Below, piece by piece: positions 1 through 64,000 of a stretch of DNA of 64,000 nt (positions are counted from its first letter, which is position 1; the number at the start of each line of letters is the position of its first letter). This DNA comes from Promicromonospora thailandica. GTDB lineage: Bacteria; Actinomycetota; Actinomycetes; Actinomycetales; Cellulomonadaceae. Location: the NCBI RefSeq assembly GCF_024171955.1, contig NZ_JAMTCS010000011.1, positions 62,001-126,000 on the forward strand, given 5' to 3'. A program made the translations under genes and the position numbers. Below the pieces are notes generated by a model that was given only the letters and a program-made list of their open reading frames with translations, was not told the origin of the DNA and did no database searches.

Positions 1-37
1 CCTCGCGCGTTCGCCGGTCGGGCCGGGCGTCGGCCGG

Positions 38-1423
38 TCAGGCCGGCTCGACCGCCTGGACGCCCTCGACGGCCTGGATCAGCGAGCCGTGCTCGGCCTC
101 GAAGCGGGCCGTGTACTCCTCGTACAGGCGCTGGTCGACGGCGTTCGCGGTGCGCAGCCGGACGATCGACGCCGGCTCCTCGACCCGCTCGGTGGGCTGG
201 CCCGACTTGCCCTGGTGCCCGACGCGCTCCGCGACGGGCACGCCCACGCCCGCCACGGCCGCGAGGTGGCTGGCCGCGAGGTGCTTCATCGTGCCGACCA
301 GGTGGAACTGCTCGTCGAGGGTCTCCCGGCACAGGCGCTCGAGGTCGCGCTCGCTCAGGTCTGCCGTCGCCTCGAGCCAGTACATGTCCTCCTCGGTGGC
401 GATCGGCCGGTAGGCGCCGGGCCCGCGGTACCTCGTGGCGTACCGCGCCCGGATCTCCGGGTGCGTCGTCACGAGCTGCCGCGACAGCATGTTGGTCAGC
501 CCGTTCTCCACCGTGTAGGCGATGTGCTCGTCGAACGTCGGCGAGTCGTCGCGCGTGCCGATGATGTGCTCCGACGCCTGTCGCTTGAAGTACCCGGAGC
601 GGATCTGCGACACCGGGTCGCGCAGCACCGTGAAGTAGGACAGGCGCCGGCCCGGCAGCGTGAAGCCGAACGGGTGGTGCTGGTGCACCATCTGGAACGG
701 GGCGAGGTCCGCGGCGGAGTACTGCAGGGCACGCTCGACCTGGAGCTCCCCGAACCGCCGGTTGATCTCGATCATCCGCGCCCAGGGGATGGTCCGCTTG
801 AGCGAGACGATCATGCTGGTGCCGCCGGAGAACGGCAGGTGGAAGAAGACGGGCAGCACCTCCGGGTCCACCGGGCGGCGCAGGGCCCGGAACTCGTCGG
901 CCCGCGCGTCGGTGCCCCAGGCGCTGATGAACCGCTCCTCCAGGTCGGGGAACGCCTCGACGAGCGACGTCATCCGCTCCCGGGCCTCGTCCTCGCGGCC
1001 CAGGGCCCAGAGCGCCGTGGTGACGACGGCCTCGGCGAACGCCGGCGGGCCGCCGCGCACCCGCCGGCGAGGGATCGCCGCGGCGTCCTCGAACCGGCCC
1101 GCCTCCGCGAGCATCACGGGCAGCCACGCGCCGGAGGCCTCGTCGCCGAACTCCTTCCAGAGGGTCGCGACGGCGCCGAGCGACACGCCCGCCCAGTCGT
1201 GCGTGCGGTTGCGCACCGCCAGGCCCCGCACCTCCTCGACGGCCTCCACCGAGGGACGGGAGCCGCGGGCGTTCGACACGAGCAGGTCGGTGAGCTTGGT
1301 CTGCAGCTCGTCGATGCCGGTCCGGTAGGCGGTGACGGGCCCGAACTGGCCGCGGAACCGGGCGCCGATGCCCTTGCCCTCGCCGTACCCGCGCCGCCGC
1401 TCGGCCGTGCTCTGGTCATTCAT
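38..1423 (-). CDS. sulfotransferase-family protein
   Basis: Predicted 461-residue cytoplasmic sulfotransferase that would move sulfate from PAPS to an unknown acceptor. Residues 192-208 (VFFHLPFSGGTSMIVSL) look like the 5'-phosphosulfate loop, and 263-280 (YFTVLRDPVSQIRSGYFK) look like the 3'-phosphate-binding strand and helix with its Arg-Asp-Pro. The first ~185 residues are helical and match no family I recognise. The ATG at 1423 is preceded by AGGAAG with a 6-nt spacer, which decides the start; an in-frame GTG lies 15 bases upstream. It is the last gene of a leftward set, 41 bp after the APS kinase that would make its donor. This context is the main support for a PAPS-dependent role. The acceptor could be a glycan, lipid or small molecule. 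Confidence 0.75.
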   Translation of the reverse strand: MNDQSTAERRRGYGEGKGIGARFRGQFGPVTAYRTGIDELQTKLTDLLVSNARGSRPSVEAVEEVRGLAVRNRTHDWAGVSLGAVATLWKEFGDEASGAWLPVMLAEAGRFEDAAAIPRRRVRGGPPAFAEAVVTTALWALGREDEARERMTSLVEAFPDLEERFISAWGTDARADEFRALRRPVDPEVLPVFFHLPFSGGTSMIVSLKRTIPWARMIEINRRFGELQVERALQYSAADLAPFQMVHQHHPFGFTLPGRRLSYFTVLRDPVSQIRSGYFKRQASEHIIGTRDDSPTFDEHIAYTVENGLTNMLSRQLVTTHPEIRARYATRYRGPGAYRPIATEEDMYWLEATADLSERDLERLCRETLDEQFHLVGTMKHLAASHLAAVAGVGVPVAERVGHQGKSGQPTERVEEPASIVRLRTANAVDQRLYEEYTARFEAEHGSLIQAVEGVQAVEPA

Positions 1424-1464
1424 CTGCTGCTTCCTCACATGCGTCGGTGCTGCTTCGGTGCTGG

Positions 1465-2748
1465 TCACGGGTGTCCTGGTCGTCCCAGGTCCTCCTCGCC
1501 GAGCCGCGCCGCCAGGGCGGTGCGGACGGTGCGGACGGCCTCCTCGACCGGCACGTGCGACGTGTCGACGACGACGTCGGCGTCGGCCGGCTCCTCGTAC
1601 GGTGACGAGATCCCGGTGAAGTCGGGGATCTCGCCCGCCCGCGCGCGGGCGTACAGGCCCTTGCGGTCGCGCGCCTCGCACACCTCCAGGGGCGTGCTCA
1701 CGTGCACGAGCAGGTAGTGCGCCCCCGCGGCCTCGGCCAGCTCCCGCACGCGCGCCCGGCCCGAGGCGAACGGCGCGATGGGGGCGGCGACGGCGATACC
1801 GCCGTGCTCGGCCACGAGCGCCGCGACGTAGCCGATGCGCTCGACGTTCAGCTCGCGGGACGCCCGGTCGAAGCCGAGACCCTTGGACAGGTGGTGGCGC
1901 ACGGCGTCGCCGTCGAGCAGCGTGGTCCGCAGGCCGTCGTCGTCCAGCTCGGCGGCCAGTGCCCGGGCCACCGTCGACTTGCCCGAGCCCGACAGGCCCG
2001 TGAAGAAGACGACCGCGCCCCGGCGGTGGGCGCTGCGGGTCGCACGGTTCACCTCGGCGGCCGAGGCGGGCGGGTACAGGGCCGCCACCGCCTCCTCGCG
2101 CACGCGGGCCAGGCCCGCGACGGCGTCGGCGGTCGCGGGGGAGCGGCGCGCGGCGAGCGGCTCGGCCCGGCGTGCGCCGTAGGCGCCCGCGACGTCGGCG
2201 AGAGACACCGCCGTCCGGTCGGCGCCCGGCCAGGGCACGGCGACCGTGACCACGCGCGCGCCCGTGCGGTCGGCGAGGTCGCCGGCCAGCGCCTGCGCGG
2301 CGCGGACGAGGCCCGCGGCACCCACGGCGCCCGGCTCCGGCGCCCGGCGCGCGACCGGGACGAGCAGCAGCACCGTGCCACCACCCGGCCCGGTGGCCAG
2401 GGCCGCCGCCGTCTCCACGTCCTCGCGGGTGGGCGGCTCGGTGACGAGCAGGCCGACCTCGTCCGCCCCGGCGCCGAGGTCCGTGCGCACGTCCCGGGCC
2501 GGGCGGCGGACGGCGTCGTCCCACTGCGGGCCGATCGCCGCGGCGAGCGGCTTGAGCGGCTCGACCGCGGCCGACGGGCCGCTCGTGAGGCGGGCGAGCG
2601 GGGTGTTCTCGGCGTCGGTCAGCACGACCTCGGGCGGCACGCCGGGCAGGGCCGCCGCGAGGTCCGCGGGGGCCAGCGCGCCGCCGAGGGCGAGCTCGAG
2701 GAGGTCCAGCTCGTCGTCGGTCAGGACGCGGGCGGGGGTGTCGGTCAT
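1465..2748 (-). CDS. cysC: adenylyl-sulfate (APS) kinase with degenerate N-terminal domain
   Basis: Phosphorylates APS at the 3'-OH to give PAPS. The kinase domain fills about residues 240-427: P-loop GLSGSGKST at 251-259, the DGDAVRHHLSKGLGF stretch near 279-293, and the FTGISSPYE substrate segment near the C-terminus. A stand-alone CysC is about 200 residues, so the ~240 extra N-terminal residues are unusual. They faintly resemble the ATP-sulfurylase part of Met3-like bifunctional enzymes, but no QxRN or HxxH catalytic motif is visible, so I infer a regulatory or structural remnant. ATG at 2748 overlaps the tauE-like stop by 4 bases (ATGA), so the two are translationally coupled. The kinase role is secure; the role of the N-terminus is a guess. 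Confidence 0.88.
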   Translation of the reverse strand: MTDTPARVLTDDELDLLELALGGALAPADLAAALPGVPPEVVLTDAENTPLARLTSGPSAAVEPLKPLAAAIGPQWDDAVRRPARDVRTDLGAGADEVGLLVTEPPTREDVETAAALATGPGGGTVLLLVPVARRAPEPGAVGAAGLVRAAQALAGDLADRTGARVVTVAVPWPGADRTAVSLADVAGAYGARRAEPLAARRSPATADAVAGLARVREEAVAALYPPASAAEVNRATRSAHRRGAVVFFTGLSGSGKSTVARALAAELDDDGLRTTLLDGDAVRHHLSKGLGFDRASRELNVERIGYVAALVAEHGGIAVAAPIAPFASGRARVRELAEAAGAHYLLVHVSTPLEVCEARDRKGLYARARAGEIPDFTGISSPYEEPADADVVVDTSHVPVEEAVRTVRTALAARLGEEDLGRPGHP

Positions 2749-3746
2749 CGGTGCGGGCTCGATTCTGCGGGGGCCTGGTCGTCGGCCTGGCTCGTCGTGG
2801 AGTCGTGGCCGGGATCGCTGGTGGAGTCGCGCTTCGAGTGTGCCCCCGGCGCCTGGGTACCGCCGGAGAAGCGGCGCCGCACCCAGAACCACACCAGGTT
2901 GCCGACCACGAGCGCGGTGCCGGCGGCGCCGAGCACCACGGGCAGGCTCGCGCCGAGCAGCTTCAGCGCCGAGGCGAGCAGCAGGATCGCGAGGGCCCGG
3001 CGGATGATGCCGCCCGGCGCGCGCGAGGACACGTGGGCGCCGAACCAGGCGCCGGGGATCGCGCCGACCAGGAGAGACGTGGTCAGCCCGAGCGAGAAGT
3101 CGCCGTACAGGAGGTGCCCGAGCGAGGCCGCCGCGACGAGGGGCACGGCCTGCACGAGGTCGGTGCCCACGAGCTGCGAGGCCTTCAGGGCCGGGTACAG
3201 CAGCAGGAGCACCACGATGATGATCGACCCGGCGCCCACCGACGTCATGCCCACCAGGAGCCCGGCGGCCGCGCCGAGGAGCGCCGTCGGGACCGGGCGC
3301 ACCACGAGCTCGGGCGCCGACGGCCGGGCGGGTCCCTCGCCGAGCGCGGAGCGGCTGCGGACCATCTGGAGCACGGCGCGCACCACGAGGCCGGCCGACG
3401 CCAGCAGCAGGGCGCAGCCCAGCACGGTCTTGAGGGCGGCGTCGAGCGACTCCCCGAAGGGCAGGTACTGGATGATCAGCGCGCCCGAGAAGGCGGCGGG
3501 TACGGAGCCGACGCACAGCCACAGCACGAGGCGCAGGTTGACGGTCTTGCGGCGCAGGTGCACGAAGGCGCCGGCCGGCTTCATGAACAGGCTGGCCACG
3601 ACGTCGCTGGAGACCGCGACGAGCGGGTCCACACGGAACACGAAGATGAGCATCGGCGTCATCAGGGCGCCGCCACCCATGCCGGTGAGCCCCACGATGA
3701 AGCCGACCACCAGGCCGCCGAGGATCAGGGCGGGGTCAATGGTCAC
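2745..3746 (-). CDS. TauE/SafE-family membrane transporter (putative sulfite/organosulfonate exporter)
   Basis: A 333-residue integral membrane protein with about eight hydrophobic helices in two halves. The first half opens with the glycine-rich ILGGLVVGFIVGLTGMGGGA segment, and the second half repeats it as LLGAAAGLLVGMTSVGAGS, typical of the TauE/SafE (DUF81) fold. A polar Ser/Asp/Gly-rich tail of about 40 residues follows the last helix. Family members export sulfite, sulfonates or related anions. Being first in a run with APS kinase and sulfotransferase supports a sulfur-anion substrate, but direction and substrate are not visible. The GTG at 3746 has AGGGA about 8 nt upstream; a TTG at 3785 would add 13 residues. 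Confidence 0.8.
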   Translation of the reverse strand: MTIDPALILGGLVVGFIVGLTGMGGGALMTPMLIFVFRVDPLVAVSSDVVASLFMKPAGAFVHLRRKTVNLRLVLWLCVGSVPAAFSGALIIQYLPFGESLDAALKTVLGCALLLASAGLVVRAVLQMVRSRSALGEGPARPSAPELVVRPVPTALLGAAAGLLVGMTSVGAGSIIIVVLLLLYPALKASQLVGTDLVQAVPLVAAASLGHLLYGDFSLGLTTSLLVGAIPGAWFGAHVSSRAPGGIIRRALAILLLASALKLLGASLPVVLGAAGTALVVGNLVWFWVRRRFSGGTQAPGAHSKRDSTSDPGHDSTTSQADDQAPAESSPHR

Positions 3747-4020
3747 GAATGCTGTCCCTGTCGGTCGCGGCGTCGCCGGGTCCAATCCCGACTACTCCGG
3801 TCGGTTTTATGGCCCATGATGTGCGTAGGTTGCCGATCAGCACTGAACGGCCTCCCTGGCAGTGGATCGCATGCACGAATGGTAGCCTCGGCGCGTTCGC
3901 CGGGGTTCCACCCGGCTGCCGCCCGGACGGGCCGGCCACCCGACGCGGGCCAGGGCAGTCCGCACGGGCGCTCGACGTTCCCGTACGTCTCAGCAGACGT
4001 TCCCGCAGACCTGGAGACCG
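3747..4020. promoter_or_regulatory. divergent control region between the two sulfur arms
   Basis: This 274-bp gap separates the leftward exporter/APS-kinase arm from rightward cysQDN and must carry both promoters. A short palindrome CCGAC-N7-GTCGG occupies 3788-3804, just upstream of the exporter start, and could be an operator. Candidate rightward -10 hexamers are TAGGTT (3826-3831) and TAGCCT (3883-3888), neither with a convincing -35. No ORF or stable terminator is seen here. Confidence 0.4.
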
Positions 4021-4896
4021 ATGGACTCGCCCTCTCCCACGCTCCCTCCGGCGTCGCTCGACGACGCCGCCCTCGCCCACGCGCTCGCTGCCGGAGCCGC
4101 CGAGGTGCTCCTCGCGCTCCGGGCCGAGGTCGACGCCGCGGGCGGCACGTTCGTCGCCCCCGAGCTCAAGGACGCCGGGGACGCCGCGGCGCAGGCCTGG
4201 CTCGCCGCCGCGCTCGCCGCCGCCCGCCCCGCGGACGCCGTGCTCTCGGAGGAGGCCGCCGACGACCGGGGCCGGCTCGACGCCGCCCGGGTCTGGATCA
4301 TCGACCCCCTCGACGGCACCCGCGAGTTCGCGGAGCGCCCGGAGGCGGACTCCCCGGCCGGGGTGTGGCGGGACGACTTCGCCGTCCACGTCGCGCTCTG
4401 GGAGCGGGGGGCCGGCCTCACCGCCGGAGCCGTCGCGCTCCCGGCCCGCGGCCAGGTCCCGACCACCGCGGACGGCGTCGTGCCCGACGACGACAGTGCG
4501 GCCGTGCTCGAGGGGCGGCGCCCGCTGCGCATCGCCGCGAGCCGCAGCCGTCCGCCGGCGTTCGTGTCCGCGCTGGCCGAGCGCGGCGACGTGGAGCTCG
4601 TGCCGATGGGCTCGGCGGGCGTCAAGGTGCTCGCGGTGGCCGACGGTACAGTGGATGCCTACGTCCACGGGGGCGGCCAGTACGAGTGGGACTCCGCGGC
4701 CCCTGTCGCCGTCGCCAGGTCCCGCGGGCTCGTCTGCACCCGTCTGGACGGATCGGAGCTCGAGTACAACCGGGAGAACCCCTGGCTCCCCGACCTGTTC
4801 GTATGCCCCCCGGCACTGGCTCCGCGCCTGCGTGAGCTGCTCGGCACCGTCGGTGTCGCGTCCGTGGTCGGGGCAGATAGCAAGGAAGGTGCTTGA
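4021..4896 (+). CDS. cysQ: 3'(2'),5'-bisphosphate nucleotidase CysQ
   Basis: Hydrolyses 3'-phosphoadenosine 5'-phosphate (PAP), the by-product of sulfotransferases, to AMP and phosphate. The 291-residue protein has the Mg-dependent inositol-monophosphatase fold: LSEEAADD at 75-82, the metal-binding signature VWIIDPLDGTREF at 91-103, and the C-terminal YEWDSAAP with the Trp-Asp metal ligand. The ATG at 4021 has GGAG 5 nt upstream. It sits 3 bp before cysD, so the three genes are very likely one transcript. In this locus the enzyme would pull sulfotransfer forward by removing inhibitory PAP. Other members act on inositol phosphates, but the neighbours favour PAP. Confidence 0.9.
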   Translation: MDSPSPTLPPASLDDAALAHALAAGAAEVLLALRAEVDAAGGTFVAPELKDAGDAAAQAWLAAALAAARPADAVLSEEAADDRGRLDAARVWIIDPLDGTREFAERPEADSPAGVWRDDFAVHVALWERGAGLTAGAVALPARGQVPTTADGVVPDDDSAAVLEGRRPLRIAASRSRPPAFVSALAERGDVELVPMGSAGVKVLAVADGTVDAYVHGGGQYEWDSAAPVAVARSRGLVCTRLDGSELEYNRENPWLPDLFVCPPALAPRLRELLGTVGVASVVGADSKEGA

Positions 4897-4899
4897 GGA

Positions 4900-5803
4900 G
4901 TGAAGAGCCACGTCCTGAGCCAGCTGCGCAGCCTGGAGGCCGAGAGCATCCACATCATGCGCGAGGTGGTCGCGGAGATGCAGCGGCCCTGCCTGCTGTT
5001 CTCCGGCGGCAAGGACTCCATCGTGATGCTGCACCTCGCCGTGAAGGCGTTCGCGCCCGCGCGCGTGCCGTTCCCGATCATGCACGTCGACACCGGCCTG
5101 AACTTCCGGACCGTGCTCGACTGCCGGGACCGCTGGGTGGAGCGCACGGGCGTCCAGCTCGTCGTCGCCTCCGTCCAGGAGGGGATCGACCGCGGCCTCG
5201 TGCAGGAGGAGCCCAACGGTTCCCGCAACCGGATCCAGACCCCGGTGCTGCTGGAGGCCGCCGAGAAGCACGGCTTCGACGCGCTGTTCGGCGGCGGGCG
5301 CCGTGACGAGGAGAAGGCCCGCGCCAAGGAGCGCGTGTTCTCCTTCCGCGACGACTTCGGCCAGTGGGACCCCCAAGAACCAGCGTCCGGAGATCTGGAA
5401 CCTCTACAACGGCCGCGTCCACCAGGGCGAGTCCATCCGGGTGTTCCCGCTGTCCAACTGGACCGAGCTGGACATCTGGTCCTACATCGAGGCCGAGGAC
5501 ATCGACCTGCCGGACCTCTACCTCGCCAAGGAGCGCGAGGTCGTGGAGCGCGGCGGCATGCTCTACGAGGTCAACGACTTCACCCCGCTCAAGGACGGCG
5601 AGAGCGCGCAGGTCCTCTCCACGCGCTACCGCACCGTCGGCGACGCGAACCTCACCGCCTGCGTCGAGTCCACGGCGAGCACGCTGCACGACGTCGTCGA
5701 GGAGGTCGCCGCCGTGCGCCTCACGGAGCGCGGTGCCACGCGCGGCGACGACCGGGTCAGCGAGGCCGCCATGGAGGACCGCAAGAAGGAAGGCTACTTC
5801 TGA
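4900..5803 (+). pseudogene. cysD: sulfate adenylyltransferase subunit 2, frameshifted by one extra C
   Basis: CysD is the catalytic ATP-PPase subunit that makes APS from sulfate and ATP together with CysN. The PP-loop is present (LLFSGGKDSIVML) as is the GGGRRDEEKARAKER segment. Reading from GTG 4900 is authentic up to Pro158. Then the run of five C at 5370-5374 throws the frame. The correct continuation (KNQRPEIWNLYNGRV... to ...EEGYF-like KKEGYF) is in the +2 frame and stops at 5803. Removing one C restores a normal 300-residue CysD. Without the correction the frame stays open and runs straight into cysN, giving a 738-residue hybrid whose residues 159-301 are nonsense. A homopolymer sequencing error is the simplest explanation; a real lesion or frameshifting is possible. 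An AAGGAAGG ribosome site precedes the start. Confidence 0.85.
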
Positions 5804-7116
5804 TGACGACGACTCTTCCCGACGCCGCCGGGACCCACCACGAGGTCGTCAGCGGCGACCTGCTGCGCTTCGCCACGGCGGGCTCGGTCGACGACGGCAA
5901 GTCGACGCTGATCGGCCGCCTGCTGTTCGACAGCAAGTCGATCTTCGCCGACCAGCTCGAGTCGGTGGAGCAGGTCAGCAAGGACCGCGGCAACGACTAC
6001 GCGGACCTCTCGCTCCTGACGGACGGCCTGCGCGCCGAGCGGGAGCAGGGCATCACCATCGACGTGGCCTACCGCTACTTCGCGACGCCCAAGCGCAAGT
6101 TCATCATCGCGGACACCCCGGGCCACATCCAGTACACGCGGAACATGGTCACGGGCGCCTCGACGGCGGACGTCGCGCTCATCCTCGTGGACGCGCGCAA
6201 GGGCGTCGTCGAGCAGTCGCGCCGGCACACGTTCCTGGCGACGCTGCTGGGCGTGCCCCACGTCGTCGTCTGCGTGAACAAGATGGACCTGGTCGACTAC
6301 GACGAGGCCGTGTTCGAGAACATCCGCAAGGAGTTCACGGAGTTCGCGAGCCGGCTGCGCGTGCCCGACCTGACCTTCATCCCCGTGTCCGCCCTGGCGG
6401 GCGACAACGTGGTCACGCGCTCCGAGAACATGCAGTGGTTCGACGGCTCGCCGCTGCTCAGCCACCTGGAGCGGCTGCACGTGGCCTCCGACCGCAACCT
6501 GGTCGACGTGCGGTTCCCGGTGCAGTACGTGATCCGGCCGCAGCAGAACGACGCGCGCGACTACCGCGGCTACGCGGGCACCGTGGCGTCCGGGGTCATG
6601 AAGCCGGGCGACCGGGTGCTGGCCCTGCCCGCGGGCCTGGAGACCACCATCGCGTCCATCGACACGGCGGACGGCCCGGTCGACGAGGCCTTCCCGCCGA
6701 TGTCCGTGACGGTGCGCCTGGCGGACGAGATCGACATCTCGCGCGGCGACATGATCTGCCGCCCGAACAACGCCCCGACGGTGACGCAGGACGTCGACGC
6801 CCAGATCTGCTGGATGGACGAGTCCGCCTCGCTGGTGCAGGGCAAGAAGTACGCGATCAAGCACACCACCCGGTGGGCGCGCGCGATGGTGAAGAACATC
6901 AACTACCGCGTCGACGTGAACACGCTGCACCGCGACGAGGACGCCACGGAGATCAAGCTCAACGAGATCGCCCGCATCCGCCTGCGCGTCACCCAGCCGC
7001 TGTTCGTGGACCCGTACCAGGCCAACCGGCAGACCGGCGCCTTCATCCTCGTGGACGAGGCCACCAACAAGACGGTCGCCGCGGGCATGATCGGCGGGAC
7101 GGCGCACCAGTACTGA
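5803..7116 (+). CDS. cysN: sulfate adenylyltransferase subunit 1 (GTPase CysN)
   Basis: The GTPase subunit that drives APS synthesis by CysD. The 437-residue protein shows the translational-GTPase motifs in order: G1 GSVDDGKST near residue 24, switch and G2 region EREQGITIDVAYRYF, G3 DTPGH, G4 NKMD, followed by beta-barrel domains. There is no C-terminal CysC extension, consistent with a separate APS kinase gene in the divergent arm. The ATG shares bases with the cysD stop (TGATG), so it should be coupled to cysD translation. A strong hairpin lies 14 bp beyond the stop, ending the cysQDN unit. Confidence 0.95.
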   Translation: MTTTLPDAAGTHHEVVSGDLLRFATAGSVDDGKSTLIGRLLFDSKSIFADQLESVEQVSKDRGNDYADLSLLTDGLRAEREQGITIDVAYRYFATPKRKFIIADTPGHIQYTRNMVTGASTADVALILVDARKGVVEQSRRHTFLATLLGVPHVVVCVNKMDLVDYDEAVFENIRKEFTEFASRLRVPDLTFIPVSALAGDNVVTRSENMQWFDGSPLLSHLERLHVASDRNLVDVRFPVQYVIRPQQNDARDYRGYAGTVASGVMKPGDRVLALPAGLETTIASIDTADGPVDEAFPPMSVTVRLADEIDISRGDMICRPNNAPTVTQDVDAQICWMDESASLVQGKKYAIKHTTRWARAMVKNINYRVDVNTLHRDEDATEIKLNEIARIRLRVTQPLFVDPYQANRQTGAFILVDEATNKTVAAGMIGGTAHQY

Positions 7117-7130
7117 CCGCCGCGCCGCCG

Positions 7131-7171
7131 CGCCGGAAGGCCGCCGACCCTCGGTCGGCGGCCTTCCGGCG
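7131..7171 (+). terminator. hairpin terminator after cysN
   Basis: Perfect 19-bp stem: left arm CGCCGGAAGGCCGCCGACC at 7131-7149, 3-nt loop CTC, right arm at 7153-7171. No T-run follows, as is common for actinobacterial intrinsic or Rho-assisted terminators. It separates cysQDN from the acyltransferase gene. Confidence 0.75.
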
Positions 7172-7205
7172 CCCCAGCACGTAGATCCATCCGGAGGTTT
7201 CCCAG

Positions 7206-9416
7206 GTGAGCGTCGTCTCCAACCCGCCCCGGTCCGCGCCCGGACCGGGGTCCCCGGGCACGCCGCAGGACGCGCGGCCCGTTCCGGACGACGCCGCCCG
7301 CCCGCCCGCGCACGCCGCGCCGCGCGGGCGCTCGGGGCACATCCCCGAGCTGCACGGCCTGCGCGGGCTCGCGCTCGCCCTCGTGGTGGCGTTCCACCTC
7401 TTCGGCAACGGCCGCGTCTCGGGCGGCGTCGACGTCTTCCTCGTGCTGTCCGGGTTCCTGGCGACCGGCTCCCTGCTGCGCCGCGCCGAGCGCCGTGAGC
7501 TGCGCCTGGGCGAGCACTACGGGCGCACGTTCGCGCGGCTCGTGCCGCCCGCGCTCCTGGTGCTCGTGGCGACGGCGGCCCTGGCCTGGTGGGTCATGCC
7601 CCGCGGCATCTGGGCGCAGACCGGCCGGGAGATCCTGGCCTCCGCCCTGTACTTCGTGAACTGGGAGATGATCTCGGGCCAGCTCGCGTACGGCGCGGCC
7701 GGGCCGCAGACCAGCCCGCTGCAGCACTTCTGGTCGATGTCGGTCCAGGGCCAGTTCTTCCTCGCCTGGCCGGTCGTGGTCCTGGTGGTCGTCGCCCTCG
7801 CGCGCCTGGTCCGCGTCAGCGGCCGGGGGCTGCTGCTCGTGGTGGTCGCGGGGGCGAGCGTCGCGTCGTTCGTCTTCGCCCAGGAGCTGCACGCCGCCGA
7901 CCAGCCGGTCGCGTACTTCCACTCGTGGGCGCGGTTCTGGGAGCTGGGGATCGGCGGCTTCCTCGCGCTGGCCCTGCCGTGGTTCCGGCTGCCCGGCGCC
8001 GTGCGCCCGCTGCTCGGCTGGGCGGGCCTGGGCCTGGTGGTCTCGAGCGGCTTCCTGCTCGACGGCGGCGCCCTGTTCCCCGGCGCGTGGGCCCTCTGGC
8101 CGGTGGGCGGCGCGCTGCTGGTGCTGCTGGGCTCCGGCGGGAGCGCGGGCTGGGGTCCGCGCGGCCTGCTCCAGCTGGCCCCGCTGCGCTTCGTGGCCGA
8201 CATCTCTTACGCGCTGTACCTGTGGCACTGGCCCCTGCTCATCGCCTACCTGCACCACACCGGTCTCGAGCGGGTCGACGCGGTGGGCGCGGCGGCCATC
8301 CTGAGCACGTCGGTGCTGCTGTCGTGGCTCACCACGAAGCTGGTGGCCGACCCGGCGCAGCGGTTCCGGGAGGCGTTCGGCGGGGTGCGGGCGCTCGTGG
8401 CCGCCGCCGTGTGCGTGTCGCTCGTGGCGGGCGGAGCCGTGGCGGGCGTGCGCCTGCTCGAGCGGCAGGACGCGCAGCTCCTCGCCGAGGCGGAGGCCGT
8501 GGCCGAGGCGGTCGGCGACGACGACGGCGCCTCCGACTACCCGGGCGCCCTGGCCCTGGACCCGCGGCACACCGACCCGGTCCCGGACGTGGCCGTGCAG
8601 CCCGCGGCCGCCGTCGCGGCGCAGGACCGGCCCGCGGTCGACGACGACGGCTGCATCCAGGACAACCACGAGACGCCGGGGGCCGACGCCCCGCTGCTCT
8701 GCACGCTGAGCGACGCGCCGGACCCGCGGCGCGTGGTGGTCATGGTGGGCGACTCGCACACGATCCAGTGGGCGCCCGCGATGACGGAGATCGGCGCGGA
8801 CGAGGGCTGGCGGGTGCTGCTCCTGGCCCGGCGCGGCTGCCGGCTCCAGGTGCCGCCCGCCGGCGAGCAGGCCGACCTGACGGACATGTGCTGGAGCTGG
8901 CGGGCCAACGCGATGAAGCTGCTCCGGCAGCTGCGGCCGGACGCCGTGATGGTGGTCGGCACCCGCACCTCGACCATCGCGCCGGGCGACAAGGTCAACC
9001 CGGCCGAGACCCGGGCCTGGAAGCGGCTCGACCGGGCGGGCATCCGGGTGGTGACGCTGCGGGACAACCCGCGGTTCGAGTTCGACATGCCGGCCTGTGT
9101 GGAGGAGCACCCGGACGGCACGGGCTGCACGCGGCCCCGCGCGGACGCCTTCTCGCCGGTCAATCCGGTGCGCCAGGCCGAGGGTGCCCCGCGGTCGGCG
9201 GCGCACCTCGACCTGACGCCGCACATCTGCGGTCCGGTGCTGTGCAAGGGCGTGGTCGGCAACGTGCTCGTCTACCGGGACGACGACCACATGACCGCCA
9301 CCTACGCGACGACCCTCGCCGAACCGCTGCACGCCGCGCTGCGTGCCCGGGCCGGCTGGCTGTTCCGCGACCGCCCGCAGACCCCGCAGACCCCGCCCCT
9401 CCAGACCCACCCCTGA
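7206..9416 (+). CDS. acyltransferase-3 / SGNH fusion protein (OafA type)
   Basis: Membrane acyltransferase of 736 residues that would O-acylate a surface glycan or peptidoglycan. Residues 1-45 are a Pro/Arg-rich cytoplasmic tail. Residues ~49-420 are the ten-helix AT3 domain, with the opening LHGLRGLALALVVAFHLFG, the GGVDVFLVLSGFL loop and ISYALYLWHWPLL. Residues ~480-736 are an extracytoplasmic SGNH domain, with GDSH (nucleophile Ser near 516) and the closing DDDH (~693-696) supplying Asp and His. GTG 7206 follows GGAGG by 8 nt. A near relative is encoded at 12392-14668. The acyl group and acceptor cannot be read from the sequence. Confidence 0.9.
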   Translation: MSVVSNPPRSAPGPGSPGTPQDARPVPDDAARPPAHAAPRGRSGHIPELHGLRGLALALVVAFHLFGNGRVSGGVDVFLVLSGFLATGSLLRRAERRELRLGEHYGRTFARLVPPALLVLVATAALAWWVMPRGIWAQTGREILASALYFVNWEMISGQLAYGAAGPQTSPLQHFWSMSVQGQFFLAWPVVVLVVVALARLVRVSGRGLLLVVVAGASVASFVFAQELHAADQPVAYFHSWARFWELGIGGFLALALPWFRLPGAVRPLLGWAGLGLVVSSGFLLDGGALFPGAWALWPVGGALLVLLGSGGSAGWGPRGLLQLAPLRFVADISYALYLWHWPLLIAYLHHTGLERVDAVGAAAILSTSVLLSWLTTKLVADPAQRFREAFGGVRALVAAAVCVSLVAGGAVAGVRLLERQDAQLLAEAEAVAEAVGDDDGASDYPGALALDPRHTDPVPDVAVQPAAAVAAQDRPAVDDDGCIQDNHETPGADAPLLCTLSDAPDPRRVVVMVGDSHTIQWAPAMTEIGADEGWRVLLLARRGCRLQVPPAGEQADLTDMCWSWRANAMKLLRQLRPDAVMVVGTRTSTIAPGDKVNPAETRAWKRLDRAGIRVVTLRDNPRFEFDMPACVEEHPDGTGCTRPRADAFSPVNPVRQAEGAPRSAAHLDLTPHICGPVLCKGVVGNVLVYRDDDHMTATYATTLAEPLHAALRARAGWLFRDRPQTPQTPPLQTHP

Positions 9417-9417
9417 G

Positions 9418-9484
9418 CCCGCTGAGTGCGGGATCTTCGCCCTCCCGAAGCCGCGCAGAGGGCGAAGATCCCGCACTCAGCGGG
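9418..9484. repeat. 26-bp perfect inverted repeat between convergent genes
   Basis: Left arm 9418-9443 begins CCCGCTGAGTGCGGGATCTT; right arm 9459-9484 is its exact reverse complement; the loop is 15 nt. It lies 1 bp after the acyltransferase stop and 6 bp before the subtilase stop, so it can terminate both. The arm is longer and more perfect than the window's other terminators and begins in sequence that looks non-terminator-like, so it may be a repeat-family copy. Confidence 0.8.
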
Positions 9485-9490
9485 TGTGGG

Positions 9491-10987
9491 TCAGGGGGTG
9501 ACCGCCTCCAGGGCGTCGGCGATGCCCTCCCCGTAGTAGCTGTTGTTCGCCGGGGTGCCCACGCAGGCCGGACCCGAGGCGGTGGTGCACTCGTGGTCGT
9601 CGGCCTGGGTGCGGACCGCCGCCTCCAGGCGGGCCGGGCTCCACCGCGGGTGCGCGGACTTCAGCAGCGCGAGCACGCCGGCCACGTGCGGGGACGCCAT
9701 CGAGGTGCCGCTCTTGAGGCCCCAGGTGCCGTCCAGCTCGGTGGACAGGATGGAGCTGCCCGGCGCCGCCACGTCGATCACGTCGAGTCCGCGGTTGGAG
9801 AACGAGCTCAGGGCGGTGGTCTGGGTCAGCGACGAGACCGTGACCACGCCGTCGAGCTCCGCGGGGATGTCCTCGCAGCCCGAGTTGATGACGCGCTGGA
9901 TCGGCGTCGAGTCGTTCGGGCTGCTCGTGTCCGTGGTGTTGTTCGCCAGGTCGGTCGCGGCGTTGCCCGCGGCGGCGGCGTGCACCACGCCCCGGCGGGT
10001 CGAGAACTCGACCGCGCGGCGCACGGCCTCCTTCGCGGCACGCTGGTCGGGCTGGTCCTCGCACCAGTACATGAACGGGTCCACGTAGTACGAGTTGTTG
10101 GTGACGTCCATGTGCCGCAGGCCGGCCCAGACGAACCCGCAGACGGCGTACTCGGGGTAGATGAACCCGTCGTCGTTCACGACCTTGACCGAGGCCAGCC
10201 GGACACCCGGCGCGACGCCCACGATGCCGGTGCCGTTCCGCGCGGCGGCGATGGTGCCCGCCACGTGCGTGCCGTGGTCGGACGTCGTGGGCAGCCAGCC
10301 GGTCCGCGACAGGTCGGGCCGGCCGCCGTCCGTGCAGTTCACGGACTGCTTGGCGTCGACCTGCCCGGCGAGGTCAGGGTGCGACGCCTCGATGCCGGAG
10401 TCCAGCACGCCCACGGTGACGCGGGACGAGCCGTCGTTCACGTCGATGGCCTGGTCGGCCTTGATCATCTGCATGTCCCACTGCGTCACCTCGCCGGGGT
10501 CGTCGGCGGCGGCGCTCAGGGACGGGCCGTCGACGGTGCCGCCCACGGTGTCCTTCTTCGCCTGGCCGACCACCGCCTTGCCCCGCTGGGTGCCCGCGGG
10601 GGCGTCGGTGCCCGGGGTGCCCTCGGTGGGGGAGACCGTGCGGGTGACGCCGACCGACTCCACCACGCCGAACCGGTCGGCGGCGACCACGTCCTCGCGG
10701 AAGGAGCCGTTGGCGGAGTGCACCACGACCACGCCGATCTGCGGCCAGGTCTGCACGACGACGCCGTCGGCCCGCGTGATCGCCTTGACCGCGAGGGCCG
10801 TGTCGCGTGCGGTGGCCCGGTCGGTGTTGACCACGTAGGAGAACAGGGCCCCGTCCGGCGTGACGACGGGGACGGGGGTCGACACCGGCTCGTCCGCGGC
10901 GTTTCCGGCGACGCCGCCGAGCGCGGTCAGCGCGAGCGTCGCCGCCGTGGCGACGGCGACGGCGCGCCGGGTGTGGGAGATGCGCAT
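9491..10987 (-). CDS. secreted subtilisin-like serine protease (S8)
   Basis: A 498-residue exported endopeptidase. A signal peptide covers about residues 1-30 (MRISHTRR, hydrophobic core, AGNAAD cleavage region), followed by a ~130-residue propeptide. The S8 catalytic triad is Asp196 in VLDSGIEASHPDL, His238 in DHGTHVAGT, and Ser429 in GTSMASPHVAG, with oxyanion Asn342 in AAAGN. The protein ends just after the protease domain, so there is no wall-binding or P-domain and it is probably released. ATG 10987 has AGGAG upstream. A TAGGTT (11042-11037) is a possible -10. Its substrate is unknown; the surrounding surface-modification genes give no direct link. Confidence 0.92.
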   Translation of the reverse strand: MRISHTRRAVAVATAATLALTALGGVAGNAADEPVSTPVPVVTPDGALFSYVVNTDRATARDTALAVKAITRADGVVVQTWPQIGVVVVHSANGSFREDVVAADRFGVVESVGVTRTVSPTEGTPGTDAPAGTQRGKAVVGQAKKDTVGGTVDGPSLSAAADDPGEVTQWDMQMIKADQAIDVNDGSSRVTVGVLDSGIEASHPDLAGQVDAKQSVNCTDGGRPDLSRTGWLPTTSDHGTHVAGTIAAARNGTGIVGVAPGVRLASVKVVNDDGFIYPEYAVCGFVWAGLRHMDVTNNSYYVDPFMYWCEDQPDQRAAKEAVRRAVEFSTRRGVVHAAAAGNAATDLANNTTDTSSPNDSTPIQRVINSGCEDIPAELDGVVTVSSLTQTTALSSFSNRGLDVIDVAAPGSSILSTELDGTWGLKSGTSMASPHVAGVLALLKSAHPRWSPARLEAAVRTQADDHECTTASGPACVGTPANNSYYGEGIADALEAVTP

Positions 10988-11102
10988 GGATCACTCTCCT
11001 GGATGAAGGCAGGCCCCCGGGTGGGACCCGTAGGGCAACCTACGCGCTGTCGCGCAGATCGCCAGCCCATCCGCGCATTCGTTAACCGGGGTGAAACACG
11101 CG

Positions 11103-12347
11103 TCAGCGCGCACCCGTCCCGGCCGCCGCGGGCTCCCGCCCGGCCGCCGCAGGCTCCGGGGCACCCGCGGCCGGGGCCGCGGCCGCCTCGGGCGCCACGG
11201 CCGGCGTCCCGGCCGCTGCGCCGCCACCGCGGACGAGGGGCGGGTCGAGCAGCTCGAGCCGCGCGAACGCGCGCCGCAGCCCGTCCCGCAGCACGGGCGC
11301 CAGCGGCTTCTCCACGAACCGCTGGATCAGCCAGGCCATGACCAGGACCACGGCGATCGCGACACCGAGCACCACGTACCGCGGCAGCGCGTCGTGCAGC
11401 AGGTGGATGATCCACCAGCCCCAGTACTCGTGCACGAGGTAGAGCGGGTAGGTGAGCGCGCCCGCCGTCGTCAGCCAGGCTGCCGAGACGTTCCGCAGCC
11501 GCGTGAGCGTCGCGAGCCCGACCAGGGCGAACGAGCCGACGACGGCCGCCGTCGACAGCAGGTCCGGCACCGCACGCTCGGTGTTGGCGATGATGATGCC
11601 CGCGGTCTCCCGGCCCGACCAGGCGGAGCCCAGGATCACGTTCTCGGCCAGCACCAGCCAGGCGACCAGCGAGCGCCGGTCCTTCGTGAGCAGGAACAGC
11701 GCCATGCCTCCGGCGAACAGCGGGGCGTAGTCCCACACGAGCAGGTCGGCCACCAGCGTCAGCTCGGCCTGGTGCGCCATGGCGCCCAGGGCGGGCCACA
11801 GGGCGGCGAACGCGAGCACCCGCGCACCGGTGAGGCCGAGCACGAGCAGGATGCCGACCAGCACGTAGAACCGCAGCTCGACCCAGAGCGTCCAGTAGAC
11901 GCCGTCGACGTGCGGCACGCCGAATGCCGTCTGCAGCATCGTGAGGTTCACGCCCGTGACGGAGAGGTCCACGTTGTCGCGGCGGTCCGGCCACAGCACG
12001 ATCAGGAGGAACCCGGTGAGCAGCACCGCCACCCAGTAGGCGGGGTACAGGCGCGTGATCCGCGAGATCGCGTAGGAGCGCACGTCGCGGCCCCAGGCGG
12101 TGAGCAGGATGACGAAGCCCGAGATGACGAAGAAGAGGTCGACGCCGAAGGCGCCGAAGGCCGTCAGGTCGGACAGGCCAGGGAACACCCGGGCGGGCGG
12201 CTCGCCCCAGGAGGGGTTGCCCAGCGCCGTGTAGTGGAACAGCATCACCGCCAGGGCGGCGACGAACCGCAGTCCGTCGAGCACGCCCATCCGGGCGCGC
12301 TTCGTGCGGGGCGGGCGGGCGGCGGAGGAGTCAGTCTGGGCGGGCAC
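11103..12347 (-). CDS. acyltransferase-3 family membrane protein
   Basis: A 414-residue O-acyltransferase without an SGNH domain. The AT3 hallmarks are LDGLRFVAALAVMLFHYTA near the N-terminus, GVDLFFVISGFVILL, RITRLYPAYWVAV and the late ALTYPLYLVHE motif, across about ten helices. The last ~45 residues are a low-complexity Ala/Pro/Gly tail. I chose GTG 12347 because TAGGTT (12360-12355) ends 7 nt before it, which fits a leaderless start; ATG 12290 is the alternative. Relatives acylate exopolysaccharides, lipids or antibiotics. It lies 44 bp after the AT3-SGNH gene stop, in the same direction, and may be co-transcribed with it. Confidence 0.88.
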   Translation of the reverse strand: MPAQTDSSAARPPRTKRARMGVLDGLRFVAALAVMLFHYTALGNPSWGEPPARVFPGLSDLTAFGAFGVDLFFVISGFVILLTAWGRDVRSYAISRITRLYPAYWVAVLLTGFLLIVLWPDRRDNVDLSVTGVNLTMLQTAFGVPHVDGVYWTLWVELRFYVLVGILLVLGLTGARVLAFAALWPALGAMAHQAELTLVADLLVWDYAPLFAGGMALFLLTKDRRSLVAWLVLAENVILGSAWSGRETAGIIIANTERAVPDLLSTAAVVGSFALVGLATLTRLRNVSAAWLTTAGALTYPLYLVHEYWGWWIIHLLHDALPRYVVLGVAIAVVLVMAWLIQRFVEKPLAPVLRDGLRRAFARLELLDPPLVRGGGAAAGTPAVAPEAAAAPAAGAPEPAAAGREPAAAGTGAR

Positions 12348-12391
12348 GCGCGAAAACCTACCAAATCGGTATGAGAGAGCTGGATGCGATG

Positions 12392-14668
12392 TCACGAGAC
12401 CGCGGAGCCGGTGAACAGCCACGGTGCGACCGACTCGAGCTGCACGCCGATCACCGGCGTGAGTGTACGCACGTAGGTGCTGGTCAGGTGATCGTCGTCG
12501 CGATAGACGAGCACGTTGCCCACCACCGCCGAGCACGTCACCGGACCACAGATCGCGTCGGTCAGGTCGAGGTGCACGGCCGAGGCGGGTACGCCGTCCG
12601 CCGTGGTCAGGGGTGAGACGGCGGCGAGCTGTTCCGCACGGGGGCGGCCGCAGGCGTCGGGGATGTTCTCGCTCTCCAGGCAGACGGGCACGAACCACTC
12701 GAACCGCGGGTTGTCCCGGACGGTGACCACGCGCACCCCGGCGTCGGCCAGCACGCGCCACGCCCCGGCCTGGCCGGGCAGGACGCGTTCGGGCGACCCG
12801 TCCTCGAAGGTGTGCGTACCTACCACGACGACGGCGTCGGGCCGCGCCGCTACGAGCGCGTCCAGCGCCCGCTCGTTCCACGCGGCGCACGACGGCGGGT
12901 AGGGCAGGCCGCCCTCGCCGGACGTCGCCAGCCGGCAGCCCTGCGTGAGCATCTCGCGCAGCTCCCAGCCGTGCTCGCGGGCGAGCGCCGCGAACGCCTC
13001 CTGGTACTGGAGCTCGTGCGAGGCCCCCACCAGGTAGACGACGGCGGAGGGGTGGTCCTGTCGCACGACCGCGCAGTCCAGGAGCTCGGACCGGTCGGTG
13101 TCCTGGGGGCAGGCGGCCGGCGGGCGGTCGTCGGCGGCCGCCCAGGTCGCGGGACGGAAGGGGGCCGACGGCGTGACCCCGAGCGCGGCGTCCGGCCCGA
13201 GGGCTGCCGCGCCGGGGTGGTCGGGCGACGGCACGCGCAGGCCGGCGACGTCGTGCCGCGCCGCGGCGTCGTGCGCGGCGGCCGCCGCCTGGGTGCAGCC
13301 GAGGAGGAGCAGGGCGCCGCCGGCCAGGGCCGCGGAGACCCACCGCGCGGGCGGTGCGGCGCCGGTCGGCGCGGCGGTGGCGGGCGGTGCCCCTGCGGTC
13401 GGCGGCGGGTCTGCGACCGGCGGCGACCTGCGGGCCGACGGCGCGGGCCGGCCGGTGGCACGGGCGAGCACGGGTTCGGCGACCCAGCGTGTGGTGAGCC
13501 ACGCGAGCGCCGTCGAGACCAGGAGCACCCCGGCGGCGGCGAGCGGGCCGGCGTCGTCGGCTCCGGTGGCCAGGAGCCACAGCACCAGCACCGGCCAGTG
13601 CCAGAGGTACAGGGCGTACGAGACCCGCCCGCCCCACCGCAGGGGTGCGCTGCCGAGCACGCCCCGGACGGACCGGTCCGGGTGCCGCCGCGGCGAGGTC
13701 GCGTTCGAGAACGACCTGAGGGACCGATCCGGGGCCTCCGGCGCCCCGGAGGTCGTTCTCGGAGGCGATCCCGCCGGGACGGGGGACGGGAGCGGGGTGG
13801 GCAGGAGGGCCGTCAGGGTCAGGAGGGCGCCCGTGACCGGCAGGAGGGTCCAGTGGCCCGGGAAGGCGGTGGCGCCGTCGACCAGGAGGCCCGAGCCGCA
13901 GACCAGGGCGAGGCCGGCCCAGCCCAGCGCGGTGCGCAGGCGGCCGGGCAGCCGGCCGGGCAGGCCCGGGGCGAGGGCCAGGAGTGCGCCGGCCCCGAGC
14001 TCCCAGAACCGCGCGAACGTGCTGAGGTAGGCCACGGGCTGGTCCACGCCCACGAGCAGGACCGCGTGGGCGAACGACGCGACGGTCGCGGCGAGCGTCA
14101 CGGCGGCGACCAGCCGGGCGGGGGCCGGGCGTCGACGGCCGACCCGGGAGCGCCGGGCGACGGCGACCAGGCTCAGCACCACGAGGGGCCACACGGCGAG
14201 GAACTGGCCCAGCACCGACAGCGACCAGAAGTGCTGCAGGGGGCTCGCGGCGGGTCCGGCGGCGCCGTAGGCGAGGGCGCCGCGGACCAGCTCCCAGTTC
14301 TCCCAGGAGGTGGCGGCGGCCCCGACCTCACGCAGCCCCGCCGACCGGCCCGCGCGGGGCGCGACCAGCAGCGCGACGGTGACCGCGCCCAGCACCACGA
14401 GCGCCGCGGGCAGGAGCCGGGCCAGCGAGCGTGCGTAGTGCACCGTCAGCCGGAGGGTGCCGTCCTCGGCGCGGCGCAGCAGCGTGCTCGTGGCGAAGTA
14501 GCCGGAGAGCACGAGGAACACGTCGACACCGCCGGAGACCCGGCCGTGGCCGAACAGGTGGAAGACGACCACCAGCAGCAGGGCGAGCCCGCGCAGCCCG
14601 TCGACGGCCGCGACCCGCCCACCGCGCACGGGTTCGCGGGGGCGGGTCGCGCCTGTCGTGGAGACCAC
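12392..14668 (-). CDS. acyltransferase-3 / SGNH fusion protein with variant GASH motif
   Basis: A 758-residue paralogue-like partner of the 7206-9416 protein. The AT3 domain opens with DGLRGLALLLVVVFHLFGHG, and the SGNH domain ends with YRDDDHLTSTY. Block I of SGNH reads GASH instead of GDSH: the Ser is kept but the Asp is Ala. Between two membrane helices there is a hydrophilic stretch (GSPPRTTSGAPEAPDRSLRS and following, to PDRSVRG) encoded by the inverted repeat at 13669-13761 and absent from the sister protein. A second Pro/Ala-rich linker joins the domains. The GTG at 14668 follows TAGCCT by 6 nt and lacks a ribosome site, suggesting a leaderless mRNA. Likely acceptor: cell-surface glycan. 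Confidence 0.88.
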   Translation of the reverse strand: MVSTTGATRPREPVRGGRVAAVDGLRGLALLLVVVFHLFGHGRVSGGVDVFLVLSGYFATSTLLRRAEDGTLRLTVHYARSLARLLPAALVVLGAVTVALLVAPRAGRSAGLREVGAAATSWENWELVRGALAYGAAGPAASPLQHFWSLSVLGQFLAVWPLVVLSLVAVARRSRVGRRRPAPARLVAAVTLAATVASFAHAVLLVGVDQPVAYLSTFARFWELGAGALLALAPGLPGRLPGRLRTALGWAGLALVCGSGLLVDGATAFPGHWTLLPVTGALLTLTALLPTPLPSPVPAGSPPRTTSGAPEAPDRSLRSFSNATSPRRHPDRSVRGVLGSAPLRWGGRVSYALYLWHWPVLVLWLLATGADDAGPLAAAGVLLVSTALAWLTTRWVAEPVLARATGRPAPSARRSPPVADPPPTAGAPPATAAPTGAAPPARWVSAALAGGALLLLGCTQAAAAAHDAAARHDVAGLRVPSPDHPGAAALGPDAALGVTPSAPFRPATWAAADDRPPAACPQDTDRSELLDCAVVRQDHPSAVVYLVGASHELQYQEAFAALAREHGWELREMLTQGCRLATSGEGGLPYPPSCAAWNERALDALVAARPDAVVVVGTHTFEDGSPERVLPGQAGAWRVLADAGVRVVTVRDNPRFEWFVPVCLESENIPDACGRPRAEQLAAVSPLTTADGVPASAVHLDLTDAICGPVTCSAVVGNVLVYRDDDHLTSTYVRTLTPVIGVQLESVAPWLFTGSAVS
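13669..13761. repeat. nested inverted repeat inside an acyltransferase gene
   Basis: CGAGAACGACCT at 13706-13717 is exactly inverted at 13750-13761, and flanking bases extend the pairing imperfectly to about 23 positions. Inside the loop, CCGGGGC and GCCCCGG form a second hairpin. GGACCGGTCC (13669-13678) and GGACCGATCC (13721-13730) are near-identical short repeats that give the repeated PDRS in the protein. The whole insert stays in frame with the host gene. Confidence 0.65.
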
Positions 14669-14737
14669 CGGAGCAGGCTAGAGCACCGGGTACCCCGCCG
14701 AACAGGTCGCGAGGTACCGGAGCCCGGGTGGTTTCCG

Positions 14738-15160
14738 TCAGGTGGTGACCTCGAGCGTCCCCGAGCTGCTCACCCAGTGGCCGATGCTCTTGCACGAATG
14801 GGCGGCGCCGTCGCAGCGCGCGATCCGGAAGCGGATCTTCGTGTTCTCCGGGAAGTCCTTGTTGCAGGTGCGGACACCTCCGCCCAGGAACCCGTCCTTG
14901 TTGCGGCAGATGCCCTCCCGGCCGGTGCTCGGGTGGCGCCAGATCACCCCGGTGCTGTACCCGTCGCTGCTGTCGTCGGTGACCCAGAAGTAGTCCCCGG
15001 TGGGCTTGTAGCAGCCCGAGCCCCAGGACTTCTCGATGCGTTCGGAGCACGACACGTAGTGGTCGACCGCCACGTTGTACTCGACTGTCGCGGCCTGTGC
15101 CGGTGCGGCGAAGACCATGGTCAGCAGCGTCAGGACGCCTACGATTCCTCGTCTCTTCAT
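14738..15160 (-). CDS. small secreted six-cysteine protein, function unknown
   Basis: A 140-residue protein with a clear signal peptide: MKRRG, hydrophobic core, and cleavage after AQA (~residue 23). The mature ~117 residues contain six Cys (in SCSE, SGCYK, GICRN, RTCNK, ARCDG, HSCKS), which could make three disulfides, and many aromatic and charged residues. I recognise no family. There is no ribosome site; instead an 8-bp hairpin (15161-15181) abuts the ATG. It could be an inhibitor, a toxin-like peptide or a structural wall protein; nothing in the sequence decides. The gene to its left is the AT3-SGNH protein, 69 bp away and in the same direction. Confidence 0.75.
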   Translation of the reverse strand: MKRRGIVGVLTLLTMVFAAPAQAATVEYNVAVDHYVSCSERIEKSWGSGCYKPTGDYFWVTDDSSDGYSTGVIWRHPSTGREGICRNKDGFLGGGVRTCNKDFPENTKIRFRIARCDGAAHSCKSIGHWVSSSGTLEVTT

Positions 15161-15181
15161 GGGCCGAGCGTGCCTCGGCCC
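15161..15181 (-). promoter_or_regulatory. hairpin abutting a start codon
   Basis: GGGCCGAG (15161-15168) pairs perfectly with CTCGGCCC (15174-15181) across a 5-nt loop. On the minus strand the stem ends exactly at the ATG of the small secreted protein, where a ribosome site would be expected. It could be an operator or an mRNA structure restricting translation. Confidence 0.45.
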
Positions 15182-15272
15182 GCCCGGACGAGGTTGCAGG
15201 ATGCTGCAGCGGCCCGGCCCCGCCCGCCGGGGTCACACACGACCGGCCCCCCGCCGGTGGTTCGATGTCCCT

Positions 15273-15917
15273 GTGATCCACACGACCGACTACGAGATCC
15301 AGGACGAGGCCCGCGTGCGCGACCTGGTCCGCACCCACGGCTGGGCCACGCTCGTCTCCGTGGCCGACGACGGCGCCCCCGTCGCCTCCCACCTGCCCGT
15401 GCTCCTGGAGGACACTCCGGAGGGTGAGCCCATGAGCCTGCTCACCCATGTCGGCCGCCCCGACGAGGTGCTGCACTCCCTCGACAGCGGGCGCGAGTCG
15501 CTGCTCGTCGTGCAGGGTCCGCACGGGTACGTGTCGCCCGGCTGGTACGAGATGACGCCCGCCGTGCCCACCTGGGACTACCTCGCGGTGCACCTGTGGT
15601 GCACGGTCGAGCTGCTCGGCCCCGAGGACACCTACGCGGTGCTGTCCGACACCGTGGACCGGTACGAGTCGGTCAGGCCCGAGCCCGTCCGGCTGCCGGA
15701 CGTCGAGGAGTACGCCCACCGCATCGCCAAGGGCGCCGCCGGGTTCCGCCTGCGGGTGGTCCGCTGGCAGGGCAAGGCGAAGCTCAGCCAGGACAAGCCC
15801 CGCGCCGTCGTCGAGCGCGTGGTCACGGCCCTGGAGTCCGACCCGCACTACGCGCAGCCGGCGCTCGCGGCCGAGGTCCGCGCGGAGCTGGCCCGCCGCC
15901 CGGCCGACGCGCCATGA
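15273..15917 (+). CDS. PaiB-like FMN-binding negative transcriptional regulator family protein
   Basis: A 214-residue split-barrel flavoprotein-fold protein of the PaiB/FMN_bind_2 family. The characteristic segments are WATLVSVADDGAPVASHLPV at the start, SLLTHVGRPDE, the HGYVSPGWY motif, PTWDYLAVHLW, and the closing GFRLRVVRWQGKAKLSQDK. Bacillus PaiB is described as affecting protease and sporulation genes, but most homologues are uncharacterised and may bind FMN or haem. TTCGAT ends 6 nt before GTG 15273 and there is no Shine-Dalgarno sequence, so the start looks leaderless. Its TGA overlaps the ATG of the amidohydrolase (ATGA), so the two are coupled. Confidence 0.85.
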   Translation: MIHTTDYEIQDEARVRDLVRTHGWATLVSVADDGAPVASHLPVLLEDTPEGEPMSLLTHVGRPDEVLHSLDSGRESLLVVQGPHGYVSPGWYEMTPAVPTWDYLAVHLWCTVELLGPEDTYAVLSDTVDRYESVRPEPVRLPDVEEYAHRIAKGAAGFRLRVVRWQGKAKLSQDKPRAVVERVVTALESDPHYAQPALAAEVRAELARRPADAP

Positions 15918-17596
15918 CCGCCCCCCTGCTCCTGACGAACGCCCGCCTGCTCCACCCGGCTGCGACGGGGGCACCTCGGCCGACTGCAGAGTTCCTCACG
16001 CCGGAGCCGCCGACTGCAGACTTTGTTCCGCCGGTGGGCTCCGAACCTGTCAGGAACTCTGCAGTCGGCGGGGATGTCGGGAAGTCTGCAGTCGGCGGGG
16101 CGCTCGGCGGCGGGGTCGTGGACGTGCTGGTGCGGGACCGGGTCGTGGTGCGGGTCGCGCCCGCCGGTGAGCTGCGGGGGCGCGGGGCGGACGGCGTCGC
16201 GCCGGAGCAGGTCGACCTCGGCGGGCGCGTGGTCATGCCTGGGCTCTGGGACGCGCACGTGCACCTGACGCAGTGGGCGCTGGTGCGGCGCCGGCTCGAC
16301 CTGTCGGGGGCGCGGTCGGCGGCCGAGGCCGCAGCCCTGGTGCGCGCCCGGCTCGACGCGGGCCTGCCGGAGCCCGGCACCGCGCTGGTCGGCTACGGCT
16401 TCCGGGACGGGCTGTGGCCCGACGCCCCCACCGCCGCCCTGCTCGACGCCGCGGCGGGTGAGGTGCCTGTCGTGCTCGTCTCGGGCGACCTGCACTGCGC
16501 CTGGCTGAACACGGCGGGTCTGCGGTTCGTGGGGGCGACCGCGCACCCCTCGGGCATGCTCCGCGAGGCCGAGTGGATGCCGCTGTCCGCCGCCGTCGAC
16601 CGCGCGCCCGACCACCTGGCCGACGCCTGGGTGGCCGACGCCGCGGCAGCGGCCGCCGCACGGGGCGTGGTGGGCGTCGTCGACCTGGAGATCACGGACA
16701 ACCTCACGGCCTGGCGCCGCCGGTTCGCGGCGGGGTTCACGGGCCTGCGGGTGCGCGCAGGCGTCTGGACGCCCTGGCTCGACGACGTCCTGGCCGAAGG
16801 GCTGCGCACCGGCGACGTGCTGCCGGACACCGGCGGGCTCCTGGAGCAGGGGCCGTTCAAGGTGGTCACCGACGGCTCGCTCAACACCCGCACCGCCTAC
16901 TGCCACGCCCCCTACCCGGGGCTGGACGGGCCGGACGCCCACGGCATCCTCTCCGTGCCGCCGGACGAGCTGGTCCCGCTCATGGGCCGCGCCCACGCCG
17001 GCGGGCTGCACTGCGCCATCCACGCGATCGGCGACCGCGCCAACACGCTCGCGCTCGACGCCTTCGCCGCCACGGGGGCGCGCGGCTCGGTCGAGCACGC
17101 GCAGCTCCTCGACGACGCCGACCTCGCCCGCTTCGCCGCACTGGGCGTGGTCGCCTCGGTCCAGCCCGAGCACGCCCTCGACGACCGCGACGTCGCCGAC
17201 CGGTACTGGGCCGGGCGCACCGGCCGCGCCTTCCCGTACGGCACCCTGGCCGACGCCGGGGCGGTGCTCACCCTCGGCTCGGACGCGCCCGTCGCGCCCC
17301 TGGACCCGTGGATCGCCGCGGCGGCGGCCGTCAGCCGCACACGCGACGGGCGCCCCGCGTGGCACCCCGAGCAGCGGATCACCCCGGCGGCCGCCCTGGC
17401 CGCCTCGACCGACGGCCGCGGGCTCGTCCCGGTGCCGGGAGCGCCGGCCGACCTGGTGGTCCTCGACGGCGACCCGCTCGCCGCGGTCCAGGACGACCCG
17501 GGCCGGAGCGACGCGGCCGCCACGGCCGACGCCCTGCGCACGATCCCGGTCGCGGGCACCCTGCTCGCGGGCCGCTGGACCCACCGGACGTTCTGA
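15914..17596 (+). CDS. YtcJ-like metal-dependent amidohydrolase carrying a repeat insertion
   Basis: A 560-residue member of the amidohydrolase superfamily (Amidohydro_3, YtcJ-like). Visible motifs are the metal site VVMPGLWDAHVHL, the central LHCAIHAIGDRANTLAL, GSVEHAQLL, and the late LGSDAPVAPLDPW with the catalytic Asp. The C-terminal ADLVVLDGDPLA closes the small beta domain. Such enzymes hydrolyse amides or cyclic amides; the substrate is unknown. Residues ~19-67, between LLLTNARLLHPA and VVDVLVRDRVVVRV, are an extra hydrophilic stretch encoded by the inverted repeat at 15979-16096. It splits the first beta-sandwich strands in a place family members normally do not extend. Start ATG overlaps the PaiB-like stop. 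Confidence 0.85.
   Translation: MTAPLLLTNARLLHPAATGAPRPTAEFLTPEPPTADFVPPVGSEPVRNSAVGGDVGKSAVGGALGGGVVDVLVRDRVVVRVAPAGELRGRGADGVAPEQVDLGGRVVMPGLWDAHVHLTQWALVRRRLDLSGARSAAEAAALVRARLDAGLPEPGTALVGYGFRDGLWPDAPTAALLDAAAGEVPVVLVSGDLHCAWLNTAGLRFVGATAHPSGMLREAEWMPLSAAVDRAPDHLADAWVADAAAAAAARGVVGVVDLEITDNLTAWRRRFAAGFTGLRVRAGVWTPWLDDVLAEGLRTGDVLPDTGGLLEQGPFKVVTDGSLNTRTAYCHAPYPGLDGPDAHGILSVPPDELVPLMGRAHAGGLHCAIHAIGDRANTLALDAFAATGARGSVEHAQLLDDADLARFAALGVVASVQPEHALDDRDVADRYWAGRTGRAFPYGTLADAGAVLTLGSDAPVAPLDPWIAAAAAVSRTRDGRPAWHPEQRITPAAALAASTDGRGLVPVPGAPADLVVLDGDPLAAVQDDPGRSDAAATADALRTIPVAGTLLAGRWTHRTF
15979..16096. repeat. four-unit inverted repeat mosaic inside the amidohydrolase gene
   Basis: Unit 1 GCCGACTGCAGAGTTCCT (15979-15996) and unit 2 GCCGACTGCAGACTT (16009-16023) are both followed downstream by their exact reverse complements, in the same order: unit 1' at 16052-16069 and unit 2' at 16082-16096. 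All four share the core GCCGACTGCAGA. The array is open in the host frame and adds about 45 residues. It is too regular to be ordinary coding sequence. Confidence 0.85.
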
Positions 17597-17617
17597 GGGG
17601 ACGCCGCCGTCGATTTA

Positions 17618-17633
17618 CGTATACGATAATTAT
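17618..17633 (+). promoter_or_regulatory. AT-rich double palindrome and promoter of the antitoxin gene
   Basis: Two adjacent 8-bp perfect palindromes, CGTATACG (17618-17625) and ATAATTAT (17626-17633), directly abut the ATG. The block is strikingly AT-rich for this genome. It holds -10-like sequences and no Shine-Dalgarno, so the mRNA is probably leaderless. Ribbon-helix-helix antitoxins normally repress their own promoter by binding such palindromes. Confidence 0.6.
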
Positions 17634-17897
17634 ATGAGCGACGAGAAGATTCGCGGGCAGGCGGTGAGCGAGGACCAGATCCAGGCGTGGGCTGACGAAG
17701 CCGAGGCCGGCTACGACGTGCCCGCGCTGCGCCGACGCGGGCGGCCGACCGCCGGTGACGGTCCGGGAGAGGTCGTCCCGGCTCGCCTGGACGCCGCGAC
17801 GCTCGCCGCGTTGGACAGGCAGGCGAAGGCTGAGGGGCTTGCGACGCGGTCCGAGGCGATCCGGGCGGCGGTCCGCGCCTGGGCGCACGTCGCGTGA
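17634..17897 (+). CDS. ribbon-helix-helix (CopG-like) antitoxin / DNA-binding protein
   Basis: An 87-residue protein. The C-terminal half (about residues 46-84, EVVPARLDAATLAALDRQAK then LATRSEAIRAAVRAW) fits a beta-strand plus two helices of a ribbon-helix-helix dimer. The N-terminal half is acidic with a GYDVPALRRRGRPTAGDGP segment seen in type II antitoxins of actinobacteria. The stop overlaps the start of the degraded toxin-like frame by 4 bases (GTGA), the usual layout of a toxin-antitoxin pair. With the partner broken it may survive as a plain autorepressor or as protection against toxins encoded elsewhere. Confidence 0.75.
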   Translation: MSDEKIRGQAVSEDQIQAWADEAEAGYDVPALRRRGRPTAGDGPGEVVPARLDAATLAALDRQAKAEGLATRSEAIRAAVRAWAHVA

Positions 17898-18096
17898 GGC
17901 TGCACGACTCGGCCCGCAAGCACTTCCGGAGAGATCGGCTGACCGAGGCCGGTGTCCTGCGCGCTGCCCAGCAGCCGGCGTACCGGGCAGCGCTGGACGA
18001 CGAGGACGACCCGCGCCGCTGGCTCCTGCTCGGGTTCGGACCCTGGTCATCCACGCCATGAAGGCGCGTCCCCAGTACCGCGACCTGCTGGTCTGA
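17894..18096 (+). pseudogene. degraded toxin partner of the RHH antitoxin
   Basis: GTG 17894 opens a frame reading VRLHDSARKHFRRDRLTEAG and continuing to DDEDDPRRWLLLGF. It then derails and stops at 18061 after 55 residues. The expected C-terminus of this small protein type, LVIHAMKARPQYRDLLV, is intact but in the +1 frame, ending at the TGA 18094-18096. The middle strands that should join LLLGF to LVIHAMK are missing. So about 15-20 codons appear to be lost together with a frame change. This is a remembered family pattern, not an alignment. The product is presumably inactive. Confidence 0.65.
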
Positions 18097-18100
18097 CCAC

Positions 18101-18120
18101 GGTACGGCGTGCGCCGTACC
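18101..18120 (+). terminator. short hairpin before the GT61 gene
   Basis: GGTACGGCG (18101-18109) and CGCCGTACC (18112-18120) form a 9-bp stem with a 2-nt gap. It lies 4 bp beyond the last codon of the toxin remnant and 67 bp before the glycosyltransferase start. It may end the antitoxin transcript or be an operator for the next gene. Confidence 0.4.
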
Positions 18121-18187
18121 GCCGACCGGCGCACCATGGACGAGGCCGGGCCACCGGGGCCCGGTCTCCTCCAGTCCGAAGGCACGC

Positions 18188-19963
18188 ATGAGCGACCCTC
18201 GAGCACGCACGGAGCACGACCCGGACCGGCAGGGCGACCCACCACCCGTGGTCACCCGCGGGGAGCTCGACCTCCTCGTCCGGCTCGCCGGCCCGGCCGA
18301 CGTCCACCACCTCGTGGTGATCTGCGACGACCGCCCCGTCGTCCTGGGCCGGCGCATCCGAGACCGCTACCCCGACGCCGCCCTCACGGTGCTGTCGGAG
18401 GGCCGGCGACCCGACGTCCGGGACCTGACGTTCGGCCTGCTCCGGTTCGACGACGACCACGACGTCCTGCGCGCGCTCGCGGGTCTGCCGGCCGCCGACC
18501 TGGTGCTCGACCTGCGCCGGAACCGGCCCGCGGAGGTGCGCGGCACCTTTCGCCAGGCCTTCCTCGCCCTGGCCGACGGCGGCCGGTACGTCGCCCGCCA
18601 GGAGCCGGACCTGCGCCCCGCGGACGGCGACCTGGTCGACGAGGTGCGCGAGCTCGCCCGCCGCCGGAGCCTGCGCCCGCCCGAGCGCCGCAGGTTGAGC
18701 ACGGCGCTGGAGCTCGGCCTGGGTGGGGCGCTGGACGACGTCCGCATCGACGGCCCGTTCGTCGTGCTGCGCAAGAGCGGCGAGCACGTGCTCAAGCTCG
18801 ACGTCGAGGGGACGCGGACGGCGCTCGCGGCGCGCGGCGTCGAACCCCGCGTGATCGCGCGCGTCCCGCCCGGGTCGCACACCTCGGCGTCGACGCTCTG
18901 GTCGAGCGACGCGGAGCTCGGCGCGGCACGCCTGCCGCGGACCGTCGAGGTGGGCGAGCTGACCTGCGCCGCCTACGACGACGTCCTCGTGGCCCCGCAG
19001 CACGTGGCGGTGGTGGAGCGCATGCTGCTGCCCACGTGCTACTTCCTGCCGTGGCAGGCGGCCCGCAAGACGTTCGGCATGCGCTACCACGGCGCCGACT
19101 TCTCAGCGCTGCGCGACGCCGACGCCGTGCCGGAGCACCTGCCCGGCACCTACTACCACCTGGACAACCAGGTGCCCGGCCACTACGGCCACGTCATCAC
19201 CCACGACCTGTCGAAGCTGTGGGCCTGGGACGCGGCGCTGGCCGAGTACCCCGACCTCCGGGTGCTCGTCAGCCCGGACACCGAGACCGGCGAGGTGCCC
19301 GCGTACACGTACGAGCTGCTGGCGGCGTACGGCATCGGCCGGGAGCGGGTGCACGTGCTGACCGGGCCGGCACGGGTCGAGCGGCTGGTCACGGCGACAC
19401 AGGCGTTCCAGCAGCCGCGGTTCCTCGCGCCCGTGGCGCGGGAGGTCTGGGCGCGGGTCGTGGCGGGCCTGCTGCCGCGGGCGGGGCACGAGCCGCTGCC
19501 GGAGCGTGTCTTCGTGTCCCGCCGGTCCGCGGCGCGGCGGCGCTGCCTGAACGCCGAGGAGGTGGAGCGCAGGTTCGTGGCGGCCGGCTTCACCGTGGTG
19601 TACCCGGAGGACCTGGCGCTGCCCGACCAGGTGCGCCTGTTCTCGACGGTTCCGGTGGTCGCGGGCTACGCCGGCTCGGGGCTGATCAACACGGTGTTCT
19701 CGAGCGGTCCGGCGACCCGGGTGGTCCTGGCGTCGAAGAGCTACTGGGCCACGAACGAGTACCACATCGCGGCCCTGTACGGCGGCGACCTGCACTACTT
19801 CTGGTGCGACCCCGTGCCGTCCGAGGGCCCCGACTTCCACGCGGACCACCTCTTCGACACCGACCGGGACGGTCCCGCGCTCGACGCGCTCCTGCGGTCG
19901 CTCGCGCCCCAGGCGCCGCTCGCGGCCGGGCGGCCCCGGCTCGGCCGGTCAGCCGTCCGCTGA
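18188..19963 (+). CDS. GT61-family (DUF563) glycosyltransferase
   Basis: A 591-residue predicted cytoplasmic glycosyltransferase for capsular or surface polysaccharide. The N-terminal ~200 residues look like a Rossmann domain (VHHLVVICDDRPVVLGRRI, then LVLDLRRNRPAEVRG) reminiscent of a methyltransferase-like or accessory fold. The C-terminal domain from ~residue 290 carries the GT61 pattern: FVSRRSAARRRCLNAEEVE, then VVYPEDLALPDQVRLFSTVP, then GYAGSGLINTVFSS. A GAAGG ribosome site precedes ATG 18188. The 3' end overlaps the convergent gntR gene by 15 bp. The sugar and linkage are unknown. It fits with the nearby acyltransferases and sulfation genes as part of surface glycan decoration. Confidence 0.8.
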   Translation: MSDPRARTEHDPDRQGDPPPVVTRGELDLLVRLAGPADVHHLVVICDDRPVVLGRRIRDRYPDAALTVLSEGRRPDVRDLTFGLLRFDDDHDVLRALAGLPAADLVLDLRRNRPAEVRGTFRQAFLALADGGRYVARQEPDLRPADGDLVDEVRELARRRSLRPPERRRLSTALELGLGGALDDVRIDGPFVVLRKSGEHVLKLDVEGTRTALAARGVEPRVIARVPPGSHTSASTLWSSDAELGAARLPRTVEVGELTCAAYDDVLVAPQHVAVVERMLLPTCYFLPWQAARKTFGMRYHGADFSALRDADAVPEHLPGTYYHLDNQVPGHYGHVITHDLSKLWAWDAALAEYPDLRVLVSPDTETGEVPAYTYELLAAYGIGRERVHVLTGPARVERLVTATQAFQQPRFLAPVAREVWARVVAGLLPRAGHEPLPERVFVSRRSAARRRCLNAEEVERRFVAAGFTVVYPEDLALPDQVRLFSTVPVVAGYAGSGLINTVFSSGPATRVVLASKSYWATNEYHIAALYGGDLHYFWCDPVPSEGPDFHADHLFDTDRDGPALDALLRSLAPQAPLAAGRPRLGRSAVR

Positions 19964-20728
19964 CCGGCGGCGGGCCACCTCGGCGGCCACGGCGGGGTCG
20001 GCGCTCGGGGTGGTGACGTCGTGCCGCAGCAGGTAGCCGATGCGTGACTCGCGCACGTGCGCGGCCATGAGCGCGGCGGCGCGCTCGCCGTCGCCCGCGT
20101 CGATGGCGCCCACCAGCACGCGGTGCTCGGGCCACAGCCGCTTGCCGCGTGACTGCACGTCGGCGGCGTAGAGCCACTCGATCTTCCAGGAGAGCTGCCG
20201 CAGCAGGCGCGTCAGGGTCGCGCTGCCGCTGAGCTCGGCGATCGCGATGTGGATCTGGTCGTTGATCGCCACCAGGGGGTCCAGGTCGCCGTCCGCCACG
20301 TGGGCGTCCCCGGCGTCGAGCAGGGCCGCGATCTCGCGGCGCAGGCGCCACCAGTCCGCGGGGCTCTCGTCGCCCGAGTAGAGCGCGGCGGCCCGGCGTG
20401 CCGCACCGCGCGCGGTGGCCACCTCCAGCGCCTCGCGGACGGCGAACAGGTCGTCGGCGTCGTGCACCGGGATGGCGGCCACCCGCGAGCCCACGTGGGG
20501 CCGGGAGTCGATGAACCCCTCGCTCGCCAGCCCGCGCAGCGCCTCGCGCACCGGCACCCGCGACACGTCGTACCGCTGGGCCAGCGAGGCCTCGGTGACA
20601 CGCGCGCCCGGCGTCAGCACGCCCGCGATGATGTCGCGCCGGATCGCGTCCTGGACGGAGAGCGGGCGGGCGACGAACCTCCGCTCCTCGAGCGGGCCGT
20701 GCCGCGGCGGCTCAGCGTCCGGCGGCAT
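19949..20728 (-). CDS. GntR/FadR-type transcriptional regulator
   Basis: A 259-residue regulator. The winged helix-turn-helix spans about residues 20-85: RDIIAGVLTPGARVTEASLA, then RYDVSRVPVREALRGLASEG. A helical FCD ligand-binding domain follows, with DLFAVREALEVATARGAA and HIAIAELSGS. FCD members usually sense small organic acids through a metal or Asp/Arg pocket. Its start lies inside the end of the gamma-glutamyltransferase gene (17-bp overlap), so it is transcribed with that enzyme and probably controls it. A site fitting the FadR-type TNGTNNNACNA pattern lies upstream of the enzyme gene at 22591-22601. Confidence 0.88.
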   Translation of the reverse strand: MPPDAEPPRHGPLEERRFVARPLSVQDAIRRDIIAGVLTPGARVTEASLAQRYDVSRVPVREALRGLASEGFIDSRPHVGSRVAAIPVHDADDLFAVREALEVATARGAARRAAALYSGDESPADWWRLRREIAALLDAGDAHVADGDLDPLVAINDQIHIAIAELSGSATLTRLLRQLSWKIEWLYAADVQSRGKRLWPEHRVLVGAIDAGDGERAAALMAAHVRESRIGYLLRHDVTTPSADPAVAAEVARRRSADG

Positions 20729-22571
20729 AGCCCTGCGCCCCTCGCGGGTTGGCCGCGGCGCCCAGCAGGCCGGTCGCCGGGTCCCGCGTGACCGCGGACA
20801 GGCGCCCGAGCGCCCAGTCCCCGGCGCGCGTGACGACGTGGCCGCGCCGCTCCAGGCCCGCGATGACGTCGTCGCCCAGCCGGTCCTCGACGACGGCGCC
20901 GCCCGGCGTCCACGTGCGCGGCCAGAACGACCCGGGGAACGACGTGGTGTGCAGCGCGGGCGCGTCGATCGCCTCCTGCGGGGTGTACCCGCCCACCAGC
21001 ACGCGCAGCAGGAACAGGAGCTGCCACTGGTCCTGCTGGTCGCCGCCCGGGGAGCCGAGCGCGAGCACCGGCTCGCCGTCGCGCAGCACCAGGGTGGGGG
21101 TGAGCGTGGTGCGCGGGCGTCGCCCGGGCGTCAGGGCCGACGGCGACGCCTCGTCCAGCCACGTCATCTGCAGCCGCGTGCCGAGGCAGAACCCCAGACC
21201 CGGCACCGTGGGCGACGACTGCAGCCACCCGCCCGACGGCGTGGCCGACACCATGTTGCCCCAGCGGTCCACGACGTCGATGTGGCACGTGTCGCCGCGG
21301 GTGGCGCCGGTGTGCTCGGGGGAGTCCGGTCCCGGCACCGTCGGCTCGCCCACGCCCGCCGCCGCACCGCCCGTGGGCGCACCGGGCAGCGAGCCCGCGG
21401 GGGCCGTCGTCGCGTACTCGGTGCGCAGCACCGGCACCGGCGGCGTCGCCCGCCCCGGCACGTCACCCGGACGCACCTCGTGGCTCGCCGTCTCGCCGAT
21501 GAGCGCCCGGCGCGCGGCCGCGTACTCCTCGCTCAGCAGGTGCTCCAGGGGCACGTCGTCGGCCTCCGGGTCGCCGAACCACACGTCGCGGTCGGCCAGC
21601 GCCAGCTTCTGCGCCTCCAGGATCGTGTGGGCGCCGAGCTCCGTGGACGGGTCCAGCGCCGCGTCGTCGCACCCCTCCAGGATCTTCAGCGCGGCCAGCA
21701 GCGCCGGACCCTGGCCCCACGCGCCCGTCTTGGCGACCGTGTACCCGCGGAACGTCACCGTGGTCGCCTCCTCGACCGAGGCCGCGAACCCCGCCACGTC
21801 GGCCGCCGTCATGACGCCGGCGTGGTCGCCGCCGTCGGAGTGCCGGTGCGGCGTCGCCACGAACTCCTCGACGGCCGCGCCCACGCGCTCGCGCCAGGCG
21901 GCGCGGGCCAGGTCGATCGCCGTGGCCCGGTCGGGGGCACCGGCCCCTGCCGCGACGACGGCGTCGAGCAGGTCGGCGTACTCCGGGTCGGTGACGACCG
22001 CGCCCGGGGCAGGCACCTCGCCGTCGGGCAGCCAGCGGGCCGCGGACGTGGGCCAGTGGTCGCGGAACAGGTCCGCCACCATCGAGATCGTGCCGCTGAC
22101 CCGGCCGAGCAGCGGGTGCCCGTCGCGCGCGTACCCGATCGCGTACGACAGCACGTCACCCAGGTCCCACGTGCCGTGGTCCCGCAGGAGCAGCAGCCAC
22201 GCGTCCACGCTGCCCGGCACCGCGGCCGCCAGCGCACCCGAGCCCGGCACCAGGTCGAGCCCCTGCGACCGGTAGTGCTCGACGGTCGCACCCGCCGGGG
22301 CCGGGCCCTGACCCATGAGCACGCGGGGGCGGCCCGGCTCGTCCGCCGTCACGAACACGCCGGTCATGTCGCCGCCCGGGCCGTTGAGGTGCGGCTCCAC
22401 GACGTGCAGCACGAACGCGCCCGCGACGGCCGCGTCGAACGCGTTGCCGCCCCGTTCGAGCACGGCCTGGGCGCTCGCGGTGGCGAGCCAGTGGGTGGAG
22501 CCCACCATCCCGAACGTGCCGCGCAGGTCGGGGCGGGTGGTGGGGGCGGCGGGCGGGGTGAAGGACGACAT
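20712..22571 (-). CDS. gamma-glutamyltransferase-family protein
   Basis: A 619-residue Ntn-hydrolase that would self-cleave into two subunits. N-terminal landmarks are GGNAFDAAVAGAFVLHVVEPH and GPGGDMTGVF. The expected nucleophile is the Thr of GDTCHIDVVDRWGNMVSATP, which marks the small-subunit N-terminus. RRPRTTLTPTLVLRDGEPVLALGSPGGD follows as two adjacent segments. No signal peptide is seen from ATG 22571, so it is probably cytoplasmic, unlike E. coli Ggt. GGAAG lies 8 nt before the ATG; an upstream in-frame start would add ~30 poor residues. Substrate could be glutathione-like thiols, gamma-glutamyl peptides or an acylase substrate. It is cotranscribed with the GntR regulator. Confidence 0.85.
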   Translation of the reverse strand: MSSFTPPAAPTTRPDLRGTFGMVGSTHWLATASAQAVLERGGNAFDAAVAGAFVLHVVEPHLNGPGGDMTGVFVTADEPGRPRVLMGQGPAPAGATVEHYRSQGLDLVPGSGALAAAVPGSVDAWLLLLRDHGTWDLGDVLSYAIGYARDGHPLLGRVSGTISMVADLFRDHWPTSAARWLPDGEVPAPGAVVTDPEYADLLDAVVAAGAGAPDRATAIDLARAAWRERVGAAVEEFVATPHRHSDGGDHAGVMTAADVAGFAASVEEATTVTFRGYTVAKTGAWGQGPALLAALKILEGCDDAALDPSTELGAHTILEAQKLALADRDVWFGDPEADDVPLEHLLSEEYAAARRALIGETASHEVRPGDVPGRATPPVPVLRTEYATTAPAGSLPGAPTGGAAAGVGEPTVPGPDSPEHTGATRGDTCHIDVVDRWGNMVSATPSGGWLQSSPTVPGLGFCLGTRLQMTWLDEASPSALTPGRRPRTTLTPTLVLRDGEPVLALGSPGGDQQDQWQLLFLLRVLVGGYTPQEAIDAPALHTTSFPGSFWPRTWTPGGAVVEDRLGDDVIAGLERRGHVVTRAGDWALGRLSAVTRDPATGLLGAAANPRGAQGYAAGR

Positions 22572-22590
22572 GCGGCTCGCTTCCGGTCTG

Positions 22591-22601
22591 TGGTCTGACA
22601 A
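22591..22601. promoter_or_regulatory. candidate GntR/FadR operator upstream of the gamma-glutamyltransferase gene
   Basis: TGGTCTGACAA at 22591-22601 fits the published FadR-subfamily consensus TNGTNNNACNA at every fixed position and is nearly palindromic. It lies 20 bp upstream of the enzyme ATG, where binding would block the leftward transcript. A second imperfect palindrome, ATTGCATACGAT, is at 22621-22632. Confidence 0.5.
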
Positions 22602-22719
22602 TCGGGGCGTCGGAGGAACGATTGCATACGATCGGCGTCCGGTGAAGCCGCGCGCATGCACTGCGTCACGACCCTGTTAAACCTCGGTGACGCGCGCGCC
22701 GCCGGGTGAATCCTCTGGG

Positions 22720-22725
22720 TAGAGT
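22720..22725 (+). promoter_or_regulatory. -10 element for a leaderless Nramp-like gene
   Basis: TAGAGT ends 6 nt before ATG 22732. There is no Shine-Dalgarno sequence, and no convincing -35. Transcription would begin at or next to the A of the start codon. Confidence 0.4.
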
Positions 22726-22731
22726 CACGCC

Positions 22732-24051
22732 ATGGAAAAGGACAATGAGGTCACTTTGCGCCACGGGGGCGCTCCGGAGGGCACCCCGGAGGCGGTCGAC
22801 GACGGCGCCGCCGAGCGGCCCCGCTGGCGGATCATCGGCCCCGGTCTCGTCGTGGCGGCCACCGGCATCGGCGCCGGCGACCTGGTGGCCACCATGGTGG
22901 CGGGCAGCAACTACGGGTACGCGCTGCTGTGGGCGGTGATCCTCGGCGTCGTCGTGAAGATCGCGCTGGTCGAGGGCGCGGGCCGCTGGACACTCGCGAC
23001 CGGCCGCACCATCTTCGACGGCTGGAAGTCGCTGGGCCTGTGGGCCGTCGTGTACTTCGGCATCTACGTGGTCGTGTGGGGCTTCAGCTACGGCGCCGCG
23101 GCGATGTCCGGAGTCGGTCTGGCGCTGAACGGCCTCTTCCCGGGGCTGGACGTGCGCTGGTGGGCGATGCTCGCGGGCGTCGCGGGGCTGCTGCTCGTCT
23201 GGTTCGGCAAGTACAAGCCGTTCGAGAACGTCATGGCCGTGCTGATCGGCGTCATGTTCGTGACGGTGGTGGGCTCGGCGGTGCTGACCACGCCGAACCT
23301 CGGCCAGGTCGTGGCCGGCCTCGTGCCCGTCATCCCCGACGGCGCGGTGCTGAACACGCTGGGCCTGGCGGGCGGCGTCGGCGGCACGATCACGCTGGCG
23401 GCCTACGGGTACTGGCTCGCCGAGAAGGGCTGGAGCACGCCGCGCTGGATGCGCGTGATGCGGCTCGACAACGCCTGGGCCTACGTCATGTCCGGCATCT
23501 TCGTCGTCTCGATGCTGATCGTCGGCGCGGAGCTGCTGTACTCCGCGGGCCTGGCCGTGGCCGACGGCGAGCAGGGCCTGGTCGACGTCGCGGACGTGCT
23601 GGCCGAGCGGTACGGCGCGTTCATGGCGCCGCTGTTCCTGGTCGGGTTCTTCGCGGCCACGTTCTCGTCCGTGATCGGCGTCTGGCACGGTGTGTCGCTC
23701 ATGTTCGCCGACTTCGTGGCGACCATGCGCAACCTGCCGGCCGGCGACCGGCGCCGGGGCGCGGGCGGCACGTACTACCGCTGGTACATCCTGTGGCTCA
23801 CGTTCCCGCCGATGGCGCTGCTGTTCCTCGACAAGCCGATCCTGCTGGTCGTGGTCTACGGCGCGCTGGGCTCGCTGTTCATGCCGTTCCTGGCCCTCAC
23901 GCTGCTGTTCCTGATGAACTCGCGCGCGGTGCCGCGGCAGTGGCGCAACCGCTGGTGGGTCAACGTGGTGCTGGTGCTGGTGGCCGTGATGTTCCTGGTG
24001 CTCGGCGGCAACGAGCTGGTGAAGGCGGTGGCCCCGGTCTTCGGTGGCTGA
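22732..24051 (+). CDS. Nramp-family-like membrane transporter lacking the metal-binding motif
   Basis: A 439-residue protein with about eleven hydrophobic helices and an Nramp-like layout: IIGPGLVVAATGIGAGDLVA in helix 1 and GGTITLAAYGYWLAEKGW in helix 6. In true Mn/Fe Nramp transporters helix 1 has Asp-Pro-Gly-Asn and helix 6 has Met-Pro-His. Here these read Gly-Ala-Gly-Asp and an Ala-Ala-Tyr-Gly stretch, so the usual metal ligands are missing. The protein belongs to a divergent branch whose substrate I do not know. It is divergent from the gamma-glutamyltransferase gene and ends 41 bp before a convergent glycosyltransferase gene, with a hairpin between. Confidence 0.82.
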   Translation: MEKDNEVTLRHGGAPEGTPEAVDDGAAERPRWRIIGPGLVVAATGIGAGDLVATMVAGSNYGYALLWAVILGVVVKIALVEGAGRWTLATGRTIFDGWKSLGLWAVVYFGIYVVVWGFSYGAAAMSGVGLALNGLFPGLDVRWWAMLAGVAGLLLVWFGKYKPFENVMAVLIGVMFVTVVGSAVLTTPNLGQVVAGLVPVIPDGAVLNTLGLAGGVGGTITLAAYGYWLAEKGWSTPRWMRVMRLDNAWAYVMSGIFVVSMLIVGAELLYSAGLAVADGEQGLVDVADVLAERYGAFMAPLFLVGFFAATFSSVIGVWHGVSLMFADFVATMRNLPAGDRRRGAGGTYYRWYILWLTFPPMALLFLDKPILLVVVYGALGSLFMPFLALTLLFLMNSRAVPRQWRNRWWVNVVLVLVAVMFLVLGGNELVKAVAPVFGG

Positions 24052-24057
24052 CGGTCG

Positions 24058-24085
24058 GGCCCCGCCCCGCACGCGGGGCGGGGCC
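24058..24085. terminator. bidirectional hairpin terminator
   Basis: GGCCCCGCCCCGC (24058-24070) and GCGGGGCGGGGCC (24073-24085) are exact reverse complements separated by AC. The stem sits between the convergent Nramp-like and GT4 genes and can stop transcription from both sides. Confidence 0.7.
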
Positions 24086-24092
24086 TGACGGG

Positions 24093-25277
24093 TCAGGCGT
24101 GGGCCGGCGTCCGGTGCATCGCGCGGGCCTTGTCGTAGATGCCCTCGAAGGCGTCCAGCGTGCCGTCCACGGCGTGCGCCTCGACGAGCTCCCGGCTCGC
24201 GGAGCCCATCCGGTGCCGCAGGTCGGCGTCGCCGAGCAGGTCGCCGAGCCGGTTGGCGAGCTCGCGGACGTCGCCCGGCGTGTACAGCCAGCCGTTGACG
24301 CCGGGCCGCACCAGGTGGGGCAGCGCCATCGCGTCGGCGGCCACCACGGGCAGGCCGGACGCCATGGCCTCCAGGGTGACGAGGCTCTGCAGCTCCGCGA
24401 CGCCCGGCATGCAGAACACGTCGGCGTCCCGGTAGGCGGTGAGCAGGTCGTCGTCGGGCACGAAGCCGCGGAACCGGACGCGGCCGGCGGCGCCGGACGA
24501 GGCGGCGAGCGCCGACCACTCGTCGGCCCTGGTACCGGTGCCGACGATCTCGAGCCGGCCCGGCAGGCTGTCGGGGAGCAGGGCGAAGGCGCGGATGAGC
24601 TCGTCGACCCGCTTCTCCTGGTCGAGGCGGCCGACGAAGAGGACGGTCGGCTCGGCGCGGTCCTCGCGCGGCGACGTGGTGAAGCGGTCGGTGTCGATGC
24701 CGTTGGAGACGGGCACGGCGTGGCTCAGGCCGGCGTGCTGCGCCAGGAGGTCGACGGCGCGCGGGGTGGGGGCGGTGACGACGTCGGCCTTGGCGTACAC
24801 GCGGCCGATGTCCTGCCAGAGCCAGCGGCCGACCGTGCGGTGCATGGTGCCTGGTACGAGGAGGTAGCCGACCAGGTTCTCGGGCATGAGGTGGTTGGTG
24901 GCGACGACGGGGAGGTCGAGGCGGTGCGCGGCGTCGACCAGGGCGCGGCCGACGATGAAGCTGCCGTTGGTGTGCACCACGTCGGGGCGGACCTCGTCGA
25001 GGATCTCCGCGACGCCGCGCCGGGTCTCCCACGGCGCGCAGATGCGCAGGTTGTCGTGCGACGGGTAGCGGTGGGACCGCAGACCGTGCAGCACGACGCC
25101 GTCGAGCTCCTCCCGTACGGGCCGGCCGACCGGCGACGGGGCGACCACGTGCACCTCGTACCCGCGCCGGGCCAGTCCGGTGGCCAGGCTGCCGGCGAAC
25201 CGGGCGGCCCCGTTCACGGCGGGCGGGTAGGTGTCGGCACCGATCAGGATCGTGCGGGGAGTACCGGGCAGGTTCAC
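24093..25277 (-). CDS. GT4-family glycosyltransferase
   Basis: A 394-residue retaining glycosyltransferase with two Rossmann domains (GT-B). The N-terminal domain has DTYPPAVNGAARFAGSLATG, a typical acceptor-side loop, and RPDVVHTNGSFIVGRALVDA. The C-terminal domain has TVLFVGRLDQEKRVDELIRA and the nucleotide-sugar motif MPGVAELQSLVTLEAMASGL with the conserved Glu pair. This resembles PimB- or mannosyltransferase-like proteins, but donor and acceptor cannot be fixed from sequence. GTG 25277 has GAGAGG 9 nt upstream. The gap to the next leftward gene, which starts farther right, is 40 bp, so the two may share a transcript. Confidence 0.88.
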   Translation of the reverse strand: MNLPGTPRTILIGADTYPPAVNGAARFAGSLATGLARRGYEVHVVAPSPVGRPVREELDGVVLHGLRSHRYPSHDNLRICAPWETRRGVAEILDEVRPDVVHTNGSFIVGRALVDAAHRLDLPVVATNHLMPENLVGYLLVPGTMHRTVGRWLWQDIGRVYAKADVVTAPTPRAVDLLAQHAGLSHAVPVSNGIDTDRFTTSPREDRAEPTVLFVGRLDQEKRVDELIRAFALLPDSLPGRLEIVGTGTRADEWSALAASSGAAGRVRFRGFVPDDDLLTAYRDADVFCMPGVAELQSLVTLEAMASGLPVVAADAMALPHLVRPGVNGWLYTPGDVRELANRLGDLLGDADLRHRMGSASRELVEAHAVDGTLDAFEGIYDKARAMHRTPAHA

Positions 25278-25317
25278 TGTGCTGTACCTCTCGATGGTTC
25301 GGGAAGTCTCGTGGGGG

Positions 25318-26220
25318 TCAGATGGATGCGGGACGCGTCGCGCGGGCCGCGACGGCGTCGGGGTGGAGCCGGGCGAGGACGACGACGCCGACGACGGCGG
25401 CGAGCGCGGCCCCGCCGAGGAGGAACCAGGTGCCGACGGGTGTGTCGGACCCCTCCCCGAGGAGCACCGCGCCGAGCAGCACGGCGACGATCGGGTCGAC
25501 GACGGTGAGGCATGCGACCACGACCTCGGGCGGTCCGGCCGGGTAGGCCTGCTGGACGAGCCAGCCGCCGAGCACCATCGCGGCGACGGCGGCCGCCGCG
25601 GTGCCGAGCACCTGGAGGTCGTACCAGCGGGCGGCGCCGGAGCCGAGCTCCTGGAAGATCACGCGCATCAGCGCGGAGACCAGGCCGAACGCGGTGGCCC
25701 CGGCCGTCGCGCAGGCGACGCAGCGGAGCCAGCCGCCGATCATCAGGCCGGCCGCGCCCAGGGCGAGGACGGCACCGCCGACGATCAGGATGGTGGGCAC
25801 GGTCGATCCGGCGGGCGGTGGGCTGCCGGAGGCGGCGCTCACGGACGCGGCCACGAACACGGCGACGCCCGTCATGGTCAGGGTGACGCCGAGCAGGACG
25901 CTGGCACCGGGGGCCCGCCGGAGGCGGAGCGCGGAGAGCAGCACGGCCACGGGTACCGCCAGCACGCCGATGGGCTGGACGAGCCGGAGCGGGGCGAGCG
26001 CGAGGGCCACGGCGTGCACCGTGGTGCCGCCGGCCGCGAGCCCGAACCCGGTCAGCCAGCCGGGCCGGCGGGCGATCCGGCCGAGCCGGCGGAGCGACAC
26101 GACGCGTTCGCGGGAGTGGGGCTCCCCGTAGAGGTCGGCCACCTCGCGGTGCTGCAGGACTGCGGCCCCGGCGAACAGGGCGGCGCCGAGCACGGCGAGG
26201 GCGACCGCTGTGGCTTGCAT
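25318..26220 (-). CDS. DMT-superfamily (EamA/NIPA-like) membrane protein
   Basis: A 300-residue membrane protein with nine or ten hydrophobic helices. It starts MQATAVALAVLGAALFAGAA followed by VLQHREV, which is typical of actinobacterial DMT-like proteins annotated as permeases or Mg-transporter-like. LRLVQPIGVLAVPVAVLLSA and LTVVDPIVAVLLGAVLLGEG are the inverted-repeat halves; the latter includes the usual Val-Asp-Pro. No substrate can be inferred. ATG 26220 is chosen because the protein core begins there; an in-frame GTG 24 bases upstream sits next to GGAGAAGG and could be the true start. Confidence 0.75.
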   Translation of the reverse strand: MQATAVALAVLGAALFAGAAVLQHREVADLYGEPHSRERVVSLRRLGRIARRPGWLTGFGLAAGGTTVHAVALALAPLRLVQPIGVLAVPVAVLLSALRLRRAPGASVLLGVTLTMTGVAVFVAASVSAASGSPPPAGSTVPTILIVGGAVLALGAAGLMIGGWLRCVACATAGATAFGLVSALMRVIFQELGSGAARWYDLQVLGTAAAAVAAMVLGGWLVQQAYPAGPPEVVVACLTVVDPIVAVLLGAVLLGEGSDTPVGTWFLLGGAALAAVVGVVVLARLHPDAVAARATRPASI

Positions 26221-26347
26221 GGGACAACGGTGACGTAAGGACACCCTTCTCCGCCACCAGGTTTCCCCCCGTAATGGGATGGGGGATTCCCCCCATCTTT
26301 CTCGCGCCACTCCCGTGACCGACGCCGTGGTGCCTAGGGTCGGCGCG

Positions 26348-27316
26348 ATGAACACTGACACGCACCCGCGTCCCGCCCCACCGGAGGCACCGTACGCGGC
26401 GATCGTCGCGGCCACACCCGCGCGGGACGTCGACCTCGAGATCCGTGGCTCGCGCGCCCACGTCCGGGTGTACGGCGATCCCGCCGCACCGCGCCGGATG
26501 GTGTTCCTGCACGGGCTGCGCGGCGACCACCACGGCCTGGAGCCGATCGTCGCGCACCTGCTCGCCGAGCGCTCTGACCTGCAGGTATGGGTTCCCGACC
26601 TGCCCGGGTTCGGGGCTTCGGCGCCCCTGGGGCACGGGGTGCACGACGTCGCCGGCTACGCCGCCTGGACCACCGAGCTGCTGACCGCCGTGGCGCCCGG
26701 GGGCGACGTGGTCCTGGCGGGCCACTCCTTCGGCTCGATCGTCGCGGCGGCCACGGCGGCCGACCGGGTGGTGCGCGCCCTGGTGCTGGTCAACCCGATC
26801 GCGACGGCCGCGCTGGACGGTCCCCGGCGGGCGATGAGCGCCGTCACGGTGGGGGTGCACCGGCTGGCCGCCGCGCTCCCCGAGCGGGCGGGGACCGGGC
26901 TGCTGCGTCACCCGCTGTTCACCCGCGTGGCGAGCCTCGCGATGGTGACCTCCGACGACCGGGACCTGCGGCGCTGGATCCACGCGGAGCACGACCGCTA
27001 CTTCTCCGGCTTCGCCGACCGGCGCACCCTGCTGGAGGCCTTCCACGCCTCGGTGGGTACGGACGTCTCCGCCTACGCGGGGCGCATCACCGCGCCGACC
27101 CTGCTGGTCGCGTCCGAGAACGACGACGTCGCCCCGCTGCCCTCCCAGCGGGTCCTGGCGGCGGCGCTGGCGGACGCCCGGCTGGCCGTGGTCCCGCGGA
27201 CCGGGCACCTGGCGCACTACGAGGCGCCCGCCGTCGTGGCCCGCGAGACGGCCGGATTCCTGGCCGCGCTCGAGGCTGCCCGTGACGAGGCTGCCCGCGA
27301 CGAGGACGAACAGTGA
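26348..27316 (+). CDS. alpha/beta-hydrolase-fold protein
   Basis: A 322-residue soluble hydrolase. The HG motif VFLHGLRGDHHGLEP is near residue 55, followed by VWVPDLPGFGASAP, the nucleophile elbow GHSFGS (Ser near 126), the acid region LLVASENDDVAPLPS, and the catalytic His in GHLAHYEAP. All three catalytic positions are present. Substrate is unknown; esterase or lipase activity is likely. TAGGGT (26335-26340) ends 7 nt before ATG 26348, and no Shine-Dalgarno is visible, so a leaderless start is likely. It is followed at 11 bp by a GT4 gene and is probably cotranscribed with it. Confidence 0.82.
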   Translation: MNTDTHPRPAPPEAPYAAIVAATPARDVDLEIRGSRAHVRVYGDPAAPRRMVFLHGLRGDHHGLEPIVAHLLAERSDLQVWVPDLPGFGASAPLGHGVHDVAGYAAWTTELLTAVAPGGDVVLAGHSFGSIVAAATAADRVVRALVLVNPIATAALDGPRRAMSAVTVGVHRLAAALPERAGTGLLRHPLFTRVASLAMVTSDDRDLRRWIHAEHDRYFSGFADRRTLLEAFHASVGTDVSAYAGRITAPTLLVASENDDVAPLPSQRVLAAALADARLAVVPRTGHLAHYEAPAVVARETAGFLAALEAARDEAARDEDEQ

Positions 27317-27327
27317 GGGAACAGCAG

Positions 27328-28377
27328 ATGAAGATCGTCGTCGACTGCCGCTACCTGCGGGTCGGCCGGCACGACGGGATCAGCCGCTACACCGCCGGCA
27401 TCGTGACGGCGCTGGCCCGGCTGCACCCGATCGAGGTGCTGGTCAGCGACGAGCGTCAGCTCGAGCACCTGCCGGCCGGGCTGCCGTGGCACCACGTCAG
27501 CGCCCCGACGAGCTGGCGCGAGCCGTTCGTCGCCCGGCAGGTGCGCCGCACCGGCGCCGACGTGGTGTTCAGCCCGATGCAGACCATGGGCACCTGGGGC
27601 CGGGACTACCGGGTGGTGCTCACGCTGCACGACCTCATCTACTACCGGCACCCCACGCCCCCGCGGAACCTGCCGGCCCCCGTGCGCCTGCTGTGGCGGG
27701 CGTTCCACCTCGCGTGGTGGCCGCAGCGCCTGCTGCTGAACCGCGCCGACGAGGTGGTGACCGTCTCGGAGACCACGCGTGACCTCATCGCCCGCCACCG
27801 GCTCACCCGGCGCCCGGTCACCGTGGTGCCCAACGCGCCCGACCCCGCGCCCGACCTGCCGCGCGGGGAGCGGACCCGCTCGCTCGTCTACATGGGCTCG
27901 TTCATGCCGTACAAGAACGTCGAGCTGCCCGCGCGCGCCATGGCGCAGCTGCCCGGCTGGGAGCTGCACCTGATGAGCCCCGTCACGCCCGAGCAGCGGG
28001 CCCGCCTCGAGGCGCTCGCGGGGGAGGGGACCCTCGTCTTCCACGACGGCGCCTCGGACGAGGTCTACCGCGACGTGCTGCGCGGTGCCACGGCGCTCGT
28101 GTCCGGCTCCCGCGACGAGGGCTTCGGGCTGCCCCTCGTGGAGGCGATGGCGCTCGGCACACCCCTGGTGGTCAGCGACATCCCGGTGTTCCGGGAGGTC
28201 GGCGGGGCCGCGGGCACGTACGTCGACCCGGACGACGTCGACGGGTTCGCGGGTGCCGTCCGCGCGCTCGACGACCCGGCCACGTGGGCCGAGCGGTCGG
28301 CCGCCGCACGCCTGCGCGCCGCGGGATACGACTGGGACATCTCGGCCAAGACTCTGCTCACTCTTCTGGTAGGGTGA
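27328..28377 (+). CDS. GT4-family glycosyltransferase
   Basis: A 349-residue GT-B glycosyltransferase. The opening MKIVVDCRYLRVGRHDGISR and YTAGIVTALARL are typical of mannosyl- or rhamnosyltransferases of the WbaZ/RfaB kind. Later come ADVVFSPMQTMG, VVLTLHDLIYY, VVTVSETTRDLI and the donor-site sequence GSRDEGFGLPLVEAMALGTP with the catalytic ExxxxxE. ATG 27328 has GAGGGA upstream; GTG 27313 is an alternative. It follows the alpha/beta hydrolase gene by 11 bp and is followed by its own terminator-free junction to the next acyltransferase gene, whose promoter lies at the 3' end. Confidence 0.88.
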   Translation: MKIVVDCRYLRVGRHDGISRYTAGIVTALARLHPIEVLVSDERQLEHLPAGLPWHHVSAPTSWREPFVARQVRRTGADVVFSPMQTMGTWGRDYRVVLTLHDLIYYRHPTPPRNLPAPVRLLWRAFHLAWWPQRLLLNRADEVVTVSETTRDLIARHRLTRRPVTVVPNAPDPAPDLPRGERTRSLVYMGSFMPYKNVELPARAMAQLPGWELHLMSPVTPEQRARLEALAGEGTLVFHDGASDEVYRDVLRGATALVSGSRDEGFGLPLVEAMALGTPLVVSDIPVFREVGGAAGTYVDPDDVDGFAGAVRALDDPATWAERSAAARLRAAGYDWDISAKTLLTLLVG

Positions 28378-28380
28378 TTT

Positions 28381-28409
28381 TTGACCGTTACCGTTCCGTG
28401 ATCTAAGGT
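28381..28409 (+). promoter_or_regulatory. sigma-70-type promoter of an acyltransferase gene
   Basis: TTGACC (28381-28386), a 17-bp spacer and TAAGGT (28404-28409) make the best housekeeping-type promoter in the window. The -10 ends 8 nt before ATG 28418 and no ribosome site intervenes, so the mRNA should be leaderless or nearly so. Confidence 0.65.
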
Positions 28410-28417
28410 CGGCGGCG

Positions 28418-29596
28418 ATGACCCGTCCTGACGAGAGCCTGACCGCACCCGTTCCCGAGACGAGCCCGGCCACGAGCGGTGCGCGCCGGAAAGGTTCCGG
28501 CCGGCTCGTGGCCATGGACGGCCTGCGCTTCGCCGCCGCCGCGGCCGTGCTGCTCTACCACTTCACGGCCACGTCGACGGTGAGCAGCTACTGGGGGGCG
28601 AGCCCCGTGCACGCGTTCCCGCTGCTCAACGAGGTCACGCGGTACGGCTGGCTCGGGGTCGAGCTGTTCTTCATGATCTCGGGGTTCGTCATCCTGCTCA
28701 GCGCCGACGGCCGCGGCGTCGCCGGGTTCGTCGCCTCGCGCGTGGGCCGCCTGTTCCCCGCCTACTGGGCGTGCATCGTGCTCACGGTCGGCCTGCAGCA
28801 GTTCTGGTCCGGCGGACGGCAGACCTCGCCGTTCGAGACCCTCGTGAACCTCACCATGGTCCAGGACCTGTTCGAGGTCACGGGCGTGCAGGTCGTGTTC
28901 TGGACCCTGCTCGTGGAGCTCAAGTTCTACCTGCTGGTGCTCGCGGTGCTGGCGCTCGGCCCCCTGACCCGCACCCGGGTGCTCGCGTTCGCGACGCTCT
29001 GGCCGCTCGCGGGCTGGGCCGCCCAGGAGCTCGGCGCGCGGTGGCTCACCGAGTGGCTCGTACCCGACTACGCCCCCTACTTCGCCGTGGGGATGCTGCT
29101 GTTCCTCGCCTACCGCGACGGGTTCGACGTGGTCACGAGCCTGCTGCTCGCCGGCGGGCTGATCCTGTGCGTGCTGCGTGTGCTCGACGCCGCGGGGCGC
29201 GCGTCCGACCTGCAGGGCGTCCCCGTCGACCCCGTGATCACGGTACTGGTGCTGCTGGGGTGCGTCGTCGCCGTGTGGGCCACGACGCTGCCGGGCCGGT
29301 CCGCGCCGTCCCGCCGGGTCGCGACCGTGCTCGGCACCTTCGGCGCGCTGACGTACCCCGTCTACCTGGTGCACACGCAGTTCGGCTACGCGGTGATCGA
29401 CGTGCTCGCCCACGAGACCACCCGCACCGTGGCGCTCGTCGCGGCGGGCGCGCTCAGCCTGGTCCTGGCGGTCGCGATCCACTACGGCGTCGAGCGTCCG
29501 ACGTCGGCCCGGCTGCGCCGGGCGGTGCAGTCCGGGCTGCTACGGTGCGGCGACGTGCTGCGCTCTCGCGGCCTCGTCCCGTCGCCGCGGGGGTGA
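28418..29596 (+). CDS. acyltransferase-3 family membrane protein
   Basis: A 392-residue membrane O-acyltransferase closely similar in plan to the 11103-12347 product. Motifs are MDGLRFAAAAAVLLYHFTAT, GVELFFMISGFVILL, RVGRLFPAYWACIV, VFWTLLVELKFYLLVLAVLA and ALTYPVYLVHTQFGY. It has no SGNH domain. Two GT4 genes and a hydrolase lie upstream, so acylation of the glycan they build is a reasonable inference. Its promoter at 28381-28409 means it can be expressed alone. The gene ends 12 bp before the convergent RDD gene with no strong hairpin between. Confidence 0.88.
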   Translation: MTRPDESLTAPVPETSPATSGARRKGSGRLVAMDGLRFAAAAAVLLYHFTATSTVSSYWGASPVHAFPLLNEVTRYGWLGVELFFMISGFVILLSADGRGVAGFVASRVGRLFPAYWACIVLTVGLQQFWSGGRQTSPFETLVNLTMVQDLFEVTGVQVVFWTLLVELKFYLLVLAVLALGPLTRTRVLAFATLWPLAGWAAQELGARWLTEWLVPDYAPYFAVGMLLFLAYRDGFDVVTSLLLAGGLILCVLRVLDAAGRASDLQGVPVDPVITVLVLLGCVVAVWATTLPGRSAPSRRVATVLGTFGALTYPVYLVHTQFGYAVIDVLAHETTRTVALVAAGALSLVLAVAIHYGVERPTSARLRRAVQSGLLRCGDVLRSRGLVPSPRG

Positions 29597-29608
29597 GGCG
29601 CCGGCGGC

Positions 29609-30436
29609 TCAGCGCGGCGGGTCGGCCACCGCGAACGGGAGGCGGTGCAGCAGCTCGGCCTGCTCCTGCGCGCGCCGCCGGTCCCGCCGGCCCGCCTCGA
29701 GCTCGCGCTCGCGGCGCTCGGCGAGCACGGCGTGCAGGAACGCCTCGGGGTGCGTCCCCGGGGGCGGCCCCGGCGCGACGTACGGCTCGATGCGGCCCGC
29801 GAGGTCGTCCGCGAGCTGCGCGCGGGACTCCGGCGCGAGGCGCGCGGCCCGGCCGAGAAGCTGGCGCGCGGCCAGTGCCAGGCCGTCCGGCAGGCGCCGC
29901 ATGTCGGCGGTGTGCGCCCACGCGGCCAGCGACTGCGGCATCACGACCGGTGCCGACGGCGGCCTGCCGCCGCGCACCCGCACCGCGTAGGTGCCCGCGG
30001 CGAGGTCGCCCAGCCGCTTGCCCTTCGCGTTGGCCAACGACACCACGGCAGCGATGCCGCCGAACGTCAGCCACAGCTCGAAGATGCCGATCAGGGCGCG
30101 CACCAGGGCGTGCCGGAACCGGACCGGACCGCCGTCGTCCCGCACCACGCGGATACCGCACGCGAGCTTGCCCACCGAACGGCCGCGGGACAGCGTCTCG
30201 ACCGTGACGGGCACGCCCACCACGACGACGGCGCTCGCCACCGCCCAGATGATCAGAGCGGCGTCCTCGCTCACCGACGCGGTCTCCAGGAACCACAGCC
30301 CGCCCACACCGGCGGCGATGCCGATGACCACGCCGAGCACGATGAAGTCGAGCATGGCGCCCATGGCGCGGGTGATGAACGACGCCGGGCGCGCGTCCAG
30401 CACCACGCCCTCGCCGATGACGATGCCGTCCTGCAC
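29609..30436 (-). CDS. RDD-family membrane protein
   Basis: A 275-residue protein whose N-terminal ~150 residues are an RDD domain with three hydrophobic helices: ARPASFITRAMGAMLDFIVL gives the Arg/Asp signature, then RGRSVGKLACGIRVV and FRHALVRALIGIFELW. The C-terminal half is hydrophilic, with charged helices at the end (ERRERELEAGRRDRRRAQEQ). GTG 30436 has GGAGG 4-5 nt upstream. It is divergent from the SpoIIM-like gene, a neighbour pair conserved in actinobacteria. Function unknown; a transport or membrane-assembly role with the DUF58/MoxR block is inferred. Confidence 0.85.
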   Translation of the reverse strand: MQDGIVIGEGVVLDARPASFITRAMGAMLDFIVLGVVIGIAAGVGGLWFLETASVSEDAALIIWAVASAVVVVGVPVTVETLSRGRSVGKLACGIRVVRDDGGPVRFRHALVRALIGIFELWLTFGGIAAVVSLANAKGKRLGDLAAGTYAVRVRGGRPPSAPVVMPQSLAAWAHTADMRRLPDGLALAARQLLGRAARLAPESRAQLADDLAGRIEPYVAPGPPPGTHPEAFLHAVLAERRERELEAGRRDRRRAQEQAELLHRLPFAVADPPR

Positions 30437-30502
30437 GGTTCCTCCGGTCGGTGTGCTGTGCGTCCGAGGTGGGACCTGACTCCTGTGCGGCAGACTACCG
30501 TC

Positions 30503-31492
30503 GTGGACATCGACGCCTTCACCGCCGTGCACGCCGCCGAGTGGGACCGGCTGCGGGAGCTCTCCGCCCGGCGCCGCCTGGACGGCGCCGAGTCGGACGA
30601 GCTCGTGCGCCTGTACCAGTCGGTCGCCACGCACCTGTCCACCGTCCGGTCGGCCGCGCCGGACCCCGCGCTCGTGACCCGCCTGTCCGACGTGCTGAAC
30701 CGGGCCCGCACCCGGATCGCCGGCGCCCACGAGCCGGCCTGGCGCGAGGTCACGCGGTTCGCGACCGTGTCGCTGCCCGCCGCCTTCTACCGGATCCGCT
30801 GGTGGTCGCACGCCGTGACGGCGGCCTGCCTGCTCGTGGCGCTGGTCGCGGGCGTCCACGTCGCCACGTCGCCCGAGGCCCTCGCCGCCCTCATGACGCC
30901 CGCCGAGCAGGAGGAGTACGTGAACGAGGCGTTCGCGTCCTACTACGACCCGGGCATCGGGTTCGCGGGTGTGGTGTGGACCAACAACGCACGCGTCGCG
31001 GCCCTGTCCGTGGCCGGCGGCATCACCGGCTTCTTCACCCTGTTCGTGCTCTACCAGAACGCCGCGTCCGTCGGCGCCATCGGCGGCATGATGGCCGCCC
31101 ACGACGAGCTCGACCTGTTCCTCACGCTCATCACGCCGCACGGCCTGCTGGAGCTCACCTGCATCTTCGTCGCCGGCGCCGCGGGCCTGCGGCTGTTCTG
31201 GACCATCATCGACCCGGGTCACCGCAAGCGGTCGGTCGCCCTGGCCGCAGAGGGCCGCGCGCTCATCACCACCGTCATCGGGCTGGCCGTCGCGCTCGGC
31301 GTCTCCGGCCTGGTGGAGGGCTTCGTCACCGGCTCGGAGCTCTACTGGTGGCTCAAGATCGTGATCGGCGCCCTCGTCCTCGCCGCGTTCTGGGCGTACG
31401 TCTACGTGCTCGGCCGCCGCGCCGTCCGCGCGGGCGCCACGGGCGACCTCGCGGAGCACGAGTCCGGCGCCACCGTGGTCACGGCTGGGTGA
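30503..31492 (+). CDS. SpoIIM-like (stage II sporulation protein M family) membrane protein
   Basis: A 329-residue protein. A soluble N-terminal region (VDIDAFTAVHAAEWDRLREL and a helical stretch to ~residue 90) is followed by five or six hydrophobic helices with the family residues YYDPGIGFAGVVWTNNARVA and LTLITPHGLLELTCIFVAGA. In Bacillus, SpoIIM works in septal peptidoglycan hydrolysis; here no other sporulation gene is near, so the ancestral role is probably different. GTG 30503 is chosen because the family usually begins there and CAGACT ends 6 nt before it; GTG 30485 is the alternative. It is divergent from the RDD gene. Confidence 0.85.
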   Translation: MDIDAFTAVHAAEWDRLRELSARRRLDGAESDELVRLYQSVATHLSTVRSAAPDPALVTRLSDVLNRARTRIAGAHEPAWREVTRFATVSLPAAFYRIRWWSHAVTAACLLVALVAGVHVATSPEALAALMTPAEQEEYVNEAFASYYDPGIGFAGVVWTNNARVAALSVAGGITGFFTLFVLYQNAASVGAIGGMMAAHDELDLFLTLITPHGLLELTCIFVAGAAGLRLFWTIIDPGHRKRSVALAAEGRALITTVIGLAVALGVSGLVEGFVTGSELYWWLKIVIGALVLAAFWAYVYVLGRRAVRAGATGDLAEHESGATVVTAG

Positions 31493-31542
31493 CAGCCGCG
31501 CCGCGAGCACGCTCTTCGCGGCCCCGTGTCAGTCCCGCGTAC

Positions 31543-31548
31543 TAGGGT
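31543..31548 (+). promoter_or_regulatory. -10 element before the membrane protein / DUF58 operon
   Basis: TAGGGT at 31543-31548 is a good actinobacterial -10 hexamer, giving a ~37-nt leader with GGAG before ATG 31592. No clear -35 is seen. It would drive the run from 31592 to 37096. Confidence 0.4.
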
Positions 31549-31591
31549 TGCCGCGCAGGACAGACCCGAGACGACATCCGGAGCACGCCCC

Positions 31592-32806
31592 ATGACGACG
31601 CCCGAGAGCGCACCCGACCAGCCGGCGCAGCCGACGCCCCCGCAGTCCGGCGGGTCCCAGCCCGCGGGCTGGGGCGAGCCGCCGCGGTACGGGCAGTACG
31701 CGCCCGGGTACGACCCGACGGCCCCGCAGACCGGCCACCCGGAGCCCGGGAGCCCGCAGTACGGCACGTCGCCCGGCGCTCCCGCGACCGGCCAGTACGG
31801 GCAGAGCCAGTACGGGCAGTACTCCCCGTACGCCTCCCAGGTCCCCGGCTACCGGCCGCCGGCCGACAAGCCGGGCATCGTGCCGCTGCGCCCGCTCAGC
31901 CTGGGCGAGCTGTACGACGGCGCGTTCGGCGCCGTCCGGCACAACCCGGGCGTCACGCTCGGCCTCACCGCGATCGTCGTGGTCGTGGCCGTCGCGCTCG
32001 GCACCCTGCTCAGCATCCCGCTGACCACCTGGTTCAGCGACCTGTTCGGCAGCGTCTTCGCCGAGCTCGAGGGCGACCCCGCGTTCCAGGAGCTGGGCTT
32101 CACGCAGGACATCCTGGGCGTCACCTATGGGTCCCTGCTCGGCACCAGCCTGCTGCTCGTGCTCGCCACGCCCCTCGCCATGGGCGTCATGGCCGTCTCC
32201 GTGAGCGACTCCGTGATCGGCCGCAAGGTGTCGGTGTCCGAGGCCTGGAAGCGGGTCGGCCGCCGGGCCTGGTACCTCATCGGGTTCTCGCTCCTGAGCC
32301 TCGTCGCGACGATCGTGGCGTACACCGCGATCGTGGCCGTGGTCATCGGGCTGTTCGCCGTCGACATGACGCTCGGCGTGGTCGGCTCCCTGGTCGCGCT
32401 CGCGGCGGGTGTGGTCGGGGGCTTCTGGCTGTTCACCCGCGTGCTGCTCGTCCCGCCGGCGCTCGCGGTCGAGGGCGGCGGCTTCTGGGCCACGGTCGCG
32501 CGCGGCTGGCGGCTCACGCGCGGCACGTTCTGGCGGGTGCTCGGCATCTACCTGCTGACCTCGCTCATCCTCGGTGTCATCGGGCAGATCGTGTCGATCC
32601 CGTTCGGCCTGGTCCTGGGCATCTTCTTCGCCTCGGCCAACGACGTCGGCATCGCGGTGAGCTACGGCATCTCGTACGCGGTCACCGGCGGCATGAGCGT
32701 GCTGTTCCTCGGCGGCGTCACCGCCCTGCTCTACATCGACACCCGGATGCGACGCGAGGGGCTGGACGTGCAGCTGCAGGCCGCGGCGGCCGTGGCGGAC
32801 AAGTGA
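31592..32806 (+). CDS. membrane protein with Pro/Gln/Tyr-rich N-terminus
   Basis: A 404-residue protein. The first ~90 residues are disordered and rich in Pro, Gln, Gly and Tyr, with repeated QYGQ units (GQSQYGQYSPYASQ). Six or seven hydrophobic helices follow the sequence IVPLRPLSLGELYDGAFGAV, which is the start of the actinobacterial DUF7847/YciC-like membrane domain. Function unknown. A GGAG site precedes ATG 31592, and the stop is 1 bp before the ATG of the DUF4129 gene. The four genes after it are spaced by 1-10 bp or overlap, so this is the head of an operon linked to MoxR and DUF58. Confidence 0.8.
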   Translation: MTTPESAPDQPAQPTPPQSGGSQPAGWGEPPRYGQYAPGYDPTAPQTGHPEPGSPQYGTSPGAPATGQYGQSQYGQYSPYASQVPGYRPPADKPGIVPLRPLSLGELYDGAFGAVRHNPGVTLGLTAIVVVVAVALGTLLSIPLTTWFSDLFGSVFAELEGDPAFQELGFTQDILGVTYGSLLGTSLLLVLATPLAMGVMAVSVSDSVIGRKVSVSEAWKRVGRRAWYLIGFSLLSLVATIVAYTAIVAVVIGLFAVDMTLGVVGSLVALAAGVVGGFWLFTRVLLVPPALAVEGGGFWATVARGWRLTRGTFWRVLGIYLLTSLILGVIGQIVSIPFGLVLGIFFASANDVGIAVSYGISYAVTGGMSVLFLGGVTALLYIDTRMRREGLDVQLQAAAAVADK

Positions 32807-32807
32807 C

Positions 32808-33431
32808 ATGAGGGCCGACCTGCCCGTCGTCCCCGACCGGGACACCGCACGCGAGTGGCTCGCCGGCGAGCTCAGCAAGCCCGAGTACGCGGAGCGCGAG
32901 TCCCTGCTCGCCCGGGCGATCAACTGGGTCCTGGAGCGGCTGAGCGAGATCGACTGGCCGGTCACGGCCCTGGCCGGTCCGCAGCTCGGCATCGTCGTCG
33001 TGATCGTCGTGGCGGCTGTCCTGGGGATCGCGTGGCTGGTGGCCGGGCCGGTACGGCTCGGCCGCGAGCGCGCGGGGTCGGCAGAGGTCCTCGGTTCCGA
33101 GGACACCCGCACGGCCGCGCAGCTGCGCACGGCGGCCGACGCCGCGGCCGCGCGGGGCGACTGGCGCACGGCGGTCGTGGAGCGCTTCCGGGCCGTCGTG
33201 CGGTCGCTCGAGGACCGCGTGGTCATCGAGCCGCGACCCGGTCGTACGGCGCAGGAGGCGGCCGCCGATGCCGGCCGCAGGCTGCCCGCCCAGGCCGAGG
33301 CCCTGCACACGGGCGCCGACGTGTTCGACGGTGTCGAGTACGGCGACCGCACGGCCACGGCCGACGACGACGCCGCCCTGCGCGCCCTCGACGACGCCGT
33401 GACCGCGGCCCGGCCGGAGGTACCCGCATGA
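32808..33431 (+). CDS. DUF4129 domain-containing membrane protein
   Basis: A 207-residue protein with one transmembrane segment (about residues 60-82, LGIVVVIVVAAVLGIAWLVA). The cytoplasmic part contains the DUF4129 core: AAARGDWRTAVVERFRAVVR, then RPGRTAQEAAADAGRRLP. DUF4129 domains are usually near MoxR/DUF58 genes and transglutaminase-like proteins in actinobacteria; the biochemical activity is unknown. The TGA overlaps the ATG of the next gene (ATGA), so translation is coupled. Confidence 0.85.
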   Translation: MRADLPVVPDRDTAREWLAGELSKPEYAERESLLARAINWVLERLSEIDWPVTALAGPQLGIVVVIVVAAVLGIAWLVAGPVRLGRERAGSAEVLGSEDTRTAAQLRTAADAAAARGDWRTAVVERFRAVVRSLEDRVVIEPRPGRTAQEAAADAGRRLPAQAEALHTGADVFDGVEYGDRTATADDDAALRALDDAVTAARPEVPA

Positions 33432-34723
33432 CGGCGCCGCTGCCCGCGCCCGCGGCGCCCCACCCGGCGCCGGTCGCGTCCCCGTCCGGCGGGCCGGCCG
33501 CGACTGCGGCGACCGCTGCCGAGCCGCCGGTGGTCGTCGGCGACGACACGACGGGCCGGTCGCGGGCCGGCCGCACGTGGCGCCGCCTGCGCTGGCCGCT
33601 GACCGTGCTCGCCGCCGTCGCGCTGCTCGTCCTGTTCCTCGCGGTGGTGCGCCCCGCGACGTCCGCCGCGCCGTATGCCCCGGACAACCCGGAGTCGGGC
33701 GGGGCGATGGCCGTCGCCGAGGTGCTGGGGGACCAGGGCGTCCGGGTCACGCACGTGACCTCCGTGGCCGAGGCCACGGCCGCCGCCGGCCCGGGTGACA
33801 CGCTCCTGATCACGCCCAACCCGTCGTTCTTCGCCGAGGACCAGATCTCGGCGCTGAACCGCACGGGCGCCGACCTGGTGCTCGTGCAGCCGGACTACAG
33901 CATGCTCGCGGGCCTGACCCGCGGCGTCGTCGACTCGACGTACGGCGAGCCCGCCGAGCCGGTGGAACCGCAGTGCGACGATCCGGCAGCGCGCGCGGCG
34001 GGCGCGATGAGGCTCCGGCCCAACCTGTACGACTCCTCGGACGGTTCGGGCGAGGCGCGCCCGGTGCTGTGCTGGCCCGACGGCAACGGGGCCTACGCCT
34101 ATGCCCGGCTGGACCTGGCCGACCGGTCGGTCACCGTGGTCGGCGACCCGACCGTGATCCGGAACGACTCGGTGCTCGAGGACGGCAACGCCGCGCTCGC
34201 GCTGTGGATGCTGGGGCAGAACGAGCACCTGGTCTGGCTCGTGCCCGACCCGATGGACACGAGCACCGTCGCCGACGAGCCCACGCCCTCCGACCGCGGC
34301 CAGCTCGATGCGCTCATGCCGCCCGGGTCGGCGCCCGTCGCCCTGGTCGTCGTGCTCGCCGGGGTGCTGCTCGCGCTCTGGCGCGTCCGCCGGATGGGCC
34401 CGCTCGTCGTCGAGGACCTGCCGGTCCTGGTCCGGTCGGCCGAGGCCACGCGCGGCCGGGCCCGCCTGTACCGCGCCGCCCGTGCGCGCGGCCACGCCGC
34501 GGCAGGCCTGCGTGCGGCGGCGGCCGACCGGATCGCGACCCGCCTCGGCCTGGCCCGGTCGTCCGACGCCAACACCGTGGTCGACGCCGTCGTGACCGCG
34601 ACCGACCGCCCGAAGCAGCAGGTGGCAGACCTGCTCTACGGCCCACCCCCCGCCGACGACGCCGCGCTCACCGAGCTCGCGCGCCGACTCGACATCCTGG
34701 AGAGCGAGGTCCACCGACCGTGA
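33428..34723 (+). CDS. DUF4350 domain-containing membrane protein
   Basis: A 431-residue protein. A basic cytoplasmic tail (~residues 1-55) precedes one membrane helix (PLTVLAAVALLVLFLAVVRP). The extracytoplasmic DUF4350 domain is a GATase-like fold: YAPDNPESGGAMAVAEVLGD, then VRVTHVTSVAEATAA and GDTLLITPNPSFF. A second helix near residue 300 (PVALVVVLAGVLLALWRVRR) returns to the cytoplasm, followed by a helical tail that ends in ARRLDILESEVHRP. Both junctions overlap (ATGA with DUF4129; GTGA with moxR), so these genes are co-translated. Function unknown. Confidence 0.82.
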   Translation: MTAPLPAPAAPHPAPVASPSGGPAATAATAAEPPVVVGDDTTGRSRAGRTWRRLRWPLTVLAAVALLVLFLAVVRPATSAAPYAPDNPESGGAMAVAEVLGDQGVRVTHVTSVAEATAAAGPGDTLLITPNPSFFAEDQISALNRTGADLVLVQPDYSMLAGLTRGVVDSTYGEPAEPVEPQCDDPAARAAGAMRLRPNLYDSSDGSGEARPVLCWPDGNGAYAYARLDLADRSVTVVGDPTVIRNDSVLEDGNAALALWMLGQNEHLVWLVPDPMDTSTVADEPTPSDRGQLDALMPPGSAPVALVVVLAGVLLALWRVRRMGPLVVEDLPVLVRSAEATRGRARLYRAARARGHAAAGLRAAAADRIATRLGLARSSDANTVVDAVVTATDRPKQQVADLLYGPPPADDAALTELARRLDILESEVHRP

Positions 34724-35733
34724 CCGAACCAGCAGTCCCCCAGCAGCAGACCCAGCAGCCGGCCGAGCAGCCGCCCGCCCCGTCGCAGGAGCTGCGCTCG
34801 GCCCTCGCGGCCGTCCGCACGGAGGTCGGCAAGGCCGTCGTCGGGCAGGACGCCGCCGTGACCAGCCTGCTCATCGCGCTGCTCTGCCAGGGCCACGTGC
34901 TCCTGGAGGGCGTGCCCGGCGTGGCCAAGACGCTGCTCGTCCGCACGCTCGCCGCCGCGCTCGAGCTGGACACGAAGCGGGTCCAGTTCACGCCGGACCT
35001 CATGCCGGGTGACGTCACGGGTTCGCTCGTCTACGACGCGCGCACCGCGGAGTTCTCCTTCCGCGAGGGCCCGGTGTTCACCAACCTGGTGCTCGCGGAC
35101 GAGATCAACCGCACGCCCCCGAAGACCCAGGCCTCGCTCCTGGAGGCGATGGAGGAGCGGCAGGTCTCGGTGGACGGCGTGCCGCGCCGCCTGCCGGACC
35201 CCTTCATGGTCATCGCGACCCAGAACCCCGTCGAGTACGAGGGCACCTACCCGCTGCCGGAGGCACAGCTCGACCGGTTCCTGCTCAAGCTCGTGCTGCC
35301 GCTGCCCGAGCGCGACCAGGAGGTCGAGGTGCTGGCCCGGCACGCCGCCGGGTTCGACCCCCGCGACCTGGCGGCCGCCGGCGTCACGCCCGTGGCGGAC
35401 GCCGCGGTCCTGGAGCGCGCCCGCGCCGAGGTGGCCCAGGTGCAGGTCTCGCGCGAGGTGCTCGGGTACGCCGTGGACGTGTGCCGCGCCACCCGGTTCT
35501 CGCCCTCGCTGTCGCTCGGCGTCTCCCCGCGTGGTGCCACGGCGCTGCTGCGCACGGCGCGGGCCTGGGCCTGGCTGTCCGGGCGCTCCTTCGTGACGCC
35601 GGACGACATCAAGGCGCTCGCCCACCCGACGCTGCGGCACCGCGTGCAGCTGCGCGCCGAGGCCGAGCTCGAGGGCGTCACCGCCGAGGGCGTGCTGGAC
35701 ACGGTGCTGGCCTCCGTGCCCGTGCCGCGCTGA
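34720..35733 (+). CDS. MoxR-family AAA+ ATPase
   Basis: A 337-residue chaperone-like ATPase. Walker A is EGVPGVAKT, and Walker B with sensor regions is LVLADEINRTPPKTQASLLE then AMEERQVSVDG; arginine-finger and sensor-2 segments follow (SLGVSPRGATALLRTARAWA). MoxR ATPases assist maturation of VWA or DUF58 proteins encoded next to them, and a DUF58 gene begins 10 bp downstream. GTG 34720 overlaps the DUF4350 stop. The first ~25 residues are Gln/Pro-rich. The class is certain; the client is inferred to be the DUF58 protein. Confidence 0.92.
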   Translation: MTEPAVPQQQTQQPAEQPPAPSQELRSALAAVRTEVGKAVVGQDAAVTSLLIALLCQGHVLLEGVPGVAKTLLVRTLAAALELDTKRVQFTPDLMPGDVTGSLVYDARTAEFSFREGPVFTNLVLADEINRTPPKTQASLLEAMEERQVSVDGVPRRLPDPFMVIATQNPVEYEGTYPLPEAQLDRFLLKLVLPLPERDQEVEVLARHAAGFDPRDLAAAGVTPVADAAVLERARAEVAQVQVSREVLGYAVDVCRATRFSPSLSLGVSPRGATALLRTARAWAWLSGRSFVTPDDIKALAHPTLRHRVQLRAEAELEGVTAEGVLDTVLASVPVPR

Positions 35734-35743
35734 GGCGGCCCGC

Positions 35744-37096
35744 ATGGTCGTGACGTGGCGGGCCGCCGCCCTCATGGGACTCGGCGTGATCCCCGTGCTG
35801 TTCCTGCCCGCGAACGGGACGGTCCTGGTGTGGGCGGCGGTCGTGGTGCTGGCGTGCCTGGCCGACGTGCTCCTCGCCGCGTCGCCGCGGCGGGTCGCGG
35901 TGCAGCGCCGGGTTCCCGCCTCGGTCCGGTTGCGCGCCGAGGTCACCAGCGAGCTCGTGGTCCGGAACGTGTCGGGCCGCCGGCTGCGCGCCGTCGTGCG
36001 GGACGCCTGGGGCCCGTCGTCGGGCGCGGGCCCGGGGCGGGGGAGCGGCGACCGGGTGCGCCCCGCGGCGGGCGGTCCCGGCCGGCACCACGTGGACCTG
36101 CCCGACGGTGAGGCGGCCCGGCTGCCCACGACCCTCGTGCCCACCCGCCGCGGCGACCGCGCGGCGGGCGGGGTCACGGTCCGCAGCCTGGGGCCGCTCG
36201 GGCTGGCGGGCCGCCAGGTGACGCTCCCCGTGCCGGGCCGGCTGCGGGTGCTCCCCGAGTTCGCCAGCCGCAAGCACCTGCCGTCGCGCCTGGCGCGCCT
36301 GCGCGAGATGGACGGCCGCGCGGCGGTGCAGATCCGGGGCGAGGGCACCGAGTTCGACTCGCTGCGGGAGTACGTGGTGGGTGACGACGTGCGCTCCATC
36401 GACTGGCGTGCCACGGCGCGGCGCCGGGAGGTCGTGGTGCGCACCTGGCGTCCCGAGCGGGACCGGCGGGTGCTCGTCGTGCTGGACACGGGCCGCACGT
36501 CCGCCGCCCGGGTGGGCGCGGCCGGCTCCACGGGCGCGCCGCGGCTGGACGCCAGCATCGAGGCCGCCCTGCTGCTCGCGGCGCTGGCGGGGCACGCGGG
36601 CGACCGCGTGGAGCTCCTGGCGTTCGACCGGACCGTGCGCGCCCGCGTGGCGGGCGCCGCCGGGCCCCGGCTCATGCCCGCCCTCGCCGAGTCGCTGGCC
36701 ACGGTGGAGCCCGTGCTGCTCGAGACGGACTGGGCCGGCGTGGTCACGCAGGTCCGGACCCGGATGACGCAGCGTGCGCTCGTGGTGCTGCTGACCACGC
36801 TGGACCCGGCTGCCGTCGAGAACGGCCTGCTGCCCGTGGTGGACCAGCTCGCCCGCGACCACACCGTGGTCGTCGCGTCGGTCGCGGACGAGGAGGTCGC
36901 CCGCCTCCGGGCCGGCCGCGACACGGTGGCCGAGGTCTACGACGCCGCGGCAGCCGCCCGCGGCGACCTGGAGCGCACCGCGGTCACGACCATGCTGCGG
37001 CGCTACGGCGCGGACGTCGTCGAGGCGCTGCCGGACGACCTGGCCCCGCGCCTGGCCGACGAGTACCTCGCTCTCAAGGCCGCGGGCCGGCTGTGA
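35744..37096 (+). CDS. DUF58 domain-containing protein
   Basis: A 450-residue protein. Two N-terminal helices (AALMGLGVIPVLFLPANGTV and VWAAVVVLACLADVLLA) are followed by a beta-rich segment. The DUF58 signature is FDSLREYVVGDDVRSIDWRA then TARRREVVVRTW, around residues 205-236. A VWA-like domain follows (RRVLVVLDTGRTSAARVGAA). DUF58 proteins lie in operons with MoxR and are thought to be membrane-anchored adaptors. It ends the operon. The gene to its right is convergent, 13 bp away. Confidence 0.88.
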   Translation: MVVTWRAAALMGLGVIPVLFLPANGTVLVWAAVVVLACLADVLLAASPRRVAVQRRVPASVRLRAEVTSELVVRNVSGRRLRAVVRDAWGPSSGAGPGRGSGDRVRPAAGGPGRHHVDLPDGEAARLPTTLVPTRRGDRAAGGVTVRSLGPLGLAGRQVTLPVPGRLRVLPEFASRKHLPSRLARLREMDGRAAVQIRGEGTEFDSLREYVVGDDVRSIDWRATARRREVVVRTWRPERDRRVLVVLDTGRTSAARVGAAGSTGAPRLDASIEAALLLAALAGHAGDRVELLAFDRTVRARVAGAAGPRLMPALAESLATVEPVLLETDWAGVVTQVRTRMTQRALVVLLTTLDPAAVENGLLPVVDQLARDHTVVVASVADEEVARLRAGRDTVAEVYDAAAAARGDLERTAVTTMLRRYGADVVEALPDDLAPRLADEYLALKAAGRL

Positions 37097-37109
37097 CGCC
37101 CGGCCGCCG

Positions 37110-37793
37110 TCACACGCCCAGGTAGCGCAGCACCGCGAGGACGCGCCGGTGGTCGGCGGCGTCCTGTGGCAGGTCGAGCTTGGTGAAGATGGCCGCGACG
37201 TTCTTCTCCACGGCCCCGTAGGACAGGTGCAGCAGCTCGGCGATCGCTCCGTTGGAGCGGCCCTGCGCCATGAGCCCGAGCACCTCGCGCTCGCGCGCCG
37301 ACAGGCGGTCGAGCCCGTCGTCGGCGGCCGCCGAGCCCATGAGCTGCGTGACCACCTCGGGGTCCAGCACGGTCGCGCCGCCCGCCACGCGGCCGAGCGC
37401 GTCGACGAAGTCGCGCACGTCCGCGACCCGGTCCTTGAGCAGGTAGCCGACGCCGCGGGCGTCGCCCGCGAGCAGCCGGCTCGCGTAGCGGGTCTCGACG
37501 TACTGCGAGAAGAGCAGCACCGGCAGGGCCGGGTGCCGGGCCCGGAGGGCGAGCACGGCGCGCAGGCCCTCGTCCGTGAAGGTGGGTGGCATCCGGATGT
37601 CCGCCACGACGACGTCGGGCAGCGCGTCCTCGCGGACCAGGCGCGCGACCTCCCGCTCCAGCGCCGCGCCGTCGCCCACCGCCGTCACGGCGTGGCCGCG
37701 CCGCGTGAGCAGCGCGGCCAGGCCGTCGCGCAGGATCGCCGAGTCCTCCGCGAGGAGCACGCGGAGGCTCGCGGGGGCGGTGGGGCCCGTCAC
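37110..37793 (-). CDS. NarL/FixJ-type response regulator
   Basis: A 227-residue two-component regulator. The receiver domain (residues 10-125) has acidic pocket residues in LLAEDS, phospho-acceptor Asp65 in VVVADIRMPP, and Lys in YLLKDRV. The C-terminal LuxR helix-turn-helix spans about 160-220: LSAREREVLGLMAQGRSNGA and IAELLHLSYGAVEKNVAAIF. It is transcribed after the histidine kinase with a 4-bp GTGA overlap. This DesR/LiaR-like layout often senses the cell envelope. Target genes are unknown. Confidence 0.92.
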   Translation of the reverse strand: MTGPTAPASLRVLLAEDSAILRDGLAALLTRRGHAVTAVGDGAALEREVARLVREDALPDVVVADIRMPPTFTDEGLRAVLALRARHPALPVLLFSQYVETRYASRLLAGDARGVGYLLKDRVADVRDFVDALGRVAGGATVLDPEVVTQLMGSAAADDGLDRLSAREREVLGLMAQGRSNGAIAELLHLSYGAVEKNVAAIFTKLDLPQDAADHRRVLAVLRYLGV

Positions 37794-39187
37794 GCGGGGT
37801 CCGCCGCGCCTGTGCCGGTGCCCGGCAGCGTGGTCGGCAGCGTCACGGTCACCACCGTGGGCCCGCCGACCGGGCTGGACAGGTCGAAGGTGCCGTCGAC
37901 CGACCGCACCCGCTCGACGAGGCCGGCCAGCCCGGAGCGCAGGCCCGACCCGTCGGGCGGCACCACGTGCGCCCCGCCCCGGCCGTCGTCCCGTACGCGG
38001 ATGCGGACGGTCTCACCGAGGGCCTCCACCAGCACGTACGCGGCGGTCGCGCGGGCGTGCTTGGCGGCGTTGGTGACGAGCTCGGCGACGGTGAAGTACG
38101 CGATCGACTCCTGTGCGGGAGCGAGCCGCCCGCCGGCCTCCACCGCCGGGTCCACGTCGACGGTCACGGGCAGCGCGGACCGGGCCGCCAGCGTCTCGAG
38201 CGCGACGGCCAGGCCGCTGTCCAGCGCGGGCGGGTGGATCCCCCGCGCGAGCTCGCGCAGCTCGGTGAGCGCGTCCTTGGTGGACGTGTGGGCGGTCTCG
38301 AGCAGCTCGGCGGCCTGGGCCACGTCGCCGCCCTCGGCCAGGTGCTCGCGCGCCTCGCCGAGCTGCATCGCGACGGCGACCAGGCGGGCCTGCGTGCCGT
38401 CGTGCAGGTCGCGCTCGATGCTGCGCAGGCGGGCGTCGGCGTCGTCCACGGCTCCGGTGCGGGACCGCTCCAGCTCGGCCACGCGCAGGCCGGCCTGCGT
38501 GGGGCCGAGGAGCGCGGCCGTCAGCACGCGGTACAGCAGCGTGAACGTGCGCGTGATCCAGGGCCAGCAGTACAGGAGCACGACCCCGGCGAGCATGCCG
38601 AGCAGGATCCGCGGCGGCGTGTCCAGGAAGTACGAGGAACCGAGCTGGGCCCCGCGGTGGAGCTCGCCGTCGGCCCCCGTCTGCTCGGGCAGGAACCGGA
38701 ACCAGATCCCGTACGTGATCAGGCCCAGGCCCGTGGCGAGGAACGTGATGCTCACCACGAACGACAGGACCGTGAGCGGGAACGTGACGATCATGAACAG
38801 CAGCGCGCGCCAGCCGGCCGGGTCGCCGATGAGGGAGCCGACGGTGCGCCAGAAGCCCCGCGGCCGGGTGTACGGCGCGGGTGCGTCGACGTCGACGTCG
38901 AGCAGCTCGCGGGCCAGCCCCCGGTGGACCGCGCCCCAGCCGCGCCCGCCGAGCACCAGGGCTCCCGCGACGACCAGCCCGACCACGGTGACGGCGATGC
39001 CCGCCGCGAGGCTCACGGTGAGGACGGCGTAGGTGAAGGCGAACGGCGCCAGGAGCAGCACCAGCGCGAGGTAGGCCTGCTCGCGCCAGGTGCGGCTCGC
39101 GAAGGGGGCCGTGAGGAAGCCGGGGTCCCGCCGTGCGGGGCGGGTCGTGGGGCCGGCCCCGGGCCGGTCGACGGTCATGGTTGTCAT
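37790..39187 (-). CDS. NarL-type sensor histidine kinase
   Basis: A 465-residue membrane kinase. Four hydrophobic helices lie in residues ~25-210: QAYLALVLLLAPFAFTYAVL, then AAGIAVTVVGLVVAGALVLG, LLFMIVTFPLTVLSFVVSIT and ILLGMLAGVVLLYCWPWIT. These form the actinobacterial sensor domain. The HisKA_3 histidine is in SIERDLHDGTQARLVAVAMQ, and the ATPase domain has TNAAKHARAT and LRSGLAGLVERVRS. The ATG at 39187 has GAACCT 6 nt upstream and no ribosome site, so leaderless initiation is likely. Divergent from mtrA, 170 bp apart. Signal unknown; LiaS/DesK-type envelope sensing is inferred. Confidence 0.9.
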   Translation of the reverse strand: MTTMTVDRPGAGPTTRPARRDPGFLTAPFASRTWREQAYLALVLLLAPFAFTYAVLTVSLAAGIAVTVVGLVVAGALVLGGRGWGAVHRGLARELLDVDVDAPAPYTRPRGFWRTVGSLIGDPAGWRALLFMIVTFPLTVLSFVVSITFLATGLGLITYGIWFRFLPEQTGADGELHRGAQLGSSYFLDTPPRILLGMLAGVVLLYCWPWITRTFTLLYRVLTAALLGPTQAGLRVAELERSRTGAVDDADARLRSIERDLHDGTQARLVAVAMQLGEAREHLAEGGDVAQAAELLETAHTSTKDALTELRELARGIHPPALDSGLAVALETLAARSALPVTVDVDPAVEAGGRLAPAQESIAYFTVAELVTNAAKHARATAAYVLVEALGETVRIRVRDDGRGGAHVVPPDGSGLRSGLAGLVERVRSVDGTFDLSSPVGGPTVVTVTLPTTLPGTGTGAADPA

Positions 39188-39357
39188 GGTGCCAGGTTCG
39201 CCCACACGGGGGTGCCTGCGACATGGTGCGCGCCGCCCGGCCCGCCGGGGGGTTGTCCCCCCTCCCGGTGGCGCGGGGCGGGCCGCCGGGGTGAACCCTG
39301 GCGGCCTCCGGACCCGCGAGACCGGCTTTGCTGGACCGGCCTGGCACACTGGTGGGC

Positions 39358-40038
39358 ATGAAGGTACGAGTTCTTGTCGTCGACGACGACACCGCACTGG
39401 CGGAGATGATCGGCATCGTCCTCAAGGGCGAGGGCATCGAGGCCATCTTCTGCGCCGACGGCGACTCCGCGCTGGGCATGTTCCGCACCCACCAGCCGGA
39501 CCTCGTGCTGCTCGACCTCATGCTGCCGGGCAAGGACGGCGTGCAGGTGTGCCGCGAGATCCGCGCGGAGTCCGGTGTGCCGATCATCATGCTGACGGCC
39601 AAGTCCGACACGCTCGACGTCGTCGTGGGGCTCGAGTCGGGCGCCGACGACTACGTGTCCAAGCCGTTCAAGCCCAAGGAGCTCGTGGCGCGGATCAAGG
39701 CCCGCCTGCGCCGCAGCGAGGACCCGGGTCCGGAGCGTCTCGTGGTGGGCGACGTCGAGATCGACGTCACCGGCCACACCGTCACGCGGGCCGGCGAGCG
39801 CATCGCGCTCACCCCGCTGGAGTTCGACCTGCTCGTGGCGCTGGCCCGCAAGCCGTGGCAGGTGTTCACGCGCGAGGTGCTGCTGGAACGCGTCTGGGGC
39901 TACCGGCACAGCGCGGACACGCGTCTGGTCAACGTCCACGTCCAGCGCCTGCGCTCCAAGATCGAGCGTGACCCGGAGAACCCGGAGATCGTCCTCACGG
40001 TGCGCGGCGTCGGCTACAAGGCGGGCGCGACCCGCTGA
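39358..40038 (+). CDS. mtrA: MtrA response regulator
   Basis: An OmpR/PhoB-type regulator of 226 residues, the essential actinobacterial MtrA that links cell-wall metabolism, division and osmotic adaptation. The receiver has VVDDD at 8-12, phospho-acceptor Asp53 in LLDLMLPGKDG, and SKPFKPKEL. The C-terminal winged helix has TPLEFDLLVALARKPWQVFT and LERVWGYRHSADTRLVNVHV. Gene order mtrA-mtrB-lpqB confirms the assignment. The ATG is preceded by CACACT ending 7 nt before it, with no clear Shine-Dalgarno. The stop and the mtrB start share bases (TGATG). Confidence 0.96.
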   Translation: MKVRVLVVDDDTALAEMIGIVLKGEGIEAIFCADGDSALGMFRTHQPDLVLLDLMLPGKDGVQVCREIRAESGVPIIMLTAKSDTLDVVVGLESGADDYVSKPFKPKELVARIKARLRRSEDPGPERLVVGDVEIDVTGHTVTRAGERIALTPLEFDLLVALARKPWQVFTREVLLERVWGYRHSADTRLVNVHVQRLRSKIERDPENPEIVLTVRGVGYKAGATR

Positions 40039-41768
40039 TGCCGTCCGGCCTGGCCACGCGGGCGCGCCGAGTGGTCGCACGGGTCCGGGTGGTCACGGTC
40101 CGGGCCACCCGGCGGGCGGTCGCGCAGTGGCGCTCCTCGCTGCAGCTGCGCGTGGTCGCCACGGCGCTGGCCATCGGGCTCGCGGCGATCGTCGTGCTCG
40201 GCCTGTACCTGTCCACCTCCGTGCGGGACGGCATCTACGACCAGCGGCTGCGGGCGATCGACCGGGAGGCCGCCTCACTGACCCAGCGGGTCGCGGGGGA
40301 CTTCGCGGCCACCTCGACGACGTCCGACGGCGAGCTGCAGACCCTGCTGTTCGACACCATCGAGACGCTCGGCGTCACGAGCGGGTCCACCGCGGAGGGT
40401 TACTTCCTGCTGCACGAGCTGGGCACCACGTCCAACGTCAACGACACCGTGTCCCGGCCCGACCTGCGGGACGTGGTGATCAGCGACGCGCTGCGCGAGG
40501 CCAACGTCGCCTCGGAGGGCGGCCAGGTGCTCCAGGCCGTCGGCTTCCCCCTGCAGAACGACCGGGACGTGGTGGTCCCGGGCGTGATCGTCGGGTCCAC
40601 CGTCCAGGCCTCGCCGGACGCGTCCTACGAGATCTACTACCTCTACTCGCTGCAGCCCGAGCGAGAGACGCTCGCGTTCGTGCACCGGGTGCTGCTCGCG
40701 GGCGGCTTCGGCATGCTGGCCCTGCTGGGCGTCGTCACCTGGACCATGGCCCGGCAGACGGTGACGCCGGTGACCCGGGCCGCGATCGTCGCCGAGCGCC
40801 TCGCGGAGGGGCACCTGTCCGAGCGGATGCCCGGCGCCCGCGGGGCCGACGAGATGGCGAGCCTCGCGCGGTCGTTCAACGAGATGGCCGAGAGCCTCCA
40901 GGACCAGATCCGCCGCATGGAGGAGCTGTCCGCCATGCAGCGCCGGTTCGTGTCCGACGTGTCGCACGAGCTGCGCACCCCGCTGACCACCATCCGCATG
41001 GCGAGCGAGATCATCCACGAGTCCCGCGACCAGATGGACGAGGACACCGCCCGCTCGGCCGAGCTGCTGCTCGGCCAGATCGACCGGTTCGAGTCGCTGC
41101 TGTCGGACCTGCTGGAGATCAGCCGGTTCGACGCGGGCGCCGCCGTGCTCGACGCCGAGCGGCGCGACCTGCGGGACCTCGTCATGTCAGTGGTGGAGCA
41201 GGCGGCCCCGCTTGCGGACTCCAAGGACGTGCGCGTCTCGGTGCGCCTGCCCGACGCCGACGCGGCGGCCGACTTCGACCCGCGCCGCATCGAACGCATC
41301 CTGCGCAACCTCGTGGTCAACGCGATCGAGCACGCCGAGGAGCGGCCCGTCGAGGTCACCGTGGCCGAGGACGACCGCGCGGTCGCCGTCGTGGTGCGCG
41401 ACTACGGCGTGGGCATGACCAAGCAGGAGGTGGAGCACGTGTTCGACCGGTTCTGGCGGGCGGACCCGGCACGGGCCCGCACGACGGGCGGGTCCGGCCT
41501 GGGGCTGGCGATCGCGCTGGAGGACGCCCATCTGCACGCCGGGCGCCTCGACGCATGGGGGCGGCCCGGCCAGGGCGCGAGCTTCCGGCTCACGCTGCCG
41601 CGCAGCGCCGGGGTCCAGGTCGGGGAGCCGCCCATCACCCTGGCGCCCGCGTCGCACGAGCCGGGCGTCCGGACGGGTGAGATCCCGGTGGTGCACCCGC
41701 ACGGGCCCACGCCGACCGCGATCCCGGACCTGTCCGAGCCGGGAGAGCACCCGCTGGAGGTGAGCTGA
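40038..41768 (+). CDS. mtrB: MtrB sensor histidine kinase
   Basis: A 576-residue membrane kinase paired with MtrA. Helix 1 (LRVVATALAIGLAAIVVLGL) and helix 2 (VLLAGGFGMLALLGVVTWTM) bracket a ~175-residue extracytoplasmic sensor loop. A HAMP domain follows, with ARSFNEMAESLQDQIRRMEE. The phosphorylated His lies in RFVSDVSHELRTPLTT, and the ATPase domain has NLVVNAIEHAEERP, DYGVGM and GGSGLGLAIALEDAHLH. The C-terminal ~50 residues are Pro-rich and disordered. It overlaps mtrA and lpqB by one base each, so all three are translated from one mRNA. Confidence 0.95.
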   Translation: MPSGLATRARRVVARVRVVTVRATRRAVAQWRSSLQLRVVATALAIGLAAIVVLGLYLSTSVRDGIYDQRLRAIDREAASLTQRVAGDFAATSTTSDGELQTLLFDTIETLGVTSGSTAEGYFLLHELGTTSNVNDTVSRPDLRDVVISDALREANVASEGGQVLQAVGFPLQNDRDVVVPGVIVGSTVQASPDASYEIYYLYSLQPERETLAFVHRVLLAGGFGMLALLGVVTWTMARQTVTPVTRAAIVAERLAEGHLSERMPGARGADEMASLARSFNEMAESLQDQIRRMEELSAMQRRFVSDVSHELRTPLTTIRMASEIIHESRDQMDEDTARSAELLLGQIDRFESLLSDLLEISRFDAGAAVLDAERRDLRDLVMSVVEQAAPLADSKDVRVSVRLPDADAAADFDPRRIERILRNLVVNAIEHAEERPVEVTVAEDDRAVAVVVRDYGVGMTKQEVEHVFDRFWRADPARARTTGGSGLGLAIALEDAHLHAGRLDAWGRPGQGASFRLTLPRSAGVQVGEPPITLAPASHEPGVRTGEIPVVHPHGPTPTAIPDLSEPGEHPLEVS

Positions 41769-43489
41769 TGCGCCGGGCTCTGCGCGCCGTGGTCGGCGCC
41801 GTCGTCGTGCTGGCCACGGCCGGCAGCCTCGGGGCCTGCGCCCAGATCCCGATGTCGGGTCCGGTCCGTGAGGGCACCGCGGACGGTGAGACGCAGGTCG
41901 ACATCGCCATGCTGCCACAGGGGCCCATCCTCGGCACCGACCCGAGGGGCATCGTGATCGGCTTCCTCGGTGCCGCCGTGGCCGCCAGCACGTCGCCGAA
42001 GGAGTTCGAGACCGCGCGCGAGTTCCTCACGGAAGACGTCGCGGGTACCTGGGATCCCGAGGCGGCCGTCCGGGTGGTCCGGGAGTCACCGCTGCCCCGG
42101 CAGCTCGACCCCGAGGTCGACCTCGAGAGCACCGACACGGTCGAGCTCGTGGTGCACGCGACCACGATCGCGACGCTGGACAGCGCCGGCTCGTACACCG
42201 AGGTGGGCGACCCGCGTGACCTCGGCTACCGGTTCACCCTCGTCCGGACGGGCGGCGAGTGGCGCATCTCCGCGCTGGACGACGGCGTGCTCGTGCCCGC
42301 CAACCTGTTCGCCAACCAGTACCGGGCCACGCGCCTGTACTTCTCCGCCGCCACCGACTCGCGGAGCCTCGTGCCCGACCTGCGCTGGTTCCCGCGGCGC
42401 ACCTGGCGGGCCGACGCGGTGCAGCAGCTTCTCGCGGGCCCGCCCGAGTGGTTGCAGGGCGTCACCCAGACCCTGTTCCCGGACGGCACCCAGCTCGGCT
42501 CGGCGGCGGTGCGCGAGACGGACGGCGTCGAGACGGTGGCGGTGCGGCTCAGCGAGCAGCTCGGCACGGTCACGGGCCAGCAGCGCGCGGTGATCGCGGC
42601 GCAGCTCTCGGCGACGTTCTCCGAGGGCGCGGGACGGACGGTACCCGTGGACCTGTACAGCGGCACCAACCGCCTGGCGGTCACCGCGGCCGACGTCAGC
42701 CTGCCCGGCACGGCGGGCCAGGCCCTGGTGGTGCAGGACGGCGAGCTCAAGCTCGTCAGCGGCGGCACGCTCGAGACCTACGAGACGACCGCGGACGTGT
42801 CCGCCGTCGGCGACCCGACGGCCTTCGCCGTCAGCCCGGCGGGCGGGCCGATCGTGTTCCGGGACGGCACGGACCGGATCGTGAACCTGACCGCCGACGG
42901 ACCCGTGGAGCTGTTCGAGGGGCCGAACCTCGCGGCGCCGTCCGTGGACACGTTCGGTGTCACCTGGACCAGCGGTGGCACCGGGGCGCTGCGCGTGCGC
43001 GGCGCCGGGGACGAGGTCACGCTGAAGCCGGAGTGGCTCGCGGGCCGCAGGGTGATCAGCGTGTCGGTGGCACCCGAGGGGGCGCGTGTCGCGATCGTGA
43101 GCGAGGCGCCGTCCGGCACGCAGGTGCACGTGGCGGGGATCGTGCGCGACGACGGGGACTCGCCGGTCAGCCTCACGCGCGCGCTCGTGGTCGCGGCACC
43201 CGTGCACCACGTCGAGGAGGCCCGCTGGTCGGGCATGACCACCCTCGCCCTGCTCACCCGGGACACGGGCGGCACGTCCGGCGTCTGGACCGCCGGTGTC
43301 GGCGGGCTGGCCGGGACGGGCGGCGTGGCGCGCCAGCTCACGGGCCTGTCCGACGTCGAGCACCTCGCCGCCGGCGTGACCGAGCAGGGCATCCTGGTGA
43401 TCACCGACGGCGGTCACCTGGAGCACGAGGAGGTCGGGGTCTGGCAGCCGCTGGCCGAGGACGTCGACCTCGTGGCCTACCCGGGCTGA
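41768..43489 (+). CDS. lpqB: LpqB lipoprotein
   Basis: A 573-residue lipoprotein that, in mycobacteria, binds the MtrB extracellular domain and modulates MtrAB signalling. A signal peptide with the lipobox GSLGAC ends in an acylated Cys near residue 25. A GerMN-type domain (about 200-330, LRWFPRRTWRADAVQQLLAG) is followed by a beta-propeller-like region with PTAFAVSPAGGPIVFRDGTD and GVTWTSGGTGALRVRGA. The start overlaps the mtrB stop (TGATG). A 12-bp-stem terminator lies just after the stop. Anchored to the outer face of the membrane. Confidence 0.95.
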   Translation: MRRALRAVVGAVVVLATAGSLGACAQIPMSGPVREGTADGETQVDIAMLPQGPILGTDPRGIVIGFLGAAVAASTSPKEFETAREFLTEDVAGTWDPEAAVRVVRESPLPRQLDPEVDLESTDTVELVVHATTIATLDSAGSYTEVGDPRDLGYRFTLVRTGGEWRISALDDGVLVPANLFANQYRATRLYFSAATDSRSLVPDLRWFPRRTWRADAVQQLLAGPPEWLQGVTQTLFPDGTQLGSAAVRETDGVETVAVRLSEQLGTVTGQQRAVIAAQLSATFSEGAGRTVPVDLYSGTNRLAVTAADVSLPGTAGQALVVQDGELKLVSGGTLETYETTADVSAVGDPTAFAVSPAGGPIVFRDGTDRIVNLTADGPVELFEGPNLAAPSVDTFGVTWTSGGTGALRVRGAGDEVTLKPEWLAGRRVISVSVAPEGARVAIVSEAPSGTQVHVAGIVRDDGDSPVSLTRALVVAAPVHHVEEARWSGMTTLALLTRDTGGTSGVWTAGVGGLAGTGGVARQLTGLSDVEHLAAGVTEQGILVITDGGHLEHEEVGVWQPLAEDVDLVAYPG

Positions 43490-43498
43490 CGCGCGCGT

Positions 43499-43527
43499 GC
43501 GGGGCCGGGCCCGTGGCCCGGCCCCGC
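43499..43527. terminator. bidirectional hairpin terminator after lpqB
   Basis: GCGGGGCCGGGC (43499-43510) pairs with GCCCGGCCCCGC (43516-43527) across a 5-nt loop. It lies between convergent lpqB and hpf and can serve both. Confidence 0.7.
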
Positions 43528-43538
43528 AGCGGCGGTCG

Positions 43539-44207
43539 TCACGTCAGGTCGGTGACCGGGGCCCCGCCGCACGGGTTGTCGAGCTGGATCACGCCGAACG
43601 TCCAGCCCTTGCGCTTGTAGAGGACGGACGGCCGCGACGTCTCCTTGTCGATGAAGAGGTAGAAGTCGTGGCCCACCATCTCCATCTCGTAGACGGCGTC
43701 GTCCAGGGTCATCGGGTCGGCGTGGTGCAGCTTCTGCCGGATCACCACGGGCGAGTCACCGATGGTCGTCTCGACGGAGTCGCCGGGCTCGGACAGTGCG
43801 GCCGGCGTCGAGATCTGCGGCTCCTGCTCCTCGGCCTCGCCGTCCTCGGTGAGGATCTCGTCGAGCGGGCGCACGTCCACGGGGGCGAGGACCTTGTTGT
43901 TGCGGTGGTCCTTGCGCCGGTCCCGGGCGCGGCGCAGCCGCTCGTTCAGCTTGTCGATGGCGAGGTCCAGCGCGCCGAAACGGTCGTCCGCTGCGGCCTC
44001 CGCGCGGATCACCGGACCCTTCGCGCGCAGTGTCAGCTCTACTCGTTCCCGATTCTCGGACAGTCGCGGGTTGTTCTCGTGCGTGATCTCCACGTCGACG
44101 CGACGTACGTAGGGAGACAGCAGCTCGACCTTGGCGAGCTTCTCCTCGACGTGCTGGCGGAAGCGGTCCGCCACGTCCGTGTGCCTGCCGACTACGACAA
44201 TTTCCAT
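43539..44207 (-). CDS. hpf: long-form ribosome hibernation promoting factor
   Basis: A 222-residue long HPF that pairs 70S ribosomes into inactive 100S dimers in stationary phase. The N-terminal S30AE domain (residues 1-100: MEIVVVGRHTDVADRFRQHV, ERVELTLRAKGPVIRAEAAA, DLAIDKLNERLRRARDRRKD) binds the 30S subunit. A ~60-residue acidic linker leads to the C-terminal dimerisation domain with DPMTLDDAVYEMEMVGHDFY and FGVIQLDNPCGG. The ATG at 44207 has GGAG 8 nt upstream. The preceding 241 bp hold its promoter. Confidence 0.93.
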   Translation of the reverse strand: MEIVVVGRHTDVADRFRQHVEEKLAKVELLSPYVRRVDVEITHENNPRLSENRERVELTLRAKGPVIRAEAAADDRFGALDLAIDKLNERLRRARDRRKDHRNNKVLAPVDVRPLDEILTEDGEAEEQEPQISTPAALSEPGDSVETTIGDSPVVIRQKLHHADPMTLDDAVYEMEMVGHDFYLFIDKETSRPSVLYKRKGWTFGVIQLDNPCGGAPVTDLT

Positions 44208-44448
44208 GTGCGTAACTCCGCTCCGGGAACCTGGGCCGCGTCGTCCCTTGCCGGCGACGCGTGCCTGTCTCTACTCGGTGTGGCACCCCCTGCTGCCGGT
44301 GCCGGGCACGAACCACCTCCCGTCGCACGAACCCCGTCGGCATCGCCGGGGCTCGGATCTAGCCGTGGAACGTTCAGGCTAACTCCGTCGCCTGGGTAAC
44401 GACAGCCCCAACCATCGGTGAACAACCTGACAGTTCTCTGTCAGACTT
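44208..44448. promoter_or_regulatory. upstream region of hpf
   Basis: This 241-bp gap between hpf and comF contains no credible ORF. It must hold the leftward hpf promoter; on the minus strand the segment near 44380 reads AGTTAGCCTGAACG, with TAGCCT as a possible -10. The comF terminator hairpin lies at the far end (44427-44444). Confidence 0.4.
44427..44444 (-). terminator. hairpin terminator after comF
   Basis: CTGACAG (44427-44433) and CTGTCAG (44438-44444) form a 7-bp stem with a 4-nt loop. On the minus strand the stem overlaps the end of the comF frame and is followed by a short T-containing stretch, GGTTGTTC. Confidence 0.5.
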
Positions 44449-45210
44449 TCAGGTTCCGCCCAGGTCTTCGCCGGACGGTGTCGCGGTCGCCGGGCGAGCG
44501 CGTCGGCGGTCGTCCGGGGCCGGCGTCGCTGCCAGCACAGTTGCCCCGAGCACGTCGTGACCGTGAGCCTCCAGCGTGCGTTCGGCCGCCGCGAGGGTGG
44601 CGCCCGTGGTCAGCACGTCGTCCACCAGGATGCATACGGATGTTCTTTCGAGGGCCCGCGTCCCCCGTCTCGTCATGCGGACGCTGCCCGCGAGATTGCG
44701 TCCCCGCGCCCGCGCGCCGAGGCCCACCTGGTCGCGTGCGCGGCCCCGGCGGGCCAGGGCGGGCACCACGCGCGCGGGTGCGCCGCCGTCGCGCAGGCCG
44801 CCGGCGACCGCGCGCGCCAGCACGCCCACGGGGTCGCGGCCCCGAATACGGAGCGCGGCCGCCGTCGACGGCACGGGGACGACCGCGAGGGGCCCGGCGG
44901 GGGCCAGCACCGGAGCGAGCCGCCTGGCCGCGCGGCGTAGCGCGGGCGCCAGCAGCCGGTCCAGGTCGGCCCGCCCGCGGTCCTTCCAGTGCACGACGAC
45001 GTCCCGCACGGGCCCGGTGTACGCGGTCAGCGCCCAGACGGGCACCGGTGCCACGCCGTCGAGCCGGTCGAGCCGCGGCGCGCCGTGCTCCACCCGCACC
45101 GGAGGGCCCGCCAGCAGCCCGTCGCACCGCGCGCACCAGAGCACGTCGGGCTCGCCGCAGGGGCAGGCGACGGGCAGCAGCAGGCGGACGAGCTCACGGA
45201 CGGGACGCAC
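44449..45210 (-). CDS. comF: ComF-family phosphoribosyltransferase-like protein
   Basis: A 253-residue protein. The N-terminal zinc finger has two Cys pairs in ACPCGEPDVLWCARC. The C-terminal phosphoribosyltransferase domain has the PRPP motif SVCILVDDVLTTGATLAAAE. ComF proteins are associated with DNA uptake or with cofactor and nucleotide salvage; no transformation genes are adjacent. GTG 45210 is chosen because the zinc finger starts shortly after it; an AGGG lies upstream. It is divergent from the YcaQ-type gene, 110 bp away. Confidence 0.85.
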   Translation of the reverse strand: MRPVRELVRLLLPVACPCGEPDVLWCARCDGLLAGPPVRVEHGAPRLDRLDGVAPVPVWALTAYTGPVRDVVVHWKDRGRADLDRLLAPALRRAARRLAPVLAPAGPLAVVPVPSTAAALRIRGRDPVGVLARAVAGGLRDGGAPARVVPALARRGRARDQVGLGARARGRNLAGSVRMTRRGTRALERTSVCILVDDVLTTGATLAAAERTLEAHGHDVLGATVLAATPAPDDRRRARPATATPSGEDLGGT

Positions 45211-45320
45211 CCCGCCACCCTGCCCGACACCGCCGCCCACCGCTGCTTGTCCACACCCGGTCCGCCCCCCGGTCGGCACCCGCCGAGGGGAGTGTCAGTG
45301 GTGGGCGGCAGGATGGACCC

Positions 45321-46583
45321 GTGGAACCGATCTCGTTGTCTCTCGACCAGGCCCGGCGGGTCGCCGTCGCCGCCCAGGGGCTGCACCGGGCCCGTACCGA
45401 CGGGCCGCGCACCATGCGGCACGTGCAGGGCGTGATCGACCGGCTCGGCCTGCTCCAGATCGACTCGGTGAACGTGCTCGCCCGGGCGCACCTGCTGCCC
45501 GTGTTCGCGCGGCTCGGCCCGTACGACACCGACCTGCTGGACCGGGCGACGGCCTCGGGGCGGCACAGCCGCCGGGCCGGCCGGGCCGCCGCCGGCGACC
45601 GGCGGCTCGTCGAGAGCTGGGCGCACGTCGCGGCCTACGTGCCGCCGAGCGCCTGGCCGCTGCTGGCGTTCCGGCGCCGGTGGTTCGCGCAGGAGTACGA
45701 CTGGCGGGAGCTGGACGGCGTGCCGCTGCCGCAGGCCCCGCAGGTCGCGGAGGTGCGGGCGCTGGTGGCGGCGGAGGGGCCGCTGTCAGCGTCGCAGATC
45801 CACGACCGGTTCGTGTCCGAGGGCCGCTCGGTCCGCCGCAAGCGGGGCACGTGGTGGGACTGGAGCACGGAGAAGCGCGTCGTCGAGCACCTGTTCTTCA
45901 CGGGCGAGGTCGTGTCGGCCGGGCGCAACACCCAGTTCGAGCGGCTGTACGACCTCCCGGAGCGGGTGCTGCCGGCGTCGGCGCTCGGCGAGGTGCCCGA
46001 GGCCGAGGCCAAGCGCACGCTGCTGGAGCTCGGCGCGCGGGCGCACGGCATCGGGACGGCGCGTGCGATCAAGGACTACTACCGGCTCAAGGGGCCGGTG
46101 GCCGACCAGGCGCTGGCCGACCTCGTCGAGGAGGGCGTGCTGCTTCCCGCGCGCGTCGGGGGCGGCGCCGAGCGGTGGTTCCTGCACCGCGACGCCGCCC
46201 GGCCGCGCCGGGCCGCGGGCCAGGCCCTCCTCGCGCCGTTCGACCCGCTCGTGTGGGAGCGGCAGCGCCTCGAGCGGCTGTTCGGCATGCGGTACCGGAT
46301 CGGCATCTACACCCCGGCGGCCCAGCGGGTGGACGGGTACTACGTGCTGCCGTTCCTCGAGGACGCGCAGCTCACGGCTCGCGTCGACCTCAAGGCAGAC
46401 CGCGCGGCGGGCGTGCTGCGGGTGCAGTCCGCGCACGCCGAGCCGACCCTGACGGACGCCACCCCGGACCGGCTGGCGCACGAGCTGCGGGCGATGGCCG
46501 GGTGGCTGGGGCTCGACGGCGTATCGGTCGAGGCCAGGGGCACTCTTTCACCCGCTCTCGCGGCGGCCGTCGCCGTTTCCTGA
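45321..46583 (+). CDS. YcaQ-type winged-helix DNA glycosylase
   Basis: A 420-residue protein of the YcaQ/AlkX (DUF1006) family, which excises alkylated bases and unhooks interstrand crosslinks. The family catalytic QxD is present in GLLQIDSVNVLARAHLLPVF (about residues 44-63). Later winged-helix segments include KRTLLELGARAHGIGTARAI and DLVEEGVLLPARVGG. GTG 45321 has CAGGAT ending 6 nt before it, which suits a leaderless start; AGGA in the same region could also serve as a ribosome site. Family members are known in E. coli and, as AlkZ, in Streptomyces antibiotic resistance. No antibiotic cluster is adjacent, so general DNA repair is likely. Confidence 0.88.
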   Translation: MEPISLSLDQARRVAVAAQGLHRARTDGPRTMRHVQGVIDRLGLLQIDSVNVLARAHLLPVFARLGPYDTDLLDRATASGRHSRRAGRAAAGDRRLVESWAHVAAYVPPSAWPLLAFRRRWFAQEYDWRELDGVPLPQAPQVAEVRALVAAEGPLSASQIHDRFVSEGRSVRRKRGTWWDWSTEKRVVEHLFFTGEVVSAGRNTQFERLYDLPERVLPASALGEVPEAEAKRTLLELGARAHGIGTARAIKDYYRLKGPVADQALADLVEEGVLLPARVGGGAERWFLHRDAARPRRAAGQALLAPFDPLVWERQRLERLFGMRYRIGIYTPAAQRVDGYYVLPFLEDAQLTARVDLKADRAAGVLRVQSAHAEPTLTDATPDRLAHELRAMAGWLGLDGVSVEARGTLSPALAAAVAVS

Positions 46584-46608
46584 AACACACGACAACTAAA
46601 CTCGGCCC

Positions 46609-48297
46609 ATGGTGACCGCTGCGATCTTCCTGGTGGCCACGGTCGCGGCAGGTCTCGGGGCGGTGCTGCTCCGTCTGCCGCCCCTGGTCGGTTTCCTGGT
46701 GGCCGGGTTCGCCCTGCACACGGCCGGCCTCGAGGAACCCGCGTACCTGGAGACGGTCGCCGACCTCGGCGTGACGCTGCTGCTCTTCGGCATCGGGCTC
46801 AAGCTGGACGTCAAGACGCTGCTGCGCAAGGACGTCTGGTTCACCACCGTGGCGCACCTGCTGGTCAGTGTCGCGATCGCGGTCGGCTTCCTCGGCCTGC
46901 TGGGCGTCATCGGCTTCTCGATGCTCGCGGGCGAGGGGCTGGGGGTCCTCGCGCTGCTCGGCCTCGCCCTGTCGTTCTCGTCCACGGTGTTCGTGGTCAA
47001 GGTGCTCGACGGGCGCTCGGACCAGTCGGCCCTGTACGGCCGCATCGCCATCGGCGTGCTGGTCATGCAGGACCTGATCGCCGTGGTGTTCCTCTCCGTG
47101 GCGTCCGACCACCCGCCGAGCCCGTGGGCGCTCGCCCTCGTGCTGCTCGTCCCGGGAGCATGGCTGCTGCGCAAGGTCTGGTCGCGGGTGGGGCACGGCG
47201 AGCTGCAGGCGCTGTTCGGGGTCGCGGTCGCGCTCGGCCCCGGCTACGCCCTGTTCGACGCCGTCGGGCTCAAGGGTGACCTCGGCGCCCTCGTCCTGGG
47301 CATGCTCCTGGCGGGCCACCCGGCGGCCACCGAGCTGTCCCGCACCCTGTTCACGGTCAAGGAGCTGCTGCTGGTCGGCTTCTTCGTGTCGATCGGGTTC
47401 TCCGGCGCGCTGACGTGGCAGGCCGGGCTGATCGGACTGCTCCTGCTGCTCATGCTGCCGCTGCAGGCGATCGTGACCGCGGTGCTGCTGCGGCTCATGC
47501 GGCTGCGCAAGCGCACCGCGATCCTGGCCGGTCTGGCGCTGGCCAACTACTCCGAGTTCGGGCTGATCGTCGTGGCGGTCGGCTCGGAGGCCGGCCTGCT
47601 GCACGACGAGTGGCTCGTGGTGCTCGCGGTGGCCGTCGCCGCGAGCTTCGTGCTGTCGTCGGCCGTCAACACGCGCGGCAACGAGCTGGCGATCGCGCTG
47701 GCCCGGCGCTTCCCGTCCAGGCCCAACGAGTGGCTGCACCACGAGGAACGCCTCATCGACGTCTCCGGCGCGGAGGCGCTGGTGCTCGGCATGGGCCGGG
47801 TGGGCCGCGGCGCCGTGCGCCAGCTCCGGGACGACTACGGGATGGCCGTCGTGGGCGTCGAGCACGACCCGGCGCGCGTGACCGCGCTGCGCACCGAGGG
47901 CTTCACGGTGGTCCAGGCGGACGCCACGGACATCGAGTTCTGGGGCCGGGTCCGCAGCGCGGGCGCCGTCCGGCTCGCGATCCTCGCCATGCCGTTCCAC
48001 GCCGCCAACCTCATCGCGCTGTCGCAGCTGCGCGCGAGCGGCTTCGACGGCACGGTCGCCGCGGTCGCCCGGTACGACGACGACGTGGCCGAGCTCGAGC
48101 GGCACGGGGCGGACGCGGTGTTCCACCTGTACGGCACCGCCGGCCAGGCGCTGGCCGACGAGGCGGCGGAGGCCGCGCTGGGCTACCTGGCCGCCGAGGA
48201 GCTGCGCGACGCGCAGGCCGAGCGCCGCACGTCGGGTGCCCCGGCCCGGCCGCCGCTGGCCCCCGAGCAGGTCACCGGCACCACGACCGGGAGCTGA
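46609..48297 (+). CDS. KefB-type monovalent cation:proton antiporter (CPA2) with RCK domain
   Basis: A 562-residue CPA2 antiporter. About twelve hydrophobic helices fill residues 1-370, with the family segments DLGVTLLLFGIGLKLDVKTL, ALSFSSTVFVVKVLDGRSDQ and LKGDLGALVLGMLLAGHP. The C-terminal RCK/TrkA-N domain (residues ~385-500) has the Rossmann motif LVLGMGRVGRGAVRQLRDDY for NAD binding. Probably exports K or Na in exchange for protons. The ATG is preceded by TAAACT (46597-46602) ending 6 nt before it and has no ribosome site. It is convergent with the mnh operon, 9 bp apart. Confidence 0.9.
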   Translation: MVTAAIFLVATVAAGLGAVLLRLPPLVGFLVAGFALHTAGLEEPAYLETVADLGVTLLLFGIGLKLDVKTLLRKDVWFTTVAHLLVSVAIAVGFLGLLGVIGFSMLAGEGLGVLALLGLALSFSSTVFVVKVLDGRSDQSALYGRIAIGVLVMQDLIAVVFLSVASDHPPSPWALALVLLVPGAWLLRKVWSRVGHGELQALFGVAVALGPGYALFDAVGLKGDLGALVLGMLLAGHPAATELSRTLFTVKELLLVGFFVSIGFSGALTWQAGLIGLLLLLMLPLQAIVTAVLLRLMRLRKRTAILAGLALANYSEFGLIVVAVGSEAGLLHDEWLVVLAVAVAASFVLSSAVNTRGNELAIALARRFPSRPNEWLHHEERLIDVSGAEALVLGMGRVGRGAVRQLRDDYGMAVVGVEHDPARVTALRTEGFTVVQADATDIEFWGRVRSAGAVRLAILAMPFHAANLIALSQLRASGFDGTVAAVARYDDDVAELERHGADAVFHLYGTAGQALADEAAEAALGYLAAEELRDAQAERRTSGAPARPPLAPEQVTGTTTGS

Positions 48298-48306
48298 CGG
48301 CGCCGG

Positions 48307-48678
48307 TCAGCCGCCGTGCCCGGCCTCGTCGTCCGCGGCGGCCGCACGGCGTGCGGGGCCCCCGTCGTCGAACCCGGGAAGGTCGGGGCCGACGTGCCCC
48401 GTCCGCAGGGCCGCCCGGCCCACCATGTGCGCGGCTACCGGCGACGTCAGGAGCTGGAAGATCGCGACGAGCACGAGCATGCTCGCCGCACCCGCGTCCT
48501 GCAGCCGCAGCGCGACCCCTGTCAGGAGCAGGAGCAGACCCAGGACCTGCGGCTTGGCCACGACGTGCAGGCGTGACAGCACGTTGTCGAACTTCACGAC
48601 GCCCATGCCCGCCGAGAACGAGAAGAACGCTCCCAGCAGCAGGCAGAGAGCCGCGAGGGCATCGGTCACGACGGTCAT
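48307..48678 (-). CDS. mnhG: Na+/H+ antiporter subunit G
   Basis: The last subunit of the Mnh/Mrp complex; 123 residues with three hydrophobic helices (MTVVTDALAALCLLLGAFFS, VVAKPQVLGLLLLLTGVALR, AASMLVLVAIFQLLTSPVAA) and a hydrophilic acidic tail. MrpG resembles a small helical membrane subunit needed for complex assembly. The start overlaps the MnhF stop by 4 bases. Confidence 0.92.
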   Translation of the reverse strand: MTVVTDALAALCLLLGAFFSFSAGMGVVKFDNVLSRLHVVAKPQVLGLLLLLTGVALRLQDAGAASMLVLVAIFQLLTSPVAAHMVGRAALRTGHVGPDLPGFDDGGPARRAAAADDEAGHGG

Positions 48679-49055
48679 GGCGTCTCCTGCCGTTCGGCCT
48701 CGGCGCCGGGGGAGTCCCCGGCGTCCGGACGGTCCGGCCCGCGCCGGCCCCGCCCGGCGCGGTCGGGCCGTGGGCCGTCCGCGCTGTTCTCCTTGGGCGG
48801 CTCGGCGGCGGCGAAGCGGGCGATGGCCACCGAGCCCACGAACCCGACCATGGACAGCACCACCAGGATCGGCACGGACTCGGTGCGGCGGGAGAACGCG
48901 GCCTCGACCGCGATGGCGCCCACGAGCGCCGTGGTCAGCACGTCGAACGCGACCGTGCGGTCGAGCATGGACGGCCCGCGCTCCAGCCGGACGACGGCCA
49001 GGAGCGCGGCGCCCGCGAGCAGGACGGTGGCCACCACCGCGACGGCGATCATCAT
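48675..49055 (-). CDS. mnhF: Na+/H+ antiporter subunit F
   Basis: A 126-residue subunit. Three hydrophobic helices cover residues 1-85: MMIAVAVVATVLLAGAALLA, then AFDVLTTALVGAIAVEAAFS and ILVVLSMVGFVGSVAIARFA. The ~40-residue tail is a Pro/Asp/Arg/Glu-rich cytoplasmic extension longer than usual for MrpF. Two adjacent ATG codons (49055, 49052) offer the start. 4-bp overlaps join it to mnhE and mnhG. Confidence 0.92.
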   Translation of the reverse strand: MMIAVAVVATVLLAGAALLAVVRLERGPSMLDRTVAFDVLTTALVGAIAVEAAFSRRTESVPILVVLSMVGFVGSVAIARFAAAEPPKENSADGPRPDRAGRGRRGPDRPDAGDSPGAEAERQETP

Positions 49056-49654
49056 CGGTTCCCCTCCGAGGTCAGCCGGGCCAGCTCGGTGTCGGACGCG
49101 AAGGCGAGCAGCAGGCGCTCCTCGAGCTCCTGCGTCGCCCGACGCACCGCGTCGGCCCCGCCCGACCCCTCGAGGTCGAGCACGTGCAGCCGCAGGGTGC
49201 CGCGGTGGCGGTCCATGTCCACCACCACGGTGCCGGGCACCATCGACGACAGGCCCGCGGTCGTGGCGACGAACAGGTCCGACGTCGTACGGAGCTGGAC
49301 CGCCACCAGGCCGCCGCGGGGCGTCGGCCCGGGGGTCACCGCACGCCAGGCCACCTGGAACGAGGCGAGCACGAGGTCGGAGAAGAACCGGCCGACCAGC
49401 CGCAGCAGCGGGCCGATCCGCACGGTCGTGGTGGTACCGACGGCGGGCAGCGGCAGCACGAGGGCCACGAGCGCGCCGAGCAGGGCTCCCGAGAGCACGT
49501 TCGCCCAGGACAGGTCGCCCCACAGGAGCACCCAGAGCACGGCGCCCACGACCGCCGTCGGCCGCATCGCGGCGATGCGGCGCACCCAGCGCCGGCGCGG
49601 TCCCTCCGTGCCGGGCGCGGCCTCCGGCCCGGCCCTGCGGTCGGTCACCGTCAT
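49052..49654 (-). CDS. mnhE: Na+/H+ antiporter subunit E
   Basis: A 200-residue MrpE subunit. After a basic ~30-residue tail, two or three helices (RPTAVVGAVLWVLLWGDLSW, NVLSGALLGALVALVLPLPA) precede the cytoplasmic domain with FFSDLVLASFQVAWRAVTPG and LRTTSDLFVATTAGLSSMVP, then GTVVVDMDRHRGTLRLHVLD. MrpE is required for full antiport in other bacteria. Its ends overlap mnhD and mnhF by 4 bases. Confidence 0.92.
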   Translation of the reverse strand: MTVTDRRAGPEAAPGTEGPRRRWVRRIAAMRPTAVVGAVLWVLLWGDLSWANVLSGALLGALVALVLPLPAVGTTTTVRIGPLLRLVGRFFSDLVLASFQVAWRAVTPGPTPRGGLVAVQLRTTSDLFVATTAGLSSMVPGTVVVDMDRHRGTLRLHVLDLEGSGGADAVRRATQELEERLLLAFASDTELARLTSEGNR

Positions 49655-51330
49655 GGCGTGCCCTCCTCGACGTCGGAGCTGACCTCGTCGCGCACCTCGT
49701 TGGACTCGCCCGTGCCCCGGCGCGCCCCGTCGGGGAACACCGCGTCGACGTACGTGCTGCCGTCCATGACCATGCCCGCGGCGCGGTCCGCGTACTCGTA
49801 CAGGGGGCCGGCCAGCACGGTGAGGCTCACGCCGACGGCGACCAGCGCCGCCGTCGGGCCGACCATGCCGCCGGGCAGCGGCGCGGGGGCCGGCAGGCTC
49901 TCCTTGTCCGGGCACGGCTGCCAGAACGCCTTGTTCCAGGCGCGGATCACGGCGTACAGGGTCAGCAGCGATGTGACCACCGAGCCGACCACCAGGATCC
50001 ACGCCAGCACCGAGCCGTCCAGCACGCCCGCCTCCAGCAGCCCGACCTTGCCCAGGAACCCGGACAGCGGCGGGATGCCCGCGAGGTTCATCGCGGGCAC
50101 GAAGAACAGGACCGCGAGGCCCGGCGCCATGGTGGCGAGACCGCCCAGCCGTTCCAGCGACGTGGTGCCGCTGCGGCGTTCGATGAGGCCGACCACCAGG
50201 AACAGCGCCGTCTGGACGGTGATGTGGTGCACCACGTAGAAGATGGCGGCGGCCGTGCTCGCCTGGGTCGCCAGCGCGACGCCGAAGATCATGTAGCCGA
50301 TGTGGCTGACCAGCGTGAACGAGAGCAGGCGTTTGACGTCGTCCTGCGCCACCGCGCCCAGGATGCCCACGAGCATGGTGGCGAGCGCCAGCACCAGCAG
50401 CACCGCCTCCAGCTTCTCGTCGTGCGGGAAGAGCATCGTCTGCGTGCGCAGGATCGCGTAGACGCCCACCTTGGTCAGCAGGCCCGCGAAGACGGCGGTC
50501 ACCGGCGCGGGCGCCGTCGGGTAGGAGTCCGGGAGCCAGGCCGACAGCGGGAAGATGGCGGCCTTGATGCCGAACGCGAGCAGCAGCATCGTCTGGATGC
50601 CCAGCCGCACGCCCGGGTCGACGTCGGGCAGCCGCTCCGCGAGCTGCGCCATGTTCACCGTGCCCGTCGCCGCGTAGGTGAGGCCTACGGCCAGCAGGAA
50701 CACGATCGAGCTGAGCAGTGCGACGACCACGTAGACGCTGCCCGCGCGGATGCGCTCGCTCGTGCCACCGAGCGTGAGCAGCACGTACGACGCGGCGAGC
50801 AGGATCTCGAAACCGACGTACAGGTTGAACAGGTCGCCGGCGAGGAAGGCGTCCGCGACGCCGGCCGCCAGGACCAGGAACGTCGGGTGGAAGATCGCGA
50901 CCGGCAGCACGTCGCGCCGGCCCGACTCGTCGGCGTCCGCGTCCTGTGCCTCCAGCGTGCGGCGCAGCTCCTCGGCGCCCCGGGCGGCGGGCGCGGTGCG
51001 GCCGTCGCCGTCGGCGATGCCCTGCGCCATCGAGTACAGGAGCACGCAGAGCAGCATGATGCTGCTGACGAGCAGCATGATCGCGGCCAGGGGGTCGGCC
51101 ACCAGGTTGACCCCGACAGGGGCCGCCCAGCCGCCGAGGTCGTTCACGACGGGGCCGTCGTGGGCGGCGACGACGAGGCCCGCGGCCGCGGCGACGGCCA
51201 CGGAGAGCGCCACGACGGAGATGATCCGCTGCGCCCGCTCGTGGCGGTGCAGCGCCAGCGCGAGGCCGGCCGCGAACAGCGGCACCAGCACCGGGAGCGG
51301 CACGAGGGTCTGCACGGTCCACAGGTTCAC
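49651..51330 (-). CDS. mnhD: Na+/H+ antiporter subunit D
   Basis: A 559-residue proton-pumping-type subunit homologous to complex I NuoN/NuoM. About fourteen helices; family core segments are LYVGFEILLAASYVLLTLGG, TMLLLAFGIKAAIFPLSAWL, PDSYPTAPAPVTAVFAGLLT and SHIGYMIFGVALATQASTAA, with the conserved Glu and Lys residues of the channel. An extra ~35-residue hydrophilic loop (DGRTAPAARGAEELRRTLEA) follows the third helix. GTG 51330 overlaps the mnhC stop by 4 bases. Confidence 0.94.
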   Translation of the reverse strand: MNLWTVQTLVPLPVLVPLFAAGLALALHRHERAQRIISVVALSVAVAAAAGLVVAAHDGPVVNDLGGWAAPVGVNLVADPLAAIMLLVSSIMLLCVLLYSMAQGIADGDGRTAPAARGAEELRRTLEAQDADADESGRRDVLPVAIFHPTFLVLAAGVADAFLAGDLFNLYVGFEILLAASYVLLTLGGTSERIRAGSVYVVVALLSSIVFLLAVGLTYAATGTVNMAQLAERLPDVDPGVRLGIQTMLLLAFGIKAAIFPLSAWLPDSYPTAPAPVTAVFAGLLTKVGVYAILRTQTMLFPHDEKLEAVLLVLALATMLVGILGAVAQDDVKRLLSFTLVSHIGYMIFGVALATQASTAAAIFYVVHHITVQTALFLVVGLIERRSGTTSLERLGGLATMAPGLAVLFFVPAMNLAGIPPLSGFLGKVGLLEAGVLDGSVLAWILVVGSVVTSLLTLYAVIRAWNKAFWQPCPDKESLPAPAPLPGGMVGPTAALVAVGVSLTVLAGPLYEYADRAAGMVMDGSTYVDAVFPDGARRGTGESNEVRDEVSSDVEEGTP

Positions 51331-51845
51331 GCGTCGTCACCCCCTCGGGCCGGCCGGCCGGAGGCCTGCTCGGCCACGTCGGGCAGAGCCACCTCGTCGC
51401 GGGTGGCCTCCGCCTCGACGTCCAGGGTCACGGCGGGCTCCTCGGCGTCGCTGTCGGCGTAGGACGGCGCGTCCTGCACGGCGAGTCGGGCGATGCGGGT
51501 GTCCTCGAGGTCGTCCTGGACCTCGTCGTGGCCGTGGAGCTGCCACGAGCGGTAGGCCATGGCGAGCACGAAGGCGACCAGGGCGAGCGTGATGACGATG
51601 GAGGTGAGGATCATGGCCTGCGCCAGGGGGTCGCTCATCGGTTCGTCGGTGACGCCGGTGATGGGCGGGGCGCCCGCGCGTCCGCCCGCCATCAGGAGCG
51701 CGAGGTTGGCGCCGTTGCCGAGCAGCACGAACCCGAGCAGCACGCGGGTGAGCGAGCGTTCCAGGAGCAGGTAGACGCCGGCGGCGAACAGGGCGCCGAC
51801 CGCGAGGAGGAGCGAGGCGGAGGGGACGTTGTCGAGAACGATCAT
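51327..51845 (-). CDS. mnhC: Na+/H+ antiporter subunit C
   Basis: A 172-residue MrpC, homologous to NuoK. Three helices: SLLLAVGALFAAGVYLLLER, VLLGFVLLGNGANLALLMAG and AMILTSIVITLALVAFVLAM, with the expected Glu and Asn in the helices. The ~60-residue acidic tail is longer than in Bacillus MrpC. ATG 51845 overlaps the mnhA stop, so the subunit is coupled. Confidence 0.93.
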   Translation of the reverse strand: MIVLDNVPSASLLLAVGALFAAGVYLLLERSLTRVLLGFVLLGNGANLALLMAGGRAGAPPITGVTDEPMSDPLAQAMILTSIVITLALVAFVLAMAYRSWQLHGHDEVQDDLEDTRIARLAVQDAPSYADSDAEEPAVTLDVEAEATRDEVALPDVAEQASGRPARGGDDA

Positions 51846-54844
51846 GTGCCGTCCCCTCCCGACCGTCCGCGGGTTCGGCCCCCCGCGGTGGCGAACGGCG
51901 CACTGGCCCGGGCACCGCGGGCGGGCGCCGCGAACGGGTCCGCCTGCCGGTCCAGCTCGGCGCCGAAGGTGCGCAGGATGTCGATGACGAGGCCGATGAC
52001 CACGAGAAACACTCCGATGTCGAAGAACAGGCTGGTGACCAGGTGCACGTCGCCCAGCACGGGCAGGTGGAGGTCGAGGATCGTGCTCTCGAGCGCTGCC
52101 TGGCCGGCGAGCAGAGCGACCAGGCCCACGCCCGCCGAGAGGAACAGGCCGGTGCCGAGCACGAGGCCGGGGTGCACGGGGGCGGCCTCGCCGAGCTCGT
52201 ACCGCCCGCCCGCCAGGTACCGCACCACCAGGGCGAGCCCGGCCACCAGCCCGGCCGCGAACCCGCCGCCGGGGGCGTTGTGCCCGCTGAACAGGAGGAA
52301 CAGCGCGAACAGGATCATCGGGTAGAACAGCAGCCGCGTGACCACCTCGAACATGACCGACCGGGCGCCGGCGTCGAGGGTGGGCCCGGCGACCAGCCAG
52401 GTGCCCGGCCGCACCTGCCGGGACCCGGCGCGGGCCGTCCGGCTGCGCGGCTCGTCGCCCGCCGGGTCCAGGCGCAGCACGTCGCCGCTGCGCTGCCGCA
52501 GGAAGACGAGCGAGGCGACGCCCGTGGCGGCGACCAGGAGCACCGAGATCTCGCCCACGGTGTCCCAGGCGCGGATGTCGACGAGCGTCACGTTGACGAC
52601 GTTGTGCCCGCCGCCGAACGTCTCGGCCTCCCCGGGGAAGTCGACCGAGATCGGTACGTGCACGCGGGCCAGCGGCGCCACCGCGACGAAGGCCATCACG
52701 ACCAGGCCGGTCAGCACGCCGATCGCGAGCCGCACCCAGCGGCTCGCCGCCAGGGGCCGGTCCGAGAAGTACGGGGGCAGCCGGCGCAGCACCAGCACCA
52801 TGACCACGAGGGTGACGGTCTCGCACAGCACCTGCGTGAGGGCGAGGTCGGGCGCGCCGTGCAGCAGGAACAGTGCCGCGTTGCCGTAGCCCGCGACCCC
52901 CGCGAGGAAGACGGCCTTGAGCCGGCGGCGCGCGCGGGCCACGAGCACGGCGGCCACCACGACCACGAGGACGACGGCGAGCTGCGCGGGCCGGTCCCAC
53001 GCCACGACCGCGAACGGCCCGAACCGGAGCACGTCGTCGCGCGCCGCGGCGTCCGCGGCCCCCGCGAGCGCCGCGTCGCCGGTGGACCCGACGAGGCCGG
53101 TGGCGAGCGCGACGCCGGGTCCGACCGCGAGCACGAGCAGGATGACGCCGAGGTAGAAGGGGAGGGAACCGCGCTGGGTGCCCGCCGTGACGTCGCTCGC
53201 CAGCCGGTCCAGCTTGCGCATGGTGCGGCGGTACACGGCGTCGGCGCCGTCGGGGAACCAGAGGGAGGCCTGGAACCGCTCGACGCGGTCGCGCTGCCAG
53301 AACAGCAGGGCGCCGACGACGAGCACGCCGACGGTGGTCGCGAGGACCGGGGTGAACCCGGCCCAGAGCACCAGGTGGCCGGGCTCCCCGGCGGGGTAGG
53401 TGTCGGCGTGCCGGCCCAGCAGGTTCTCGCCCAGCTGCGGCACGAGCGCGACCACGAGGCCGAGCACGGCGAGGACCAGCGGCGGGGCGACCATCCAGAA
53501 GGGCTGGGGGTGCACGGTGGTCGGGGCGTCGTCGTCGGCGGAGGCGGGCAGCCGTGGCTTGAAGGCGCCCCACAGGAAGCGCAGGCCGTAGGCGACGGTG
53601 AGGGCGGAGCCCACGGCGACCACGACGGTCATGACCCGGCCGAGCAGGTCGTCGTCGTGGGCCCAGGCCTCCAGCGCGGCCTCCTTGGCGACGTAGCCGG
53701 CGAACGGCGGCAGGCCGATCATGGAGGCGGTCGCGAGGGCGGCGGCGACCGTGGTCACCGGCAGCCGGCGGGCCACTCCGGCGAGCTTGCGCAGGTCGCG
53801 GGTGCCGGTGGCGGCGTCGACCACGCCGACCACGAGGAACAGCGACGCCTTGAACAGCGCGTGCGCGCCGAGCAGCGCGAGCCCGGCGAGGGCGGTGGCC
53901 CGGGTGCCGTAGCCGAGCAGCAGGGTGAGCAGGCCGAGCTGGGAGACGGTGCCGAACGCGAGCACCAGCTTGAGGTCGTGCTGGCGCAGCGCCCGGTAGC
54001 CGCCGAGCAGGAGCGTGGCCCCGCCCAGCACGAGGACGACGACGCGCCAGGCCGGCAGGTCGGAGAACGCGGGGGCGAAGCGGGCGATGAGGTAGATGCC
54101 CGCCTTCACCATGGCGGCCGCGTGCAGGTAGGCCGACACGGGGGTGGGGGCGGCCATGGCCGCGGGCAGCCAGAAGTGGGTGGGCACGAGCGCGGACTTC
54201 GACGCGGCCCCGGCGAGCAGGCAGACGACGGCGACGGTGACCACGGGTCCGGACGGCGGGTCGGCGACGACGGCCGAGACGCTCCACGTGCCGACGGTCA
54301 CGCCGAGGATGACGACGCCGACCAGCATGGCGAGGCCGCCCGCCGTCGTGACGACGATGGCCTGCATGGCGGCGCGGCGGGACGAGGTGCGGTCGGCGTA
54401 GTGGCCGATCAGCAGGTAGGAGAACACCGTGGTGAGCTCCCAGAACACGAACAGCAGGAGCATGTCGTCGGCGACGACGAGACCTGCCATCGAGCCCGCG
54501 AACGCCACGAGGAAGCCGCCGAACCGGCCGAGGCCGCGGGCCTCGCGCGAGAAGTAGGCGCTGCAGTAGAGCATGACGACCGCGCCGACGCCGCCGACCA
54601 CCAGCAGCATGACCCAGGACAGCAGGTCGAGGCGCAGGTCGACGGCGAGCCCGAGCGGCGCGATCCACGGCACGTGCTCGGCGGGCGGGCGCCCGTCCAG
54701 CACCGCGGAGGTCTGGGAGAGGGCGTAGGCGGCGGCCCCGGCGGGGCCGAGGGCGAGCACCCAGAAGGCGCGACGCCCCAGGCGTGTCACGAGGGCAGGT
54801 GCGGCGAGTGCGAGGACACCATGAGCGAGGAGTACCGGAAGCAC
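51842..54844 (-). CDS. mnhA: Na+/H+ antiporter subunit A fused to subunit B (MnhAB)
   Basis: A 1000-residue protein. Residues 1-~780 are MrpA (NuoL-like): LDLLSWVMLLVVGGVGAVVM, FWELTTVFSYLLIGHYADRT, KSALVPTHFWLPAAMAAPTP and VSAYLHAAAMVKAGIYLIAR. The C-terminal ~200 residues are MrpB-like: LFYPMILFALFLLFSGHNAP then GGGFAAGLVAGLALVVRYLA and LFFDIGVFLVVIGLVIDILR. A fused A+B and no separate mnhB gene fits the six-gene operon. GTG 54844 is preceded by AGGACGGAAC. TAGAAT (54970-54965) is a good leftward -10, giving a ~115-nt leader. The complex exports Na for H, giving salt and alkali tolerance. Confidence 0.95.
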   Translation of the reverse strand: MLPVLLAHGVLALAAPALVTRLGRRAFWVLALGPAGAAAYALSQTSAVLDGRPPAEHVPWIAPLGLAVDLRLDLLSWVMLLVVGGVGAVVMLYCSAYFSREARGLGRFGGFLVAFAGSMAGLVVADDMLLLFVFWELTTVFSYLLIGHYADRTSSRRAAMQAIVVTTAGGLAMLVGVVILGVTVGTWSVSAVVADPPSGPVVTVAVVCLLAGAASKSALVPTHFWLPAAMAAPTPVSAYLHAAAMVKAGIYLIARFAPAFSDLPAWRVVVLVLGGATLLLGGYRALRQHDLKLVLAFGTVSQLGLLTLLLGYGTRATALAGLALLGAHALFKASLFLVVGVVDAATGTRDLRKLAGVARRLPVTTVAAALATASMIGLPPFAGYVAKEAALEAWAHDDDLLGRVMTVVVAVGSALTVAYGLRFLWGAFKPRLPASADDDAPTTVHPQPFWMVAPPLVLAVLGLVVALVPQLGENLLGRHADTYPAGEPGHLVLWAGFTPVLATTVGVLVVGALLFWQRDRVERFQASLWFPDGADAVYRRTMRKLDRLASDVTAGTQRGSLPFYLGVILLVLAVGPGVALATGLVGSTGDAALAGAADAAARDDVLRFGPFAVVAWDRPAQLAVVLVVVVAAVLVARARRRLKAVFLAGVAGYGNAALFLLHGAPDLALTQVLCETVTLVVMVLVLRRLPPYFSDRPLAASRWVRLAIGVLTGLVVMAFVAVAPLARVHVPISVDFPGEAETFGGGHNVVNVTLVDIRAWDTVGEISVLLVAATGVASLVFLRQRSGDVLRLDPAGDEPRSRTARAGSRQVRPGTWLVAGPTLDAGARSVMFEVVTRLLFYPMILFALFLLFSGHNAPGGGFAAGLVAGLALVVRYLAGGRYELGEAAPVHPGLVLGTGLFLSAGVGLVALLAGQAALESTILDLHLPVLGDVHLVTSLFFDIGVFLVVIGLVIDILRTFGAELDRQADPFAAPARGARASAPFATAGGRTRGRSGGDGT

Positions 54845-55152
54845 GTCCGTTCCGTCCTGTCGGGGCTCGTGGACAGGACGTCGTGCCAGGGATTCCGGGT
54901 GCGGACCCGGGTCGAGCACTGAACGGCTTGCCGCGCGAGCGCGGGCGGGTGGGCGATGTGACCCATTCTATCCGGCGCCGGTCTCCGGTTCGTCACGCGT
55001 ACCCCATGAACGGCGCAGGAACCGCATGCTTCCCGTGATCGTTACCCCGAGAGCGAACCCCGGCGGTCGTCCGCGGGCTCTGGGCCACGGGCCCAGGTTT
55101 ACGGCCTACGATGGACGACGGCGAAACTTGACGACGACCTGGGAGAACCCGC
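54845..55152. promoter_or_regulatory. divergent control region between mnhA and secA
   Basis: This 308-bp gap holds no convincing gene. Leftward, TAGAAT (54970-54965) is a likely mnhA -10. Rightward, TACGAT (55107-55112) is a likely secA -10 with a ~34-nt leader and GGGAG ribosome site at 55141-55145. Neither has an obvious -35. A short GGGCC-ACG-GGCCC inverted repeat near 55083-55095 precedes the secA -10. Confidence 0.45.
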
Positions 55153-58116
<2,964 letters not shown>

Positions 58117-58137
58117 CCCCCCCCGCCACCGCCACCG

Positions 58138-58239
58138 CGCCGAGATAGAACTGCAGCGAGATAGAACCCTGGCGAGATAGAACGGCAGCGAGATAGAACG
58201 CCGGCGGGCGTTCTATCTCGCTGCAGTTCTACTTCGGCG
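58138..58239. repeat. 16-bp tandem repeats capped by inverted copies (secA-hom interval)
   Basis: GCGAGATAGAAC recurs at 58156, 58172 and 58188, with a near copy at 58140, a strict period of 16. An inverted GTTCTATCTCGC lies at 58210-58221. The fourth unit and its inverse form a perfect 18-bp stem (GCAGCGAGATAGAACGCC, 58185-58202, with 58207-58224) and 4-nt loop. The first unit pairs with CTGCAGTTCTACTTCGGCG (58221-58239) with two mismatches in 19. It is AT-richer than the genome and may act as the secA terminator. Confidence 0.85.
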
Positions 58240-58365
58240 GGGCGAGTGTGGCGTGAGACGGGCGCCCGCATGTCGGACGCTCCGGTTACCCTGGTCGCAA
58301 CGTCCCGACCCGTGCGGAACCGCACCGGGGGCGGACTGTTCCCCGAAGACGAAAGCAGGATCGCT

Positions 58366-59658
58366 GTGCCTGTCCCCGAGCCCGCCCGCGGGCTGCGTGT
58401 CGCACTGCTGGGCTGTGGCGTCGTGGGCACCGAGGTGGCCCGGATGCTGCTGGAGCAGGGCACCGATCTCGCCGCGCGCGCCGGCGCCCCGTTGGAGCTC
58501 GCCGGTATCGCCGTGCGCGACGCGAGCCGACCGCGCGACGCTGCCATCCCGCGCGCCCTCCTGACCGAGGACGCCGAGTCGCTCGTCGCCGGCGCGGACA
58601 TCGTGATCGAGGTGATGGGCGGCCTCGAGCCGGCGCGTGGCCTGCTGCTGCGCGCGATCGAGGGCGGCGCCGCGGTCGTCACCGCCAACAAGGCACTGCT
58701 CGCGGTGGACGGCCCGACGCTGTACAAGGCCGCGGACTCGGCCGGCGTCGACATCTACTACGAGGCCGCGGTCGCGGGCGCCATCCCGATCGTGCGGCCC
58801 GTGCGGGAGTCTCTCGCGGGCGACCACGTGCGGCGCGTGCTCGGCATCGTCAACGGCACCACCAACTACGTGCTCGACCAGATGGCCACGGGTGGCCTCG
58901 ACCTGGACGGCGCGGTCCGGCAGGCCCAGGAGCTCGGCTACGCCGAGGCGGACCCGACGGCCGACGTCGACGGGTACGACGCCGCGGCCAAGGCCGCGAT
59001 CCTGGCGAGCCTCGCCTTCCACACCCGCGTCTCGGCCGACGACGTGGCCCGCGAGGGCATCCGCGGCATCACGTCGGACGACGTCGCGTGGGCCGCCCGG
59101 ACGGGTCACGCCGTGAAGCTGCTGGCCATCGCCGAGCAGACCGGGGAGGGCGTCTCCGTGCGCGTGCACCCGGCCCTGGTGCCGATCGACCACCCCCTGG
59201 CGGGCGTGAAGGGCGCGTTCAACGCGGTCTTCGTGGAGGCCGACGGCGCCGGCCCCCTCATGTTCTACGGCCAGGGCGCCGGCGGCCGTCCGACGGCGTC
59301 CGCCGTGGTCGGTGACGTCGTCTCTGCGGCCCGGCACCGCGTGCTCGGTGGCAAGGGGCCGCAGGAGTCCACGTACGCGGCCCGTCCCCTGCTGCCGCCC
59401 GACGCCGCGGTGACCCGGTACCAGGTCCGCCTGCGCGTCGCGGACCTGCCGGGCGTCCTCGCCCAGGTGGCCGGCGTCGTCGGCGACCACGGCGTGTCGA
59501 TCGACACCGTGCGCCAGACGGGCCCCTCCGAGGGCACCGCCGAGCTGGTCCTGACCACCCACGCCGCCCGTGAGGCGTCGCTGGCCGCCACCATCGCGGC
59601 GGTCCGCACGCTCGAACCGGTCCGCGAGATCACGTCCGTCCTGAGAGTCGAAGGCTGA
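58366..59658 (+). CDS. hom: homoserine dehydrogenase
   Basis: Reduces aspartate semialdehyde to homoserine with NAD(P)H. The protein is 430 residues. The NAD-binding motif is RVALLGCGVVGTEVARMLLE (residues ~10-29). Catalytic-domain segments are VVTANKALLAVDGPTLYKAA and GIVNGTTNYVLDQMATGG, with ELGYAEADPTADVDGYDAAA later. A C-terminal ACT domain (from ~350, VRLRVADLPGVLAQVAGVVG) is the likely threonine-feedback site. GTG 58366 is chosen: AGGA is 5 nt upstream and it gives the usual length. An ATG at 58270 would add ~32 residues of poor similarity. A promoter-like TACCCT near 58290 precedes it. Confidence 0.94.
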   Translation: MPVPEPARGLRVALLGCGVVGTEVARMLLEQGTDLAARAGAPLELAGIAVRDASRPRDAAIPRALLTEDAESLVAGADIVIEVMGGLEPARGLLLRAIEGGAAVVTANKALLAVDGPTLYKAADSAGVDIYYEAAVAGAIPIVRPVRESLAGDHVRRVLGIVNGTTNYVLDQMATGGLDLDGAVRQAQELGYAEADPTADVDGYDAAAKAAILASLAFHTRVSADDVAREGIRGITSDDVAWAARTGHAVKLLAIAEQTGEGVSVRVHPALVPIDHPLAGVKGAFNAVFVEADGAGPLMFYGQGAGGRPTASAVVGDVVSAARHRVLGGKGPQESTYAARPLLPPDAAVTRYQVRLRVADLPGVLAQVAGVVGDHGVSIDTVRQTGPSEGTAELVLTTHAAREASLAATIAAVRTLEPVREITSVLRVEG

Positions 59659-59661
59659 ACC

Positions 59662-60777
59662 GTGCCCGTGCTGCCCGCTGAACCGAACCTGCCGTCCGCC
59701 GCCGGCCCCACCTCGCGCCTGTGGCGCGGCGTGATCGCCGAGTACGCCGACCGTCTGCCCGCGCACCTGCAGGAGCGTGTCGTGACGCTCGGGGAGGGCG
59801 GCACGCCCCTCGTCCCGGCGCCCGCCCTGTCGGAGCGCACGGGGGCCGACGTGTACGTCAAGGTCGAGGGCATGAACCCGACGGGCTCGTTCAAGGACCG
59901 GGGGATGACCACCGCGATCTCGGCCGCCGCCGGGCGGGGTGCCCAGGCCGTGGTGTGCGCCTCGACGGGCAACACCTCGGCGTCGGCCGCCGCGTACGCG
60001 ACGCGCGCGGGCATGGTCTGCGCCGTGCTCGTGCCGGACGGCAAGATCGCCATGGGCAAGCTCAGCCAGGCCGTCGCGCACGGCGCACGCCTGCTGCAGG
60101 TGGACGGCAACTTCGACGACTGCCTCGTCGCCGCCCGCAAGCTCGCCGACACCCACCCGGTCGAGCTCGTGAACTCCGTGAACCCGGACCGGATCCAGGG
60201 TCAGAAGACCGCGGCGTTCGAGATCGTGGACGCTCTGGGCGACGCGCCGGACATCCACGTGCTGCCCGTCGGCAACGCCGGGAATATCGCGGCCTACTGG
60301 AAGGGTTTCACGGAGTACGCCGACGCGGGCGTGGCGAGCCGGACCCCCACGGTATGGGGCTTCCAGGCAGCCGGCGCCGCCCCGATCGTCAAGGGCCACC
60401 CCGTCGACGAGCCGGACACGATCGCCACCGCGATCCGTATCGGCAACCCCGCCTCCTGGCAGCTCGCCGAGGAGGCCCGGGACTCGTCGGGCGGTGTCAT
60501 CGAGGCCGTGACCGACGAGCAGATCCTCGCGGCGCACCGGATCCTCTCGGCCGAGGTCGGCGTGTTCGTCGAGCCGGCGTCCGCGGCCGGTGTCGCGGGT
60601 CTCCTGGCGCGGCACGAGCGCGGCCTGGTCCCCGCGGGGGCGCGGATCACGATCACGGTGACCGGCCACGGGCTCAAGGACCCGGGCTGGGCGCTGCGTA
60701 CGCCCGACGGCGGCGAGGTGGAGCCCGTACGGGTCTCCGCCGACGTCGTCTCGATCGCCGACGCGCTGTCGCTCTGA
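59662..60777 (+). CDS. thrC: threonine synthase
   Basis: PLP-dependent enzyme that makes threonine from O-phosphohomoserine. The 371-residue protein has the PLP-lysine motif [14 protein letters not shown] (about residues 75-88), [56 protein letters not shown] and the late [14 protein letters not shown] 59662 follows hom by 3 bp and another in-frame GTG is two codons later. Its TGA shares bases with the thrB ATG (TGATG). Encoded between hom and thrB as usual in actinobacteria. Confidence 0.95.
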
Positions 60778-61772
60778 TGCAGCTCGGCGCCGACCACGTG
60801 CGGGTCAGGGTGCCCGCCACCAGCGCGAACCTCGGCCCGGGGTTCGACGCGCTGGGCCTGGCCCTCGCGCTGTACGACGAGGTCGAGGTACGTCTCGTCG
60901 CCAGCGACGAGGTGGTCGTCGAGGTCGAGGGCGAAGGTGCGGGCGAGGTGACGCTGGGGGAGGACCACCTCGTGGTCCGTGCCCTGCGCCGCACCATGGA
61001 CCTTGCCGGGGCCGTCCCGACCGGGATCCACATGACCTGCCACAACGTGATCCCGCACGGCAGGGGGCTCGGGTCGTCGTCCGCCGCCGTGGTGGCGGGC
61101 ATCGTCGCGGCCCGTGCCCTGCTGGCCGACCCGCGCGCGATCGACGCCGCCACGGTGCTCGCGCTGGCCACGGAGTTCGAGGGACATCCCGACAACGCCG
61201 CCCCGGCCATCCAGGGCGGTGCCACCGTCGCGTGGTCCACGCCGGACGGGCCGCGCGCCGTCGGGCTGGACGTGGACCCCGCGATCGAGGCCACGGTGCT
61301 GGTCCCGGACGTGCGGCTGGCGACCGCGCGGGCGCGCGCCGCGCTCCCCGCGCGGGTGTCGCACGGCGACGCCGCGTTCACGGCCGGCCGGGCGGCGCTC
61401 CTCGTCGAGGCTCTGGCCCGGCGTCCGGAGCTGCTGTTCGACGCGACCGAGGATCGGCTGCACCAGTCCTACCGGGCGGCGGTCCTGGGCGCCTCCAGCG
61501 AGCTCCTGCGCGCGCTGCGCGAGGCCGGCGTGCCGGCCACCGTGTCGGGCGCCGGGCCCACGGTCCTGGTGCTCGCCGGGCCGGGTCACCGGGCCGCTCG
61601 TGACGAGGTCCTGGCCGACCTGGTGGACGAGACCGCCGGCTGGCGACGGTTGAGTCCGGGGATCGACATGACGGGGGCACGCGCACGGAGAGTTTCCGGA
61701 AACACAGGTGCGCTATCGTCCGGCTCGTCAGGTGCAGCCGGTCGTCCGGCGACACACCGTGTCGGACCATGA
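60777..61772 (+). CDS. thrB: homoserine kinase
   Basis: GHMP-family kinase that phosphorylates homoserine. The 331-residue protein starts [20 protein letters not shown] then PGFDALGLALAL. The ATP loop is PHGRGLGSSSAAVVAG (residues ~94-109), and FEGHPDNAAPAIQGG and the late GAGPTVLVLAGPG are further GHMP motifs. The last ~35 residues after LSPGIDMTGAR (Arg/Ser/Gly-rich) are not part of the usual kinase and run into the likely rho promoter area. Start ATG overlaps the thrC stop, so the three threonine genes form one operon. Confidence 0.94.
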   Translation: MQLGADHVRVRVPATSANLGPGFDALGLALALYDEVEVRLVASDEVVVEVEGEGAGEVTLGEDHLVVRALRRTMDLAGAVPTGIHMTCHNVIPHGRGLGSSSAAVVAGIVAARALLADPRAIDAATVLALATEFEGHPDNAAPAIQGGATVAWSTPDGPRAVGLDVDPAIEATVLVPDVRLATARARAALPARVSHGDAAFTAGRAALLVEALARRPELLFDATEDRLHQSYRAAVLGASSELLRALREAGVPATVSGAGPTVLVLAGPGHRAARDEVLADLVDETAGWRRLSPGIDMTGARARRVSGNTGALSSGSSGAAGRPATHRVGP

Positions 61773-62114
61773 CGTCGGACCATGATCACGGGCAGTACGG
61801 GGTGGTAGTATGCAGTGAACCTTCGGGATCGCACGTCCTGAGCCATGGTGGCGGGAACTAGGATTCCTCGGTTCCCCACCGCCTGATCGGCAGAGTTCTG
61901 ATCCAGTGAACCTCGGCCGCTCATCCGTGCCCGTTGCAGGCCGTGATCTACGGCCACCGCATCTCACGAGAAGGCAGACAACGCCCCCGTCAGCCGTCGT
62001 CGTCGTACCACTGATGCGAGGTTTTTCGCGCCTCGGCCGTCACGCGCCGGGCGCCCACTATCCCGCGGCCCGCGATCACGCGACAAGCCGCAGTTCGAGG
62101 GGGAAGGGTCCTTC
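61773..62114 (+). promoter_or_regulatory. long leader and promoter region of rho
   Basis: This 342-bp gap separates thrB from rho. TAGTAT (61806-61811) is a good -10, placing the start near 61818 and leaving a ~297-nt leader, which suits Rho autoregulation. A GTG frame of 70 codons (61906-62118) runs through the leader and overlaps the rho start as GTGA; its coding status is doubtful. No riboswitch I can name is visible. Confidence 0.45.
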
Positions 62115-64000
62115 GTGACAGACACCACCGATAACGCTCAGGAAGCCGCCGGCCGTACCGCCGGAGCGCTGAGCAGCATGCGCCTCGCCGAGCTCCAGGC
62201 ACTCGCCGGAGACCTGGGCGTGAAGGGCACCTCCAGGATGCGTAAGAGCGACCTCGTGGAGACGATCCGCGAGAGGACGGGCGGCGCGACGAAGCGTCCG
62301 AGCCGTGCCACCGCCACCGCGGAGCAGCCCGTGACCGACAAGCCCGCCCGCGCCGAGGCCCCGGTCGCCGCCGCCGAGGTCGCCACCTCGGGTGTGCGCG
62401 CCGACGCCAACGCCGAGGCCGAGAAGGCCGCGCGCCTGGCCCAGCTCGCCGACGCCGTCGCGGCCCCGCGCGAGCAGGGCGGCCGACGCCGCGGCCAGGG
62501 TGCCGCCGACGCCAACGGCGACAAGACTTCCGACGCCCGCAACGGGCAGTCCGGCAACGGCCGGCAGGGCTCGCGCAACGGCGAGCGCGGTGCCGACCGC
62601 AACGACCGCGCCGCGCGCGGTGGCGAGCGGAACACCGACCGCAACGCCGACCGTGGCAACGACCGCAACGCCGACCGGAACAACGACCTGGACGACGAGC
62701 GCGGTTCGCGCCGCCGTCGCGGGCGTGACCGGGGCCGGGACCGCAAGCGCGGCCGCGGCCGCCAGAGTCCGGACGTGTCGGGCCTCGAGAACGTCGAGGT
62801 GCGCGAGGACGACGTGCTGCTGCCCGTCGCCGGCATCCTGGACATCCTCGACAACTACGCGTTCGTGCGGACCTCGGGCTACCTGCCCGGCAACAACGAC
62901 GTCTACGTGTCGCTGAACCAGGTCAAGAAGGCCGGCCTGCGCCGCGGCGACGCCGTGGTGGGCGCCGTGCGCCAGCCCCGCGAGGGCGAGGAGCCGCCGC
63001 AGCAGCCGACCGGCCGCAACGCCAAGGTCAACAAGTTCAACGCCCTGGTGCGCCTGGACACCGTGAACGGCATGACGCCGGAGGAGGCGCGCGAGCGCCC
63101 CGAGTTCACCAAGCTCACGCCCCTGTACCCCCAGGAGCGGCTGCGCCTGGAGAACCCCGAGGCGACCAAGCTGACGCCGCGCGTCATCGACATCGTCGCG
63201 CCGATCGGCAAGGGCCAGCGCGGCCTGATCGTCGCCCCGCCCAAGGCCGGCAAGACGCTGATGATGCAGCAGATCGCCAACGCGATCACCACCAACAACC
63301 CTGAGGTCCACCTCATGGTCGTGCTGGTGGACGAGCGCCCGGAAGAGGTCACCGACTTCGAGCGCTCGGTCAAGGGCGAGGTCATCTCCTCGACGTTCGA
63401 CCGGCACGCCTCGGACCACACGCTGGTCGCCGAGCTCGCCATCGAGCGGGCAAAGCGTCTGGTCGAGCTGGGCCAGGACGTCGTGGTGCTGCTCGACGGC
63501 ATCACCCGCCTGTCGCGCGCCTACAACCTGGCCGCCCCGGCGTCGGGCCGCATCCTGTCGGGTGGTGTGGACGCCGCGGCGCTCTACCCGCCGAAGAAGT
63601 TCTTCGGTGCCGCCCGCAACATCGAGGACGGCGGTTCGCTGACGATCCTCGCGACGGCCCTGGTCGAGACCGGCTCGAAGATGGACGAGGTGATCTTCGA
63701 GGAGTTCAAGGGCACGGGCAACATGGAGCTGCGCCTGTCGCGGTCCCTGGCCGAGAAGCGCATCTTCCCGGCGATCGACGTCAACGGCTCGAGCACGCGG
63801 CGCGAGGAGATCCTCATGTCGAAGGACGAGCTCGCGATCGTCTACAAGCTGCGCCGCGTCATGGGCGCGCTCGACCAGACGCAGGCCGCCGAGCTCCTGC
63901 TCGGGCAGCTCAAGAAGACCAAGACCAACGTCGAGTTCCTGCTGCACGTGCAGAAGACGACGCCGGGTGGTCTCACCGAGGACGACAACGTCGGCGAGAC
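62115..64000 (+). CDS. rho: transcription termination factor Rho (3' end beyond window)
   Basis: A hexameric RNA helicase that ends transcription. 628 codons are visible; the stop lies outside. The N-terminal Rho-N/SAP-like domain spans about residues 21-57 ([20 protein letters not shown]). Residues ~58-215 are an Asn/Asp/Arg/Gly-rich low-complexity insertion with repeats such as [15 protein letters not shown], characteristic of actinobacterial Rho and absent in E. coli. The RNA-binding OB domain begins near 220 ([20 protein letters not shown]). Walker A APPKAGKT is at ~374-381, Walker [16 protein letters not shown], and the Q-/R-loop and [20 protein letters not shown] follow. GTG 62115 has GGGGAAGGG ~6 nt upstream. 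Essential in actinobacteria. Confidence 0.96.

Follow-up and report, generated by a model that had tools for sequence, protein, structure and literature searches.

The window, a 64,000-nucleotide stretch of Promicromonospora thailandica DNA, contains an amidohydrolase (Amidohydro_3) gene that carries, in frame and near its start, an array of four short repeat units, two in the plus orientation followed by two in the minus orientation (Table 1). The 12-mer cores of these units begin at 15982, 16012, 16055, and 16082, and the amidohydrolase frame is open throughout 15979-16096. The initial annotation had described two units followed by their exact reverse complements in the order 1, 2, 1', 2', and this layout is present at 15979-16096. 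We also found that the order depends on a single G/C position, which is freely variable between copies; the inner units are complementary there in 9 of 20 distinct arrays, compared to 10.3 expected from shuffling, so the order is uninformative.

Table 1. Repeat units and related features in the window (G000, the genome from which the window comes)
Feature	Position	Strand	Remark
Unit 1, outer plus unit	15979..15996	+	Core at 15982
Unit 2, inner plus unit	16009..16026	+	Core at 16012, 30 nt from that of unit 1
Unit 1', inner minus unit	16052..16069	-	Core at 16055, 43 nt from that of unit 2
Unit 2', outer minus unit	16079..16096	-	Core at 16082, 27 nt beyond that of unit 1'
Amidohydrolase (Amidohydro_3) gene with array in frame	15914..17596	+	ATG at 15914, stop ending at 17596
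Hairpin, another family of the same kind	13685..13782		Same repeat within 1 kb on both sides of G000:C1:324048-325061

The longest exact inverted arm of the array is 18 nt. Of 2,000 pieces of 136 nt drawn at random from the window, 9 reach 17 nt, and 1,000 order-1 resamplings of the array gave a longest arm of 15 nt. A chance palindrome was rejected on these comparisons together with the matches elsewhere in the genome described below. A known RNA element was also rejected, as there was no Rfam match in window positions 15500-16700 up to an E value of 1 and the inner arms of the family hardly covary.

The array sits between LLLTNAR, the first conserved motif of the Amidohydro_3 protein, and VVDVLVRD. 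By hand count, the linker between these motifs is 57 residues long in the window protein and 7 in the G006 orthologue, a difference of about 50 residues; the initial annotation had put the in-frame addition at about 45. The extra residues are absent from the other homologues compared, with the exception of Promicromonospora citrea. None of 28 other homologue loci (L100-L127) has a unit core at up to 1 mismatch, and their linkers, judged by eye, are about 23 residues or shorter (about 20 in L123). In P. citrea (L099), whose amidohydrolase is 78 to 80% identical to that of the window, a decayed array occupies this position and encodes about 41 extra residues; its units keep the 30- and 43-nt spacing (counted by hand, as was the placing of the inner plus unit). 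Since this decayed array is in register, the insertion is older than the split between the two species, and not young as had been proposed. The case named beforehand as pointing to ordinary coding sequence, a homologue with the same residues on diverged, non-palindromic DNA, is thus seen in part: the P. citrea DNA has diverged, but its units are still in register.

The start codon of the amidohydrolase gene overlaps the stop codon of the upstream gene (ATGA, 15914-15917), so the spot taken by the array, which lies about 60 nt past that stop codon in a position like that of many other copies, is coding. The LLLTNARLL codons of the window genome and P. citrea differ, by eye, at synonymous positions only, which indicates that the frame upstream of the array is in use. 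The insertion would have survived because this frame stayed open.

We found 31 matches to the 151-nt array stretch in the window's own genome (G000; 5.38 Mb, 24 contigs). The core GCCGACTGCAGA, at up to 1 mismatch, has 71 matches in this genome (35 forward and 36 reverse), compared to 17 and 21 for the reversed pattern. These form at least 15 arrays at ten chromosomal places, with a cluster of four arrays at C5:51.9-53.7 kb counted as one place; this number comes from one core pattern at up to 1 mismatch, so that more diverged copies may be missed. These counts bear out the earlier view of the array as an insertion of a small repeat element. The element is dispersed and REP-like, and the array in the window is one of its old copies. 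Each unit is about 20 nt long, and the plus units precede the minus units; the fullest common form has two of each, and other arrays have one to four. Direct copies are mostly 27 to 31 nt apart. A distance of 43 nt separates the starts of the inner units in 14 of the 15 arrays, with 42 nt in one, and arrays in Promicromonospora sp. AC04 (G007) and Promicromonospora umidemergens (G012) have a spacing of 31/43/31. A strict inner-pair pattern was present in 4 of the 13 genus genomes and in none of the remaining 208 genomes of the family sample.

By a heuristic based on GC content at codon positions, 14 of the 15 arrays are intergenic and only the window copy is intragenic, so the tolerance of coding frames put forward in the initial annotation is not general. 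By hand assignment, 4 arrays lie between convergent genes, 9 between genes in the same direction, 1 between divergent genes, and 1 inside a gene, with 8 of the 14 intergenic arrays within 80 nt of a stop codon. In the window family, 414 cells of the inner arms are paired, compared to 402.9 expected, which amounts to little or no covariation; for this reason a folded hairpin is not needed in this family, and the unit looks like a duplex site.

Four arrays of the window family surround the gene G000:C5:52500-53591, the product of which has an AbiEi_4 winged helix and a match to the MTES_1575 REase (E 0.014) that falls short of our profile cut-off. In P. sp. AC04, the orthologue of this gene lies between two complete 31/43/31 arrays. 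P. umidemergens (L092) has a solo four-unit array at 6716-6832 and no gene at the same locus, where a gene lies between arrays in P. sp. AC04, P. citrea, and the window's species. We found four genes of the AbiEi-type class in G000, and a repeat lies no more than 1 kb from each, on both sides of three of them and on a single side of the fourth. Based on these arrangements, the AbiEi_4 gene with a Vsr-like C-terminal domain is a candidate partner of the window repeats.

A RayT/IS200-like transposase, the gene that the initial annotation had proposed looking for, was searched for as Y1_Tnp (PF01797; RAYT/IS200); it matched none of the 13 genus genomes and 5 of 14 control genomes, and RAYT/IS200 was rejected as the repeat partner. 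Among the matches listed for 89 element copies, some of them counted twice in overlapping loci, there was no clean pair of empty and filled sites with base-exact ends, and the amidohydrolase homologues that lack the array are too diverged to give base-exact insertion ends. A plasmid or viral origin was rejected, as a plasmid collection gave no match to the array or to the AbiEi-type protein, and a viral scan with one protein as the query gave no relative.

We aligned 20 proteins of this type (alignment A1) and searched them with profiles at a cut-off of E ≤ 0.01. AbiEi_4 matched all 20, MTES_1575 matched 9, and DUF559 matched 2; the PADLOC AbiEi models matched 20 of 20, and NCBIfam and PHROGs gave no match among them. 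One protein (L163) departs from the shared alignment in its last third and was kept as is. Eight residues (E244, D276, E290, D292, H297, D306, Q310, and N311) are conserved in at least 90% of the 20 proteins; we take these to be the motif expected of a Vsr-like nuclease, a domain that is presumably of the PD-(D/E)XK type. In a profile search of the PDB all matches were weak: the N terminus matched "Abortive infection protein AbiGI" (E 0.02) and "Abortive phage infection protein" (E 0.02), and the C terminus matched an "Endonuclease-Like Protein" (E 0.89). The founder domain of PF18741 (MTES_1575) has been termed a novel Vsr-REase (PMC3710099).

We scored a gene as flanked by a shared repeat when the 500 nt upstream and the 500 nt downstream had an ungapped match with a score of at least 16. 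All 53 AbiEi_4 loci listed for the genus were tested, of which 31 encode proteins of 290 to 400 aa; because PF13338 missed at least two genes of this class in G000, the 31 are a subset of it. A shared flanking repeat was found at 22 of the 53 loci; among 210 pairs taken at random from seven control stretches, 4 scored as high. By protein size, the count was 20 of 31 loci inside the 290-to-400-aa class and 2 of 22 outside it.

Relatives of the partner protein of the window family are present in 44 of 61 family genomes and in at least 142 of 296 class-level genomes, a lower bound because at most six candidates per genome were scored. With one locus taken per genome, a flanking repeat was found at 22 of 30 loci in the family sample and at 11 of 25 outside the family. 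Removal of four loci of the window's genus (L208, L209, L210, and L212) leaves 26 of the 30 loci as the set from other genera, and the outside-family set holds 25 of 28 loci after two with short flanks and one without a tblastn match were dropped. In these sets, repeats flank the same gene at 20 of 31 loci within the genus, at 20 of 26 from the family's other genera, and at 11 of 25 from other families, compared to 14, 25, and 1 of 400 cross-gene pairs within the respective sets (Fisher P values of 6e-18, 5e-17, and 3e-14); the P values are optimistic because the loci are related, and the family control of 25 of 400 is high because some of its pairs join genes with a common repeat family. When the threshold is raised to 20, the same-gene counts are 16 of 31, 16 of 26, and 5 of 25, compared to 9, 15, and 1 of 400 in the controls. 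No shared flanking repeat with a score of at least 16 was seen at 11 of 31, 6 of 26, and 14 of 25 genes, respectively.

We also found that repeats were similar (score of at least 16) in 11 of 16 protein pairs with at least 60% identity and in none of 174 pairs below it. The correlation between repeat and protein is confounded with orthology, since the pairs at or above 60% identity are mostly the same locus in different species. In these comparisons, similar repeats occur only with similar proteins, and AbiEi-type genes from further genera and families of Actinomycetes have distinct flanking repeats of their own. The pairing of gene and repeat is well supported. At four loci outside the family (L299, L304, L305, and L315), the flanking repeats share GATCA-type cores, such as CGATCATGA and TTGATCAC.

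Two flanking hairpins of other families were searched for further copies. Of the 13 genus genomes, 11 have matches to the hairpin next to the G011 gene (L180), and four of these have 80 to 88 when both strands of the palindrome are counted. For the hairpin next to the G151 gene, three genomes of another genus gave 26, 24, and 2 matches. By these matches, both of the flanking hairpins are dispersed. The hairpins have arms of about 20 to 30 nt and loops of about 13 to 16 nt, and in the L180 and G151 families the stems show compensatory changes, with 532 paired cells compared to 499.4 expected and 620 compared to 559.9, respectively, and with 7 and 8 stem pairs represented by two or more Watson-Crick types; the three covariation sets, that of the window family included, comprise 20, 22, and 20 distinct copies that come from several related genomes and hence are not independent. 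The L180-type hairpin nearest the gene in G000 and the copies at the two G000 places that were fetched (L244 and L265) share the stem letters ACCGAGGTT, and G011, G004, G008, and most of the listed G010 copies differ at these letters.

The second AbiEi-type gene, G000:C1:324048-325061, has copies of its repeat in L188 at 2821/2857 and 4817/4853. At the locus of this gene, which corresponds to G001:C272, the gene is inverted in G000 and G001 relative to G002, G003, G007, G008, G010, and G012; in G004, one flank only was matched. The hairpin family at this locus in G000 and G001 is different from that of the other species. A reading of three protein pairs as non-syntenic, and hence mobile, was rejected: the members of each pair share a locus, and between L180 and L194 the gene is inverted there. 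Long-range transfer of the gene is not part of our reading. The loci with inverted genes and the solo array show rearrangement between flanking repeats, and plain homologous recombination could produce such inversions and deletions.

Further repeats were seen in passing. At window positions 9418-9484, a 13-nt loop separates the perfect 27-nt arms of an inverted repeat that has a second copy near L061:13553-13607 (G000:C5); no partner gene was seen for it. At 58124-58253 there is an array of CGAGATAGAAC units, four plus and one minus, with a plus/minus pair at L072:254 and 314 (G000:C7), and this looks like another family of the same kind. In a Candidatus Corynebacterium gallistercoris MAG (L088, L091, and L094), three hairpins on three contigs have CTGCAGACTT in common (GACTGCAGACTT in L088 and in one arm of L091), near-equal spacing, and a core close to that of the window family. 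No relative of the nuclease-like gene was found in this MAG, which counts against the pairing proposed below; an empty result of this kind shows little. A single match in Blautia (L096) may be due to chance.

We propose that the REP-like element family probably belongs with the resident gene for an AbiEi-type winged-helix and Vsr-like protein, in a REPtron-like pairing that involves an unrelated protein. We infer that the AbiEi-type protein copies or moves the repeats. In such a mechanism, the winged helix would bind or read the repeat unit, much as AbiEi antitoxins bind inverted repeats (PMC7319586), the nuclease domain would cut at or near a repeat copy, and repair would then spread, delete, or invert copies, by analogy with the action presumed of RAYTs on REPs though without HUH single-strand transfer.

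The main alternative, which we consider unlikely but worth weighing, is that the repeats are operator or chromosome-organizing sites of an AbiEi-like DNA-binding protein. Such a protein would regulate its own gene and bind many sites, copies would be spread by ordinary recombination, and the nuclease-like domain would serve, for example, in phage defense. This would fit the match of the PADLOC AbiEi models to every aligned protein, the binding of AbiEi antitoxins to inverted repeats in their own promoters (as described in PMC7319586), and the spacing of the hardly covarying window units, about 30 and 43 nt, which is probably near whole helical turns. However, the repeats lie on both sides of the genes, and the settings of the 15 arrays (4 convergent, 9 unidirectional, 1 divergent, and 1 intragenic) and the closeness of 8 of the 14 intergenic arrays to a stop codon (80 nt or less) are unsuited to promoters. 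In addition, the two other families keep long stems through compensatory changes (7 and 8 pairs).

It is improbable that the element is instead MITE- or REP-like and moved by an ordinary transposase encoded elsewhere, with the AbiEi-type gene as a passenger. Dispersed short inverted repeats without a transposase of their own are usual for MITEs, and P. umidemergens (G012) has arrays at the locus without the gene, although relatives elsewhere in that genome were viewed through AbiEi_4 matches only. Against a passenger role, the same class of gene is flanked by different repeats across many genera, and Y1_Tnp, the transposase class searched, is encoded in none of the 13 genomes. That the array is ordinary coding sequence or a chance palindrome would suit its open frame and the extra residues in the sister species, but we give this almost no credence, since own-genome matches down to E 6e-22 lie elsewhere, mostly in intergenic DNA, and the 28 other homologue loci have no unit core and linkers of at most about 23 residues.

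A pairing of the REP-like family with the AbiEi-type gene, as we favor, would make this gene class, flanked by its own repeats in many genera, a concrete candidate partner for the non-RAYT repeats of Actinomycetes. It would also alter the reading of genes now labeled AbiEi or DUF559, and with a single purified protein and a single short DNA the origin of these repeats becomes open to test. More tentatively, and with slightly less than even confidence, we suggest that AbiEi-winged-helix/Vsr-like proteins are a second, RAYT-independent class of repeat-propagating proteins, resident nucleases of Actinomycetes that would each make and maintain a population of dispersed palindromes of their own and act by a mechanism other than HUH single-strand transfer. 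Our literature search, which left most subscription papers and all bioRxiv preprints outside its reach, found no link of AbiEi, DUF559, or Vsr-like genes to dispersed palindromes.

Palindromic repeats are present in many bacteria. As described in two sources (PMC3733652 and PMC8266576), the REP/BIME/REPIN-RAYT systems (REPtrons) resemble the families found here in their short, dispersed palindromes, which are mostly extragenic, downstream of genes, and in inverted pairs, and in having a gene flanked by cognate repeats, with several such pairs per genome. They differ in that the protein here has an AbiEi winged helix and a Vsr-like domain where theirs is an HUH Y1 transposase, in that all 13 genus genomes lack Y1_Tnp, and in that the arrays of the window family have several units around a fixed 43-nt center. 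In two families, 0 of 24 and 1 of 22 copies have GTAG in the 12 nt outside the stem, as do none of nine window-family places. Thus, because the Y1_Tnp and GTAG features fail, we do not file these repeats as members of the REP/RAYT group, although the layout looks alike.

One survey ties a large group of repeats to RAYT and describes a CGTC-tagged group as apparently without a dedicated transposase (PMC3733652). The CGTC-tagged REPs are, like the repeats here, dispersed palindromes for which a dedicated transposase was not found in that account, but their stems are 8 to 9 bp with loops of 4 to 5 nt, compared to arms of about 20 to 30 nt here, and they are mostly from alphaproteobacteria; of the copies of our two families, 3 of 24 and 4 of 22 have CGTC next to the stem. 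Rickettsia palindromic elements share with the window copy a place inside a gene (PMC3733652), whereas only 1 of the 15 copies here is intragenic.

The AbiEi component of the AbiE type IV toxin-antitoxin system is like the proteins here in the AbiEi_4 winged helix, found in 20 of 20, and in the binding of inverted repeats reported for AbiEi (PMC7319586); it is unlike them in that the proteins here have a C-terminal nuclease-like domain and the repeats lie on both sides of the gene and are dispersed. Finally, the matches to MTES_1575 (9 of 20) and DUF559 (2 of 20) liken the C-terminal domain to the Vsr/DUF559/MTES_1575 REases, and on this basis it is a predicted nuclease.
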